Positions 1 to 49,434 of a DNA stretch of 49,434 nucleotides are shown here, one piece after another. Made by a program: the position numbers and the translations under genes. Source of the stretch: Akkermansiaceae bacterium. Its GTDB lineage: Bacteria; Verrucomicrobiota; Verrucomicrobiia; Verrucomicrobiales; Akkermansiaceae. The stretch spans positions 1 through 49,434 of the forward strand of contig JARWZU010000084.1 in NCBI GenBank assembly GCA_029866215.1, read 5' to 3'. The notes under the pieces were generated by a model that worked only from the letters and a program-made list of their open reading frames with translations, searched no databases and was not told the origin of the DNA. Numbering within the stretch: the stretch's first letter is position 1; each line of letters starts with the position of its first letter.

Positions 1-81
1 TCCGGCAAGAACATCACCAGCCTGACCGGCATTACCTATACCAGCGGTCTCCTCAAGAATCTTGGTACCGTCAACACCGGC
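1..81 (+). repeat. 81-base block identical to 3923-4003 in the neighbouring paralogue
   Basis: Bases 1-81 match 3923-4003 without a difference as read by eye, and the similarity continues with scattered synonymous and other changes to about base 255. Both copies are in the same reading frame of a beta-strand repeat protein. The left end of the block is cut by the window edge, so the identical stretch may be longer. Confidence 0.9.
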
Positions 82-2403
82 ATGACCTTGGCAGGGACCG
101 GTTCCCGCGTCTTTGACCAAGGGACTAACATTTCGGGTGCAATCCAAGGCGCCCTCACTGGCACGGGCGTGGGCATCACCAAACAGGGCGTGGGCACCCT
201 CGCCCTCTTGGGCAATAATACCTACGACGGTCTCACACAGATCGATGCGGGCGGCCTGATTTTTAGCTCAAAAAAAGCTAAAACCGCTGCCACCGCCACC
301 GCCGCCTCCTCGGGCAGCGTGGGCCTTGGCGTGCATGACTCGGATGCCTTCTACTACTCGGCAGCTGACATCGGTTCCCTGTTCAACTCCAACTCGCTGA
401 GCGGCTTCAATCTGGATTCCGCATCCGGAGTCTTCATCGACACCACCAATGCCGGCGGATCCTTCAGCCAAAATGTCGCCCTAACCGCAGCCCGCGCGCT
501 GACCAAGACCGGCACCGGTACCCTGATCCTTCCAACGGCCAATACGTTCACTGGCAACGTCCAGGTCAACGGAATTGCCAGTTCCAACACCCTGCGCATC
601 GAGCAAAGCGAAGCGCTCGGCCCGGTCGCCACCGCCAAAACCATCACCCTCGCCGGTGACAACCGCATGGTTTCCATCCTCGAGCTCGCCAACAACATTA
701 CGGTCGACCTCAATAAAACCATCAACACCTCCGGCAAGAGCTACATCGCTTCAGGCGAAACCGTATTCGGCTCACCGGTCTTCCTGCGCAACGCCTCCGG
801 CAACAATGCGTGGCTTGGCAATATTCTGATCGCCGCCTCGGGAGGTGCTTACGCGATCGAGTCGGCCGCCGGCACCTTGACCCTTGGTGCTCCGGCGACG
901 GCCTCCGTCCTGCGCAACAACGTGATCGGCAGTGTCCGCACCATTAACTTCCTCGGGGCCGGAAATGTCGTGGTCAACTCCCAGTTCGTGGATACTGATG
1001 CGACCACGTCTTTAGGCATGAGCAAACATGGCACCGGCACCCTCACCCTGTCGCGCACCGACAACCAAGGCACCTTGGCGACTCCAGTTTTCGCCGTCGG
1101 GACCACCATCGTTGAAAACATGGCCGCCAGCGGAGCCGCGAGCTCGATCGGCTCCGGCACCAGCTTCAATTTCGGAGGCACCTTCCGTCATGCGGGTGCA
1201 TCGAATTCCTCCAGCGACCGCCCCTTCGGTCTGGTCGGCCCCGCGCCCACCCTCGAGTCGTCCGGCGCAGGCACGCTTGTGCTTTCCAGCACCACGCCTG
1301 TCAGCTTTGTCAATGGCACGGGCACTCCCACTGCCTTGTTTGGACTCGGTAACACGGTCCTAACCGTGCGCGACGCCTTTACCCTGTTTCCGGGTATGAC
1401 CATCGCGGGCACGGGCATCGCTACCGGCACCAAGATCACTGCTGTTAACTACGACACCCGCCAGGTCACCCTCGACACTCCCACCACGGCTGCCCAAGTC
1501 ACGAACCTGAACGCCACTATCACCGGTACTCAAAACCTCGACCGCACCTTTACCATCGGCGGCTCTAACACCGGCGACAACCTGATTGCTTCACCCATCG
1601 CCAACCCCTCTGGAACCGGTAAACTCGGCCTTACCAAAAGCGGCGCTGGCAAGTGGATCCTCACCGGTAGCAATACCTACACCGGCAACACGACGATCAG
1701 CGGCGGCAACCTGGCCTTGGGCGCAGTCAACGTCCTTCCCGATTCCTCGCCCGTCTCGATCGGCAGCGGTACCCTCGATGCGGCGACCGCTGGCACCGAA
1801 GACGCTGGCACTCTCGCCGTCACCGGTGCAGCCACCATCAACCTCGCCTCTGGAGCCAAGATTGAGTTCGACGACAGCAACGGCACTTGGTCCGGCACGC
1901 TCAGCCTGACCGGCTTTGTCTCCGGCTCATCGCTCAAATTCGCAACGAGCACGGGCCTGAGCGCCAGCCAACTCAGCCAGATCTCCGCCACTGGATTCAC
2001 CGGTTTCGCGCTAGACGGTAGCGGTTTCCTAACCGCCAGCGGTGGTGCTTCCAACTACGCCTCATGGGCCAACGATCCGACTAAGGGTAACATCCCCGGC
2101 GAATCGGCAGAAGGGGACTTCGACAACGACGGCATCTCCAACCTTGTGGAATACGCTCTTGGCAAGAACCCGCGGGTTTCCAGTCAGCCCGCAGGCGATC
2201 TCGCTGGCAACGTCATCACCTACACCAAGGGCAGCGACGCCATCGCTAATGGCGACGTCTCTTGGGTCATCGAGACCTCCACCACGCTCGCCCTCGGATC
2301 TTGGACCCCAGAAGCCGTAGTTCCAGGGGACACGATTTCCTACACCTTCACCCCGAGCAACCCGACGAAAAAATTTGTCCGTCTCAAGGTAACTCAACCG
2401 TGA
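1..2403 (+). CDS. Autotransporter-associated beta-strand repeat protein, 5'-truncated by window edge
   Basis: The reading frame is open from base 1 to the stop at 2401-2403, so the true start lies upstream of the window. The first in-window ATG (82) is internal, because the 27 codons before it match the interior of the next gene. The protein is rich in Gly, Thr, Ser and Asn and contains passenger-type beta-strand repeats of the form LTKxGxGTLxLxGxNTYxG (about 180-255, 500-570, 1010-1070 and 1625-1720), as expected for a secreted beta-solenoid surface protein. The C-terminal end (about 2040-2403) is a different module containing DNDGISNLVEYALGKNP, an Asp/Asn-rich calcium-binding-like motif common at the end of exported Verrucomicrobia proteins. 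It has no PEP-CTERM signal and no autotransporter barrel. The role is probably extracellular or cell-surface; the ligand is unknown. It is a tandem paralogue of the next gene. Confidence 0.85.
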   Translation, partial: SGKNITSLTGITYTSGLLKNLGTVNTGMTLAGTGSRVFDQGTNISGAIQGALTGTGVGITKQGVGTLALLGNNTYDGLTQIDAGGLIFSSKKAKTAATATAASSGSVGLGVHDSDAFYYSAADIGSLFNSNSLSGFNLDSASGVFIDTTNAGGSFSQNVALTAARALTKTGTGTLILPTANTFTGNVQVNGIASSNTLRIEQSEALGPVATAKTITLAGDNRMVSILELANNITVDLNKTINTSGKSYIASGETVFGSPVFLRNASGNNAWLGNILIAASGGAYAIESAAGTLTLGAPATASVLRNNVIGSVRTINFLGAGNVVVNSQFVDTDATTSLGMSKHGTGTLTLSRTDNQGTLATPVFAVGTTIVENMAASGAASSIGSGTSFNFGGTFRHAGASNSSSDRPFGLVGPAPTLESSGAGTLVLSSTTPVSFVNGTGTPTALFGLGNTVLTVRDAFTLFPGMTIAGTGIATGTKITAVNYDTRQVTLDTPTTAAQVTNLNATITGTQNLDRTFTIGGSNTGDNLIASPIANPSGTGKLGLTKSGAGKWILTGSNTYTGNTTISGGNLALGAVNVLPDSSPVSIGSGTLDAATAGTEDAGTLAVTGAATINLASGAKIEFDDSNGTWSGTLSLTGFVSGSSLKFATSTGLSASQLSQISATGFTGFALDGSGFLTASGGASNYASWANDPTKGNIPGESAEGDFDNDGISNLVEYALGKNPRVSSQPAGDLAGNVITYTKGSDAIANGDVSWVIETSTTLALGSWTPEAVVPGDTISYTFTPSNPTKKFVRLKVTQP

Positions 2404-2554
2404 GGTACGCCACTCGGAAACAAGGGGGCGTGGCAAGTCCACTTGGCGCGCTGCCTTCGTATTTCAGGGAGAAATTCTGGAATACTCGGGGCTTCCCGCT
2501 CCCATTAAATCAAACTCTGCCGTTTTCCAACAGGCCGATGCTGAATGTGAACCA

Positions 2555-2583
2555 AAGATAGTCAGTCAGCTTTTTCCTATCTT
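2555..2583 (+). terminator. Hairpin after the first repeat protein, possible terminator
   Basis: AAGATAG (2555-2561) and CTATCTT (2577-2583) are perfect inverted arms around a 15-base loop that contains a T5 run. There is no T tract after the 3' arm, so this is a weak candidate. It sits in the 256-base gap between the two repeat-protein genes, where I see no other gene. Confidence 0.25.
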
Positions 2584-2659
2584 CACCGTGTGAAAGTAGG
2601 ATCGTTCAAGAAAAGGCACTGAGTTCGCCGCTAAAACCCAAAAAACCACAAGTAAGCCC

Positions 2660-5551
2660 ATGAAAAACAAGCGCATCTTCCTTCTCCCGGCCACCATCGC
2701 CGCTGGCGTCAACTTGCTCGGCACCAGCATCCACGCCGCCGCGATTGCTTGGGATGCCGGTGGTGTAGCCGACAAAAACTGGTCCACCATCAGCAACTGG
2801 AGCGACAACCTCGCCGCCACGGGCGACGATGTAACTTTCAACGCCACGGGGGCATTGGCCTCAGGCAATACCACTAACATCGTAGACGCTGGCATCTCGA
2901 TCGCATCGCTGAGCTACACTCAGGAAAGCGCCACTCTCCAGCACACGACAGCCATCGCCGCAGGTCAGACCCTTACCGTTGCGGGAAATTTCCTCCTCGC
3001 CAGTGGTGCCACCGCTACGACGGCCACGAATGTAACGCTCACTGGAGGCACTGGGACTCTCACGGTTGGCAACAGTTCTAACTCCACATTCCAAGTCGGG
3101 CAAACGACCCCAACAGCTGGCACCAACACCAATTCTCTGGATATGAGCGGCCTTGGCACGTTCAATGCCAACTTGGGAACCTCCGGCACCTTCCGCATGG
3201 GTTCCGTCAGTATCAACCAATTCGGTTCAGTGACGACCGTAAAACTTGCAGCGACCAGCAACATCACCGCGAACGCACTCGGCGTGGGTGATAGGGCGGG
3301 CTTGGGAGGCAATCACACGTTAAAGCTGGGTAGCACCGCAAACACCCTCAACGTCAATACGATCTCCATCGGCCCAAGCGGGAGCGGAGGGCGCGGCGGT
3401 GGTAACCTCTCATTTGAAACAAGCGCAGGTACCCTCAAGCTTCGAGCTGCCGACACGACTTCTGCAGTCACCACGCTGAATCTGATCAACTCTGCGTTTG
3501 GCACCTCAAACAACAACGTGGCGACCGCAAATTTAACTGGCCACAGTGTCGATGCCAAGATCACCACCTTGAACATGGCGAGGCGGACTGGGACCGGCAC
3601 CTCGACCACCGGCTTCCTGGCACAGGCGACTCTCTCCTTCGATCAGGGCACCCTTGAGGTCGCGACGGCAAACATGGGCGTAAACGCAAATGCATCCCTC
3701 GGCGGCAAAATTGAGGCCATCATCAACATCGGCGGCGGTAACGCAAGTTTCGGCAACATCACCATGGCCGACAATACAGCCGGTAACACGACCTACACGA
3801 CTACCGCCAATCTCAACCTCACGGGTGGAAACACCACGGTAACGGGAGGAGTAAGCAGGCTTGGTACCACCAATGCCATCGCCACTTTGGCACTTAGCGG
3901 CGCATCCACTACTCTTGACATGTCCGGCAAGAACATCACCAGCCTGACCGGCATTACCTATACCAGCGGTCTCCTCAAGAATCTTGGTACCGTCAACACC
4001 GGCCTTACCTTGGCCGGAACGGGTTCCCGCGTTTTTGATCAAGCCACGGGCATCTCGGGCATCATCCAAGGTGCCATCACCGGTACAGGTCTCGGCCTCA
4101 CCAAGCAGGGTGTGGGTACTCTGAACCTTGCGGGTGCAAACACCTACGGTGGCCAGACGGCGATCACCGCAGGCAGACTCCAGTTCGCCAAGCAAACATC
4201 CCTTTACAATGGCGCCACCGGAAACTGGACGGCCGCGAACATCAATGTGAAAAGCGGCGCAACCCTTGCCTTTAACGTCGGTGGTACCGATGAATTCACC
4301 ACAGGCAATGTCACCACCTTGCTTACCAACTTGGCTGTTAGTTCTGGTAGCACCAATGGCATGAATGCTGGATCCATCATTGGTTTTGATACCACTGGCG
4401 GCAACTTCACCATTGGCGACGTCATCGCGGATACCACCGGCGCGGGCGGTGGCGTGCGTGGTCTCACCAAGTTGGGAAACAACACGCTCACCCTTTCCCA
4501 GCCGAACTCCTTCACCGGCAATGTCACCATCGCTACCGGGGAGCTGAAAATAACCGGCAGTAGCGGTCTGGGCACCGGCCCCAAGACAATCGATGCGCAG
4601 AATCTTGGCTTTTTAAGTCTAGATGGATCTGCCGGAAACATCTCGTTGGCATCCGACCTGTCCCTTACGACTGCTGGGCTCTCGATTGTGAACATTACCG
4701 GCGACAACGTCATCAATGGCACCGTCAAAACTATCTTTGGCAATGGCTCCTCATCCATTCGAAGTGATGCCGGCTCGCTCAACATCATCGGAAATGTGGA
4801 CTCGGGTGCCACAGGAAACCGTATTCTCGAACTCACCGGCGAATCTTCAGGTGCTAACACCATCAACGGCTCTATCTCAAATGGAACCGCCACCTCGCTC
4901 ACCATCACGAAATCCGGAACAGGCAATTGGGTGCTCGCCAATGGCACCAACTCCTACACTGGCCCGACCAACGTCAACGGCGGCAAGCTAGTGATCAATG
5001 GCAACATCTCCACCAGCTCGCTCACCACCGTCGCCTCTAGCGCAACGCTCGCCGGCTCGGGAACTGTCGGCAAGGCGATCATCAACGGAACCCTTGCCGT
5101 CGGCAATAGCCCCGGCCAAATGAATTTCACCGACACACTGGGTCTTGCCGGAACCACCATCATGGAAATCAATGGTACGGTCGGCGCAGGAGTCACCTAT
5201 GGTCATGATTTCATTAACCTAACCGGTAGTGGTTCGGCAGGTGTTCTCAATTACGGCGGTGCGATGACTCTCGACTTAGGCGCGATCTTCGGGGCGGGAA
5301 TCTACTCGTGGAACCTGTTCGACATGGCCAGCGAAGCGGGAACTTTCGCCACGATCTCGCTGGCAGACCAGTATTCCGGCAGCTTGTTGGACACCGACCT
5401 CGATGGAATCTGGGATCTCACCAGTGGCGACGACACCTGGCAGTTCACCGAATCCACGGGTGTGCTGGGCCTTACCGTTGTCCCCGAGCCAAACGTAGCC
5501 GCACTGCTTGGCGGGATGGGCGTCCTCGCCTTGCTACGCCGCCGTCGGTGA
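2660..5551 (+). CDS. PEP-CTERM autotransporter-associated beta-strand repeat protein
   Basis: This is a 963-residue exported protein. The N-terminus is a signal peptide (MKNKR, then a hydrophobic stretch ending near HAAA, about residue 28). The body is a low-complexity, Gly/Thr/Asn-rich beta-solenoid with passenger repeats such as LTKQGVGTLNLAG (about residue 480), LTKLGNNTLTLSQ (about 605) and a third near 755. The C-terminus is a textbook PEP-CTERM signal: VPEP, a hydrophobic segment, then RRRR at the very end. In exosortase-bearing bacteria such proteins are cleaved and anchored or released by exosortase. The middle (about residues 422-500) is nearly the same as the start of the upstream gene, so the two are paralogues, but only this one has the sorting signal. 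The ATG at 2660 is supported by the signal peptide; no clear ribosome-binding site precedes it. Confidence 0.88.
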   Translation: MKNKRIFLLPATIAAGVNLLGTSIHAAAIAWDAGGVADKNWSTISNWSDNLAATGDDVTFNATGALASGNTTNIVDAGISIASLSYTQESATLQHTTAIAAGQTLTVAGNFLLASGATATTATNVTLTGGTGTLTVGNSSNSTFQVGQTTPTAGTNTNSLDMSGLGTFNANLGTSGTFRMGSVSINQFGSVTTVKLAATSNITANALGVGDRAGLGGNHTLKLGSTANTLNVNTISIGPSGSGGRGGGNLSFETSAGTLKLRAADTTSAVTTLNLINSAFGTSNNNVATANLTGHSVDAKITTLNMARRTGTGTSTTGFLAQATLSFDQGTLEVATANMGVNANASLGGKIEAIINIGGGNASFGNITMADNTAGNTTYTTTANLNLTGGNTTVTGGVSRLGTTNAIATLALSGASTTLDMSGKNITSLTGITYTSGLLKNLGTVNTGLTLAGTGSRVFDQATGISGIIQGAITGTGLGLTKQGVGTLNLAGANTYGGQTAITAGRLQFAKQTSLYNGATGNWTAANINVKSGATLAFNVGGTDEFTTGNVTTLLTNLAVSSGSTNGMNAGSIIGFDTTGGNFTIGDVIADTTGAGGGVRGLTKLGNNTLTLSQPNSFTGNVTIATGELKITGSSGLGTGPKTIDAQNLGFLSLDGSAGNISLASDLSLTTAGLSIVNITGDNVINGTVKTIFGNGSSSIRSDAGSLNIIGNVDSGATGNRILELTGESSGANTINGSISNGTATSLTITKSGTGNWVLANGTNSYTGPTNVNGGKLVINGNISTSSLTTVASSATLAGSGTVGKAIINGTLAVGNSPGQMNFTDTLGLAGTTIMEINGTVGAGVTYGHDFINLTGSGSAGVLNYGGAMTLDLGAIFGAGIYSWNLFDMASEAGTFATISLADQYSGSLLDTDLDGIWDLTSGDDTWQFTESTGVLGLTVVPEPNVAALLGGMGVLALLRRRR
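3923..4003 (+). repeat. Second copy of the 81-base block at 1-81
   Basis: Identical to bases 1-81 as read by eye. It encodes the stretch beginning SGKNITSLTG and ending just before the LTLAGTGSRVFDQ segment of this paralogue. Identity at synonymous positions argues for recent duplication or gene conversion rather than selection on protein alone. Confidence 0.9.
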
Positions 5552-5698
5552 ATCTACTGCCAAGCTCACCGAATGCAGCATCTCACCGGAGCAACCCAGT
5601 CGACTTGTAGGGTGAACGAAAAAGGTGTCAGCTTTCATCTCGGATAACCGAGTAGTCTACGGAGAACTGCGACTCACCGAAGTCTTCTAAATCAAGTC

Positions 5699-6409
5699 AT
5701 GAAAAACCAAAAACAGCTCGGCAAGTTCAACCCCGCCTTCACTTTGGCTGAGCTGTTGATCGTGATCGTCATGATCGGCGTCCTAGCGGCTCTATTGTTT
5801 CCTCTTGCGACCAACATGAGGAAAAATGCTAGCAGCGCGATTTCCGTTTCAAACCTGCGCCAGATCGGGGCGTCGATCGTGAGTTACGCCAATGATAACA
5901 ACACCATGCTGCCGGGCCCGATCTTGACAGATAACCACACCAAGTATCAGAACAACGCCGCGAGTGGTCAGCTTAGTTGGCATCTAAAAGAGTATTTGGC
6001 AACCGTGTCGCAACCGGATAATTCTCAGCCAAGAATGTTCTACGTTCCCACGTTCGACTATCCAGCCGCGAGGGCAAAAGCAAAGGATTCGAGGAGTAAA
6101 GCACAGCCGACCTATGTGATCTTCGCTATGCAGACGGATGCCATCACTGGTGCTACTTTCTATCCGATGGGCAACTACAATCCAAACGGGTCTGGAGATA
6201 AAACCCCGGCGATGACCACGCTCCAACTGTCTGCTAGAGAGACCCGAGGCAAGCCTTGGATTACAGAAACCGACCAGATCATCCGTCCCTCGACTGCATC
6301 CTCAGGTACCCCGAAGGAGCCGCCTCATGGAAATTTTCGGAACACCTTGATGTTCGACTATAGCGTGAAAAGCATTACACTCGGTGAGTTTAAGTCCTTT
6401 AAACTGTAA
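5699..6409 (+). CDS. Type II secretion-like pseudopilin with variant H-X9-DG end
   Basis: This 236-residue protein has a prepilin N-terminus: a short basic leader, then [20 protein letters not shown]. The expected prepilin peptidase cut falls between Ala13 and Phe14, with Glu18 at mature position +5. The usual Gly at -1 is replaced by Ala. The hydrophobic helix is followed by [17 protein letters not shown], typical of the large group of Verrucomicrobia and Planctomycetes pseudopilins. Near the C-terminus [12 protein letters not shown] fits the H-X9-DG processing-associated pattern, with Tyr in place of the final Gly. It probably acts at the cell envelope as a minor pseudopilin or pilin-like exported protein. 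It has no secretion-system genes beside it, which is usual for this family. The start ATG gives a normal leader length. Confidence 0.85.
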
Positions 6410-6479
6410 CAACACGCTTCACTTGGAAACGTGTCAGTGCACCGTGACTTTGACCCTCTGAATCCATGCATGATCTAAT

Positions 6480-8093
6480 ATGATAGTTCGCTCTATATCT
6501 CATTTTGCACACCTTGTTCTCTCAGTCATCGTGGTGTCAGGTCTCGCACAAGCAGAGGTGACTCCCGAGCACTTGGAGTTCCGCCGGCAAGCCACGCAGC
6601 GGATGATCTTCGACCGCGACCAGGAAATCCCTCTGGCTGGGTTGCACCCTGCGAAAGTCGTGGAACTGGACCTAATGCACCCTCCCGTCGGAACAACTGC
6701 AGGTGACCCGACGGTTGAAATCCACGCGGGAAAACTGCAAATCCGCGCGACACAGGCAGCCCGGGTAGACCGCTGGGTCGGCGGATTCAATCCCTTCGCT
6801 TCCTATGATCTCTCGTTAGATAAAATCGTCGGCTCCGGAGAAGTCGGGATACTCTTCCGAGACTCCGAGCAGGAAAACCGATTGAGCGCGTCGCTGTTAG
6901 TTTCCTCCGGCACTTGTTCAGCGATCCGATGGGTGGTTGTGAAGGATGGCAAGGAAGTCGTGCGCAAGGACTTCCCCTTGCCGGAAGGTGTGGAACCAGT
7001 ACTGCCGATGCGTTTGCGGGTCCAGATGCTCGCCGTCGGTGTGAACCTGTTTCTCGAAACCCGGGGCCAGTCCCACCTCATCGGCTACCCAGATTTTTTC
7101 GATCACTTCGAGCTCCGGCAAAAATCCACGATGCAGAAATTCGAGTTCTGTCTGCACACCGACCTCCATGCCGGAGCCTCGGTCGTCATCAATGAAATGA
7201 CCGCCACCTTGTCACCCGGTTGCGGTCAGGCGGACATCCGCGCCATCACCCGTCCGAATGGAGAACCTCTGATAGACGAAGGCCGACTGTGGTTCACCAT
7301 GACCGTGCGCGGCCGCGGGCTACCGCATCCGCTGCAAGGAGTTTTCTCGATGAATCCTTCGGTCTTCGACGTCAAGTTCGAGGGCATCATCGTATTCGAT
7401 ATGGGCGACGGCATGCTCCGGAATGATCTCGCCTCCCACTTGTTTTACGATGATGCCTCGAAGGAATGGCGCGGCTGGACGGTGGGCTTCAGCGCCTACG
7501 GAAATGATGCCAAAGGCGCGCAGAAGGCTGTTCTAGCAGTTTCAAGCAAGCGGGATCCTCGCAAGGGATTCTCAATCATGCGCGCCAAACCCGTTGGCCT
7601 GCCACCGGGAATGCATGAGGACCCTCACGGAATCTATGATGCGGAAGCGGGCAAGTGGCGAATGCTGCTCGCCGAGCATGACGGAAAATTCCGCGCCAGC
7701 ATGTGGGAGTCGGCGGCTTGGGACCACGGCTACAGCCGAATCAGTGACCCCGTCGAGATGGACAGCACCGGCACCTCGATCGCTAAAGTCGGGTCCAAAC
7801 GCTACGCCATGTTCGGCAGCGCGGACCGCAAGGTTTACGTGCGCAGCTATCCGGGTCTCGAGCCGGCAGGCGAGTTGAACATCCACCTGCCACCTTGGAA
7901 TGAGGATCACGGTACGCGGATCTGGCCGAACGTCATTCCTCTACCAGATGGTTATCCCGCGCCCTACATCGCACTGATGATGGACCGAGTGAACTTCCCC
8001 GGTATGCCGAAACAGAACTGGACCTACGGAGCACTCTATCTCTACCACGGACATCCGTCGCAGCCCCAAGAATTGCTAGAGCGTGATGACTGA
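6480..8093 (+). CDS. Exported beta-propeller-like protein, possible glycoside hydrolase
   Basis: A 537-residue protein with a clear signal peptide (cut probable after AQA, residue 25). The N-terminal half is a beta-sandwich-like region (about 50-245). The C-terminal half (about 250-525) has short repeated Trp/Tyr-rich strands such as EDPHGIYDAEAGKWRML and GSKRYAMFGSADRKVYV, reminiscent of five-bladed propeller glycosidases (GH43/GH32/GH117-like folds). I cannot assign a family or catalytic residues with confidence, so the enzymatic role is inference. The stop overlaps the start of the next gene, which encodes a beta-helix of a polysaccharide-cleaving type, and a sulfatase follows; that context supports a role in polysaccharide breakdown outside the cytoplasm. 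Confidence 0.6.
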   Translation: MIVRSISHFAHLVLSVIVVSGLAQAEVTPEHLEFRRQATQRMIFDRDQEIPLAGLHPAKVVELDLMHPPVGTTAGDPTVEIHAGKLQIRATQAARVDRWVGGFNPFASYDLSLDKIVGSGEVGILFRDSEQENRLSASLLVSSGTCSAIRWVVVKDGKEVVRKDFPLPEGVEPVLPMRLRVQMLAVGVNLFLETRGQSHLIGYPDFFDHFELRQKSTMQKFEFCLHTDLHAGASVVINEMTATLSPGCGQADIRAITRPNGEPLIDEGRLWFTMTVRGRGLPHPLQGVFSMNPSVFDVKFEGIIVFDMGDGMLRNDLASHLFYDDASKEWRGWTVGFSAYGNDAKGAQKAVLAVSSKRDPRKGFSIMRAKPVGLPPGMHEDPHGIYDAEAGKWRMLLAEHDGKFRASMWESAAWDHGYSRISDPVEMDSTGTSIAKVGSKRYAMFGSADRKVYVRSYPGLEPAGELNIHLPPWNEDHGTRIWPNVIPLPDGYPAPYIALMMDRVNFPGMPKQNWTYGALYLYHGHPSQPQELLERDD

Positions 8094-10413
8094 AATTCCA
8101 AGCACCTCCAATATCCCATTCCTGCGGGTGCTGGCGGGCTTGATGCTATGCATCGCGCCGCTGGAACTTCTCGATGCACGAATCGTTTTGACACCCATCG
8201 CCAGCAGCGGGGGGGCTTCGGCGGATACCACCGTGATCTCGGTCAACGGCTTAGGTCGTCCCTCGGCTAACGAGGATTTCGCCGTGAGCGGCAGTGTTTC
8301 CGCGAGCGGAGCTCGCAATCGGAAGTTTTCATTCACGATCGATGCAGTCGGTCTCGCTTCGAATTCCGGTGCCCGCATGAAGGACGCGCTGATCGACCGC
8401 GATAGCGGGGGGAAACTTGGCGTCTGCGGCGGTAGCGGCAATGGCATCGAGGCGCTGGAGGGATTCCTAATCGGCATCAATGCGGCAGAACTCGAGCCCG
8501 GCCACGCTTGGCAGCTCACGGGTATCCGCTTCGAACTTATTAACGGCGACGAATCGTTCACCATTATCAACCGCAACGATCCGTCGCGGCGTATGACTGG
8601 AACTTCGAATACCATGGTCGATGTCAGCAGGCTTGGCCTCCTGGTCAACGGCGGTAGTGCGGATGCCGAAGTGGCCTCCGTTTTCGCTAACACCACTGCA
8701 GTCGCGACCTCGGCCTTCCGGATCACCGGATTCGAGCTCGACGCTGTTTCGCTCACCGCCGGTCCGGCCGCCACGTGGGGGAGTGTGCTCTATCCAGAAA
8801 ACTGGCAGCCACCGACACGAGCGTCGTTCTATCATGATAAGTTCATTCAGGATTTTTCCTACGCGGGTTATCGACGCTGCGAAACAGCCGTTCCGCGCAT
8901 CGTAGGACCGATTTTCGACGTCACGACCTACGGCGCGGATCCGACCGGCTCTGCCGACAGCACGGCAGCCATCCGGGCGGCGCTCACCGCGGCGAGAACT
9001 GCCGGCGGCGGTGCGGTCAGTCTGCCGCCTGGCACTTTCAAGATTTCCAACATTGGCGGAAATGAGATCTTACGCATTTCCGGAAACGGCGTGGTGTTGC
9101 GAGGAAGTGGGCCGGACCAGACATTTCTCCTCAACACCACTGTGGCCATGCGTAATTTGTCCACCCTGCGCATCCGCGGCTTGAACCCCACAGAGGGCAA
9201 AGCCGTTGCCATCACGCGCGACATCACCACACCGTCCAAGCGCATCTATCTCACCGATGCATCTTCCTTCGCTCCCGGCAACCTCATCGAGGTGCTTCGC
9301 GATTTCACCGAGGCATGGATCCTTGAACACGGACAAGAAGCTTGCTGGAAGTCCGAGACCAATGTCCCCGACCCAGCGAACTATCGACGCTGGGTCACGG
9401 CCGTGAACACCAGAGAAAACTACATCGAAATCGACATCCCGATGCGTTACGCCTGCCTCACGCGTGACCGCTCGAGAGTGAGAAAACTTTCTGGGCGGAT
9501 CTCGGAATGCGGAATCGAAGATCTTTCCATCGGGAATGTGCAGCATCCGGGATCCCAGTGGGGCGAGGAGGATTTTTCAAAACCCGGCACCTCCGCCTAC
9601 GATGTCGCGTTCAGCGTGGTCATCGACGTCCAGTCCGCCGTCGATTGCTGGGTCTCTAACGTGAAGAGCTTCCAACCCGCAGGAAACACTTCGACCAGCC
9701 ACAACCCATCAAACGGCATCAGGGTTAGTTCCTCGAAAAACATCACGGTGAGGAACTGCGACTTCCAGCGCCCCCAATACGGCGGCGGTGGCGGGAATGG
9801 CTACATGTACCGACTGCAGAGCGCGGACGATTGCTTGGTGGCCGACAGCATCGCCGAGTTCAACCGGCACGGTTTCGTGGTTTCCCACTCAGGTGCCACC
9901 GGAAACGTGTTCCTGCGCTGCGAAGACCGCACCAGCAACCGCGCCACGGGCTCCGGCGGCGCGGGTTACATCACGAGCGGTGGTGATGGCAGTGACAATC
10001 ACATGCATTTCAGTCACTCGAACCTTTGGGACAATTGCCGTGCTGTCGACAGTTTCTACGAAGCCATTTTCCGAGTCACCACCGGTCAGGGCCTCTCAAG
10101 CGCCCACGGTCTCTACTGGAACACCAGCGGCTCCGGTACTGTTTACCCAAAAAAATTAGTGGTCACCGAGCAGGGCCGCTACGGCTATGTCATCGGCACC
10201 AGTGGAGCGGTCGATGCGGTGGCCACCAAGGACCCTTCACTCCACAACACCGCTCCGGCGGATCACATCGAAGGCGTGGGACTCGGCAGGACGCTCTTCC
10301 CCGCCTCGATCTATCAGGATCAGCTTGAGCGCCGCCTTGCAGCAGGGATCAGGGTGACATCCAGCGCAACGGGGGAGCGGGCCAGCCAGCCTCCAAGCAG
10401 GCATCGGGATTGA
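8086..10413 (+). CDS. Exported right-handed beta-helix protein (pectate lyase superfamily type)
   Basis: The ATG at 8086 overlaps the previous stop (8091-8093); a GTG at 8083 directly before it is also possible. The overlap implies translational coupling. After a hydrophobic export signal comes a beta-sandwich-like region (about 30-235). It is followed by FDVTTYGADPTGSADST (from about residue 275), the standard opening of pectate-lyase-3/GH28-type beta-helices, including the GGGAVSLPPGTFKI turn. The helix runs to about 720, with Asn/Gly-rich coils (NGIRVSSSKNITVRNCDF). Such folds carry pectin, rhamnogalacturonan, alginate and similar lyases or hydrolases. The substrate cannot be read from the sequence. 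The coupled propeller-like gene and the downstream sulfatase suggest joint action on one polysaccharide. Confidence 0.75.
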   Translation: MTEIPSTSNIPFLRVLAGLMLCIAPLELLDARIVLTPIASSGGASADTTVISVNGLGRPSANEDFAVSGSVSASGARNRKFSFTIDAVGLASNSGARMKDALIDRDSGGKLGVCGGSGNGIEALEGFLIGINAAELEPGHAWQLTGIRFELINGDESFTIINRNDPSRRMTGTSNTMVDVSRLGLLVNGGSADAEVASVFANTTAVATSAFRITGFELDAVSLTAGPAATWGSVLYPENWQPPTRASFYHDKFIQDFSYAGYRRCETAVPRIVGPIFDVTTYGADPTGSADSTAAIRAALTAARTAGGGAVSLPPGTFKISNIGGNEILRISGNGVVLRGSGPDQTFLLNTTVAMRNLSTLRIRGLNPTEGKAVAITRDITTPSKRIYLTDASSFAPGNLIEVLRDFTEAWILEHGQEACWKSETNVPDPANYRRWVTAVNTRENYIEIDIPMRYACLTRDRSRVRKLSGRISECGIEDLSIGNVQHPGSQWGEEDFSKPGTSAYDVAFSVVIDVQSAVDCWVSNVKSFQPAGNTSTSHNPSNGIRVSSSKNITVRNCDFQRPQYGGGGGNGYMYRLQSADDCLVADSIAEFNRHGFVVSHSGATGNVFLRCEDRTSNRATGSGGAGYITSGGDGSDNHMHFSHSNLWDNCRAVDSFYEAIFRVTTGQGLSSAHGLYWNTSGSGTVYPKKLVVTEQGRYGYVIGTSGAVDAVATKDPSLHNTAPADHIEGVGLGRTLFPASIYQDQLERRLAAGIRVTSSATGERASQPPSRHRD

Positions 10414-10509
10414 AGGTGCAGGCGTTGTGATGAACGCGATGATGTTAAATTTTTTAATCATTCAGAAAACCCCGGCGGCGTGCAAACCTTGCCTGTCACC
10501 CACTGGCAC

Positions 10510-11994
10510 ATGAAACATCTACTCCTCGTCCTCTTCGTAGTTTCATCTACTTCGATCGCCGCAGTGAGGCCCAATGTTCTCCTCATCCTCGTTGATGACC
10601 TCAGGCCCGCCATCGGAGCCTTTGGCGACAAGATCGCGATCACTCCGAATCTCGACCGACTCACGCATCGTGGAATGCGCTTTGATGCCGCCTACTGCAA
10701 CCAAGCGGTGTGCACACCGTCCCGTTTCAATCTCATGCTCGGCTCACGCTCAACCTCCAGCGGACTTTACGACCTCGATAGCGACCTGCGCAACGCTTTC
10801 CCCAATGCAGTCACCCTGCCTCAGCATTTCGCCAAGCACGGCTACCGCACTGAGTCTCTCGGCAAAGTCTTCCACATCGGTCATGGAAATGGCGGCGATC
10901 CTGAATCATTCTCCGTTCCGCACTTCAAGGACTTGGTGGTCGAGTACAAACTGCCGGGCAGTACGAACGGTGGCCAGCTCACGCGGGAAGAGGGATACTT
11001 CGCCAATCAGGGGAAATTCGATACCGAAGGCAAGCTGCGGCCGCGCGGCGCGGCATTCGAGGCCCCTGAGGTCGAGGACGAAGCCTATGCCGATGGCCGC
11101 ATCGCGAAGGAAACGATCAAACGTCTCACCGCCGCCAAGGAGAGCGACCAACCGTTTTTCATCGCAACTGGCTTCAGCCGTCCGCACCTGCCATTCAGCG
11201 TTCCCAAAAAATATTGGGATTTCTACGATTCGGAAAAATTCAATCTAGCAGCCATCAACTCGCCCCCCAAAGGAGCACCCAAGTGGGCGGTCAAGGCTGG
11301 CGCGACTGGCGAGATCTCCGCTTACAAACCGGTTCCTGAAAAGGGCGACATCGGAGACGATCTCGCACGCCAGCTCATCCACGGCTACTACGCATCCACG
11401 AGTTATGTGGATGCTCAAATCGGTAAGGTCATCGACGCCATCGATCGCCTCGGTTTTGCAGAAAACACGATCCTTGTCCTCTGGGGCGACAATGGCTTCC
11501 ATCTCGGCGAGCTCGGCATCTGGACCAAGCATGTCAACTACGAGACAGCCACCCGCATCCCCATCGTCATCGTCGCGCCCGGCTTCACCGCGCCCGGCTC
11601 TTCCACAGACCAACTCGCCGAAACCGTCGATATCTATCCGACCTTGGCCGCTCTGGCCGGACTCCCAGCCCCGGCGGGCCCGCAGCCGATCGATGGCACC
11701 AGCCTTGTCCCTGTCCTAAGGGATCCCGCCGCCCGCGTCCGAGACCACGCCTATCATTGCTTTCCCCGCGGCGGCATGCTCGGCTCGGCCATCCGGACAG
11801 ACCGTTATCGGCTGGTCGACTGGCGTCCGATCGGCAAGCCCGATGCCACCCCCGTCTGCGAACTCTACGACTATCAAGGCGGTGCGGTGGAAACTGTGAA
11901 TTTGGCGGATGCCAAACCCGGCATCGTCGCTAACCTGCGAGCCATCCTCGCCGGCCATCGGCAACCACACGGTTTCTCGGTTAAAGAGAAATGA
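10510..11994 (+). CDS. Exported sulfatase, iduronate-2-sulfatase-like (S1 family)
   Basis: This arylsulfatase-superfamily enzyme has 494 residues from the ATG at 10510, which gives a clean signal peptide ending at IAAVRP. A GTG at 10480 would add ten residues before the signal and is less likely. The metal-binding Asp29-Asp30 pair (NVLLILVDD), the formylglycine motif CTPSR with Cys68, and the later metal-site segment GDNGFHLGELG (about 325-335) are all present, so it should be active after Cys maturation by a sulfatase-maturating enzyme not in this window. The pattern around CNQAVCTPSR and the GKVFH segment resembles the iduronate-2-sulfatase group (S1_7-like), whose bacterial members act on sulfated polysaccharides of algae or host. 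Expected location: periplasm or outside. Confidence 0.9.
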   Translation: MKHLLLVLFVVSSTSIAAVRPNVLLILVDDLRPAIGAFGDKIAITPNLDRLTHRGMRFDAAYCNQAVCTPSRFNLMLGSRSTSSGLYDLDSDLRNAFPNAVTLPQHFAKHGYRTESLGKVFHIGHGNGGDPESFSVPHFKDLVVEYKLPGSTNGGQLTREEGYFANQGKFDTEGKLRPRGAAFEAPEVEDEAYADGRIAKETIKRLTAAKESDQPFFIATGFSRPHLPFSVPKKYWDFYDSEKFNLAAINSPPKGAPKWAVKAGATGEISAYKPVPEKGDIGDDLARQLIHGYYASTSYVDAQIGKVIDAIDRLGFAENTILVLWGDNGFHLGELGIWTKHVNYETATRIPIVIVAPGFTAPGSSTDQLAETVDIYPTLAALAGLPAPAGPQPIDGTSLVPVLRDPAARVRDHAYHCFPRGGMLGSAIRTDRYRLVDWRPIGKPDATPVCELYDYQGGAVETVNLADAKPGIVANLRAILAGHRQPHGFSVKEK

Positions 11995-12153
11995 CATGCG
12001 CCTGATCCGGCCCAAACTCCCGCTTTTTGTTTTCGAGGCGCTCGGATCGATAAAATGCGTGCTCCCGATGTCTCGATGCATGTGCGCTGGGGGAAACGGA
12101 GGCTGCAAACAACTTTGAGAATGCGAAAGCTCAGCGGAGAACCCGGGGAGGGT

Positions 12154-12930
12154 CTAAAAAGCGTACCATGGCGAGGGGTCATCCTGACCTGCGCAGTCGC
12201 AGGCAATGTGACCGTGGCCTAGGTCGGTGAGGCATTCACGAAGCATGGTCCGGATGATGTCGGGGCGGTTGCAGTCTGAACTGAGGTGGCCGAGTACGAT
12301 TTGAACCAGGCCTGGGTGAGCAATGTTGCGCACCAACTCGGTGACTTGTGAGTTTGATAAATGCCCGTGACGCGAGCTGATTCGTTGCTTGGTCGACCAG
12401 GGACGCTTGGTGTCTTGTTCCAGAAGGGATTCGTCATAATTTGCTTCGACGAAAATCCCGTGGAGGCCGTGAAGCCGCGCCGTCAGGGCTTGATTCACAA
12501 ATCCGATGTCAGAGAGGAATCCCAAGCGTTTGGAACCATGGCCGATGATGAATCCGACGGGGTCAACCGCGTCGTGTGGAATCCCGAAGGTCTCGACGGT
12601 GGCACCGGCGATGGAAAACGTTTGGTTTGCTTCGAAGGATTTCCAGGTGCCGGCCTCGATTCCCGATTCACGGACGACTCGTGCCGTGGAGGGTGTGGCG
12701 AAAACTGGGGTGGGGTATTGCTTGATGAAAACTTTCAATCCCCGGACGTGGTCGCCGTGCTCGTGGGTGAGCAAGATTCCGTCGAGCGATGCTGGATCGA
12801 TGCCGACGTGGTGAAGACGCAGTGTCAGTTGCTTGGCGCTCAAGCCTGCGTCGATCATGAGGCGGAGTCCGCCGCAGTCGACCACCGCTGCATTTCCGCC
12901 GCTACCGCTGCCCAACACTGAAAAACGCAT
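12154..12930 (-). CDS. MBL-fold metallo-hydrolase, YycJ/WalJ-like
   Basis: A 258-residue cytoplasmic protein starting at MRFSVLGSGSGGN, the standard opening of the YycJ/WalJ group; an upstream ATG at 12993 would add 21 residues with no homologous look. The metal-binding motif THEHGDH is at residues 55-61, with further conserved GIPHDAVDPVGF and LGHLSSDCN segments carrying the remaining His/Asp ligands. Members are predicted phosphodiesterases or nucleases and are linked in some bacteria to cell-wall regulation and DNA repair; the substrate here is not known. It lies alone, convergent with the sulfatase and in the same direction as the dehydrogenase upstream. Confidence 0.85.
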   Translation of the reverse strand: MRFSVLGSGSGGNAAVVDCGGLRLMIDAGLSAKQLTLRLHHVGIDPASLDGILLTHEHGDHVRGLKVFIKQYPTPVFATPSTARVVRESGIEAGTWKSFEANQTFSIAGATVETFGIPHDAVDPVGFIIGHGSKRLGFLSDIGFVNQALTARLHGLHGIFVEANYDESLLEQDTKRPWSTKQRISSRHGHLSNSQVTELVRNIAHPGLVQIVLGHLSSDCNRPDIIRTMLRECLTDLGHGHIACDCAGQDDPSPWYAF

Positions 12931-13253
12931 CACGGGCGGGACGATGCCGAACGGAGTCGGATCTAGCAAGGACATCATCGAAGCCCCGCCCAAGATGTTG
13001 AAAAAAGATAACCGCTGTGCCGTCCTTGGCGCTGTGAGCCACGTTCCGTAAACTCAATAAGTGGGGTCGTTCGGTGGTATTGCAATCTTCCTGTGAAGGC
13101 ATGATCGATCACACCGGGAGATGACCCCGATTTAATCATATCGGTTCGGGCCAGCTACCAAATTAGTCGTACACAGCAGTCGAGGGGATCTTACCGCAGG
13201 ACACGAACTTCGCAACATCAAAAAACGTTGAGGATGCCTGCGCGAGTGAACGA
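12931..13253. other. Non-coding gap of about 320 bases
   Basis: It lies between the MBL-fold gene and the dehydrogenase gene, both on the minus strand. It probably holds the promoter of the MBL gene and the 3' end of the dehydrogenase transcript. I see no convincing hairpin with a T tract, no RNA gene and no repeat in it. The first 63 bases could be coding if the longer MBL start is used. Confidence 0.6.
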
Positions 13254-14213
13254 TCAGATCACGCCATTGGCGCAATTGCAGTCACCTTCGCCCTTGAATG
13301 CATTGATCAAGTTGGTGAGTGACTTCATGGCTTGGCGTGGAACGCTTTCGTAGGTGCGGGAGCCGATGTGCGGAGTGATCACGCAGTTAGGCGCCGAGAG
13401 AAGCGGGTGATCTGCCGGTGGTGGTTCGATGTCGAGGACGTCGGCACCGTAGCCGCCGACTTTGCCGCTCTTGAGGGCCGCGACCATGTCGGGGGTTTCG
13501 ACGATTTCGCCGCGAGCGCAGTTGAGGATGATTACGCCATCCTTCATTTCGGCGATTTTTTCCGTGCGGATCATGCTGCGAGTTTCATCAGAGAGGTTGC
13601 AGTGGAGTGAAACCACATCCGACTGGGTGAGTACCTCATCCATGGTGGCGCAGCGGGTCACGCCGTATTCGGTCGCGAACTTTTCGTCCCAGTACGGGTC
13701 GAAGGCGATGATCGGCATGCCGAAGGCTTTGGCGCGGATGGCCACTTCCTTGCCGATGCGGCCGAGGCCGACGATGCCCATGGTTTTATCGGCGATTTCA
13801 TGACCGGTGAGGCGAAGCCATTCGCCTTGGCGTGCGGCAGCCGCCGTGGTGACGATGTGCTTGGTGATGCCGATGAGCAGGCCGAACGTGTGTTCAGCGA
13901 CGGTCGTGTGGTTGACGCCTGGGGTGAAGAGGACGGGGATTTTGAGTTCCTTGGTTGCAGGCACGTCGATTTTATCGAGGCCGATTCCGTACTTGGAGAT
14001 GATTTTCAAGCGTGGCAGTGATTTCTCCAGCACCGCGCGTGAGATGGCATCGTCGCCGCAGAGGAAGGCATCAAAGTCGCCCGCGAGTTCGAGCATGCGG
14101 GCCTCGGTGAGTGGGCCGCGTTCGCGGACGACCTCCCAGCCTTGGGCTTCCATGAGTGAGTGGTGAGGGCCAGGAGTGTCTTGATAGCTGCAGGTGGTGA
14201 GTAGGACGCGCAT
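13254..14213 (-). CDS. D-isomer-specific 2-hydroxyacid dehydrogenase (short, phosphoglycerate dehydrogenase-like)
   Basis: A 319-residue NAD-dependent oxidoreductase without the C-terminal ACT region of serA. The nucleotide-binding motif GLGRIG is at residues 149-154, and the catalytic triad is Arg234 (NCARGE), Glu263 (DIEPPP) and His282 (TPHIGS). The substrate is a 2-hydroxy or 2-keto acid; the family includes phosphoglycerate, hydroxypyruvate and glyoxylate reductases, and I cannot choose between them. The C-terminus ends with a Cys pair (DCNCANG), which is unusual but of unknown meaning. A full-length SerA is encoded at 47366-48961, so this one probably serves a different reaction. The protease gene lies 96 bases upstream on the same strand. 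Confidence 0.88.
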   Translation of the reverse strand: MRVLLTTCSYQDTPGPHHSLMEAQGWEVVRERGPLTEARMLELAGDFDAFLCGDDAISRAVLEKSLPRLKIISKYGIGLDKIDVPATKELKIPVLFTPGVNHTTVAEHTFGLLIGITKHIVTTAAAARQGEWLRLTGHEIADKTMGIVGLGRIGKEVAIRAKAFGMPIIAFDPYWDEKFATEYGVTRCATMDEVLTQSDVVSLHCNLSDETRSMIRTEKIAEMKDGVIILNCARGEIVETPDMVAALKSGKVGGYGADVLDIEPPPADHPLLSAPNCVITPHIGSRTYESVPRQAMKSLTNLINAFKGEGDCNCANGVI

Positions 14214-14309
14214 GGGCCGATCGAAACGGATGGTCTTGGAAAAATCAAGTTCCCCGTGCCGAGAGGGTGAGTTTTTGATAGATTCCCCGTTTTTTCAGGG
14301 GTTTCTCGG

Positions 14310-16409
14310 TCATTCTGGGATCGGGTAGAGTCGGTAGAACCGCTTGGATGCGGTACTCAGGGCGTTTTGGTCGACGACTTCGATGAGGGAGCCTGTGCCG
14401 ATGACCGTCGTGCCGAGTATCGACCAATTCATGAGATCGGCGCTCCATAGGATTTGGTAAGAGGTATCCTCGACGCTGGGGAATCCGATCTTGAAATGGT
14501 TCGCGGCTGCACCGGTGCCTCTGGATGATTGGGTGATGGCGAGGTAGCTGCTGGGGTTGGTGGGGGAGGTGCCGCTGAGGAATTCTGCGAGGTTGTCGAA
14601 GCGGTCGGCATCGCTGTCTTGTGTGCCGGTTTTTGTAAGGTTGCCGAAATAGTCGGTTTCCCACCAGTCCGGTAGGCCGTCGCCGTCGGTGTCGACGACT
14701 CCGAGGAGGTTCAGGCGGCCGCCGGTGGTCATTTTTCCTGAGAGGCTCGCGGTGGAGGTGGTGTGGCTGAGAATCCGAGTGATGCGTTGGCTGAGAGAGT
14801 CCGTAGGGAAATTCATGGCGGCGAAGGATACCGCTGCGGTGACATGAGGGGTGGCCATCGAGGTTCCGTTGAGAAATTGATAGGCTTGGGTCGGATCTGG
14901 AGAGTTGCGTACGTTACCGATGAGGCCGAGCTTGGTGAGTAGATCTGCCCCATCGGCTTGGGTGATCTGCATGGATGGGATCCATGCGCCTGGGGTGCTG
15001 AGTGTCCAGGTGATTGCGTTCAGAGCGTTGCCGGTATTGTCATAAATGATGGCAGCGATTGCCCCGGCGTTCATTGCATTGGTGACCTTGACTGAGAAGT
15101 CGAGCGTGCCGCGTTGGATGAGAGCGATGTTGCCCTGCACGTTTGAGGGGAAGTCGGCAGCATTACCGATTCCGCACGACCGGATGTACGCGCTGATGCC
15201 GGTTGCGGGCGTGGTGCCAGAGAAGGTTAGAGGCTTCGTCTGGTAGGTGGATGTTCCCACGGTGATGCTTGAGAGCCTCGCGGTGACCATGCTGAGTGGC
15301 TCCGTTGAATAGATGTTCGTGCCCGGTGCGGCAAGGTCCACGGTGGTGAGGCCATAGCTTGAAAAGCTGGAGAGACCGTAGTTCTGGTCGAGCGCGGCGA
15401 CGGAAATGATATTGGCGGCGGGGTAGCTTGATGGATAAAATGGAGTGCTGTCGTTGTTGCTTGCACTATTTCCTGCGGCCGCGCAGAGGACGATGCCCGC
15501 GCTGCCGAGGGCGGCAATCGCGTTTTGATCGGCGGTGGTAGGTGAAGCTCCTCCGAACGATGCATTCAGCGCGACGATGTTTATGCCTCGTTGTTTGAGC
15601 GTGATCGCGTAATTGTAAGCGGCGATGATCGCTGAAGTGGTCATGGTGAGGCCATCTGAGGAAACCTTGAGTGGTAAAATTTTGGCGCGGTAATTCACGC
15701 CGATCACTCCTGCGAGGTTTTTTCCGATCGCGCCCGCCGTTCCCGCCACGTGGGTGCCATGATATCCTGAGTCGGTGACCGAGCCATTTCCGTTGGCGAA
15801 ATTGTAGCCGTTGACGTCATCGATGTAGCCGTCGCCATCGTCGTCGATGCCATTGCCGGGAACCTCTCCGGGGTTGACCCAGATGTTTGCAGTTAGATCA
15901 GGATGGGTGAGGTCGATCCCCGTGTCGACGATTCCGACGACTACTCCATTGGTGGTTTGTCTTGAGCGTTTCCACGCGGGGATGAAATTGATGTCTGCGC
16001 CGCTGGTCCCCGTTGTGCCATTCACCACTTGGCCGGTATTGCGCAAACCCCAGAGTTTTGAGAAATCGGTATCATTGGGCGGGGGGGCAAAGACGCGGCG
16101 GATGTAGTTCGGCTCTGCGGTCTCGACATTGGGGTCGGCTTTCAGCGTTTGGATCAATTGAGGAGTGCTCATTTGTCGGTTGCGGACGAGCCCGACTACG
16201 CGTTGATGGTGCATCGATATCTTGTCGTAAGTTTCCGCCAGCTCGATGGAATTTCGATTCAGTGTGGTGGTTGCGGTGATGCTTTGAACATTCGGCTTAA
16301 ACGTGACCAAGGCTTCTCCGGCAACGTACTCGTCCTCAGCAGATGCAAAAAGAAGAGCGATAGAGGCGACGATCAAGCAGCCAAACAATGCGATGCGTGG
16401 GGCATTCAT
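14310..16409 (-). CDS. Exported subtilisin-like serine protease (S8) with PA insert and calcium-type tail
   Basis: 699 residues. A signal peptide (cut near ASA, residue 24) is followed by a propeptide-like region (about 25-105). The S8 catalytic domain has Asp162 (GIVDTGID), His217 (GYHGTHVAGT), the oxyanion Asn314 (AAAGN) and Ser517 (NGTSMATPH). A protease-associated (PA) domain is inserted between about 385 and 505, as in some plant and bacterial subtilases. After the catalytic domain comes DTDGDGLPDWWE followed by DSDADRFDNLAEFLSG, an Asp-rich calcium-binding-like linker, and then a beta-rich domain of about 85 residues. This tail resembles the end of the first protein in the window. It is probably secreted and acts on extracellular protein. 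All key residues are present. It is divergent from the dihydrouridine synthase gene. Confidence 0.93.
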   Translation of the reverse strand: MNAPRIALFGCLIVASIALLFASAEDEYVAGEALVTFKPNVQSITATTTLNRNSIELAETYDKISMHHQRVVGLVRNRQMSTPQLIQTLKADPNVETAEPNYIRRVFAPPPNDTDFSKLWGLRNTGQVVNGTTGTSGADINFIPAWKRSRQTTNGVVVGIVDTGIDLTHPDLTANIWVNPGEVPGNGIDDDGDGYIDDVNGYNFANGNGSVTDSGYHGTHVAGTAGAIGKNLAGVIGVNYRAKILPLKVSSDGLTMTTSAIIAAYNYAITLKQRGINIVALNASFGGASPTTADQNAIAALGSAGIVLCAAAGNSASNNDSTPFYPSSYPAANIISVAALDQNYGLSSFSSYGLTTVDLAAPGTNIYSTEPLSMVTARLSSITVGTSTYQTKPLTFSGTTPATGISAYIRSCGIGNAADFPSNVQGNIALIQRGTLDFSVKVTNAMNAGAIAAIIYDNTGNALNAITWTLSTPGAWIPSMQITQADGADLLTKLGLIGNVRNSPDPTQAYQFLNGTSMATPHVTAAVSFAAMNFPTDSLSQRITRILSHTTSTASLSGKMTTGGRLNLLGVVDTDGDGLPDWWETDYFGNLTKTGTQDSDADRFDNLAEFLSGTSPTNPSSYLAITQSSRGTGAAANHFKIGFPSVEDTSYQILWSADLMNWSILGTTVIGTGSLIEVVDQNALSTASKRFYRLYPIPE

Positions 16410-16576
16410 GGGAATAGGGGGTCGTGGGTGAATGGGGGACGGGTGGTTTTACACTATAACCCCAAAGCGGATCTTGTCTGTGTCATTTCTGCAAACGAGT
16501 TCTATTCGGCCAATTGGCTGATTCGATTTTGTAGAATTTTGATTTTGTTTTTGAGTTTCGTGTCTAGCGTCGGCTC

Positions 16577-17611
16577 GTGCTTCCTTGGTTTTCAGAGGGT
16601 CAGTTCCCGTTGTATCTCGCGCCAATGGCGGGGGTGACCGATGTGATTTTTCGGCAGATTTGCAAGGAATTGGGGGCGGATGTGATGGTGACCGAGTTCG
16701 TGTCTGCGGAGGGGATCATGCAGGCTGATGACAGGACACGGAAATACACTGAGTTTCATGAAAGTCAGCGGCCGGTGGGTGTTCAGTTGTTCGGCGCAGA
16801 TGGCGAGAGGATGGGGGAAGCTGCCAAAAAGATCATCGACTGGAAGCGGCCAGATTTCATCGACATCAACTTTGGCTGCCCGGTGAATAAGGTGGTTGCG
16901 AGGAATGGTGGTTCGTCTTTGCTGCGGGATTGCCCGATATTGGCGGCGGTGGCATCTGGGGTGGCGAGAGCGGTGGGTGACCACGTGCCGGTAACTGCCA
17001 AGATGCGGATCGGCTGGGATGAAAATTCGGTCAATGCGGTTGAGGTCGCAAAAATTCTTGAGGATTGCGGGATGCAGGCAATTGCCGTTCATGGCCGGAC
17101 TCGTGCGCAAGGGTACGGGGGCGAGGCGAATTGGGAGGTGATCGATGCCGTGGCACGAGCCGTGCGGATCCCGGTGATTGGCAATGGTGACATCACCTGT
17201 GGCGCCGACCTCGTGAAGCGGCGGAACACTGCCGTCTCAGGGGTCATGATCGGGCGGGCTGCGATGCAGAATCCTTGGGTTTTTCGCGAGGCAAAGCATT
17301 TTCTTGAGACGGGAGAGGTGCTACCTGAGGTGAGTGTGGAGGAGCGGTGGGAGCTAGTGATTCGTCATTGTCGGTTGGCTGTAGAGAGCCGCAGGAATGG
17401 CAATGAAAAGCAGACTCTGACGGCGATGCGTTCGCGTTTGATGGCTTACTGCAAAGGATTTCCTGGTGCCAAGGAGTTGCGGCAGCGACTTTGTCAGGTG
17501 TCTTCGATCGCGGAGGTTGAGGACCTTGCGGCGTGGACACTTGCAAAGCTGGAACTCGGCGGAGGCTTGAATTTGGAATCTGTTGAAAGTCTCGCTGCAA
17601 ATCTGCAGTAA
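16577..17611 (+). CDS. dusB: tRNA-dihydrouridine synthase (DusB/NifR3 type)
   Basis: A 344-residue FMN-dependent enzyme that reduces uridines in the tRNA D-loop. It has a GTG start (16577) with no in-frame ATG before the conserved APMAGVTD (residues 15-22). Other family marks are INFGCPVNKV with the catalytic proton donor Cys101, RNGGSSLL just after, the KMRIGWD segment, AVHGRTRAQGY and VIGNGDI (FMN phosphate site). Length and motif order match DusB; DusA or DusC assignment is less likely but not excluded. The gene is divergent from the protease gene and followed by a hairpin. The 167-base divergent gap carries several ATTTTG/TTTTTG repeats of unclear meaning. Confidence 0.93.
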   Translation: MLPWFSEGQFPLYLAPMAGVTDVIFRQICKELGADVMVTEFVSAEGIMQADDRTRKYTEFHESQRPVGVQLFGADGERMGEAAKKIIDWKRPDFIDINFGCPVNKVVARNGGSSLLRDCPILAAVASGVARAVGDHVPVTAKMRIGWDENSVNAVEVAKILEDCGMQAIAVHGRTRAQGYGGEANWEVIDAVARAVRIPVIGNGDITCGADLVKRRNTAVSGVMIGRAAMQNPWVFREAKHFLETGEVLPEVSVEERWELVIRHCRLAVESRRNGNEKQTLTAMRSRLMAYCKGFPGAKELRQRLCQVSSIAEVEDLAAWTLAKLELGGGLNLESVESLAANLQ

Positions 17612-17615
17612 CCCC

Positions 17616-17634
17616 TAAGGGCGGGGTGCCCTTA
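17616..17634 (+). terminator. Intrinsic-terminator-like hairpin after dusB
   Basis: TAAGGGC (17616-17622) pairs perfectly with GCCCTTA (17628-17634) around the loop GGGGT, five bases after the dusB stop codon. The following bases (TTCAGTTG) form only a poor T tract. It sits immediately before the start of the next gene, so partial read-through is possible. Confidence 0.55.
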
Positions 17635-17648
17635 TTCAGTTGATCGAC

Positions 17649-20600
17649 ATGAATGACATTCTTCGAGTGAGTTTGATCGCATGCGTGGGTGTGCTTTGCA
17701 GTTGCGAGCGCTCTCGAACTGGAACATCGGCGGAGAAAATCGAGGCGAAGCCTGAGGAATCTCAAGCCGCGAGGATGGATGAGAAGGCCGAGCAGGTCCC
17801 GCCGCTAAAGCCGATTTCATTTAACGCCCAGATCCAACCGATCCTCTCCGAAAATTGTTACCACTGCCATGGTCCAGACTCGGGTACCCGCCGCCCGGAG
17901 AAAGAGCCTCTGAGGCTGGATCGTGAGAAGGATGCATTCGCCATGCGCGAGGATGGCAATCCCGTCATCATCAAAGGCGATGTGGCGGCCTCCTTGTTGG
18001 TTCGAGTGATCGAATCGACCAATCCGGAGGAGGTGATGCCGCCGCCTGAATCGCACAAAAGTTTAACTGCAGAACAGATTGCCTTGGTCAAGCGCTGGGT
18101 CGCAGAGGGCGCAGTCTATGAAGAGCACTGGGCGTTCATTCCGCCAGTACGCCCTGATGTCCCTCCGGCTATTCACCCCGAGTGGGTGAAGAACCCGGTC
18201 GATGCGTTCGTTCAAGAAAAGCTGATTCAAAAGGGATTGCCCCTCGCGCCCGCAGAAGATCCTCAGACCTTGATTCGCCGTGCGGCCTTAGATCTCACGG
18301 GTTTGCTGCCCGATCCATCGGATGTTGCTGCATTTGAGAATGACCCAACCGATGCAGCATACACAGCGATGTTAGAAAAGTACATGAGCTCGACGGCCTA
18401 TGGTGAGCATCGTGCCCGATATTGGCTGGACTACTCAAGGTATGCCGACACCCACGGGCTTCACTTCGACAATGTCCGATCCATTTGGCCTTACCGAGAT
18501 TATGTGATCCGTTCGTTCATGACGAACAAGCGCTATGATCAGTTCATCCGCGAGCAACTTGCTGGAGATTTGATTCCCGCTGCCGACATGGATCCATGGA
18601 TTGCTACAGGATATATTCGTTGCAATGTATCCACAAACGAAGGTGGTGCAATCCCTGAGGAAGTGCACGCGAACAACACGCGCGATCGAACGGAGGCATT
18701 TGGATCTACATTTCTCGGTCTCACCGTCGGTTGTGCGGCTTGTCATGACCATAAGTTTGATCCGACGGCGCAACGCGATTTTTATGCGCTCTCTGCGTTT
18801 TTTAATAATACCTCCGAAAAAGCTTGGGACGAGAATATCGACGACTCTCCACCCGTCCTGCGAATTCCTCCTCGTGAAAAGCAGACTGAGTTCAATGCTG
18901 CGGTCGCTACGCGTTCGGTGGCCACCGCGAATTACCAAAAGCGCAAGGCTGTCGCTCCTTCGCTGTTCCTTGATTGGCTGGCTGCTGGTGGAAAGCCGCT
19001 TGGTGTATCGGCCGGAGCGCTTGAGCTATCTCTTCGACTTGATGAGGGCTCCGGAGACTCTGTTAAGAACTCCGCGCCGGGGGGCAAGGCGGCAACCTAT
19101 GCAGCCACCATTAACCCGCTAATTTGGGGAGAGTCACTCTGGCTTTGGCCATCGATGCGGATGGACATCAACACGGAGGTTCCCATGGCAGATCAGGGGG
19201 ACTTCGAGTCAAATGAAAGCTTCTCTGCGTCGATGTGGGTGAATCTCAGGATGAAGCCCGCCAACGGTACGACTGGCAGTGGTTCGTTGATTTCTCGGAT
19301 GGGGGGTGCTGGAAAAGAGGTTCAGCGTGGGTGGGATCTATTCATGGAGAAGGATAAGCTAACCGTTAACCTCGTGCAGAAATGGCCGGATAAAGCGGTT
19401 CGCGTTCAAGCCTCGGGAATTCCGCGCGGCGAGTGGGTCCATCTAGGATTTTCATATGATGGCTCCGGCAAAGCAAAGGGGGTGAAGGTTTTCGTCAATG
19501 GCGAGTTGCGGAGTACGACGGTCATCAAAGATGCGTTGAAACGTGGCCAAACGATCCGCTCCGAAGTGCCTCTTCAATTGGGTCGGCGAGGTGGGGGAGA
19601 TCCGATGCGTGAGACTTCATTCCAACAGGTACGTCTATATCGGCGGGCGCTCGATCGAAATGAATTTGCGCGGTTGCCGTTCGAGGACATGGCGGCAGAA
19701 ATTCTCGCAAAATCACCGAATCCCGCGCAGTGGTCGGAGCTGGAGAAGTTCATCGCACTGGATCGATTTTTCCTAACATCGGTCGATCCAGAATCGGGGA
19801 AGGTATTGAAGGAAATCCGAGCCGCGGATAGTGTGATTGAGGCGATGGGGAAGGGGGGCGATGAGTGTTTGATCACTCGTGAACGTGCAACGCCTGCGAC
19901 GGCTTGGGTTTTGAACCGAGGGGTGTATACGGCCCGCAAAGAGTTGGTCACACCTGCCACACCGGGATTTTTGCCAGATCCCTTGCAGTCTTCAAATCGC
20001 CTCGAACTAGCAGAGTGGCTTTTCAAGCCAACGAATCCGTTGTTTGCACGTGTCACGGTCAATCGGATGTGGCAGGAGGTTTTCGGGACTGGATTGGTGG
20101 AGACATCTGAGGATTTTGGGATTATGGGGAGTCGGCCTTCAAATCAAGCGTTGCTGGATTGGCTTGCGGTTGAGTTCAGGGAGTCGGGTTGGGACCTGAA
20201 GCATATCTATCAGCTTTTGCTCACCTCGAATGCGTATCGGCAATCCAACCGCGTGTCTCCGGCGGCACTTGCGGCAGATCCTGGGAATCGCTTGATCTCT
20301 CGGGGGCCGAGGTTTCGGATGGATGCTGAAGTGTTGCGGGATACGGCATTGCAGGCCGCCGGCTTGCTTGCCAGTAAGCTTGGGGGGCCACCCGTGAAGC
20401 CTTATCAACCTGATGGAATTTGGGAGCCCGTCTCGATGCCAGAATCCAACACGCGTCACTATCAGCAAGGTTCGGGCGAAGCGCTATACCGTCGGTCGAT
20501 GTATTCCTTTTGGAAGCGTTTCGCGCCTCCGCCATCGATGGAGACATTTGACGCTCAGGCGCGGGAAGTCGTATGTGTTCGGCGCGCGCGGACCAATACC

Positions 20601-20939
20601 CCATTGCAGGCATTGGTTAGTATGAATGATCCGCAATTTGTGGAGGCTGCGCGCAAGCTTGCGGAGCGCGCGGTGATGCATGGCAGCGAAGCAAGCGTGC
20701 GCCTTCAATTTTTATCAGACATCTTGTTAGCGCGTTCTCTGTCTACGGACGAGGTTGCCGAGTTTCTCAAGGGACTTGAACGGTACTCGCGACACTATCT
20801 TGATCACATCCAAGACGCCAAGGATCTGTTAGCCACGGGTGCGGCACCTGGGAGTGCTGGTTTGGATCCCATCGAGGTCGCGTCGTGGACAATGATTGCC
20901 AATCAGTTCCTCAATCTGGACGAAACCCTAACTAAATAA
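17649..20939 (+). CDS. PSD1-type cytochrome protein with DUF1549, LamG and DUF1553 domains
   Basis: 1096 residues from the ATG at 17649 (a TTG at 17640 is the alternative). The N-terminus looks like a lipoprotein signal ending LCSC, with Cys19 as the candidate lipidated residue. A c-type heme motif CYHCH (residues 70-74) lies in the planctomycete cytochrome C (PSD1) domain. DUF1549 follows (about 180-400) and contains a second CxxCH (CAACH), then a LamG/concanavalin-like domain (about 455-680) and DUF1553 (about 780-1090). The family is abundant in Planctomycetes and Verrucomicrobia and is always near DUF1501 genes; its biochemical role is not established, though redox-linked polysaccharide processing has been suggested. 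Only four bases separate it from the DUF1501 gene, so they form an operon. Confidence 0.92.
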   Translation: MNDILRVSLIACVGVLCSCERSRTGTSAEKIEAKPEESQAARMDEKAEQVPPLKPISFNAQIQPILSENCYHCHGPDSGTRRPEKEPLRLDREKDAFAMREDGNPVIIKGDVAASLLVRVIESTNPEEVMPPPESHKSLTAEQIALVKRWVAEGAVYEEHWAFIPPVRPDVPPAIHPEWVKNPVDAFVQEKLIQKGLPLAPAEDPQTLIRRAALDLTGLLPDPSDVAAFENDPTDAAYTAMLEKYMSSTAYGEHRARYWLDYSRYADTHGLHFDNVRSIWPYRDYVIRSFMTNKRYDQFIREQLAGDLIPAADMDPWIATGYIRCNVSTNEGGAIPEEVHANNTRDRTEAFGSTFLGLTVGCAACHDHKFDPTAQRDFYALSAFFNNTSEKAWDENIDDSPPVLRIPPREKQTEFNAAVATRSVATANYQKRKAVAPSLFLDWLAAGGKPLGVSAGALELSLRLDEGSGDSVKNSAPGGKAATYAATINPLIWGESLWLWPSMRMDINTEVPMADQGDFESNESFSASMWVNLRMKPANGTTGSGSLISRMGGAGKEVQRGWDLFMEKDKLTVNLVQKWPDKAVRVQASGIPRGEWVHLGFSYDGSGKAKGVKVFVNGELRSTTVIKDALKRGQTIRSEVPLQLGRRGGGDPMRETSFQQVRLYRRALDRNEFARLPFEDMAAEILAKSPNPAQWSELEKFIALDRFFLTSVDPESGKVLKEIRAADSVIEAMGKGGDECLITRERATPATAWVLNRGVYTARKELVTPATPGFLPDPLQSSNRLELAEWLFKPTNPLFARVTVNRMWQEVFGTGLVETSEDFGIMGSRPSNQALLDWLAVEFRESGWDLKHIYQLLLTSNAYRQSNRVSPAALAADPGNRLISRGPRFRMDAEVLRDTALQAAGLLASKLGGPPVKPYQPDGIWEPVSMPESNTRHYQQGSGEALYRRSMYSFWKRFAPPPSMETFDAQAREVVCVRRARTNTPLQALVSMNDPQFVEAARKLAERAVMHGSEASVRLQFLSDILLARSLSTDEVAEFLKGLERYSRHYLDHIQDAKDLLATGAAPGSAGLDPIEVASWTMIANQFLNLDETLTK

Positions 20940-20943
20940 ACCC

Positions 20944-22464
20944 ATGAAGCTTGATCTATGTTCTGACCACAGCGGGGAAGGCCCGTCCGTGATGGATTTA
21001 CCAATTCCGTTAGAACTCAAGCAGGAGTGGATGGCCCTTGCCTCGAGGCGGCAGTTTCTTTCACGCGCGGGCAAGTCACTTGCGTGGGCGAGTATCGCCG
21101 GTTTGTTTGCAAAGACAGGCAGTGCAGCTCAGGCGGCGGAGATGCAGGCGGCCATGCTGCCGCACATGGCGCCTAAGGCGAAGCGTGCCATCTATTTGTT
21201 TATGGCTGGTGCGCCATCGCAGTTAGAGACATGGGACTATAAACCGAATCTTGTGCAGCACTTCGACCAAGATCTTCCTGAGTCGATTCGTGGTGGGCAA
21301 TTGTTAACAGGGATGACTGCATCACAAACGCGGTTTCCAGTGGCGCCGTCGATCTATCAGTTTAAGCAACACGGTAAAGCGGGGCATTGGGTGAGTGAAT
21401 TGTTTCCGCACCTCGCGAAGGTTTCGGATGAACTCGCGGTGATTCGCTCGATGCATACCGATGCGATCAATCACGAGCCCGCGATTTTGCTAATGAATTC
21501 AGGGAACATGGTTCCTGGGAAGCCATCGATTGGATCGTGGGTCTCGTACGGGCTTGGCTCCATGAATGATGATCTACCAACCTTCGTGGTCCTTACCTCG
21601 AAGCTGGCGACTCAGAAAAATATCCAAGCATTATCATCACGGCTTTGGTCGGCCGGCTTTCTCTCGCCGGAGACTTCGGGAGTTGCGCTGCGGTCTGGTG
21701 GAAATCCTGTGATTCACTTGTCAAATCCCAAGGGCGTTCCGAGCGCGATTCGGCGGGCGATGATCGATGGGGTCGGTGAGATGAACCGAAAGTTGTTTAC
21801 GCGCATTGGGGATCCGGAGACGAATGCACGGATTTCCCAGTATGAAATGGCATTTCGCATGCAGACCTCGGTGCCAGAGCTCACCGATCTCTCAAGCGAA
21901 CCGCAGTCCACATGGGACATGTATGGGGAGAAGGCGAAGGAGCAGGGGACCTATGCCTACAATTGTCTAATGGCGCGGCGGCTTGCGGAGCGTGGGGTTC
22001 GTTTCACCCAGATTTTCCATCGAGGGTGGGACAATCATACCAACTTACCAAAGGACATGAAGACCCTTGCCGAGGACATCGACCAACCCACTGCGGCGTT
22101 ACTGGCGGATCTGAAACAACGCGGTCTGTTAGAAGATACCTTGGTGGTGTGGGGAGGGGAGTTCGGCCGGACGGTTTATTCACAGGGTGGTCTAAGTGCC
22201 ACCAACTACGGGCGAGATCATCATCCGCGTTGTTTTTCCATGTGGATGGCAGGTGGTGGGGTGAAGGTCGGAACCGTCTATGGTGAAACCGACGACTTCT
22301 CTTACAACATCGTCAAGAATCCGATGCACATCCGCGATCTGAACGCGACCATACTGAGCCTCCTTGGGGTGGACCACGAGCGACTCACCTTCAAGTTTCA
22401 AGGGCTTGATCAGCGGCTGACCGGGGTTGAGCCTGCGCGGGTGGTGCGGGAATTGCTGGGGTAA
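20944..22464 (+). CDS. DUF1501 protein with Tat signal
   Basis: A 506-residue protein of the DUF1501 family, which has an alkaline phosphatase/sulfatase-like fold. A twin-arginine signal is present (ASRRQFLSRAGKSLAWAS, about residues 32-49), preceded by about 30 residues; an internal ATG at 20992 gives a shorter leader of the same kind. Conserved family segments are visible: AKRAIYLFMAGAPSQLETWD, RSMHTDAINHEPA, WDNHTN, VVWGGEFGRT and GRDHHP, the last three being likely metal-site regions. The function is not established. It is the usual partner of PSD1/DUF1553 proteins, and the four-base spacing here fits that. Probably folded in the cytoplasm and exported with cofactor. Confidence 0.93.
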   Translation: MKLDLCSDHSGEGPSVMDLPIPLELKQEWMALASRRQFLSRAGKSLAWASIAGLFAKTGSAAQAAEMQAAMLPHMAPKAKRAIYLFMAGAPSQLETWDYKPNLVQHFDQDLPESIRGGQLLTGMTASQTRFPVAPSIYQFKQHGKAGHWVSELFPHLAKVSDELAVIRSMHTDAINHEPAILLMNSGNMVPGKPSIGSWVSYGLGSMNDDLPTFVVLTSKLATQKNIQALSSRLWSAGFLSPETSGVALRSGGNPVIHLSNPKGVPSAIRRAMIDGVGEMNRKLFTRIGDPETNARISQYEMAFRMQTSVPELTDLSSEPQSTWDMYGEKAKEQGTYAYNCLMARRLAERGVRFTQIFHRGWDNHTNLPKDMKTLAEDIDQPTAALLADLKQRGLLEDTLVVWGGEFGRTVYSQGGLSATNYGRDHHPRCFSMWMAGGGVKVGTVYGETDDFSYNIVKNPMHIRDLNATILSLLGVDHERLTFKFQGLDQRLTGVEPARVVRELLG

Positions 22465-22651
22465 GGCGCTGAAATGGGTTTGATTGCTTTAATTCACTGC
22501 TGCTCATGCATTTAGGTGAAATCGGTTGGCGATCCATTCTTGACATGACGGGGCACTCGCTGAGAATTGTGAGTCACTCGACAGCAAATTTCATGAAAGA
22601 CTGGCGCGGTGGCCACGTACAAACCCAACAATATCGAAAAACACTCCAACC

Positions 22652-24037
22652 ATGATGATTTTACGCTTCCCGTTGTTTTTAATTGCCACTTGTGGTGCCG
22701 CTCTCGCCGCCGATGGCTGGTCCAATCTCTTCAATGGCAAAGACCTTAATGGCTGGGTTCAGCGTGGCGGTGTGGCGAAGTACGCAGTCGAGGATGGCTG
22801 TATTGTTGGGACATCAACACTCAACACCCCCAACAGCTTTCTTTGCACCGGAAGAGACTACGGTGATTTCGTCCTTGAATATGAATTTAAAGTCGATCCG
22901 CGCCTCAATTCTGGAGTGCAGATTCGCAGCCAAATTCTAACCGCTCCAGGATCATTTGCCTGGGAGGGGAAGCAAATTGCGATTCCAGCGGGACGGGTTC
23001 ACGGTTATCAAATTGAGATTGATCCAAATCCAAAACAGGATCGCTGGTGGACTGGAGGAATCTATGACGAGGCTCGCCGGGGGTGGTTATTCCCTGGGAT
23101 TCTGGGAGGGGATAAAAAAGCTCTCACGGACCAAGGTCGCACGCTGTTCAAGCAGGGTGGTTGGAACAAGGTTCGGGTTGAAGCCATCGGTGATTCGATC
23201 AAGACCACCCTCAACGGCACGCCCTGTGCGTCGATTCGCGACGGAGCGAATGGGTCAGGTTTTATCGCTTTGCAGGTTCACTCGATCGACAAGGAAGCTG
23301 ACAAAGATGGCTCGCAAGTTCGCTGGCGCAATTTGAGGATCCAAGAGGTGGGTCCTGCACCGCAGAATGTTTTAACCGATGTTGAAAAGGCTGAGGGATG
23401 GGCGCTTTTGTGGGATGGCAAGACCAATGCAGGATGGCGCAGTGCACGTGGGCCTGAATTTCCGAAGGAAGGATGGGCGATGGAGGCTGGTGTGCTCGTC
23501 GTGGGCGAAACTGGAGGAGCGGAAGCTGCCGCTGCCGGCGATATCATCACGAAAAAGAAGTTTTCGGATTTCGAGTTGAGTGTGGATTTCAAGATCACGC
23601 CTGGTGCAAACAGCGGCATCAAGATTTTTGTGGATCCAAGCGTGAATAAGGGTGATGGCTCTGCAATCGGACCTGAATTTCAGATTCTTGACGATGAGAT
23701 TCATCCGGACGCCAAGCTTGGACGCGATGGCAATCGCACGATTGGATCGCTTTACGACTTGATCAGTGCACCGAAGGACAAGCGTGTCTATCCAGTGGGA
23801 GCGTGGAACCACGCGAGGATTTTGTCGGATGGCTTCCATGTCACGTTTTGGTTGAATGGTGTGAAGACCGTTGAGTTTGACCGCAAGTCGGATGAATGGC
23901 GCAAGGCCGTTGCAGGTAGCAAATACAGCAAGTGGCCAGCCTTCGGCGAGTTGGCCGAGGGTCACATTCTTCTCCAAGACCATGGAAACCGAGTCTCGTA
24001 TCGCAATGTGAAGATCCGCGATTTTTCGAAAAAATAA
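22652..24037 (+). CDS. Exported double DUF1080 (3-keto-disaccharide hydrolase) protein
   Basis: 461 residues with a signal peptide (cut probable after LAA, near residue 19). Two DUF1080/PF06439 concanavalin-like domains are in tandem: domain 1 about 22-225 (WSNLFNGKDLNGWV, EYEFKVDPRLNSGVQIRSQ) and domain 2 about 245-458 (WALLWDGKTNAGWR, SVDFKITPGANSGIKIFVD). The repeated NSGV/NSGI segment marks equivalent sites in both. Members of this family cleave 3-keto-glycosides, or are substrate-binding relatives. The next gene encodes a Gfo/Idh/MocA oxidoreductase of the kind that makes or reduces 3-keto sugars, so the two probably work together in the periplasm. A 187-base gap upstream holds a TTGACA at about 22540 without a good -10 partner. 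Confidence 0.88.
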   Translation: MMILRFPLFLIATCGAALAADGWSNLFNGKDLNGWVQRGGVAKYAVEDGCIVGTSTLNTPNSFLCTGRDYGDFVLEYEFKVDPRLNSGVQIRSQILTAPGSFAWEGKQIAIPAGRVHGYQIEIDPNPKQDRWWTGGIYDEARRGWLFPGILGGDKKALTDQGRTLFKQGGWNKVRVEAIGDSIKTTLNGTPCASIRDGANGSGFIALQVHSIDKEADKDGSQVRWRNLRIQEVGPAPQNVLTDVEKAEGWALLWDGKTNAGWRSARGPEFPKEGWAMEAGVLVVGETGGAEAAAAGDIITKKKFSDFELSVDFKITPGANSGIKIFVDPSVNKGDGSAIGPEFQILDDEIHPDAKLGRDGNRTIGSLYDLISAPKDKRVYPVGAWNHARILSDGFHVTFWLNGVKTVEFDRKSDEWRKAVAGSKYSKWPAFGELAEGHILLQDHGNRVSYRNVKIRDFSKK

Positions 24038-24047
24038 ATTTCACCCC

Positions 24048-25454
24048 ATGACCACCATGAACCCACGTCGCCACTTTATTAAGACCGCAATTGGCGGGAC
24101 CGCCGGACTCATCGCGATTCCCCGCATTTTTTCGGGTTCGTTGTTTGCAGCGGACTCGCCAAATCGCCGCATTCAAGTTGCGCAAATCGGTTGTGGTCGG
24201 ATGGGGTTGGCGGACATGAACTCGATCATGTCCGAGAGCCTAGCTCGTGTCGTGGCGGTTTGTGACGTGGATAGCAAGCGTGCGGCCCATGCTAAGGAGG
24301 TAGTCGAGAATTTCTATAAGAAAAAGGGAGAGTCAGTGGTCAAGGTGAAGGTTTATTCCAGCTACCACGAGTTGCTTGCAAACCAAGAGATCGACGCGGT
24401 GGTAAACAGCACTCCAGATCATTGGCACGGGCTGATCGGCGTGGCGGCGGCACTCGCGGGAAAGCACATCTACGGCCAAAAACCATTGGCGTATAACATT
24501 GCCGAGGGCATTGCCCTAACAAAGGCTGTTAGAAGCCGGAAGGTGATTTTTCAAACTGGGTCCCAGCAGCGCTCGGAGAGTCCGTTTCTAGCGTTCCGCA
24601 CAGCGATCGATGCGGTACGCAATGGGCGTGTTGGACATCTTAAGACCGTGAAGATTGGGATTGGCAAGGACAAGCCGAGTGGGAAGCGGCCCGCAGCGAT
24701 GCCTGTGCCTGCAAATTTAGACTACGACGCCTGGCTTGGGTCGGCTCCACAGCAGGACTACATGGAGGGGCACTGCCATTCTCAGTCGAGTTTTGATGCT
24801 CGTCCGGGCTGGATTACCACTGAAGACTTTGGTCTCGGGATGATCACCAACTGGGGTGCTCACCATATTGACATCGCACATTTGGCGATGGGTCAAGAGC
24901 TAGGCGGGCCATCCAGTGTGGACGCCAAGGCTCAGTTCATGAAGGACGATGTGTGGACGGTTCACAGTGGGTATCATGTCGAGATGCAGTATCCCAATGG
25001 GGTTCAGGTGATTCTGGACGATCAGTTTGAAAACGGGCTGACTTTCGAAGGGGACGAGGGCTGGATTTTTTGCACACGGAGCGAGGGCAAGGTGACCGCA
25101 AGTGACCCAAACACATCGGGTGCGGCAGGGAGCGATCTTCGTGCCAGCGATGCGAAGTTGCTGTCGCCCTTGAGCCCCGGCGGCATGAGGATGCCGAAGA
25201 GTGCGAACCACTATCGCAATTGGCTCGAATCCATCGTGCGCAACGAGGATCCGATCGCACCCGTCGACCAAGCTGCATGCAGTTTGGAGGCATGCGCCTC
25301 CGCGTGGATCAGCATGAAACTCGGACGCAAGGTGGAATGGAACGCGGCCAGAAAGGATTTCGGTGACGATCGCGAGGCAAATGCACTGCGGAGCCGTACC
25401 CCTCGTCGGGCTGAATTCGACATTCAGGCGTTGTTGAAATCTGCGGGCATCTGA
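24048..25454 (+). CDS. Tat-exported Gfo/Idh/MocA oxidoreductase
   Basis: 468 residues; the start is ATG 24048, or ATG 24057 three codons later. The leader contains PRRHFIKTAIGG, a twin-arginine signal, then a cut region near FAADS. The Rossmann fold begins at VAQIGCGRMGLADM (about 45-58), with VVAVCDVDSKRA as the second strand. The family EKP motif appears as GQKPLAYN, with Gln for Glu; the downstream TNWGAHHIDIAH segment supplies the likely catalytic Asp/His. These enzymes use tightly bound NAD(P) and often oxidise sugars at C3. Tat export fits folding with cofactor before export. It lies ten bases after the double-DUF1080 gene, so they form an operon, most likely for 3-keto-glycoside processing. 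Confidence 0.92.
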   Translation: MTTMNPRRHFIKTAIGGTAGLIAIPRIFSGSLFAADSPNRRIQVAQIGCGRMGLADMNSIMSESLARVVAVCDVDSKRAAHAKEVVENFYKKKGESVVKVKVYSSYHELLANQEIDAVVNSTPDHWHGLIGVAAALAGKHIYGQKPLAYNIAEGIALTKAVRSRKVIFQTGSQQRSESPFLAFRTAIDAVRNGRVGHLKTVKIGIGKDKPSGKRPAAMPVPANLDYDAWLGSAPQQDYMEGHCHSQSSFDARPGWITTEDFGLGMITNWGAHHIDIAHLAMGQELGGPSSVDAKAQFMKDDVWTVHSGYHVEMQYPNGVQVILDDQFENGLTFEGDEGWIFCTRSEGKVTASDPNTSGAAGSDLRASDAKLLSPLSPGGMRMPKSANHYRNWLESIVRNEDPIAPVDQAACSLEACASAWISMKLGRKVEWNAARKDFGDDREANALRSRTPRRAEFDIQALLKSAGI

Positions 25455-25479
25455 TGGGTTTTCAGCGGGTGTGGCGGCA

Positions 25480-25499
25480 TCAGGCCCGCGCGGACCTGA
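25480..25499 (+). terminator. Near-perfect inverted repeat after the oxidoreductase gene
   Basis: TCAGGCCCGC (25480-25489) is followed at once by GCGGACCTGA (25490-25499). The arms are complementary with one mismatch and form a GC-rich hairpin 25 bases after the stop codon. The T tract after it is poor (ACTTCTAAGG). Probably the end of the DUF1080-oxidoreductase transcript. Confidence 0.45.
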
Positions 25500-25559
25500 A
25501 CTTCTAAGGTATTGATCGTTGCTTTCGGAAAGTGGGGGCGTTACGGTTTCCTTGGTCAA

Positions 25560-27683
25560 ATGGGGATTTTGCGTTCTTTTCGGCGATGGTTTTTTGCTGC
25601 GGTTTGGGTAGTGTTCTCGAATTGTGTTGAAGGGGCGCCACCCGTAGAGCAGATGCAGAGCAATTCGGTTTCCGATGGCCCAGTTCTTCGAAATGCTGCG
25701 GATGGAGCGATCAATACCCGCAAAGATGCGCGGGCGTTGACGCTAAAGATCCCAGCGCCACGCGGACAGATTGTGGACCGGGATGGCTTGCCGATCGCAC
25801 AGACGCAAGTGGCTTACCAGGTCGCAGTGCTATTTCAGCAGTTTGAAAACGCGGAGCGCGAGTTTGTAATCAATTGGGCGCGGACGAGGATCGATGCCTT
25901 GCGGACTCTCGTGAAAAGTCAGGTGCCACTGACCGATGACGAGATTTTTGAGCACTATCGGCACCGGCGGTGGTTGCCTTTGGCGGTAAGTGGGTGCCTG
26001 GATGCGAAGCAAGCCAGCGCGATTGAATCGAAGCTCATGTCGGGGTTGGTGTTGCATCCGATCTATCGACGGTTTTATCCGCAAGGTGATTTAGCAGCAC
26101 ATATTATCGGTTATGCGGGCAGTATCGGCAAGCTTCCCACGGGCCCTATCAATTTCAACGAACCCATGTGGGAAGAGTCGGAAGGGCGCGCTGGTTTCGA
26201 AAAGCTTTTCAACTCGCAGTTGACTGGCGAGCCCGGTACGAAGCGATTGTTGTTTGATGAAAATGGCAGTAAGTTGTTAGAAGAAGAGGTGAAGCGTCCA
26301 CGCGCTGGTGGGACCTTGGTGACCACGCTCAATCTGGGTTGGCAGAAGCTTGCAGAGCAGACTTTGCGCGAAGGGTGCAAGCGTGGGGCTTTCATCATGA
26401 TCGACGTGGTAACGGGTGAGGTTCTTGTCATGGCTTCGCGGCCCTCCTTTGATCTGAATCGCTTCATCCCCAACATCAATGAAGCCGAGTTCAAGGCGCT
26501 CGAGGGTGATCCCGCGCAGCCGCTTTTTGGTAGGGCGTTTCAGTCGGCGTATCCACCGGCATCAACCTACAAGGCGATCGTCGCCCTTGCGGCGCTCGAC
26601 AGAGGGACAGTGACTGAAGATTCGCTGATCGATTGTCCGGCGGCGATCAGTGTTGGGACTGCGACGTTCAATAACTGGACCAAAGTCCCTGAGGGCCCGA
26701 TCAATGTGAAGCGAGCTCTCGCGCGATCGTGCAACACGTGGTTCTATCAGGTAGGAATCAGTGTGGGCTCCACGGCTTTCCTGAATTTATCACGGCAGCT
26801 AGGGTATGGGGATCGCACGGGTTTGCCCTTGATCGGGGAAAGTCCTGGGCTGGTGCCGAATGATGCGTGGATGCTGAAGAATGAAAAACGCAAGATTCTC
26901 GATGGTGACACTGCCAATTTGTCGATAGGTCAGGGGAGTTTGCTAGCCTCGCCACTGCAGGTGGCACAGGCGATGGCCGGGATTGCAAATGGCGGGGCGC
27001 TTCCGAAACTTCGGCTGATTCGGCAGGTACAGGATTCGCGTGGAAGGGTGATTCAAGCGCCGATGCCCGAGCGTAGAAACGAGCTGAGGGTGGATCCAAA
27101 AAGCATCGAAGTGGTCCGGCAAGGCATGGCGGATGTTGTAAATTCTGGAGGTGGCACGGGGCATGGAGCTGGCCTAGAATATACCACGCTCTGTGGAAAG
27201 ACAGGGACAGCGCAATGGGGGCCCAAGGCGAAGAACCAGCGACTCGCATGGTTTGCCGGATTTTTGCCGCTAGAGAATCCTCGCTACGCTTTTGCCGTTC
27301 TTTATGAGGGGAGTCCCGGTGAAGTGGTATCTGGTGGTCGCATGGCCGCACCGATGGTCCGTAAGTTTTTTAAAGGTATCCAAGAGGATATTGCGGATAG
27401 CATCGCGCCGCCACAGAAGGCACTGGTGGTTGGTGCAGAGGCAAATCCTGTGGATGGAGTACCTCAAGAAAGCATCCCGACCGATCCTGATGGATTGGCA
27501 GGGGTGCCGATTTTAAAGGCTCTTCCCGTGGATTCACTTGAGGTGGAGCAGGTGTTGATCGGCGGCGATGGTGGCACTGCAGTTCCACCACTTCCAGAGA
27601 TTCCGGTGACGGAACCGCCAGTTGCTCGTGCGATCCAGGTACGGGAATTTGAGGTGATTGAGGATCCTACCGAGGAGCCGTGA
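25560..27683 (+). CDS. mrdA: Penicillin-binding protein 2 (class B transpeptidase)
   Basis: 707 residues from ATG 25560; a TTG at 25512 would add 16. It is a peptidoglycan DD-transpeptidase of cell elongation or a related role. One N-terminal hydrophobic segment (FFAAVWVVFSNC) is followed by VEGAPP, so it could be either a membrane anchor or a cleavable signal. The dimerisation domain opens with APRGQIVDRDGLPIA. The active-site motifs are STYK (Ser335), SCN (Ser390) and KTG (Lys547), all intact. The last roughly 90 residues are a Pro/Glu/Val-rich tail not needed for catalysis. No mreC, mreD or rodA gene lies beside it. The next gene starts 24 bases downstream and may be cotranscribed. Confidence 0.92.
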   Translation: MGILRSFRRWFFAAVWVVFSNCVEGAPPVEQMQSNSVSDGPVLRNAADGAINTRKDARALTLKIPAPRGQIVDRDGLPIAQTQVAYQVAVLFQQFENAEREFVINWARTRIDALRTLVKSQVPLTDDEIFEHYRHRRWLPLAVSGCLDAKQASAIESKLMSGLVLHPIYRRFYPQGDLAAHIIGYAGSIGKLPTGPINFNEPMWEESEGRAGFEKLFNSQLTGEPGTKRLLFDENGSKLLEEEVKRPRAGGTLVTTLNLGWQKLAEQTLREGCKRGAFIMIDVVTGEVLVMASRPSFDLNRFIPNINEAEFKALEGDPAQPLFGRAFQSAYPPASTYKAIVALAALDRGTVTEDSLIDCPAAISVGTATFNNWTKVPEGPINVKRALARSCNTWFYQVGISVGSTAFLNLSRQLGYGDRTGLPLIGESPGLVPNDAWMLKNEKRKILDGDTANLSIGQGSLLASPLQVAQAMAGIANGGALPKLRLIRQVQDSRGRVIQAPMPERRNELRVDPKSIEVVRQGMADVVNSGGGTGHGAGLEYTTLCGKTGTAQWGPKAKNQRLAWFAGFLPLENPRYAFAVLYEGSPGEVVSGGRMAAPMVRKFFKGIQEDIADSIAPPQKALVVGAEANPVDGVPQESIPTDPDGLAGVPILKALPVDSLEVEQVLIGGDGGTAVPPLPEIPVTEPPVARAIQVREFEVIEDPTEEP

Positions 27684-27707
27684 GCGGACACTCTCAAAGA
27701 CGACAAA

Positions 27708-28640
27708 ATGAGGAGTTCACTCAAATGTTTTACGGTGAAGTGGGTTTCATTCCTAAACGTCACTTTTGGAATTCTTTGCCATACGGTTTGGGCATCCAGC
27801 GCCAATGCAAGCGAGTTCACTGCGGTTGCGGAGCGTCAGCGGATTCAATCGCCTGCAGTTCTTGAGGCGAGCGGGTTAGCGGTTTCTCCGTCGAATCCTC
27901 AGTTCCTCTGGGTGCTCAATGATAGTGGCGCAACACCCGATGTTCATTTGATGGGAATTGATGGTACTAGCCGTGGGGTGGTGCGGCTGAAAAACAGCCG
28001 AAACATCGACTGGGAAGATCTAGCAGCATTCTCGTTAAATCAGAAGTCCTATCTACTAGTAGCTGACATCGGCGATAATGGAGCCAAGCGCAAGTCTTGT
28101 ATGTTGTATGTGCTGCGCGAACCATCGCTTCCCAAGGCTGGCAAGACTCTCGATGGAAAAGCGGTTCCTGCATGGCAAATCGAATTCCGCTATGAAGACG
28201 GTTCACGAGATTGTGAAGCCATCGGTGTGGATGTTGCGAAGGGCAAGGTGATCCTTATCAGTAAGCGAACGCTAACGCCACAGGTGTATGAATTGCCATT
28301 GAGAGCGCCCACGAAAGGTGGTGTTCAGATCGCGCGAAAGGTTGGTAAGGTATTGGTTAGGTCGCCATTCGATGAGCTCGTTCCCGTTTCAAATCAACCG
28401 ACGGGTCTCACGATCGCTCGTGACCGTTCGCAGGCTGCAGTCATCACGTACTATGGAATTTTTCTATTTCCACGAGCGGCGAATGAAAGCTGGGCGACTG
28501 CATTTGCGCGTCCTTATGCATCGCGAATACCGCATTTTCTTGGGCAGGCGGAGTCGGTTGCCTTCACGAACGATGGAACAACGCTCTACGCGGTCTCTGA
28601 AGGTGTCCAGTCACCCGTTGCTCGGTTCCGCAAGAGGTGA
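27708..28640 (+). CDS. Exported propeller-like protein of unknown function
   Basis: 310 residues. The N-terminus has a basic start and a hydrophobic stretch ending near ASSANASEF, a likely export signal of about 35 residues. The body has repeated strand-turn units such as GLAVSPSNPQFLWVLNDSG, DWEDLAAFSLNQKSYLLVAD, GDNGAKRKS, and NQPTGLTIARDRSQAAVITY. This resembles exported NHL/phytase-like or SdiA-regulated-like beta-propellers. I do not recognise a specific family, so no activity is claimed. The gene begins 24 bases after the PBP2 gene on the same strand, which suggests joint transcription, but a joint role is not evident. Confidence 0.6.
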   Translation: MRSSLKCFTVKWVSFLNVTFGILCHTVWASSANASEFTAVAERQRIQSPAVLEASGLAVSPSNPQFLWVLNDSGATPDVHLMGIDGTSRGVVRLKNSRNIDWEDLAAFSLNQKSYLLVADIGDNGAKRKSCMLYVLREPSLPKAGKTLDGKAVPAWQIEFRYEDGSRDCEAIGVDVAKGKVILISKRTLTPQVYELPLRAPTKGGVQIARKVGKVLVRSPFDELVPVSNQPTGLTIARDRSQAAVITYYGIFLFPRAANESWATAFARPYASRIPHFLGQAESVAFTNDGTTLYAVSEGVQSPVARFRKR

Positions 28641-28699
28641 GATTGAATCTAATAGGAAAATTTTTCGTGCCTCTTGAGTTGAGAATCAGCTTGCTAGAT

Positions 28700-29431
28700 T
28701 TATCGCATCAATCGCATTTCGATGTCCGAGAGCACTGGATCAGAAATGAGCATTAGCGGATGCATGAGGACCGGGAATTCGAGGTTTTCTGCGCAGTCCC
28801 AGATCGAGCTTTTGGCTGGTAGAATCATGAGATCCATGGGGGTTCGGTAGGAGGTGATCTGGATGGGTTTGAGGCGGTCCTGTGTTTTTCGAAGATTATT
28901 GAGAAACAGGCTGCCGGGGCGCATGTCCTTCGCGCCGAGTGATGGATAGAGAAAAGCGGTGAGAGTGCCATGGTGTGGCGATGAAATCGTGATGAAATTC
29001 TCACAGCGTGTGGCGCCGCCAAGTTCCTGAAGGTACTGGCGGCTGACGAGTCCGCCCATGCTGAAGCCCACCACGTTGACGGGTTCCGATGGGCCGAACC
29101 TCACGTCGATGTCCCGCTTGAGTTTCGCTGCAATGTCTTCGAGTCCACCGCGGCCATCGTTGGGTTTCAGGCTGGGCACGAAGCAATCGAAGCCGCGCCC
29201 TTCGAGCCTTCTCCGTAGCATTTTAAAGCATGAATCGGTGTCGAGAAATCCATGAACTAGCACCACTCGTTTCACCCTTGGGGTCGAGGTCGGGGATGAC
29301 GTAAGTGATTCGGAATTGGTGAACGGTTTGACAGGCTTCACAGGTGGTGACAAGTTAGAGGTGGTATGATACGCGCACGAGGTGCTCGCCACAAGAGATG
29401 CGATCAGAAGGTTTTTGAGGTTGCGGATCAT
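28700..29431 (-). CDS. Alpha/beta hydrolase lipoprotein (triacylglycerol lipase-like esterase)
   Basis: 243 residues. The leader ends in ASTSC with Cys19 as the likely lipidated residue, then a Pro/Ser/Thr-rich linker to about residue 53. The hydrolase fold starts at RVVLVHGFLD, where the HG supplies the oxyanion hole. The nucleophile elbow is GFSMGG with Ser124, and a PHHGT segment follows, as in lipases and palmitoyl-thioesterase-like enzymes. The acid and His of the triad are probably Asp near PMDLMILPAKSS and His near LMHPL, but this is by position only. Expected to sit in the envelope and cleave an ester or lipid. It starts 10 bases after the HIT gene, so they form a pair. Confidence 0.82.
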   Translation of the reverse strand: MIRNLKNLLIASLVASTSCAYHTTSNLSPPVKPVKPFTNSESLTSSPTSTPRVKRVVLVHGFLDTDSCFKMLRRRLEGRGFDCFVPSLKPNDGRGGLEDIAAKLKRDIDVRFGPSEPVNVVGFSMGGLVSRQYLQELGGATRCENFITISSPHHGTLTAFLYPSLGAKDMRPGSLFLNNLRKTQDRLKPIQITSYRTPMDLMILPAKSSIWDCAENLEFPVLMHPLMLISDPVLSDIEMRLMR

Positions 29432-29441
29432 TCGTCAGGAT

Positions 29442-29813
<372 letters not shown>

Positions 29814-30019
29814 TCACGCATGCAAGCTTGGGAAAAGTCTTGCAAATGCAGTCGATGCCACTATCGCTTCGTGGCGACGCCTTTCGGGGTGTCGGGGGGT
29901 CAGTTGATTGGCTCCGCCCTTTTCCGGTCTTCATCGATGAGAGATTGTTTGAGGTTATTCTAAACCGCTCATCGACACCGCCCGCAGCCCCAGATGGGCT
30001 AGGCAGGCCAATTACACAC

Positions 30020-31348
30020 ATGACCCCGACTGAATTCGAGGCGTTGCCATTGGCAGCGCCCCTGCAACGCGCATTGCGCGAACTGAATTATCAAACGCCA
30101 TCGCCCGTTCAGGCGCAGGCAATTCCCTTGCTCCTTGAAGGACGCGATCTTCTAGGTTGCGCCCAGACCGGCACTGGAAAAACCGCAAGTTTCGCTCTGC
30201 CGATTCTTCATGCAATCCACTCGAATCCACGCCAAGTGCGCCCGAAATCCTGCCGCACCCTGGTGCTTGCGCCGACTCGTGAGCTTGCGGGTCAAGTGGG
30301 CAAGAGTTTCACCACCTACGGCCAGCACGTTCGATTCCGCCAAACGCTGATCTATGGCGGCGTTGGCCAAAATCCGCAAGTTTCGGCGATGCGCGGTGGT
30401 GTCGATGTGCTGGTGGCGACGCCCGGACGCCTGCTTGATCTCATCGAACAACGGGCAGTTGATCTCTCCAGCGTTGAATTTTTCGTATTAGACGAAGTGG
30501 ACCGAATGTTAGACATGGGATTCCTTCGCGATGTGAAGCGGATCGTTTCGCTTCTCCCATCGAATCGGCAATCGCTGTTTTTCTCTGCCACTCTCGCGCC
30601 TAACATTGTCGAGCTCGCTCAAACGATTCTGCGCAATCCTGCCCGTGTCAGTATCGCGCCAGAGACTACAACCGCAGAGCGTATTGAGCAGCAAGTGTGC
30701 TTTGTCGATCGTGAAAGCAAGAAGCCGCTTCTGGAGCAATTGTTGAGAGTTCAAGCCGATGCCGTGGAGGGGAAGCTGACGATCGTCTTTAGCCGGACCA
30801 AGCATGGAGCGAATAAGCTGGCGAAGAGTCTTTGCGCAGCAGGCTTCCCTGCAGATGCGATTCATGGAAACAAGTCCCAAGCTCAACGCGAGAAAGCCCT
30901 GGAGCGCTTTAAAAAAGGTCTAACCCCTGTGTTGGTCGCTACGGATGTCGCAGCTCGCGGGGTCGACGTGAAGGACGTCGGGCTGGTGGTCAATTTTGAT
31001 TTGCCGAATGAGCCTGAGGCCTATGTCCACCGGATTGGCCGGACCGGTCGCGCGGGTGCCGATGGCCGGGCGGTTTCATTTTGTGCCGATGACGAGTTGG
31101 AGTACCTCCGTGAGATCGAAAAGGTCATCAAAATGCCAGTTCCGCGGTGGGACGACCATCAGTGGCACCTTGAGGCGCTCGCGGAGCGGCACCTGAGAAT
31201 CAAAACTGGCGGCGGCAAGGCACCGCAATCTCAAGGCGGGCGTCGCCAAGGAGGAGGAGGCGGAAATCGACGTGGAAACAACGGGGGGACTCGGGACTAC
31301 AGTAACGCATCGGGCCGTCAAAATCGCCGTGGTCCGGCGTCTCGCTAG
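30020..31348 (+). CDS. DEAD-box-family ATP-dependent RNA helicase (RhlE-like) with DEVD box
   Basis: 442 residues from the ATG at 30020, which precedes the Q motif (LNYQTPSPVQAQAIP); an upstream TTG at 29828 adds 64 residues with no helicase character. Motifs in order: AQTGTGKT (Walker A), PTRELAGQV, TPGR, DEVD at 158-161, SATLA, and ATDVAARGVD and HRIGRTGRAG (helicase motifs V and VI). Motif II is DEVD instead of DEAD, still keeping the catalytic Asp-Glu. The C-terminal tail (about 395-442) is Gly/Arg/Gln-rich and basic, as in RhlE-type proteins, and probably binds RNA. The role is likely ribosome assembly or RNA turnover. Confidence 0.93.
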   Translation: MTPTEFEALPLAAPLQRALRELNYQTPSPVQAQAIPLLLEGRDLLGCAQTGTGKTASFALPILHAIHSNPRQVRPKSCRTLVLAPTRELAGQVGKSFTTYGQHVRFRQTLIYGGVGQNPQVSAMRGGVDVLVATPGRLLDLIEQRAVDLSSVEFFVLDEVDRMLDMGFLRDVKRIVSLLPSNRQSLFFSATLAPNIVELAQTILRNPARVSIAPETTTAERIEQQVCFVDRESKKPLLEQLLRVQADAVEGKLTIVFSRTKHGANKLAKSLCAAGFPADAIHGNKSQAQREKALERFKKGLTPVLVATDVAARGVDVKDVGLVVNFDLPNEPEAYVHRIGRTGRAGADGRAVSFCADDELEYLREIEKVIKMPVPRWDDHQWHLEALAERHLRIKTGGGKAPQSQGGRRQGGGGGNRRGNNGGTRDYSNASGRQNRRGPASR

Positions 31349-31426
31349 AGGTCGAGTGCAGAGATTTTCCCATCCAGATCCCTCCGAGCTTGCTCTGGGA
31401 GTTTTCCCGGGCATGCTCACGGCGTT

Positions 31427-32926
31427 GTGAGTCCCATTCCGGTAGAACCATCGTTAGAAGCCTTCGTTGAGCTGGCGAAGCGGGGCAATGTTGTGCCCGT
31501 TTACACCCAGCTTGCCGCTGATTTCGAGACCCCATTGTCCGCATATCTCAAGTTGCGGGATAACTGTCACTCGTTCCTCTTGGAGAGTGCCGAGAGCACG
31601 GAAAAGGGCGGGCGATGGTCGATTGTTGGAAGTGGTCCACGTTTGGTTTTCCAGGCCCGTGGCAAGGAAATCACCATCACCGAGGGTTCGAAATCTCGGA
31701 CATTCACTGCGGAGGACGACGTGCTTGCGGCGTTGGAACGCGAGATGTCGCCGTATCATCCGGTAACTCACGGTGCGTTGCCCCAGTTTTCCGGAGGGAT
31801 GGTCGGCTATCTCTCGTACGATGCGGTTCGGCAGTTTGAATCGACGCTTGGTCCGCCGCCGCCCGATGTGCTTGGGATTCCGGATGCCATGTTCATGTTG
31901 GCTGACACCTTGCTGGTGTTTGATCATCGATTACGACGGGTGCAGGTGATCGCGAACGCATTGATCGACGAGTTTTCGACCCCAGATGAAGCCTTTGCGG
32001 CTGCTCGCGGGCGCATCGCCGCGATGGTCGAAATCCTCAACCGCCCACTCCATGTCCCAGCGCTCAATGGTCTCGTGAAAGTGGAACCGGTCGATGCCCA
32101 GAGCAACACCACCCAGGAGGAATTCGAAACCATGGTGCGCGAGGGTAAGGAGTTCATCGCGGCTGGGGACATCTTTCAATTTGTGCCGAGCCAGCGGTTT
32201 GAGACGGAGTTCGATCGTCCCGCAGTGGATCTTTATCGCGCGCTGCGCTTGGTTAATCCGTCGCCCTACATGTTCATTCTAGAGCTTGGTGATTTCGCGC
32301 TGGTTGGTAGTTCGCCCGAAGTGCATGTCCGCTCGGTAGAGGGTCGCATTGATATCCGGCCGATCGCAGGAACACGCTGGAGAGGTAAAACGATGGAGGA
32401 GGACGATGCGCTGGCAAGTGATCTTCTAGCAGATCCAAAGGAACGTGCTGAACACTTGATGCTCGTAGATCTCGCGCGAAACGACGTGGGGCGCATCGCA
32501 AAGCACGGCAAGGTCAGCGTGGATGATTTCATGATCGTCGAGCGCTACAGCCATGTGATGCACATCGTTTCAAATGTTTCAGGCGAACTTGATCCATCGC
32601 ACAGCGCCTATGATGTGCTGCGGGCGACTTTCCCAGCAGGCACTGTCAGTGGAGCTCCAAAGATTCGAGCGATGCAGATCATCAATTCATTAGAAAAAAC
32701 TAAGCGCTGTGCCTATGCAGGTGCAGTGGGTTATTTTGGCTTCGATGGTTCACACGATTCATGCATCACCCTGCGGACGTGTTTGCTCAAGGGGGGTAAA
32801 GCCTATGTTCAAGCGGGAGCAGGTGTGGTTGCAGACTCGAATCCGACCTACGAATATGAAGAAACCGTGAACAAGGCGAAGGGAATGCTGCGTGCCATCG
32901 CACTCGCCCGTACCCTGAAAGACTGA
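31427..32926 (+). CDS. trpE: Anthranilate synthase component I
   Basis: 499 residues with a GTG start (31427), since the nearby ATG is out of frame. With TrpG and glutamine-derived ammonia it converts chorismate to anthranilate, the first step of tryptophan synthesis. The N-terminal domain (about 20-170) contains the feedback-site-like segment LLESAE; the chorismate-binding domain (about 225-495) contains the family signature [26 protein letters not shown] and [14 protein letters not shown]. Length and motif content point to TrpE rather than PabB. It lies 31 bases before trpG. No leader-peptide attenuator with Trp codons is visible in the 78 bases upstream. Confidence 0.95.
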
Positions 32927-32957
32927 ACCCGAATTTCTAACTGAGCATTTTATCGCC

Positions 32958-33521
32958 ATGCTTCTCATCATTGATAACTACGATTCGTTCACCTACAACC
33001 TTGTTCAATACTTTGGTGAACTCGGAGTGGAGATGAAAATTTTCCGCAACGATGTTCTCACTGTCGAGGACGTTAAGGCACTGCGCCCTGAGCGGATTTG
33101 CATTTCGCCCGGGCCCTGCACGCCTAATGAGGCTGGGATTTCCTGCGAGTTGATCAAAGAAATGGGGGCTACGACGCCCATTCTCGGGGTTTGCCTCGGT
33201 CATCAATCGATCGGCCAAGTATATGGTGGCGATGTGGTTCGCGCTGATCGTCTCATGCATGGAAAGACCTCGCCGATCCAGCATGCGGGCAAAAGTGTGT
33301 TTGTGGGCATGCCGAATCCATTTGAAGCGACACGCTACCACTCGCTTATTGTGAAACGTGAGACTCTCCCTGCCTGTTTGGAAATCACCGCTTGGACGGA
33401 GGAAGGGGAAATCATGGGCTTACAACATCGAGAGTATCCGGTTCACGGTGTGCAGTTTCATCCTGAGTCGATTCTCACGCAGGACGGCAAGCGGCTACTG
33501 GAGAATTTCCTAAAGCTCTAA
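32958..33521 (+). CDS. trpG: Anthranilate synthase component II (glutamine amidotransferase)
   Basis: 187 residues, a class I glutamine amidotransferase. The catalytic Cys is in [10 protein letters not shown], and the His-Glu pair is in VQFHPESIL; the opening [19 protein letters not shown] is diagnostic of TrpG/PabA. It delivers ammonia to TrpE. It may also serve aminodeoxychorismate synthesis, since many bacteria use a single TrpG/PabA protein for both. No trpD, trpC or other tryptophan genes follow; instead a convergent DeoR-family gene ends 13 bases away. Confidence 0.95.
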
Positions 33522-33534
33522 CCGCCTGTGATTC

Positions 33535-34293
33535 TCAGATTCCGTGGAGGACCTCCACTCCCCGTTCTTCCAGTTCTTTTGCGAATTCGCTGTCCACTCG
33601 GTCGGTGATCAGGCAGCTGAGATCGCTAACCTCGGCAAAGAAAAAGGCGGATTTCTGAGAGAGTTTCGAGTGGTCTGCTAGAAAAACCACGTCTTCAGCG
33701 CTGGCAATGACACGCTCCTTGAATGCGGCTTGCAGAGGATTGCTTTCGCTGATCCCGCGCTCGAGATGGATGCCGTTCCCGGAGAAAAACATCCGGTGGA
33801 TGTTGTACCGCTTCAACGAGTTTTCAGCGCTTAGGCCGACAAACGACCGCGATTTCGCATCGAACGTGCCACCTGGGCAGATCAGGTCGATGTTTGGCCG
33901 GTCCGCGAGGGCGGTGAAAACATTCAAGGCGTTGGTGAGAATCGTCAGTGGGAAATCCGGCAGAAAACCTGCTAGGGTCAACACGGTTGAACTGGCATCG
34001 AGGAAGATGGTTTCATTTGCCTTGATGCGACTTGCAGCGAGGCGGGCGATGGCCTGCTTTTCTTCTCGGTGGATCGCCTGGCGCTCGGTGAAGGGGAGTT
34101 CCTCGCGGGTTCGCTGGGGTCGGCTTGCCCCGCCATGCGTACGAATTAGCTCGCCACGCTTTTCGAGGATTTCGAAGTCCTTCCGAATCGTTTCATCGGT
34201 CACACCTAAATCTGCAGCAGTTTCGGCAGTGCGCAGGGAACCATTCCCGTGTAGGAGTCTCAGAATCTGGCGTTGGCGGTCAATCGCGAGCAT
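33535..34293 (-). CDS. DeoR/GlpR-family transcriptional regulator of sugar metabolism
   Basis: 252 residues from the ATG at 34293 (opening MLAIDRQRQILRLL). An ATG at 34350 would add 19 residues and run over the operator candidate, so it is less likely. The DeoR helix-turn-helix is at about 5-57 (VTDETIRKDFEILEKRGELIRTHGGA), followed by the DeoRC sugar-phosphate sensor domain, including IFLDASSTVLTLA and ILTNALNV with the expected ligand-site spacing. These regulators are usually repressors released by a phosphorylated sugar. It is divergent from the bifunctional aldolase/dehydrogenase gene, with an inverted repeat between them, so that gene is its most probable target. The downstream minus-strand sugar operon might be another. 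Confidence 0.93.
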   Translation of the reverse strand: MLAIDRQRQILRLLHGNGSLRTAETAADLGVTDETIRKDFEILEKRGELIRTHGGASRPQRTREELPFTERQAIHREEKQAIARLAASRIKANETIFLDASSTVLTLAGFLPDFPLTILTNALNVFTALADRPNIDLICPGGTFDAKSRSFVGLSAENSLKRYNIHRMFFSGNGIHLERGISESNPLQAAFKERVIASAEDVVFLADHSKLSQKSAFFFAEVSDLSCLITDRVDSEFAKELEERGVEVLHGI

Positions 34294-34306
34294 GACTTGT
34301 GAAAAT

Positions 34307-34371
34307 CTTTGTTTCGTTGGTATTTTTTGGTTTTTGATTTGACATGTCAACTAAATCCAACAAAAACAAAG
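34307..34371. promoter_or_regulatory. Candidate operator of the DeoR regulator
   Basis: Between the two divergent starts, CTTTGTTTCGTTGG (34307-34320) and CCAACAAAAACAAAG (34357-34371) form a long imperfect inverted repeat. Inside it is a perfect 12-base palindrome TTGACATGTCAA (34339-34350). The region is otherwise AT-rich, as expected for a shared divergent promoter. DeoR-family operators are commonly spaced inverted repeats. Assignment to this regulator is inference from position. Confidence 0.55.
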
Positions 34372-34442
34372 CAGATTCACGTGGGCCCGGGCCAAGATTG
34401 GTTCGACGCGTGAAGACCCACCACCATTTATTCAAAACCACC

Positions 34443-36635
34443 ATGTCCAATTATCAATACGTCAACCACCTCTGGGACGATGCCAAGGCTGCGTCTCTCG
34501 ACCCCGTCGGCCGTTTGGCCTACCGCTCGAATATTCTCGGCAGCGATCAACGGATCACCAACACGGGTGGAGGGAACACCTCGTCGAAGGTAATGGAGAA
34601 AGATCCCCTCACTGGAAAGTCCACCGAAGTGCTCTGGGTGAAGGGCTCGGGCGGCGATCTGCGCACTAGCACTCGTGAGAATTTCTCATCGCTCTATCAG
34701 GATAAATTGATGGATCTCCAAGCGCTCTATGCAGCGCGAGAGGACAAAGGGCTGAAGGCGCCTGCGGAAGATGACATGGTGGGCATGTACACGCATGCTA
34801 CCTTCAATTTGAATCCACGTGCATCTTCGATTGACACGCCACTTCATAGTTTCATCCCCGCGAAGTTTGTGGATCACATGCACCCGAATGCGATCATTGC
34901 GCTAGCAGCGTCTGAGAACTGTGAGCAGCTCACCCAAGAGATTTTTGGTGGTGAGATGGCTTATGTGCCATGGATGCGACCCGGCTTCGAACTCGGACTT
35001 GCGATGCAGGAAATTGTTAGGAAAAATCCAAAGGTTAAGTCGATCATGATGGGCCAGCATGGCTTTATCTCGTGGGACGATGACGAGAAATCTTGCTACA
35101 CCTACACGTTAGATTGCATTGAGAAAGCTGCTGCGGCGATTGAGGCCAAGTATGCGGCAAAGGGTGGCGATGCGACCGCCTTCGGCGGTGCCAAGTATGC
35201 GACGTTGGAAGCCGACCAGCGCCGTGCCATTCTAGCAGAAATTTTGCCTTGGTTCCGTGGTCAGGTCTCGAAGAAGCGTCGTTTCATCGGCACCGTGCAA
35301 GACGATGAGAAGATTCTGCGCTTTGTGAATTCAAACGATGCCGCCCGCCTCGCAGAGTTGGGAACCAGCTGCCCAGATCACTTCCTCCGCACCAAGATCA
35401 AGCCGCTGTATGTTGATTGGAATCCGCAAACGGAGGATGCCGGAGCCCTTCAGGCCAAACTAGCAACCGGTCTTGAAGCATATCGTGAGGATTACGCAGA
35501 ATACTACGAAAGCTGCAAACACGCCAATTCCCCTGCAATGCGCGATGCCAACCCGACCGTGGTGCTTATTCCTGGGATTGGGATGATCGCATGGGGCAAA
35601 GATAAATCCGAGAGTCGGGTCACTGCGGAATTTTATAACTGTGCGGTTGAGGTGATGCGTGGTGCTGAAGCGATCGATCGCTACATCTCACTGCCACAGC
35701 AAGAGGCATTCGACATCGAATACTGGTTGTTAGAAGAGGCGAAGCTCCAGCGGATGCCTGCAGAAAAGGAACTCGCTCGTCAGGTGATCATCGTGATCGG
35801 TGCTGGATCCGGGATCGGCAAAGAAACTGCGCATCGACTCGTGAAAGATGGGGCGCATGTGGTTTGTGTGGACCTCAATGCGGAATCAGCAGCTGCAACC
35901 GCTGAGGAAATTACCGACAAGTATGGTCTTGGCATCGGTGTCGCAGGCACGGGCTTGTCGAATTGCGGATTGGCCATCGGGCTCGCAGCGAACATCACCG
36001 ATCGCGCATCAATCCGTCACATGCTTGATGATGTTGCGATCGCCTATGGCGGGTTTGATTCGATTTGCGTAACCGCTGGGATCTTCGTTGCCAGCGACAC
36101 CACTGGTCATATCCCGGACGATAAGTGGGCACTTACTTTTAACATCAATGTGATAGGCAGTTACCTCGTTGCTGACGAAGCTTTCAAGACGTGGAAAGTT
36201 CAAGGTCTTCGTGGGCAACTCGTTCTTACCACATCGGCCAACGCTGCGGTCGCGAAGAAAGGTTCGCTGGCTTATGATACTTCCAAGGCGGCAGCGAACC
36301 ACCTCGTGCGTGAACTTGCGATGGAGCTTTCGCCTCTGGTTCGAGTCAATGGGGTGGCTCCTGCAACAGTGGTGCAAGGATCCGGGTTGTTCCCGCGTGA
36401 CCGCGTGATCGGCTCACTTGCAAAGTACAACATCCCGTACACCGACGATGAGGCCACGGAGTCGCTCGTTTCCAAGCTTGCGCAGTTCTATGCGGATCGC
36501 ACGCTGACGAAGGCTCCGATCACTCCAGCAGATCAAGCAGAAGCCTATTTCATCCTTGTTTCGCAGCGGCTTAGTAAGACCACCGGTCAGATCGTTACGG
36601 TCGATGGCGGGCTTCATGAAGCATTCCTGCGCTAA
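34443..36635 (+). CDS. Bifunctional class II aldolase / short-chain dehydrogenase (RhaEW type)
   Basis: 730 residues from the ATG at 34443 (MSNYQYVNHLWDD); an ATG at 34344 would add a basic 33-residue lead that overlaps the operator palindrome. The N-terminal class II aldolase domain (about 20-430) has GGGNTSSK and the zinc-site HMHPNA (His145, His147), then GQHGFISW. The C-terminal short-chain dehydrogenase (about 445-730) has GAGSGIG near 452-458 and the YDTSK catalytic pair near Tyr611. Fusions of this type split rhamnulose-1-phosphate (or a related 6-deoxyketose phosphate) into dihydroxyacetone phosphate and lactaldehyde and oxidise the aldehyde. No rhamnose isomerase or rhamnulokinase gene is adjacent. 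It is divergent from the DeoR gene and followed by a hairpin. Confidence 0.9.
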   Translation: MSNYQYVNHLWDDAKAASLDPVGRLAYRSNILGSDQRITNTGGGNTSSKVMEKDPLTGKSTEVLWVKGSGGDLRTSTRENFSSLYQDKLMDLQALYAAREDKGLKAPAEDDMVGMYTHATFNLNPRASSIDTPLHSFIPAKFVDHMHPNAIIALAASENCEQLTQEIFGGEMAYVPWMRPGFELGLAMQEIVRKNPKVKSIMMGQHGFISWDDDEKSCYTYTLDCIEKAAAAIEAKYAAKGGDATAFGGAKYATLEADQRRAILAEILPWFRGQVSKKRRFIGTVQDDEKILRFVNSNDAARLAELGTSCPDHFLRTKIKPLYVDWNPQTEDAGALQAKLATGLEAYREDYAEYYESCKHANSPAMRDANPTVVLIPGIGMIAWGKDKSESRVTAEFYNCAVEVMRGAEAIDRYISLPQQEAFDIEYWLLEEAKLQRMPAEKELARQVIIVIGAGSGIGKETAHRLVKDGAHVVCVDLNAESAAATAEEITDKYGLGIGVAGTGLSNCGLAIGLAANITDRASIRHMLDDVAIAYGGFDSICVTAGIFVASDTTGHIPDDKWALTFNINVIGSYLVADEAFKTWKVQGLRGQLVLTTSANAAVAKKGSLAYDTSKAAANHLVRELAMELSPLVRVNGVAPATVVQGSGLFPRDRVIGSLAKYNIPYTDDEATESLVSKLAQFYADRTLTKAPITPADQAEAYFILVSQRLSKTTGQIVTVDGGLHEAFLR

Positions 36636-36676
36636 CAGGATCTTGATGGTTGACCTCAGTCTCTCCGACTTCTTTT

Positions 36677-36691
36677 TGCACTAGGAGTGCA
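36677..36691 (+). terminator. Hairpin after the RhaEW-type gene, overlapping the site-2 protease stop
   Basis: TGCACT (36677-36682) and AGTGCA (36686-36691) pair perfectly around the loop AGG. On the plus strand it is followed by the T-rich TCTTCTTCC, so it could end the RhaEW-type transcript. The stop codon of the convergent protease gene (36681-36683) lies within the hairpin. Confidence 0.5.
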
Positions 36692-37787
36692 TCTTCTTCC
36701 TAGTCAAATGGTTTTCGGAGAGTGCTGAGTTGATCAAGATGAGTTCGCCGATGTTTTCGAGGGTGAGCAGGCCAACCATTTTGCCATTTCCGGTGACCGG
36801 GAGGGTTGTGCATTGCAGGCTGCTCATGGATTCAAGCGTGCGGGTGAGGTCGTCAAATTGATCCACCGGGTTCCACTCGCCACTCATCACCTCGCCGATG
36901 GTCGACTCTTGTCTTCCATCATGAAGTGCTTGGACGAGCTCGTTTCGGCGGAGCAATCCAAACATTTGCTCATTGTTGCCGACGGGAAAGTCTTGTTGGG
37001 ATCCGGCGAGAAGTTCCTCCACAGCGGTCGCAAGGGTGTCCTGTGCGGAAAGGGTGCGGTACTTGGTGATCATTGCATCCCTAACCTTGAGACCTTCTAA
37101 TGTGGATTCGATCTTTACTTGGGAGGCTTCACTTTGAGCTCCGAGATAGACGAAGATGCCGATGAAAACCAAGAATGGATTGTTCAGAAATCCAACGATT
37201 CCAAATAGGATGGCCATTGCTTGACCCGTAGTCGCGGCGATACGAGTCGCCCTCGGCCGTCCGATGCGTGATGCGAGGGCGGCTCGAAGAATCCTGCCTC
37301 CATCCATGGGAAACGCGGGGAGCAGGTTGAAGGTTCCGATGAAGAGATTCACCCACATCAACCGTTCAAGAAAGCTGGTTCTCAGCCAGTCATTCTCCGC
37401 CAAGCGATGGATCCCACCGCTGACTGACAGTAGAATGAGGATCGCCACCGCGATTGCGGCATTCACTGCCGGCCCTGCAAGCGATACCCAGAATTCCTGA
37501 GCTGGATTTTGTGGGATACTTTCGAGCCGTGCCACACCGCCGATGGGGAGCAGGGTGATGTCACGGGTGTGAATTCCATAATGCAAGGCGGTGAAGGCGT
37601 GTCCAAACTCGTGGAGGACCACACACGCGAAGAGAGCAAGGATGAACCCAACTCCTGAGATGGCTTGAGATGCGGACTGGCCTGCATTGAGGTGACTCAT
37701 GAAAATCCAGAGGATCAGCAACGCGAAGGTCCAATGCAAATAGATGCCAATACCCTTGACGCTTCCAAGTTTGAGAGACCACTTCAT
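36681..37787 (-). CDS. Site-2 protease family membrane metalloprotease (M50) with CBS domains
   Basis: 368 residues. About five or six hydrophobic segments lie in the first 220 residues. The zinc motif HEFGH has His59, Glu60 and His63, and the third ligand is Asp162 in LLPAFPMDGGR, both typical of the rip/SpoIVFB-like branch. The C-terminal third (about 235-355) is a CBS-domain pair (VRDAMITKYRTLSAQDTL, then IGEVMSGEWNPV), which in this branch may bind nucleotides and control protease activity. It cleaves membrane-bound substrates such as anti-sigma factors; the target is not visible here. It is convergent with the RhaEW-type gene. Confidence 0.92.
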   Translation of the reverse strand: MKWSLKLGSVKGIGIYLHWTFALLILWIFMSHLNAGQSASQAISGVGFILALFACVVLHEFGHAFTALHYGIHTRDITLLPIGGVARLESIPQNPAQEFWVSLAGPAVNAAIAVAILILLSVSGGIHRLAENDWLRTSFLERLMWVNLFIGTFNLLPAFPMDGGRILRAALASRIGRPRATRIAATTGQAMAILFGIVGFLNNPFLVFIGIFVYLGAQSEASQVKIESTLEGLKVRDAMITKYRTLSAQDTLATAVEELLAGSQQDFPVGNNEQMFGLLRRNELVQALHDGRQESTIGEVMSGEWNPVDQFDDLTRTLESMSSLQCTTLPVTGNGKMVGLLTLENIGELILINSALSENHLTRKKMHS

Positions 37788-37921
37788 TTTTCAAGATACA
37801 CGCAGTTGATGATTGTTTCACTTTAAAGTTGCGTGATCGGAGATTTTTCATGAGTTGATCGAAATGAACTGATTAGATTTCGCTGCCTTGCAAAGCTGGA
37901 ATATTTTGACAAGTTTGAGGC

Positions 37922-38377
37922 ATGGAAAGTTATGATGTTTTGAAGCGGGCCCTACGCAAAACCACCCCAAAAGCCGTGGCGGCCGATCTTGGGGTGTCAC
38001 TTTCGCTCGTTTACAAATGGGCCGAAAAGCCAATTGATGGTGGATCTGGCGGGTACAATCCGCTCGATCGTCTGCTGCAGATCATCGATCTGAGTGGTGA
38101 CACGGGGATTGTGGAATGGCTTTGTCACAGGCAGGGCGGGCATTTTGTCAAAGACCCAGAGGTGAGCGGCCGTAAGATCGATCACGTTCTAACCGCAACC
38201 CAAGAAATTATCGGGCAATTCTCGGGATTACTGAATCGGATTTCAATTGCTGCGGATGATCACTCCGTGACCGAGCAAGAAGCCGAGCAGATCCGCGAGT
38301 GCTGGGATGCACTGAAAAGTTATGCCGAAGGATTTGTGCGCAGTTGTGAAAGTGGCGACTACAAAGCGGGCAATTGA
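37922..38377 (+). CDS. Small putative DNA-binding protein, phage CII-regulator-like
   Basis: 151 residues. The N-terminal part (about 5-75) has a helix-turn-helix-like stretch, KAVAADLGVSLSLVYKWAE, followed by NPLDRLLQIIDLSGDTGIVEWLCHRQGGHF, which resembles the phage CII-type regulator fold; I could not confirm the match. The C-terminal half is helical with many charged residues. It stands alone between two minus-strand genes and has its own start; the 134-base gap upstream contains TTGACA only about 12 bases before the ATG, too close for a usual -35. No phage genes lie nearby, so this is probably a domesticated regulator. Confidence 0.6.
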   Translation: MESYDVLKRALRKTTPKAVAADLGVSLSLVYKWAEKPIDGGSGGYNPLDRLLQIIDLSGDTGIVEWLCHRQGGHFVKDPEVSGRKIDHVLTATQEIIGQFSGLLNRISIAADDHSVTEQEAEQIRECWDALKSYAEGFVRSCESGDYKAGN

Positions 38378-38411
38378 TGGTGCTAGGCCTTGGCTTTAGA
38401 GGTGCTATTGA

Positions 38412-39266
38412 TTAGGAAATGGCGATTTGCAATGCGCCTCGAATTCCAGCTTCTTGCCCAAGTGCAGGGGGCACAATGAATCCATCAGCCTCAGAAAACG
38501 TGAAATAGCCAGCGGAGATCTCGTTCAAGCATGTGGCGATCTTCGGGTGCAGGGACTTCGACTGAGAGACGCCGCCACCCACGATCACGCGGGATGGTGG
38601 AACAATTGCAACGAGGGCTAGGATTCCATGGGCAAGGTACCATGCCTCCGTGTCCCACGCGGGGTGGTCCGCTGGCAATTCATGAGCGGGCTTTCCCCAG
38701 CGTGCAGCGATCGCCGGTCCGCTCGCGAGACCTTCCAAGCAATCGTGGTGAAATGGACAGACTCCAGGAAAATCATCGCCTGGCATGCGTGGAATTTTGA
38801 AGTGGCCGAATTCTGGGTGAAGCGCGCCGTGGATCAGTCGTCCGCCAGAGAGAATACCAGCCCCAATCCCGGTGCCGATGGTGATGTAGACGACATCGTC
38901 CAATCCGGCCGCGGCTCCAGCCTTGGCCTCTGCAAGAGTGGCAGCGTTGACATCGGTATCTAACACCAATTCGCATGCCGGAAAGGCGGAGGAGAAAAGA
39001 TCTGTGATGGAAAACCCGGCCCATCCGACCTTGGGTGTCGCTAGAATTTTGCCGTAGGTCTCACGGTTTTTCACGATACCTGCGGGGCCGAATGTTGCGA
39101 TGCCGATCCGATCTGGCGTGCCTCTTTCGCGGATCCATTCGATGGCCAGCCCAAGTGTCTCGGTGGGTAGTGTGGTAGGGAAACGCCACTCCTCAAGAAC
39201 GGATCCGTTAGATGATCCGACCGCGACGACTGTTTTTGTTCCACCGAGTTCGATGCCTGCGATCAT
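38412..39266 (-). CDS. ROK-family sugar kinase, fructokinase (ScrK/GmuE)-like
   Basis: 284 residues. The ATP site is IELGGTKTVVAVG at the start. Another ROK signature is ITIGTGIGAGILSGGRLIHG. The zinc-binding block of fructokinase-type ROK proteins follows (HPEFGHFKIP, CPFHHDCLEGLASGPA), then VIVGGGVSQ. This group typically phosphorylates fructose or mannose. In the present operon it might phosphorylate a ketose or ketoacid made by the pathway; it is not a typical KdgK (PfkB-type) kinase, so a KDG-kinase role would be a guess. It is the last gene of the minus-strand run, nine bases after eda. Confidence 0.88.
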   Translation of the reverse strand: MIAGIELGGTKTVVAVGSSNGSVLEEWRFPTTLPTETLGLAIEWIRERGTPDRIGIATFGPAGIVKNRETYGKILATPKVGWAGFSITDLFSSAFPACELVLDTDVNAATLAEAKAGAAAGLDDVVYITIGTGIGAGILSGGRLIHGALHPEFGHFKIPRMPGDDFPGVCPFHHDCLEGLASGPAIAARWGKPAHELPADHPAWDTEAWYLAHGILALVAIVPPSRVIVGGGVSQSKSLHPKIATCLNEISAGYFTFSEADGFIVPPALGQEAGIRGALQIAIS

Positions 39267-39275
39267 GGTAGTGCC

Positions 39276-39908
39276 TTAGTGGGTTGCGCTGGCAGCATGG
39301 ATGGCCTCGCGGGTGATTCGGGTGATGTCGGCCCATTTGCCTTCGTTCACCAATCGCTTGTCGACCATCCATGATCCACCGATGGCGGCTACTACGGGCA
39401 ATTTGAGGTAGTCTGTTAGATTGCTAGAAGAGACTCCGCCAGTTGGGATAAACTTCACGCCCGTGTGTGCATAGGGGCCTGAGAGAGCTTTGAGCATGTT
39501 CACGCCACCAGCGACCTCGGCGGGGAAAAACTTGAGGAGTTTGCAATCGAGCGAGAGTGCGAGCTCGACCTCACTGGGTGTCATGACTCCGGGGGAAAAC
39601 TGTAGTCCAATTTCATGAGCCGCCGTGATAATCTGGGGATTGAGTCCGGGAGCGAGGCCGAAGACCGCACCGGCGTCCTTTGCTCTGCGAACTTGATCTT
39701 GATTCAGAAGGGTTCCAGCACCCAACAGGATTTCGGGAAATCGTTTGGAAATGCGTCGAATGGATTCCTCTGCCGCAGCGGTTCGAAAGGTGATTTCCAT
39801 GATATCAAGTCCGCCTGCAAGGAGGGCCTCAGCAAGGGGCTCGGCGGATTCTACATCGTCAAGAACGACAACGGGAACAATGCGTTTGGCGAGGATGCGA
39901 TCAATCAT
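39276..39908 (-). CDS. eda: KDPG/KHG aldolase
   Basis: 210 residues, class I aldolase of the Entner-Doudoroff and uronate pathways. It cleaves 2-keto-3-deoxy-6-phosphogluconate to pyruvate and glyceraldehyde-3-phosphate. The catalytic Glu38 (MEITFRTAAA), the Schiff-base Lys126 (LLKFFPAEVAGG), and the phosphate-site GAGTLL and PTGGV motifs are all present. Related enzymes act on the 6-phosphogalactonate epimer, and the sequence does not distinguish these with certainty. It sits 44 bases after the lactonase gene and 9 bases before the ROK kinase gene, within the sugar-acid operon. It is the expected last step when D-tagaturonate or D-fructuronate is degraded via KDG. Confidence 0.93.
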   Translation of the reverse strand: MIDRILAKRIVPVVVLDDVESAEPLAEALLAGGLDIMEITFRTAAAEESIRRISKRFPEILLGAGTLLNQDQVRRAKDAGAVFGLAPGLNPQIITAAHEIGLQFSPGVMTPSEVELALSLDCKLLKFFPAEVAGGVNMLKALSGPYAHTGVKFIPTGGVSSSNLTDYLKLPVVAAIGGSWMVDKRLVNEGKWADITRITREAIHAASATH

Positions 39909-39952
39909 GAGAGCGATTTAAGGGTCTATTTTGGCGGTGAGCGAATCGTCCG

Positions 39953-40780
39953 TTAGAGGTTGTAAATTCTTACGGCATTGTCGTGGAGGATTGCAGCGGA
40001 TTCATCGGCGGTGAGGCCCTCTACAAAACTGTGAACAGTCTGAGTCCACGATGGGTACGAGTCAATTCGAAGCAAGCAGACGGGCCAATCGGTCCCAAGC
40101 ATCAAGCGATCTGGGCCAAAAAGCTCGAGCGTTTCATCGAAATAAGCCCGTAGGGTGGCCGGGTCGATGATTGGATCGATCACTTCAGTCACCATGCCCG
40201 AGATCTTCACGCCAAGGATGTGCTCGCGTTTCGCCAGTTCGGCCATCCCAGTTTTCCAGGCGGGATCAACCTTGCCGTTGCGGATTTCGGGCTTCGCCAA
40301 GTGGTCAATTATGATGCCGAGATCAGGTTGGCGGTCGACGAGTTGGATCGCGACTTGGAGTTGGCGTTGGAAAATGAGCAAGTCGTAGCGCAGATCGAGA
40401 TCCGGAAGCAGAGCGAGTCCTCGGTGGAAATCCTCTCGCAGGAAATACGCGTCAGGTTCCTCTTGAAGGACATGTCGTACCCCTTTGAACTTTGGATAAG
40501 CCGCGAGGTGCGAAAGCAGGTGGGCCACGTTGGGATCGATAAGCGGGACCCAACCGACCACGCCCGCAATGATTTCTGACTGGTCGGCGAGTGAAAGCAG
40601 CCACTCCGATTCCTCTAACGTCTGGCGTGCTTGAATGACGATGGTGCCATCGACGCCTGCAGCTGAGGTGGCTTCATTCAGTTCATCTAATAACTGATTG
40701 CGCGCCAGTGGTGAGTTCGGCGGAATCCATGGATACTCCGCAGCCGAATATTTCCAGAGGTGGTGGTGCGAATCGATCAC
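39953..40780 (-). CDS. Amidohydrolase-superfamily sugar lactonase (COG3618, fucono/galactono-lactonase-like)
   Basis: 275 residues with a GTG start that overlaps the stop of the preceding gene (GTGA, 40777-40780), so translation is coupled. The metal-site motif DSHHHLW lies at the N-terminus; KFKGVRHVLQEEPD, IIDHLAKPEI and LMLGTDWPVC are the other COG3618 hallmarks. Known members hydrolyse L-fucono-, L-galactono- and L-rhamnono-lactones or 4-sulfomuconolactone. Here the aldo/keto reductase two genes upstream would supply a lactone, so hydrolysis of L-galactono-lactone (or L-fuconolactone) to the acid is the most economical reading; exact specificity is inference. Confidence 0.88.
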   Translation of the reverse strand: MIDSHHHLWKYSAAEYPWIPPNSPLARNQLLDELNEATSAAGVDGTIVIQARQTLEESEWLLSLADQSEIIAGVVGWVPLIDPNVAHLLSHLAAYPKFKGVRHVLQEEPDAYFLREDFHRGLALLPDLDLRYDLLIFQRQLQVAIQLVDRQPDLGIIIDHLAKPEIRNGKVDPAWKTGMAELAKREHILGVKISGMVTEVIDPIIDPATLRAYFDETLELFGPDRLMLGTDWPVCLLRIDSYPSWTQTVHSFVEGLTADESAAILHDNAVRIYNL

Positions 40781-42027
40781 AGGAAGAGAGGCTTCATGTG
40801 GCGCTCTAGCAGATTCACCGTCACATTTTTTGCAACGATCTCGGAGTTATCTCTGAGGGCTTGGATGTAGGTGTCGCCGAGTTGTGCGGCGATCTTGAAG
40901 CCGACGTGGAGCAGTTGGCGGAGGTCCGCGTTGTATCCAGGGTTCGATGGAATGTGTCGAAGCGCGTCGGTAAACTGTGTACTTGTCCAGCCGTCGACTT
41001 CAGCAGCGGTGGGGAGGTTCGAGTAGTGGATATCGATCACGGTGGCGTAGGGTTCGCTGAGTGCTTCCTTCTTTTCGAGGGCCTTTACATAAATAGTTTT
41101 TGCTAGAGCGAGACCCTCGCCGCCTGCTTCTGCTAGGCCTACGATTTCCTCGAGCCAATTGGTACCCGCCGTTTTGATGTGCAGTCCCGCACCCGTTCGT
41201 TGGATCGCCTTTTTGATGTAGGGGTAAATCGAAAACTTGTCTGAACCCGAGTGCACTGAAAGCTTCAGCGTGTCGGGCAATCCATAGGTCTTCACGGCGT
41301 GTGCGATGACTGCGAGATCTTCGTTGAACTCCTTTTCAAATTGGAGCGGGTCGCCGACGTAATCGACGCCTTTGTTGAAGCGGCCGGTGAATTTCGGTGC
41401 GATGGTTTGGATCGGGATCCCTTGATCGGCAATGGCTGCAAGAATGATGAGAAGCTCGGGTGGCGTTTGAGGGCTCTCGGTCTCATCCATCGAGACCTCA
41501 GTGACAAATTCATCCACGCCGCCTTTGGCAGCGACGACGTGCTGATAGATCGCAGCTGCCTTTTGGGTCGCTTTGAGAAATTGGTTCGCCGTCTTCTCTA
41601 CATCGGACTGAGTGATTTCAAACGGTTCGGCGATGCCCTCGATGGTGATGGTGCCGATCAACTCAGGGTGTTTTGCGATGAAGGCTGCAACATCTGCAGG
41701 TTCTGCGGCCTCGCCGATGTCGTCCGCAACGTCGAGGGTGAAAAAATCGCATGGGGCCACAAATCGATCAACGGTCGAGAGGTTGATGTGGTCGGCATCT
41801 AATAAATACTCACCGGTCCATCCGAGATCGGCTACGGCTTTGTCAGCGGCTGCACGGGTCTGTGATGGTTCTGAGCCGATAATGTTGTGTTCGCGATTCG
41901 ACTTGTTCCAGACAGGAGTGATGTCGATGCCGAGTTTCTTGGCTTCGATAAACGCGGCGAGTTGGGCATGGGCACCGTTGGCGAAGCGATCGCCGACGCC
42001 GAAGGTATATTTAGGACATCTTTTCAT
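40777..42027 (-). CDS. uxaE: Tagaturonate/fructuronate epimerase-like protein (UxaE family)
   Basis: 416 residues from ATG 42027 (MKRCPKYTFGVGDRF); a longer start at 42114 lies deep within the previous gene. Features recalled from the UxaE family (described for Thermotoga) are VGDRFANGAHAQL, DADHINLSTVDRF, APKFTGRFNKGVDYVGD and the diagnostic SVHSGSDKFSIYP. Family members epimerise D-tagaturonate to D-fructuronate, bypassing the tagaturonate reductase route. Identification is from memory of motifs and has not been searched. It overlaps the zinc dehydrogenase gene by 17 bases and the lactonase by 4, so it belongs to one operon. Adjacent enzymes that would make D-tagaturonate support the call. 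Confidence 0.8.
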   Translation of the reverse strand: MKRCPKYTFGVGDRFANGAHAQLAAFIEAKKLGIDITPVWNKSNREHNIIGSEPSQTRAAADKAVADLGWTGEYLLDADHINLSTVDRFVAPCDFFTLDVADDIGEAAEPADVAAFIAKHPELIGTITIEGIAEPFEITQSDVEKTANQFLKATQKAAAIYQHVVAAKGGVDEFVTEVSMDETESPQTPPELLIILAAIADQGIPIQTIAPKFTGRFNKGVDYVGDPLQFEKEFNEDLAVIAHAVKTYGLPDTLKLSVHSGSDKFSIYPYIKKAIQRTGAGLHIKTAGTNWLEEIVGLAEAGGEGLALAKTIYVKALEKKEALSEPYATVIDIHYSNLPTAAEVDGWTSTQFTDALRHIPSNPGYNADLRQLLHVGFKIAAQLGDTYIQALRDNSEIVAKNVTVNLLERHMKPLFL

Positions 42028-43066
42028 AATTTGATTCGTTGACTTCAATGATGGCTTTGATCGCGCCAAGTGCGGGATTGGTGAACTTTTCGAACTCGGA
42101 AGGGACATCGTCAAATGCGATGCGGTGCGTGATCCAAAGATCGGTATCGATTTTCCCTTCGCGAATCAACTGGATGATTTTTTCAAAATCGTCGGGCATG
42201 GCATTGCGAGAGGCGAGCAGCGTGATTTCCCTGCGGTGGAAGACTGCGGCGTGCGGGAAAGTGATATCGGCCGTGGTGATCCCGACGTACACTACGCGCC
42301 CGGTGAAGGCGGCGTATTCGAAGCAGGTGGACATCGAACGTGGATTTCCGGTGGCATCGATGACGACATTCGCGAGCTGTCCGGCCGTGATGGTTTCGAG
42401 TTCGGAGAGATGTGAACCGTCGGAGTTGAAGGCGATTGCGTGGTGGATGCCGAGGTGGGTCTGGCAGAAATCCAAGCGGCTTTGGACCATGTCCATCACG
42501 ATGGTTTTCACCTCCATGAGCTTGAGGAATTCGAGGCATGCGAGACCGATCGGACCGGCCCCGATAACGAGAACCGTTTCGCCGGGTTGTGGGTTTCCGC
42601 GTTGAACTGCGTGGTAGCCGATCGCGAGAGTTTCGACCAAGGCTAACTGATCGTACGTTAGGTCATTACCGACATGGAGTTTGCGAGCGGGGACTGCAAA
42701 AATTCCTTTGCGGAGTCCGCCGTTATTGTGGACGCCGACCACTTGCACGCCGGGGCAGCAGTTGGGTGAGCCGCTTCGTGAGGTGGTGGACTGTGGGTCA
42801 TTGACATAAGGCTCAAGCGAGCACTTATCGCCGGGTTTCACGTTCGTGACATCATCTGCTACGGCCACGACTTCAAGGCCGAGTTCGTGGCCGGGTGTGC
42901 GTGGGTAGGCAAAGAATGGAAATTTGCCAAGGTAGCAGGCGAGGTCGGTTCCGCAGATGCCCATGCGGTGGGTGCGTACCAGCGCCTCGCCGGGCTCAGG
43001 GTGGAGAGGCTCGTCGAGGTCGATGACTGTGATTTCCCTTGGTGATGTGAACTGAATCGCTTTCAT
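42011..43066 (-). CDS. Zinc-type alcohol dehydrogenase, probable L-galactonate/L-gulonate 5-dehydrogenase
   Basis: 351 residues. The start ATG (43066) shares a base with the preceding stop (TGATG), which indicates coupling. Catalytic zinc ligands are Cys38 (GICGTD) and His60-Glu61 (PGHELG). The structural zinc loop is reduced to PNCCPG followed by VQVVGVHNNGG, a pattern I associate with hexonate dehydrogenases such as those acting on L-galactonate or L-gulonate. The nucleotide site is VLVIGAGPIGLACLEF. In this operon, oxidation of L-galactonate to D-tagaturonate would connect the lactonase with the UxaE-like epimerase. L-gulonate to D-fructuronate is an alternative. The specificity cannot be proved from sequence. 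Confidence 0.85.
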   Translation of the reverse strand: MKAIQFTSPREITVIDLDEPLHPEPGEALVRTHRMGICGTDLACYLGKFPFFAYPRTPGHELGLEVVAVADDVTNVKPGDKCSLEPYVNDPQSTTSRSGSPNCCPGVQVVGVHNNGGLRKGIFAVPARKLHVGNDLTYDQLALVETLAIGYHAVQRGNPQPGETVLVIGAGPIGLACLEFLKLMEVKTIVMDMVQSRLDFCQTHLGIHHAIAFNSDGSHLSELETITAGQLANVVIDATGNPRSMSTCFEYAAFTGRVVYVGITTADITFPHAAVFHRREITLLASRNAMPDDFEKIIQLIREGKIDTDLWITHRIAFDDVPSEFEKFTNPALGAIKAIIEVNESNYEKMS

Positions 43067-44004
43067 CAATTGTTTTCTGGGAGTCCCTCGACGTGACCTG
43101 AGTTCTTTACCGGAGCAAAGATGGCAAGCACTTCTTCTAATAGGCTTCGATCGATGGGTTGCTCGATCCACTCCGCCCATTTGCGGATGTTCGTTGGGTT
43201 CGCCGAGCCAGCGATGGTGGTGGCGAGCCCAGGATGTTCGCATGAAAACTGAATGGCCAGTTGGGCGATGTCGACACCGCGGTCTGTGCACAGCTTGGCG
43301 GCGGTGCGTGCGGCAGCTTTCACCTCATCGGATTCCTTGAGCCATGCTGGTAGCTCTGCGTTGGTGAGTAATCTAGCAGAAAATGGTCCGGCGTTCATTG
43401 CCCCGATGTTTTTGGCGGCGAGACGCGGAAGGATTTCATCGACGAACGTGGTATTTTGAAGGGTGTAGCGATTGTAGGCGAGGACGCAGTCAATCTCGTC
43501 TTCTACGTGGTCGAGCACCGTATGAATGGTCTTGAGGGGGTAACACGAGAATCCGATCGCGCGGACCTTTCCTTGTGCTTTAAGCTTGAGGACCGCCGGG
43601 AGGGTTTCCTCCCAGATTTGGGGGAGTGGAACGAATTCTACATCATGAAGCAGCAGGACATCCAAGTGATCGGTTCCGAGGCGCAGGAGCGAAGTGTGGA
43701 CTGATTCCTCGACCCGTTTTGCGGAGAAATCGAAATGCGTGTGGGTGTAACGGCCGAGTTTGCTTCCTAACAGGTATTGATCGCGAGGGATTCCTTTGAG
43801 CCCGAGGCCTAGCAGGATTTCAGACATACCGCGGCCGTAGAATGGCGAGGTATCGATGAAGTTCATGCCGAGATCGATTGCTGTTTTGGTCGATTGCATC
43901 GCCTCGTCCAGGGTGATCGAGCGGAACTCGGCACCGAGTGAGGAAGCACCAAACGAAAGGATCGGTAACTCGATACCGGTTTTGCCAAGTGGCCTTGTTA
44001 TCAT
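43066..44004 (-). CDS. Aldo/keto reductase, probable L-galactose (or L-fucose) 1-dehydrogenase
   Basis: 312 residues from ATG 44004, one base after the preceding stop (TAACATG). The aldo/keto reductase fold starts RPLGKTGIELPILSFGASSLG; the catalytic tetrad is visible as Asp in NFIDTSPFYGRG (with Tyr), Lys in LLGSKLGRY and His in VLLLHDVEF. The pattern FIDTSPFYGRGMSE with SKLGRY is typical of the L-galactose dehydrogenase/L-fucose dehydrogenase group, which oxidises the sugar at C1 to the lactone. L-fucose is 6-deoxy-L-galactose, so both may be used. It is coupled to the zinc dehydrogenase that would act two steps later. Confidence 0.87.
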   Translation of the reverse strand: MITRPLGKTGIELPILSFGASSLGAEFRSITLDEAMQSTKTAIDLGMNFIDTSPFYGRGMSEILLGLGLKGIPRDQYLLGSKLGRYTHTHFDFSAKRVEESVHTSLLRLGTDHLDVLLLHDVEFVPLPQIWEETLPAVLKLKAQGKVRAIGFSCYPLKTIHTVLDHVEDEIDCVLAYNRYTLQNTTFVDEILPRLAAKNIGAMNAGPFSARLLTNAELPAWLKESDEVKAAARTAAKLCTDRGVDIAQLAIQFSCEHPGLATTIAGSANPTNIRKWAEWIEQPIDRSLLEEVLAIFAPVKNSGHVEGLPENN

Positions 44005-44005
44005 G

Positions 44006-44803
44006 TTAGAGATGGGATTGGATCGACTTGATGGTTTGTAACGCAGCAGATAACGGATCCGGGAGTGGTAAAATTTCAGCAGAAAAGTAGCCACGATAAC
44101 CAATCTCACGCAACGCCGTCATTACCTCAGTCGGGTTAGTGTGGCCGAATCCCATGGCCTGGCGGTTCGAGTCGGCGAAATGGACGTGGCCAATGTGTCT
44201 TGCGGCGTCTTTGATGGCGGCGGCTAGGTCGGTTTCCTCGATGTTCATGTGGAACAGGTCGGCGAGGATGACAACGTTCTGGAGGTGGTGGAGATCGATG
44301 AATTGGGCCGCATCCTTCAAGCGGTTGAAAAGGTTGGTCTCGTAGCGGTTGAGCGGTTCGTAAATGAAGGGCACACCGTGAGTGGCCGCGCGCTCGCCGC
44401 AGCAGCGGAGTCCATCCGCAAGTTGGTTGAATGCATTTTCGTGGGTATTTCTCCCCTGCATCGATCCGAGGATTGCTGGGGCATTGAGCGCACCGCCGAA
44501 GTCGATCATGGCTAGGATGAAATCGAGGGCTTCATTGCGTTTTTCCTCCGAGGCATCGGTGATCGAAAGCCCGTGGCGTAGCATTCCGGCGCCAGTGCCA
44601 ATGGCAGCGATGTCGAGCTGGTGGGTTTCTGCGAGTGCTTTCACCTCATTGATTGAAATGAAATCTGGGCCGGGGAGAAACAACTCCACGGCGTCGAATC
44701 CAGCGGCGGCAGCGCTTGCGAAGGCTTCTGGCAGGGGGCTACGGAAAACGAATGGTCCCCCGAGGGCTTCGGCAACCTGACACAGAGTGATGGCGGTCTT
44801 CAT
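44006..44803 (-). CDS. Sugar-acid epimerase, TIM-barrel family, IolO-like
   Basis: 265 residues of the AP-endonuclease-2 TIM-barrel fold. The four metal ligands expected in this epimerase group are Glu149 (YEPLNRYE), Asp182 (ILADLFHMNIEE), His208 (HVHFADSNR) and Glu243 (AEILPLP). These segments and AIGTGAGMLRHGLS closely resemble what I recall of IolO of Thermotoga, which interconverts 5-keto-L-gluconate and D-tagaturonate; this is from memory and unsearched. Other members are ketose 3-epimerases and hydroxypyruvate isomerases, so a different substrate is possible. It is one base before the aldo/keto reductase gene and 11 bases after nspC. The shared D-tagaturonate node with the UxaE-like gene strengthens the call. 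Confidence 0.82.
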   Translation of the reverse strand: MKTAITLCQVAEALGGPFVFRSPLPEAFASAAAAGFDAVELFLPGPDFISINEVKALAETHQLDIAAIGTGAGMLRHGLSITDASEEKRNEALDFILAMIDFGGALNAPAILGSMQGRNTHENAFNQLADGLRCCGERAATHGVPFIYEPLNRYETNLFNRLKDAAQFIDLHHLQNVVILADLFHMNIEETDLAAAIKDAARHIGHVHFADSNRQAMGFGHTNPTEVMTALREIGYRGYFSAEILPLPDPLSAALQTIKSIQSHL

Positions 44804-44814
44804 GGATTTTGCCG

Positions 44815-45999
44815 TTAGGATAGGCGATCTCGGAAGTCGGCGTAGGTGAACTCACGAAGGACTTCGAGCGAGCCGTCATCGTGTTGCAGGGCGATGGGTG
44901 GGTGTTTTACCCCGTTGAACGTCGTGGTTTTCACCATCGTGTAGTGCGCCATGTCATCGAATACCAAGATATCGCCCACTTGGAGTTCACGGTGAAATGC
45001 AAAGTCCCCGGCGACATCGCCCGCGAGGCAGGTGGGTCCACCGAGGCGATAGACGTATGGTCCAGCTTCGGTAGCGGCATGATAGTTTTCCCCCTCGAAC
45101 GTGACGGCGGGTTTCGCGCCAACACTCGGCGTGGAATCCACCAAAAACACATCGGGCCGGTAAGGCATTTCCATCACATCAGGCATGTGAGCGGTCGCTG
45201 AAATGCTGAGGATCGCGAGGTGGTGGCCGGCGGATTCGAACACATCCATGACGGTTGCCCGTAGCACGCCCGTGTGGATGGCCACAGCTTCACCAGGCTC
45301 TAGCCAAACATTGACCGAGTATTTCTCTTGGGTTTCTCGAACGAGGCGAATGAGGCGCTCGCGGTCATAGAATGGCTTGGTGATCCAGTGGCCACCACCC
45401 ATGTTGAGATAGGTAAATTGTGGCGAGTTGAGCAGGTGGCCGAATTTTGCGTCGACTGCAGCCAGAGTTTGTTCGAGCGCGTCGGAATCTTGTTCGCAAA
45501 GCGTATGAAAGTGCAGGCCTGATAGACCCGTTAGATCATGACCGTTGAGCTGGTCCGCCGTGACGCCGAGTCGTGAGCCCGGCACGCAAGGGTCATAGAT
45601 CGGTGTGTCGCCGGTCGAGCATTCTGGATTGATGCGCAGGCCGCAGAGAAGTTCCCCGCTTTGGAAACGTGGGTGAGCCATGATGGTTTCCCGGAAGCGG
45701 AGCCATTGAGAAATTGAGTTGAAGTCGAGGTGGTGGGTGAATTCACAGAGCGCTTTGATTTCATCTTCATCGTAGGCGGGCGAGTAGGTGATGATGTGTT
45801 TTTGAAAGTAGTCGCGCGCGAGCCAAGCCTCCCAGAGGCCCGAGGCGCAGCAGCCATCGAGGTCGTCCGTGAGGTAGGGGAATGCCTTCCAACATGAGAA
45901 CCCTTTGAGAGCCAAAACGAGATGGCAGTCTGCAGCTTCTTTGACATCGCGCAGGATGGCGGTGTTTCGTTTGAGTGCGGCGGTCGAGATGACAAACAT
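44815..45999 (-). CDS. nspC: Carboxynorspermidine/carboxyspermidine decarboxylase
   Basis: 394 residues of the PLP-dependent alanine-racemase-fold decarboxylases. It makes norspermidine or spermidine from the carboxy-polyamine in the alternative polyamine pathway. The PLP lysine is Lys32 (LALKGFSCW). Family segments are CGLRINPECS, LHFHTLCEQ, YLNMGGGHW, EPGEAVAIHTG, HMPDVMEMPYRPD, GPTCLAGD and MAHYTMVKTTTFNG. The start ATG gives a normal length. The usual partner, carboxynorspermidine dehydrogenase, is not in the window. It ends 11 bases before the IolO-like gene, so it may be cotranscribed with the sugar-acid genes, although no functional link is obvious. Confidence 0.93.
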   Translation of the reverse strand: MFVISTAALKRNTAILRDVKEAADCHLVLALKGFSCWKAFPYLTDDLDGCCASGLWEAWLARDYFQKHIITYSPAYDEDEIKALCEFTHHLDFNSISQWLRFRETIMAHPRFQSGELLCGLRINPECSTGDTPIYDPCVPGSRLGVTADQLNGHDLTGLSGLHFHTLCEQDSDALEQTLAAVDAKFGHLLNSPQFTYLNMGGGHWITKPFYDRERLIRLVRETQEKYSVNVWLEPGEAVAIHTGVLRATVMDVFESAGHHLAILSISATAHMPDVMEMPYRPDVFLVDSTPSVGAKPAVTFEGENYHAATEAGPYVYRLGGPTCLAGDVAGDFAFHRELQVGDILVFDDMAHYTMVKTTTFNGVKHPPIALQHDDGSLEVLREFTYADFRDRLS

Positions 46000-46158
46000 G
46001 GTTTCTGGGGCTGATTGAGAGGGGAAATGGCGACGTTATCCAGCAAGTTTCTGGCGTATTTCAGATGGGGCAGGGGAGCTGAGCTAGAATTTCCTCGTTA
46101 CCGAGACAATCGGTGGTGGCAGATCGGCCAACGATCTGGTTCACTTGCCGCATCGCCC

Positions 46159-46392
46159 ATGACTGCTGAACTCATCGAGCTTTTACGCCGCCGCATCGCC
46201 ATCATTGAAGACCACGGGTGGAGGGATCGTGATCCTGCGGGGCATCTGGGCGGATTGCAGGAAGTCTCGGAAAAGATCTCGGCATGGACGCTCGCACACC
46301 GAGCTTCGGTGGATGCGCAGTTGCGGCATTATTTGACGAATTCGAGCTTTCAAAAGGCCTTGGCGCACTTGGAGGCCTCCTCTGCGGATTGA
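46159..46392 (+). CDS. Small helical hypothetical protein
   Basis: 77 residues from ATG 46159 (MTAELIELLRRR); the frame is open further upstream to an ATG at 46015, but those codons cover the gap before nspC and look non-coding. The protein is charged and predominantly helical by composition (IIEDHGWRDRDPAGHLGGLQEVSEKISAWT), with no membrane segment or signal. It looks coding because of its compact conserved-like composition and its tidy end before the next gene. I do not recognise the family and give no function. It is divergent from nspC. Confidence 0.55.
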   Translation: MTAELIELLRRRIAIIEDHGWRDRDPAGHLGGLQEVSEKISAWTLAHRASVDAQLRHYLTNSSFQKALAHLEASSAD

Positions 46393-46453
46393 ACCGGGCG
46401 TTGGGAAAAATACCTTTCAAAGTTTTCCGGCGCTCCTAAAGATACTTTCAAGC

Positions 46454-47272
46454 ATGAAGACCTTTTTCAATCTTACGATCATGGCGATTGCCGGGTACAT
46501 TGGGTATTTGGTTGAACCAAATTTGCGGTACTCGCTCACCGGTATTGAGCCAAGTGCTGTGGAAAAAGCGGCAAATACTCGGGTGATGCTGCAACTGGAC
46601 GGTGGCATGCAGCTTGATCTGTCGAGCCTTTCCGCTGATCAATTGCCGAGCCAAGTCAGGGTCAACATCGGGCTTGATGCGCTCAACGTCGGCGATCGGC
46701 AAATCATGCGGATCGAGGCTGGAAGCAAGGTGAAGTTGTTGCGGATTGAGGGCGGAAATGCAGTGGTGAGTCCGGTGGATCTCGCCTTCGTCGGAAGAGT
46801 CCCTGTGGGTGAGACCGACCTTTTGCAGCAGGTTGCTGCTGCCCATTCGGCCAAGGTCGCGCCATCTGCGAGTCCGGTCGCCTCTGAAATGAGCGAGCCA
46901 CAACCTGAACCACAGGCTCCGATCGTGGAGGAAAAGGTTGAGCCGGAGCAGCCTGTAGCCCCAGTCATGGAGCCTCCGAATCCGTCCGCAGACGAGCCAG
47001 CGATCGCGACGGATGCCGGGAATTCCGATGTAGTTCAGGTCATGAAAGACAGCGTAACTTCGGGCCAGATCAAGGAGTTCACTCTCGCGCAGGTGTTGGA
47101 TTGGAACCCTGCAGCGGATGAGGTCGTCGACGGCGAGAAGTTTCAAATCGGCTTGGTTTCCTACAAGGCGGAGACCATTTTCGGGATCAAGACGCTTCAA
47201 GCAAAGGCTCTGGTACGGGGCGGAAAAGTCCAGCGTTGGGTCCGTCCAAAGAGCGGGGTGGAGATCAAGTGA
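46454..47272 (+). CDS. Envelope-anchored hypothetical protein with Pro/Glu-rich linker
   Basis: 272 residues. The N-terminus (MKTFFNLTIMAIAGYIGYLV) is a single hydrophobic segment, either a signal or an anchor. A small beta-rich region (about 40-125, including VKLLRIEGGNAVVSPVDL) is followed by a low-complexity linker (about 135-190, rich in Pro, Glu and Ala) and a C-terminal domain of about 70 residues (FQIGLVSYKAETIFGIK...). The layout suggests a periplasmic protein crossing or spanning an envelope layer. I do not recognise a family. It lies upstream of serA, with a possible hairpin system between. Confidence 0.6.
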   Translation: MKTFFNLTIMAIAGYIGYLVEPNLRYSLTGIEPSAVEKAANTRVMLQLDGGMQLDLSSLSADQLPSQVRVNIGLDALNVGDRQIMRIEAGSKVKLLRIEGGNAVVSPVDLAFVGRVPVGETDLLQQVAAAHSAKVAPSASPVASEMSEPQPEPQAPIVEEKVEPEQPVAPVMEPPNPSADEPAIATDAGNSDVVQVMKDSVTSGQIKEFTLAQVLDWNPAADEVVDGEKFQIGLVSYKAETIFGIKTLQAKALVRGGKVQRWVRPKSGVEIK

Positions 47273-47315
47273 GCCTCAGATGAGGCGAGCGCCCGTGAGT
47301 GCCTCCCAAATTTTT
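47273..47315 (+). promoter_or_regulatory. Alternative hairpins upstream of serA, attenuator-like
   Basis: Three short segments can pair in two exclusive ways: GCCTC (47273-47277) with GAGGC (47282-47286) around the loop AGAT, or the same GAGGC with GCCTC (47301-47305). The second hairpin is followed by a T5 run (47311-47315). This could be a simple terminator of the upstream gene or an attenuator of serA; stems are only five base pairs, so either is uncertain. Confidence 0.25.
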
Positions 47316-47365
47316 CCATCGCAGTCCTTGCCAGTGAGCAAGTGCTGGGTTAATTCACAGGCCTT

Positions 47366-48961
47366 ATGGCAACCTATCGTGTGCTGGTCTCAGACCCTAT
47401 TTCTGAAAAAGGTGTAGAAGCGCTTCGCTCCGCCCCGGATATCTCCGTCGACGTCAATACAGGGCTGCAGCCCGATGAACTTCTTAAAATCATCGGTGAC
47501 TATCATGGCCTCGTGGTTCGATCGCAAACCAAGGTGACGGCCGAAGTTTTCGCGGCCGCGACGAATCTTAAAGCGATCGGTCGCGCCGGGGTGGGGGTGG
47601 ACAACATCGACCGCGCTGCTGCCACCGACCACGGGGTGGTGGTCATGAATACCCCGAGCGGTAACACGATTTCCACTGCGGAACATGCATTTACGCTCAT
47701 GCTGTCGCTGGCTCGGAACATTCCTCAGGCCCACGCTTCCATCATCGCGGGCAAGTGGGATCGAAAGTCGTTTGAAGGGGTTGAGCTTTGTGGGAAGCGC
47801 CTTGCGATTTTGGGCATGGGCCGGATCGGCAGTGAGTTCGCGAAGCGGGCGCAGGCCTTCGGAATGACCGTCGTGGCTTACGATCCTTTCCTCACCGCCG
47901 CTCGCGCTCAATCGCTCAAAGTCGAGCTCGCCGAGAGTGCTGCCATTGCTCTCACTGGCGCCGATGTGGTGACCTTGCATATTCCGCTGACGCCTGAAAC
48001 GCAGCACATTCTCAATGCCGAGCGCATTGGTCTCATGAACCCCGGCGCCCTGATCATCAATTGCGCTCGCGGTGGACTCGTCGATGAAGCAGCCGCCAAG
48101 GCGCACATCGACTCCGGTCATCTCGCGGGAATTGCTTTGGATGTGTTTGAGACTGAGCCTCCGACGGCGGAGTTTCCGCTGTTTGGGGTGAAAAAATGCG
48201 TCTTTACGCCGCATTTGGGAGCGTCGACTGCCGAAGCGCAGGAGAATGTGGGCATCGAAGTGGCTCACCAAGTCCGCGATTTCCTCGTCACCGGTGAGAT
48301 CCGCAATGCGGTCAACATGCCGAATTTGGACAGCCGCACGCTCGAGAGTGTGGGCCCGTATCTCGACCTCGCCAATTCGCTTGGCAAGCTGCTTTCGAAG
48401 ATTGCTCCGGGCCAATCCGATGCCATCCGCGTGTCTTATCTCGGACCGGTTTCTGAACTCGACACGGAGCTGGTGACCCGCAAGGTGCTCAGCGGGTTCC
48501 TCTCGGAGGCCTATGATGAAGCACACGTGAATCTCGTGAACGCCCCAGCCATCGCGAAGTCTCACGGGATCAGCGTGACCGAGTCAACCGCAGCGCTCGC
48601 GACGAATTGCACGGAACTCATCGAGGTCTCCGCCATCAAGGGCAAAGAGGTCTGCACGGTCGCTGGAACGTTTTTTGGTAAATCTGCCCGGATTGTTCAC
48701 ATCGCTGGACATCACGTCGAAACGAACCCAACCGGCAAATTCTTGTTTGTCGAAAATGACGACCGCCCCGGCATCGTTGGCACGATCGGCACCTCGCTCG
48801 GTGGCGCGTCGGTGAACATTGCCAACATGGCCCTCAGCCGGACCAGTGACCGCCAGAGAGCGGTGACGGTGATCGAGGTGGACACCAACCCACCGAACGA
48901 ATTGCTCGAGTCGCTGCGGGCCACCCCAGGAATCATTCGGGTGCTGAGCTTTGAACTCTAA
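47366..48961 (+). CDS. serA: D-3-phosphoglycerate dehydrogenase
   Basis: 531 residues, the long SerA form. It oxidises 3-phosphoglycerate to 3-phosphohydroxypyruvate, the first step of serine synthesis. The nucleotide motif GMGRIG is at residues 150-155; the catalytic residues are Arg235 (NCARGG), Glu264 (FETEPP) and His283 (TPHLGAST). After the catalytic domain comes the ASB (intervening) domain (about 325-450) and an ACT domain in the last 75 residues (FLFVENDDRPGIVGTIGTSL), the usual serine-sensing site. The ATG start and length match other long SerA proteins. The next gene begins 66 bases downstream. Confidence 0.96.
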   Translation: MATYRVLVSDPISEKGVEALRSAPDISVDVNTGLQPDELLKIIGDYHGLVVRSQTKVTAEVFAAATNLKAIGRAGVGVDNIDRAAATDHGVVVMNTPSGNTISTAEHAFTLMLSLARNIPQAHASIIAGKWDRKSFEGVELCGKRLAILGMGRIGSEFAKRAQAFGMTVVAYDPFLTAARAQSLKVELAESAAIALTGADVVTLHIPLTPETQHILNAERIGLMNPGALIINCARGGLVDEAAAKAHIDSGHLAGIALDVFETEPPTAEFPLFGVKKCVFTPHLGASTAEAQENVGIEVAHQVRDFLVTGEIRNAVNMPNLDSRTLESVGPYLDLANSLGKLLSKIAPGQSDAIRVSYLGPVSELDTELVTRKVLSGFLSEAYDEAHVNLVNAPAIAKSHGISVTESTAALATNCTELIEVSAIKGKEVCTVAGTFFGKSARIVHIAGHHVETNPTGKFLFVENDDRPGIVGTIGTSLGGASVNIANMALSRTSDRQRAVTVIEVDTNPPNELLESLRATPGIIRVLSFEL

Positions 48962-49027
48962 AAAAACATCGAATCTCTTAAATTCCCGTTGCCAATTCCT
49001 CATCCGATCCATTAGCCTCTTCGCAGC

Positions 49028-49434
49028 ATGAAAAAACTCTTCGCTATTGCTAGTACCCTCGTAGTCCTCAGCGGCGCCGTATTCGCCGATATTCAAGCAC
49101 CTCCAGGGTCGACCTACACGGCGACTCGGAAGCTCGGTAGAGCCTTGAGCAACATCGTCTATGGGTTCGTTGAGATCCCAGAGCAAATGGTCCGTAAGGG
49201 CAATGAGCAAGGACGCAACTCTGGCTACACCCACGGTATCGTCGATGGAACCAGCCGTGGCCTTCGCCGTTTGGGCTATGGTTGCTTCGAGTTGATCACC
49301 TTCGTGGTGCCAACCCATCGTGGTACCTTCAAGCCACCGTATCAGCGTTGTGGTGAAGACAACCGAATTGACATGAATGTGAAGGATGGTCTTTCGGAGT
49401 TCCCGCCTGAGCTTGGCTTTGAAAACGGCTTCAG
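49028..49434 (+). CDS. Exosortase-associated TIGR04073-family-like exported protein, 3'-truncated by window end
   Basis: An ATG at 49028 opens a frame that continues for 135 codons to the window end without a stop. The signal peptide is MKKLFAIASTLVVLSGAVFA. The mature part begins with TATRKLGRALSNIVYGFVEI, followed by an invariant-looking Gly/Arg segment (HGIVDGTSRGLRRLGYG) and CFELITFVVPTHRG. These match my recollection of TIGR04073 proteins, which occur in genomes with exosortase/PEP-CTERM sorting; their function is unknown. The PEP-CTERM protein at the left end of the window is consistent with that system, although exosortase itself is not in the window. Confidence 0.75.
   Translation, partial: MKKLFAIASTLVVLSGAVFADIQAPPGSTYTATRKLGRALSNIVYGFVEIPEQMVRKGNEQGRNSGYTHGIVDGTSRGLRRLGYGCFELITFVVPTHRGTFKPPYQRCGEDNRIDMNVKDGLSEFPPELGFENGF

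Follow-up and report, generated by a model that had tools for sequence, protein, structure and literature searches.

The window analysed here, a stretch of 49,434 nucleotides from an Akkermansiaceae bacterium, encodes a homolog of the epimerase UxaE amid genes resembling those of L-sugar oxidation, which raises the question of what this gene set degrades and what UxaE does in it. Judging from sequence comparison, we consider it likely that the operon serves the breakdown of L-galactose and L-glucose, with an upper part like that of Luteolibacter sp. LG18 and with UxaE replacing LguC and LguB. The window would then represent the published upper L-glucose/L-galactose pathway joined to a different lower branch. 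L-glucose is presumed to be absent from nature, and two bacterial lineages have been reported to use it (PMC12632266).

Gene content and relation to the lgu genes

Seven consecutive open reading frames occupy exactly positions 44803 to 38412 of the minus strand, preceded there by one further gene:

44815-45999, minus strand: carboxynorspermidine decarboxylase (NspC), the eighth same-strand gene, 11 bases ahead of the seven-gene set
44006-44803, minus strand: IolO/LguG-like TIM-barrel gene (AP_endonuc_2; best NCBIfam model IolO)
43066-44004, minus strand: LguA-like aldo/keto reductase (AKR), predicted L-galactose/L-glucose 1-dehydrogenase, 312 aa
42011-43066, minus strand: LguD-like zinc dehydrogenase, predicted L-galactonate/L-gluconate 5-dehydrogenase, 351 aa
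40777-42027, minus strand: short UxaE (Pfam UxaE), predicted D-tagaturonate/D-fructuronate epimerase, 416 aa
39953-40780, minus strand: predicted COG3618-type aldonolactonase (best NCBIfam and PDB matches), 275 aa
39276-39908, minus strand: LguE-like KDPG aldolase (eda; TIGR01182), 210 aa
38412-39266, minus strand: LguF-like ROK kinase (best NCBIfam model ScrK), likely a fructokinase without a role in the pathway, 284 aa

The IolO-like and AKR genes are separated by one base (TAACATG), the AKR and zinc dehydrogenase genes overlap by one base (TGATG), the zinc dehydrogenase and UxaE genes by 17 bases (UxaE ATG at 42027), and the UxaE and lactonase genes by four (GTGA), while gaps of 44 and 9 bases lie ahead of eda and the ROK gene, respectively. 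The open reading frame coordinates bear out the positions that the initial annotation had assigned to these seven genes and six junctions. Matches of the operon proteins to Amidohydro_2, ADH_zinc_N, Aldo_ket_red, Aldolase (KDPG), ROK and AP_endonuc_2 all exceed the Pfam cut-offs. A point against the scheme is that the adjacent genes covered by a profile search around the operon included no transporter.

The dual L-glucose/L-galactose pathway of Luteolibacter sp. LG18, encoded by lguABCDEF together with lguG and the KDG kinase gene lguH, was published in October 2025 with activities and gene disruptions for lguA, lguD, lguG and lguE, and all seven lgu orthologs were found in Luteolibacter species (PMC12632266). 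The window has LguA-, LguD-, LguE- and LguF-like genes and a putative LguG-like one, and keeps the order A, D, E, F. It differs from LG18 in having UxaE in place of the tagaturonate reductase LguC and the altronate dehydratase LguB, in carrying its lguG-like gene inside the operon, whereas LG18 lguG lies elsewhere and is drawn beside rbsD (PMC12632266), and in an added COG3618 lactonase and the lack of an adjoining lguR. Since LguC (PF01232) and LguB (PF04295) are absent from the genome, the window holds a variant and not the LG18 pathway itself.

For protein comparison we used an LG18-type locus, L299, which has the gene order lguR-ABCDEF, the exact published N-terminus of LguD and an LguA N-terminus one residue off. 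The window proteins are identical to those of L299 at 42.7% (AKR), 52% (zinc dehydrogenase, against the protein with the LguD N-terminus), 79% (aldolase) and 68% (ROK) of residues; the zinc dehydrogenase is 35% identical to E. coli LgoD. In a phylogeny of the AKRs the window protein belongs to the sister clade of the LG18-type enzymes, and its five best PDB sequences are all named L-galactose dehydrogenase. The aldolase scores 251 bits against TIGR01182 (cut-off 156). The remaining assignments involve top NCBIfam models that score below their cut-offs: IolO for the TIM barrel (226 bits, cut-off 300; top PDB sequence TM0416), L-fucono-1,5-lactonase for the lactonase (230 bits, cut-off 400; top PDB sequence 4dlf) and the fructokinase ScrK for the ROK protein (199 bits, cut-off 400). 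We count as points against the scheme the limited AKR and zinc dehydrogenase identities, the sister-clade position of the AKR, and the IolO and lactonase scores below cut-off. The possible likeness of the TIM barrel to LguG, a 5-keto-L-gluconate 4-epimerase, is drawn from this IolO match below cut-off and from the RbsD neighbor in relatives, an RbsD-type gene being present in 38 of 60 loci with an AKR of the window type, mostly directly ahead of the IolO-like gene. The ROK protein matches LguF and is probably a fructokinase that takes no part in the pathway; a role as KDG kinase was set aside, as the LguF of LG18 used fructose as a substrate for phosphorylation but not KDG. Disruption of lguF in LG18 had no effect (PMC12632266).

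In the proposed pathway the AKR would oxidize the sugar at C1 to a lactone, which the COG3618 protein would open. The zinc dehydrogenase would oxidize C5, yielding D-tagaturonate directly from L-galactonate, and 5-keto-L-gluconate from L-gluconate, which the IolO/LguG-like epimerase would turn into D-tagaturonate. These steps are those of the LG18 scheme, which then proceeds via LguC and LguB through D-altronate; in the window, UxaE would convert D-tagaturonate to D-fructuronate, an SDR encoded elsewhere would reduce this to D-mannonate, and the final steps to pyruvate would probably involve Eda. We infer all substrates and directions in the window organism, as well as the SDR role and the fate of D-mannonate. 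L-galactose had been put forward as substrate in the initial annotation, and the analysis supports it. The initial reading as a whole is partly supported; it missed the L-glucose branch and left out the lguG-like TIM-barrel gene.

In Bacteroides (Phocaeicola) vulgatus, an L-galactose dehydrogenase and an L-galactonate dehydrogenase take L-galactose to D-tagaturonate (Hobbs 2014, as summarized in PMC12632266). The two dehydrogenase steps would be the same in the window, which differs by the UxaE downstream and the predicted L-glucose epimerase.

The E. coli L-galactonate route (lgoD, uxaB, uxaA) starts from the acid and passes through D-altronate. It shares the LgoD kind of zinc dehydrogenase, whereas the window route would start from the sugar and do without D-altronate.

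UxaE and the proposed D-tagaturonate branch point

The window protein scores 180.2 bits against PF16257 (Pfam cut-off 27.1) and covers profile positions 80-457 of 475; it is short, with about 80 N-terminal profile positions missing. Its structure model (pLDDT 92.8) has as its nine best Foldseek matches 6il9, 6ila, 6ilb and chains of 9lhu, 9lhw and 9lhy, which are UxaE and tagatose-4-epimerase structures (TMq 0.77-0.82, 23-25% identity). Glu46 and Asp79 align with Glu126 and Asp159 of the Cohnella enzyme (numbering of the 489-residue chain), which a review describes as catalytic (PMC11194214), and neither varies in an alignment of 21 sequences or in one of 33. Profile search and structure prediction bear out the initial placement of the protein in the UxaE family; its predicted activity is that of a D-tagaturonate/D-fructuronate epimerase.

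A UxaE branch is known from hexuronate catabolism in Thermotoga maritima (Rodionova 2012, as cited in passages of PMC7583248, PMC6978723, PMC7953866 and PMC6353982). By these accounts the branch shares with the window scheme the conversion of D-tagaturonate to D-fructuronate by UxaE and the reduction to D-mannonate; the window differs in that its UxaE is short and tied to L-sugar oxidation, and in that its genome lacks GntE/LarA and UxuA. The galacturonate fermentation of Lactobacillus suebicus, as outlined in PMC6978723, differs in starting from galacturonate. Passages of the papers checked place UxaE in hexuronate catabolism or just cite it, and in the literature searched we found none that joins it to the L-galactose steps, in line with the earlier suggestion that this combination is undescribed.

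Family membership, synteny, the exclusion between UxaE and LguB/LguC, and the catalytic residues and fold of UxaE are read directly from sequence. All 50 UxaE-carrying relatives whose AKR is more than 60% identical to that of the window encode UxaE downstream of this AKR and in the same orientation, which argues that the arrangement is more than chance; 10 further loci with an AKR of the window type have no UxaE nearby. The whole order from NspC to ROK recurs at one locus (L253), and at another (L257) with an additional gene, a weak match to SDRs, inserted after NspC and ahead of the IolO-like gene. Against the scheme we count that just 6 of the 60 window-type loci have eda close to the AKR, in one case on the opposite strand, and that 2 have ROK there. 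One locus (L110) combines the AKR, zinc dehydrogenase, UxaE, SDR, IolO, RbsD and lactonase. Elsewhere UxaE adjoins UxaC, GH28 and SDR dehydrogenases, which fits action on D-tagaturonate; the set of 100 UxaE loci contains duplicates, L033 and L056 coming from a single genome. L056, of Haloferula rosea KCTC 22201, has RbsD, IolO-like, AKR, zinc dehydrogenase, UxaE and lactonase genes.

Among 78 AKR loci of the window's family (from 86, with seven not fetched and the window itself left out), 54 carry UxaE, 13 LguB/LguC, none both and 11 neither. A hypergeometric calculation for this exclusion gives 1e-8, a value that is too small since related loci are taken as separate, and we therefore relied on the tree. 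The AKR phylogeny, a rapid reconstruction in which L308 forms a single very long branch and 24 forks stay open, indicates at least three changes between UxaE and LguBC; L267 and L275 have window-type AKRs with LguBC, and L301 an LG18-type AKR with UxaE. One genome whose AKR locus has neither (G215) encodes UxaE on another contig. Altronate dehydratase (PF04295) is absent genome-wide from all seven UxaE-bearing family genomes searched, and, counted against the scheme, also from UxaE-free G243 and G254. Given the mutual exclusion and the tree changes, it is most likely at D-tagaturonate that UxaE steps in, and this upholds the branch point placed there initially. The combination of AKR and UxaE is common among the examined loci of the window's family, occurs also in loci titled Planctomycetota and has a wider spread than the Luteolibacter species with all seven lgu orthologs.

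Alternative substrates

L-fucose, offered as an alternative in the initial annotation, could instead be the main substrate, with the AKR and lactonase making L-fuconate and the zinc dehydrogenase and UxaE acting on the 6-deoxy acid. Besides the lactonase, which is closest to L-fucono-1,5-lactonase, FucP neighbors speak for this: at L040, UxaE is accompanied by FucP (342 bits against a cut-off of 280), an RbsD/FucU protein, an AKR, a lactonase and a zinc dehydrogenase, and L041 is similar, but their AKRs are only 22% identical to that of the window. On an Acidisarcina plasmid, genes annotated as fucP, AKR and zinc dehydrogenase are oriented divergently from UxaE. L301 joins lguA, lguD and UxaE to FucP, L-fucose mutarotase and L-fucose isomerase, all above cut-offs, but this isomerase gives it an L-fucose enzyme of its own. 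A 6-deoxy acid should, moreover, not be phosphorylatable at C6 for KDPG aldolase, and a Pfam scan found no enolase-superfamily L-fuconate dehydratase within the operon. The reading is weakened because LG18 LguA showed no activity on L-fucose (PMC12632266) and because G215, a relative of the UxaE type, has a separate set (L205) of alpha-L-fucosidase, zinc dehydrogenase, SDRs and enolase-superfamily dehydratases. We consider it unlikely, and retain it because FucP adjoins UxaE in some other lineages.

Alternatively, UxaE might serve D-galacturonate catabolism with the UxaC of this genome (contig C88) and share the operon by chance only, as could be argued from the UxaC neighbors of UxaE in other lineages. 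Its exclusion with LguB/C in AKR loci and its constant position downstream of the AKR make this very unlikely; UxaE may well serve both the L-sugar and the D-galacturonate routes.

A Thermotoga-like inositol route, in which the zinc dehydrogenase would be IolM, the TIM barrel would be IolO and UxaE would receive D-tagaturonate from them, is highly improbable. IolO ranks first among the NCBIfam models for the TIM barrel, and IolM ranks second for the dehydrogenase. But the dehydrogenase scores 135 bits against the IolM cut-off of 450, the most similar gene sets consist of lgu genes, for which L-glucose/L-galactose activity has been published, and neither an AKR nor an aldonolactonase is known to have a role in such a route.

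A red-algal origin of the L-galactose was set aside as speculation; no agarase or porphyranase model matched the window proteins scanned, which were part of the open reading frames. The window encodes one sulfatase (10480-11994) and a pectate-lyase-like protein.

The proposed lower pathway below D-tagaturonate

For the favored breakdown of L-galactose and L-glucose through UxaE, profile searches of the genome (97.4% complete) found no UxuA (PF03786), no mannitol-dehydrogenase fold of UxuB/UxaB (Mannitol_dh, PF01232), no altronate dehydratase (PF04295) and no LarA (Lar_N), the last of which led us to set aside a GntE/LarA step. Of two MR_MLE_C matches, the stronger was identified as a cis-3-hydroxy-L-proline dehydratase (622 bits, cut-off 500), for which reason an enolase-superfamily mannonate dehydratase was set aside; the second (contig C35) scores 48 bits. 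Thus, no known D-mannonate enzyme was found, which counts against the scheme. A lack of mannonate dehydrogenase and dehydratase had been named initially as speaking against the chain; UxuA and the UxuB fold are indeed absent, and an SDR candidate for D-mannonate oxidoreductase is present. In the SDR search, which covered UxaE-bearing genomes only, the SDR of this genome closest to D-mannonate oxidoreductase, encoded on contig C46, scored 239 bits, below the cut-off of 281, which we also count against the scheme. The SDR of Acidobacteria loci matched gluconate 5-dehydrogenase best (251 bits, below the cut-off of 279) and D-mannonate oxidoreductase sixth (224 bits).

A possible distant partner in the lower pathway is encoded within the window:

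13254-14213, minus strand: 2-hydroxyacid dehydrogenase, 64% identical to the enzyme in a UxaC-SDR-PfkB-Ldh_2 cluster (L157) and 62% to that of L318

A full route free of altronate and UxuA might run through UxaE, the SDR, inversion of D-mannonate at C2 to D-gluconate through successive oxidation and reduction by Ldh_2 and this 2-hydroxyacid dehydrogenase, and entry at 6-phosphogluconate, a proposal that we regard as doubtful. Ldh_2 occurs in 12 of 13 genomes, including all three UxaE-free ones, and is missing from UxaE-bearing G378; it is therefore no marker of the UxaE type. The natural swaps between LguBC and UxaE lend themselves to testing cleanly which branch operates from tagaturonate, and they draw attention to the missing D-mannonate step.

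Operon layout and its published counterpart

The best reading of the seven-gene minus-strand operon at 38412-44803 is that it oxidizes an L-sugar and feeds the product to UxaE at D-tagaturonate. This agrees with the initial annotation; the published pathway of Luteolibacter sp. LG18 anchors the reading, and a natural exchange of UxaE for the enzymes LguB and LguC supports it. The seven open reading frames and their junctions were confirmed in the window sequence. The first three genes to be transcribed encode an IolO-like TIM barrel, an aldo/keto reductase (AKR) and a zinc dehydrogenase; UxaE and a COG3618-type amidohydrolase follow, and KDPG aldolase and a ROK kinase are encoded last. A carboxynorspermidine decarboxylase gene, probably functionally unconnected to the operon, lies 11 bases upstream. 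The window is one complete contig of a 3.03 Mb draft genome (97.4% complete), the operon and the window are nearly equal in G+C (0.554 versus 0.558), and its relatives, to go by how the nearest named loci are titled, are Akkermansiaceae and other Verrucomicrobiota. Window positions 34344-36635 encode a bifunctional rhamnulose-1-phosphate aldolase/dehydrogenase (1107 bits in a profile search), and because of this gene the organism likely uses methylpentoses as well.

LG18 carries the cluster lguABCDEF, plus lguG and lguH (Yachida et al. 2025, PMC12632266). The kcat/Km of LguA is 40-fold higher for L-galactose than for L-glucose, with no activity on L-fucose; LguD accepts both L-galactonate and L-gluconate, and D-tagaturonate is formed from 5-keto-L-gluconate by LguG; LguC and LguB lead via D-altronate to KDG, followed by phosphorylation by LguH and cleavage by LguE (PMC12632266). 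Disruption of lguF, which encodes a fructokinase, had no effect. The other disruptants showed poor growth on L-glucose, and all but that of lguG also on L-galactose; the disruptants could not be complemented (PMC12632266). The operon is best read as a variant of this published pathway with UxaE, which serves L-glucose too if its first gene acts like LguG. The main text of PMC12632266 mentions neither UxaE, fructuronate, mannonate nor a lactonase, and our literature search, outside most subscription journals, found no paper tying UxaE or a tagaturonate epimerase to L-galactose catabolism. In the accessible text of papers naming both UxaE and L-galactonate, UxaE is placed in hexuronate catabolism or the name is a reference-list entry only.

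An LG18-type cluster is present at locus L299 (genome G483), where the published LguD N-terminus is matched exactly and that of LguA with one residue different; a divergent regulator is followed by the AKR and genes of 497, 367, 339, 222 and 292 aa. Window and L299 proteins are 42.7% (AKR), 52.4% (zinc dehydrogenase), 79.2% (aldolase) and 68.0% (ROK) identical. The top five PDB matches of the window AKR are all named L-galactose dehydrogenase, and the best, 9w6y, agrees with residues 1-55 of the L299 AKR.

Assignment and distribution of UxaE

The window protein exceeds the Pfam cut-off for UxaE, as the initial annotation had assumed, and its predicted structure (pLDDT 92.8) is closest to experimental structures of UxaE and tagatose-4-epimerase. 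About 80 N-terminal profile positions are missing from this short form. Glu46 and Asp79 align with both catalytic residues of the Cohnella enzyme, as named in the accessible part of a review (PMC11194214), and are unchanged throughout alignments of 21 and 33 sequences. Among the best 80 of 572 matches, relatives sharing at least 61% identity occur in records with Verrucomicrobiota, Planctomycetota and Acidobacteria as titles, and 139 of 387 genomes of the phylum have a match, short and long forms pooled. In one MAG titled Saprospiraceae (L061), UxaE shares 77% identity with the window protein; the title or binning of this MAG looks doubtful.

Four Acidobacteria operons (L071, L074, L076, L077) combine UxaE with UxaC, a LarA-like protein, a gluconokinase-like protein and an SDR whose best model is gluconate 5-dehydrogenase, under its cut-off; this gene content suggests galacturonate use via 6-phosphogluconate. 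A Saccharobesus litoralis plasmid encodes UxaE with gluconokinase, LarB, phosphogluconate dehydrogenase and UxaC. The route at these loci is the gluconate route proposed for Thermotoga, whose epimerase activity was demonstrated after the proposal, according to the accessible part of PMC7583248. Another version for L-sugars, whose AKR is not orthologous, is found at L040, L041 and L334 (Acidisarcina plasmid pACPOL3), where UxaE occurs with FucP, an AKR and a zinc dehydrogenase; L040 and L041 additionally hold an RbsD/FucU protein and a lactonase, and at L334 the other three genes are divergent from UxaE.

Exchange of UxaE for LguB and LguC

The AKR was detected at E <=1e-60 in 86 of 195 genomes of the family, and 78 AKR loci were examined (mostly about 7 kb on each side, clipped at contig ends), leaving out the window and seven others. 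UxaE without LguB/C occurs at 54, LguB/C without UxaE at 13, both at none and neither at 11. The tree of the AKRs, built from 97 rows that include named loci, has two clades, one mostly with LguBC and the other mostly with UxaE, and since both hold exceptions (L301 in one, L267 and L275 in the other), at least three changes are required. L301 encodes in one row LguA, a cyclase, LguD, FucP, L-fucose mutarotase, L-fucose isomerase, a class II aldolase-like ORF and UxaE.

Altronate dehydratase (PF04295) is absent genome-wide from all seven UxaE-bearing genomes of the family searched; among UxaE-free genomes it is present in G178 and absent from G243 and G254. None of the five LguBC genomes numbered within the 387-genome sample (G178, G251, G307, G319, G327) has a UxaE match. 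One genome of another family (G295) matches both UxaE and PF04295.

A cyclase-family gene (PF04199) follows lguA at 10 of the 78 loci, including L294 (8060-8707, 215 aa, 99 bits against a cut-off of 23). COG3618 lactonase is encoded at 28, never together with the cyclase, and 40 have neither. The cyclase-family protein may be a lactonase of the LG18 type, for which the main text of PMC12632266 names none.

Steps below D-fructuronate

The initial annotation had proposed looking for uxuA and uxuB elsewhere in the genome; neither PF03786 nor PF01232 was found there, and a profile search also found no PF09861 or PF04295. UxaC is present, as are an Ldh_2 protein (contig C69) and an SDR (C46) that, of the NCBIfam models, scores highest with the one for D-mannonate oxidoreductase (239 bits, under the cut-off of 281). 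An SDR 48% identical to the latter lies within an operon of AKR, zinc dehydrogenase, UxaE, IolO and lactonase genes at L110. At L157, L202, L203 and L318 such SDRs adjoin, in varying combinations, UxaC, Ldh_2, a PfkB kinase, a 2-hydroxyacid dehydrogenase or a gluconokinase-like gene. A gluconokinase as neighbor points to the gluconate route, and a KDG-kinase-like PfkB to the KDG route. The window itself encodes at 13254-14213 a 2-hydroxyacid dehydrogenase 64% identical to that of L157, a locus of another family, where it belongs to a UxaC-SDR-PfkB-Ldh_2 cluster.
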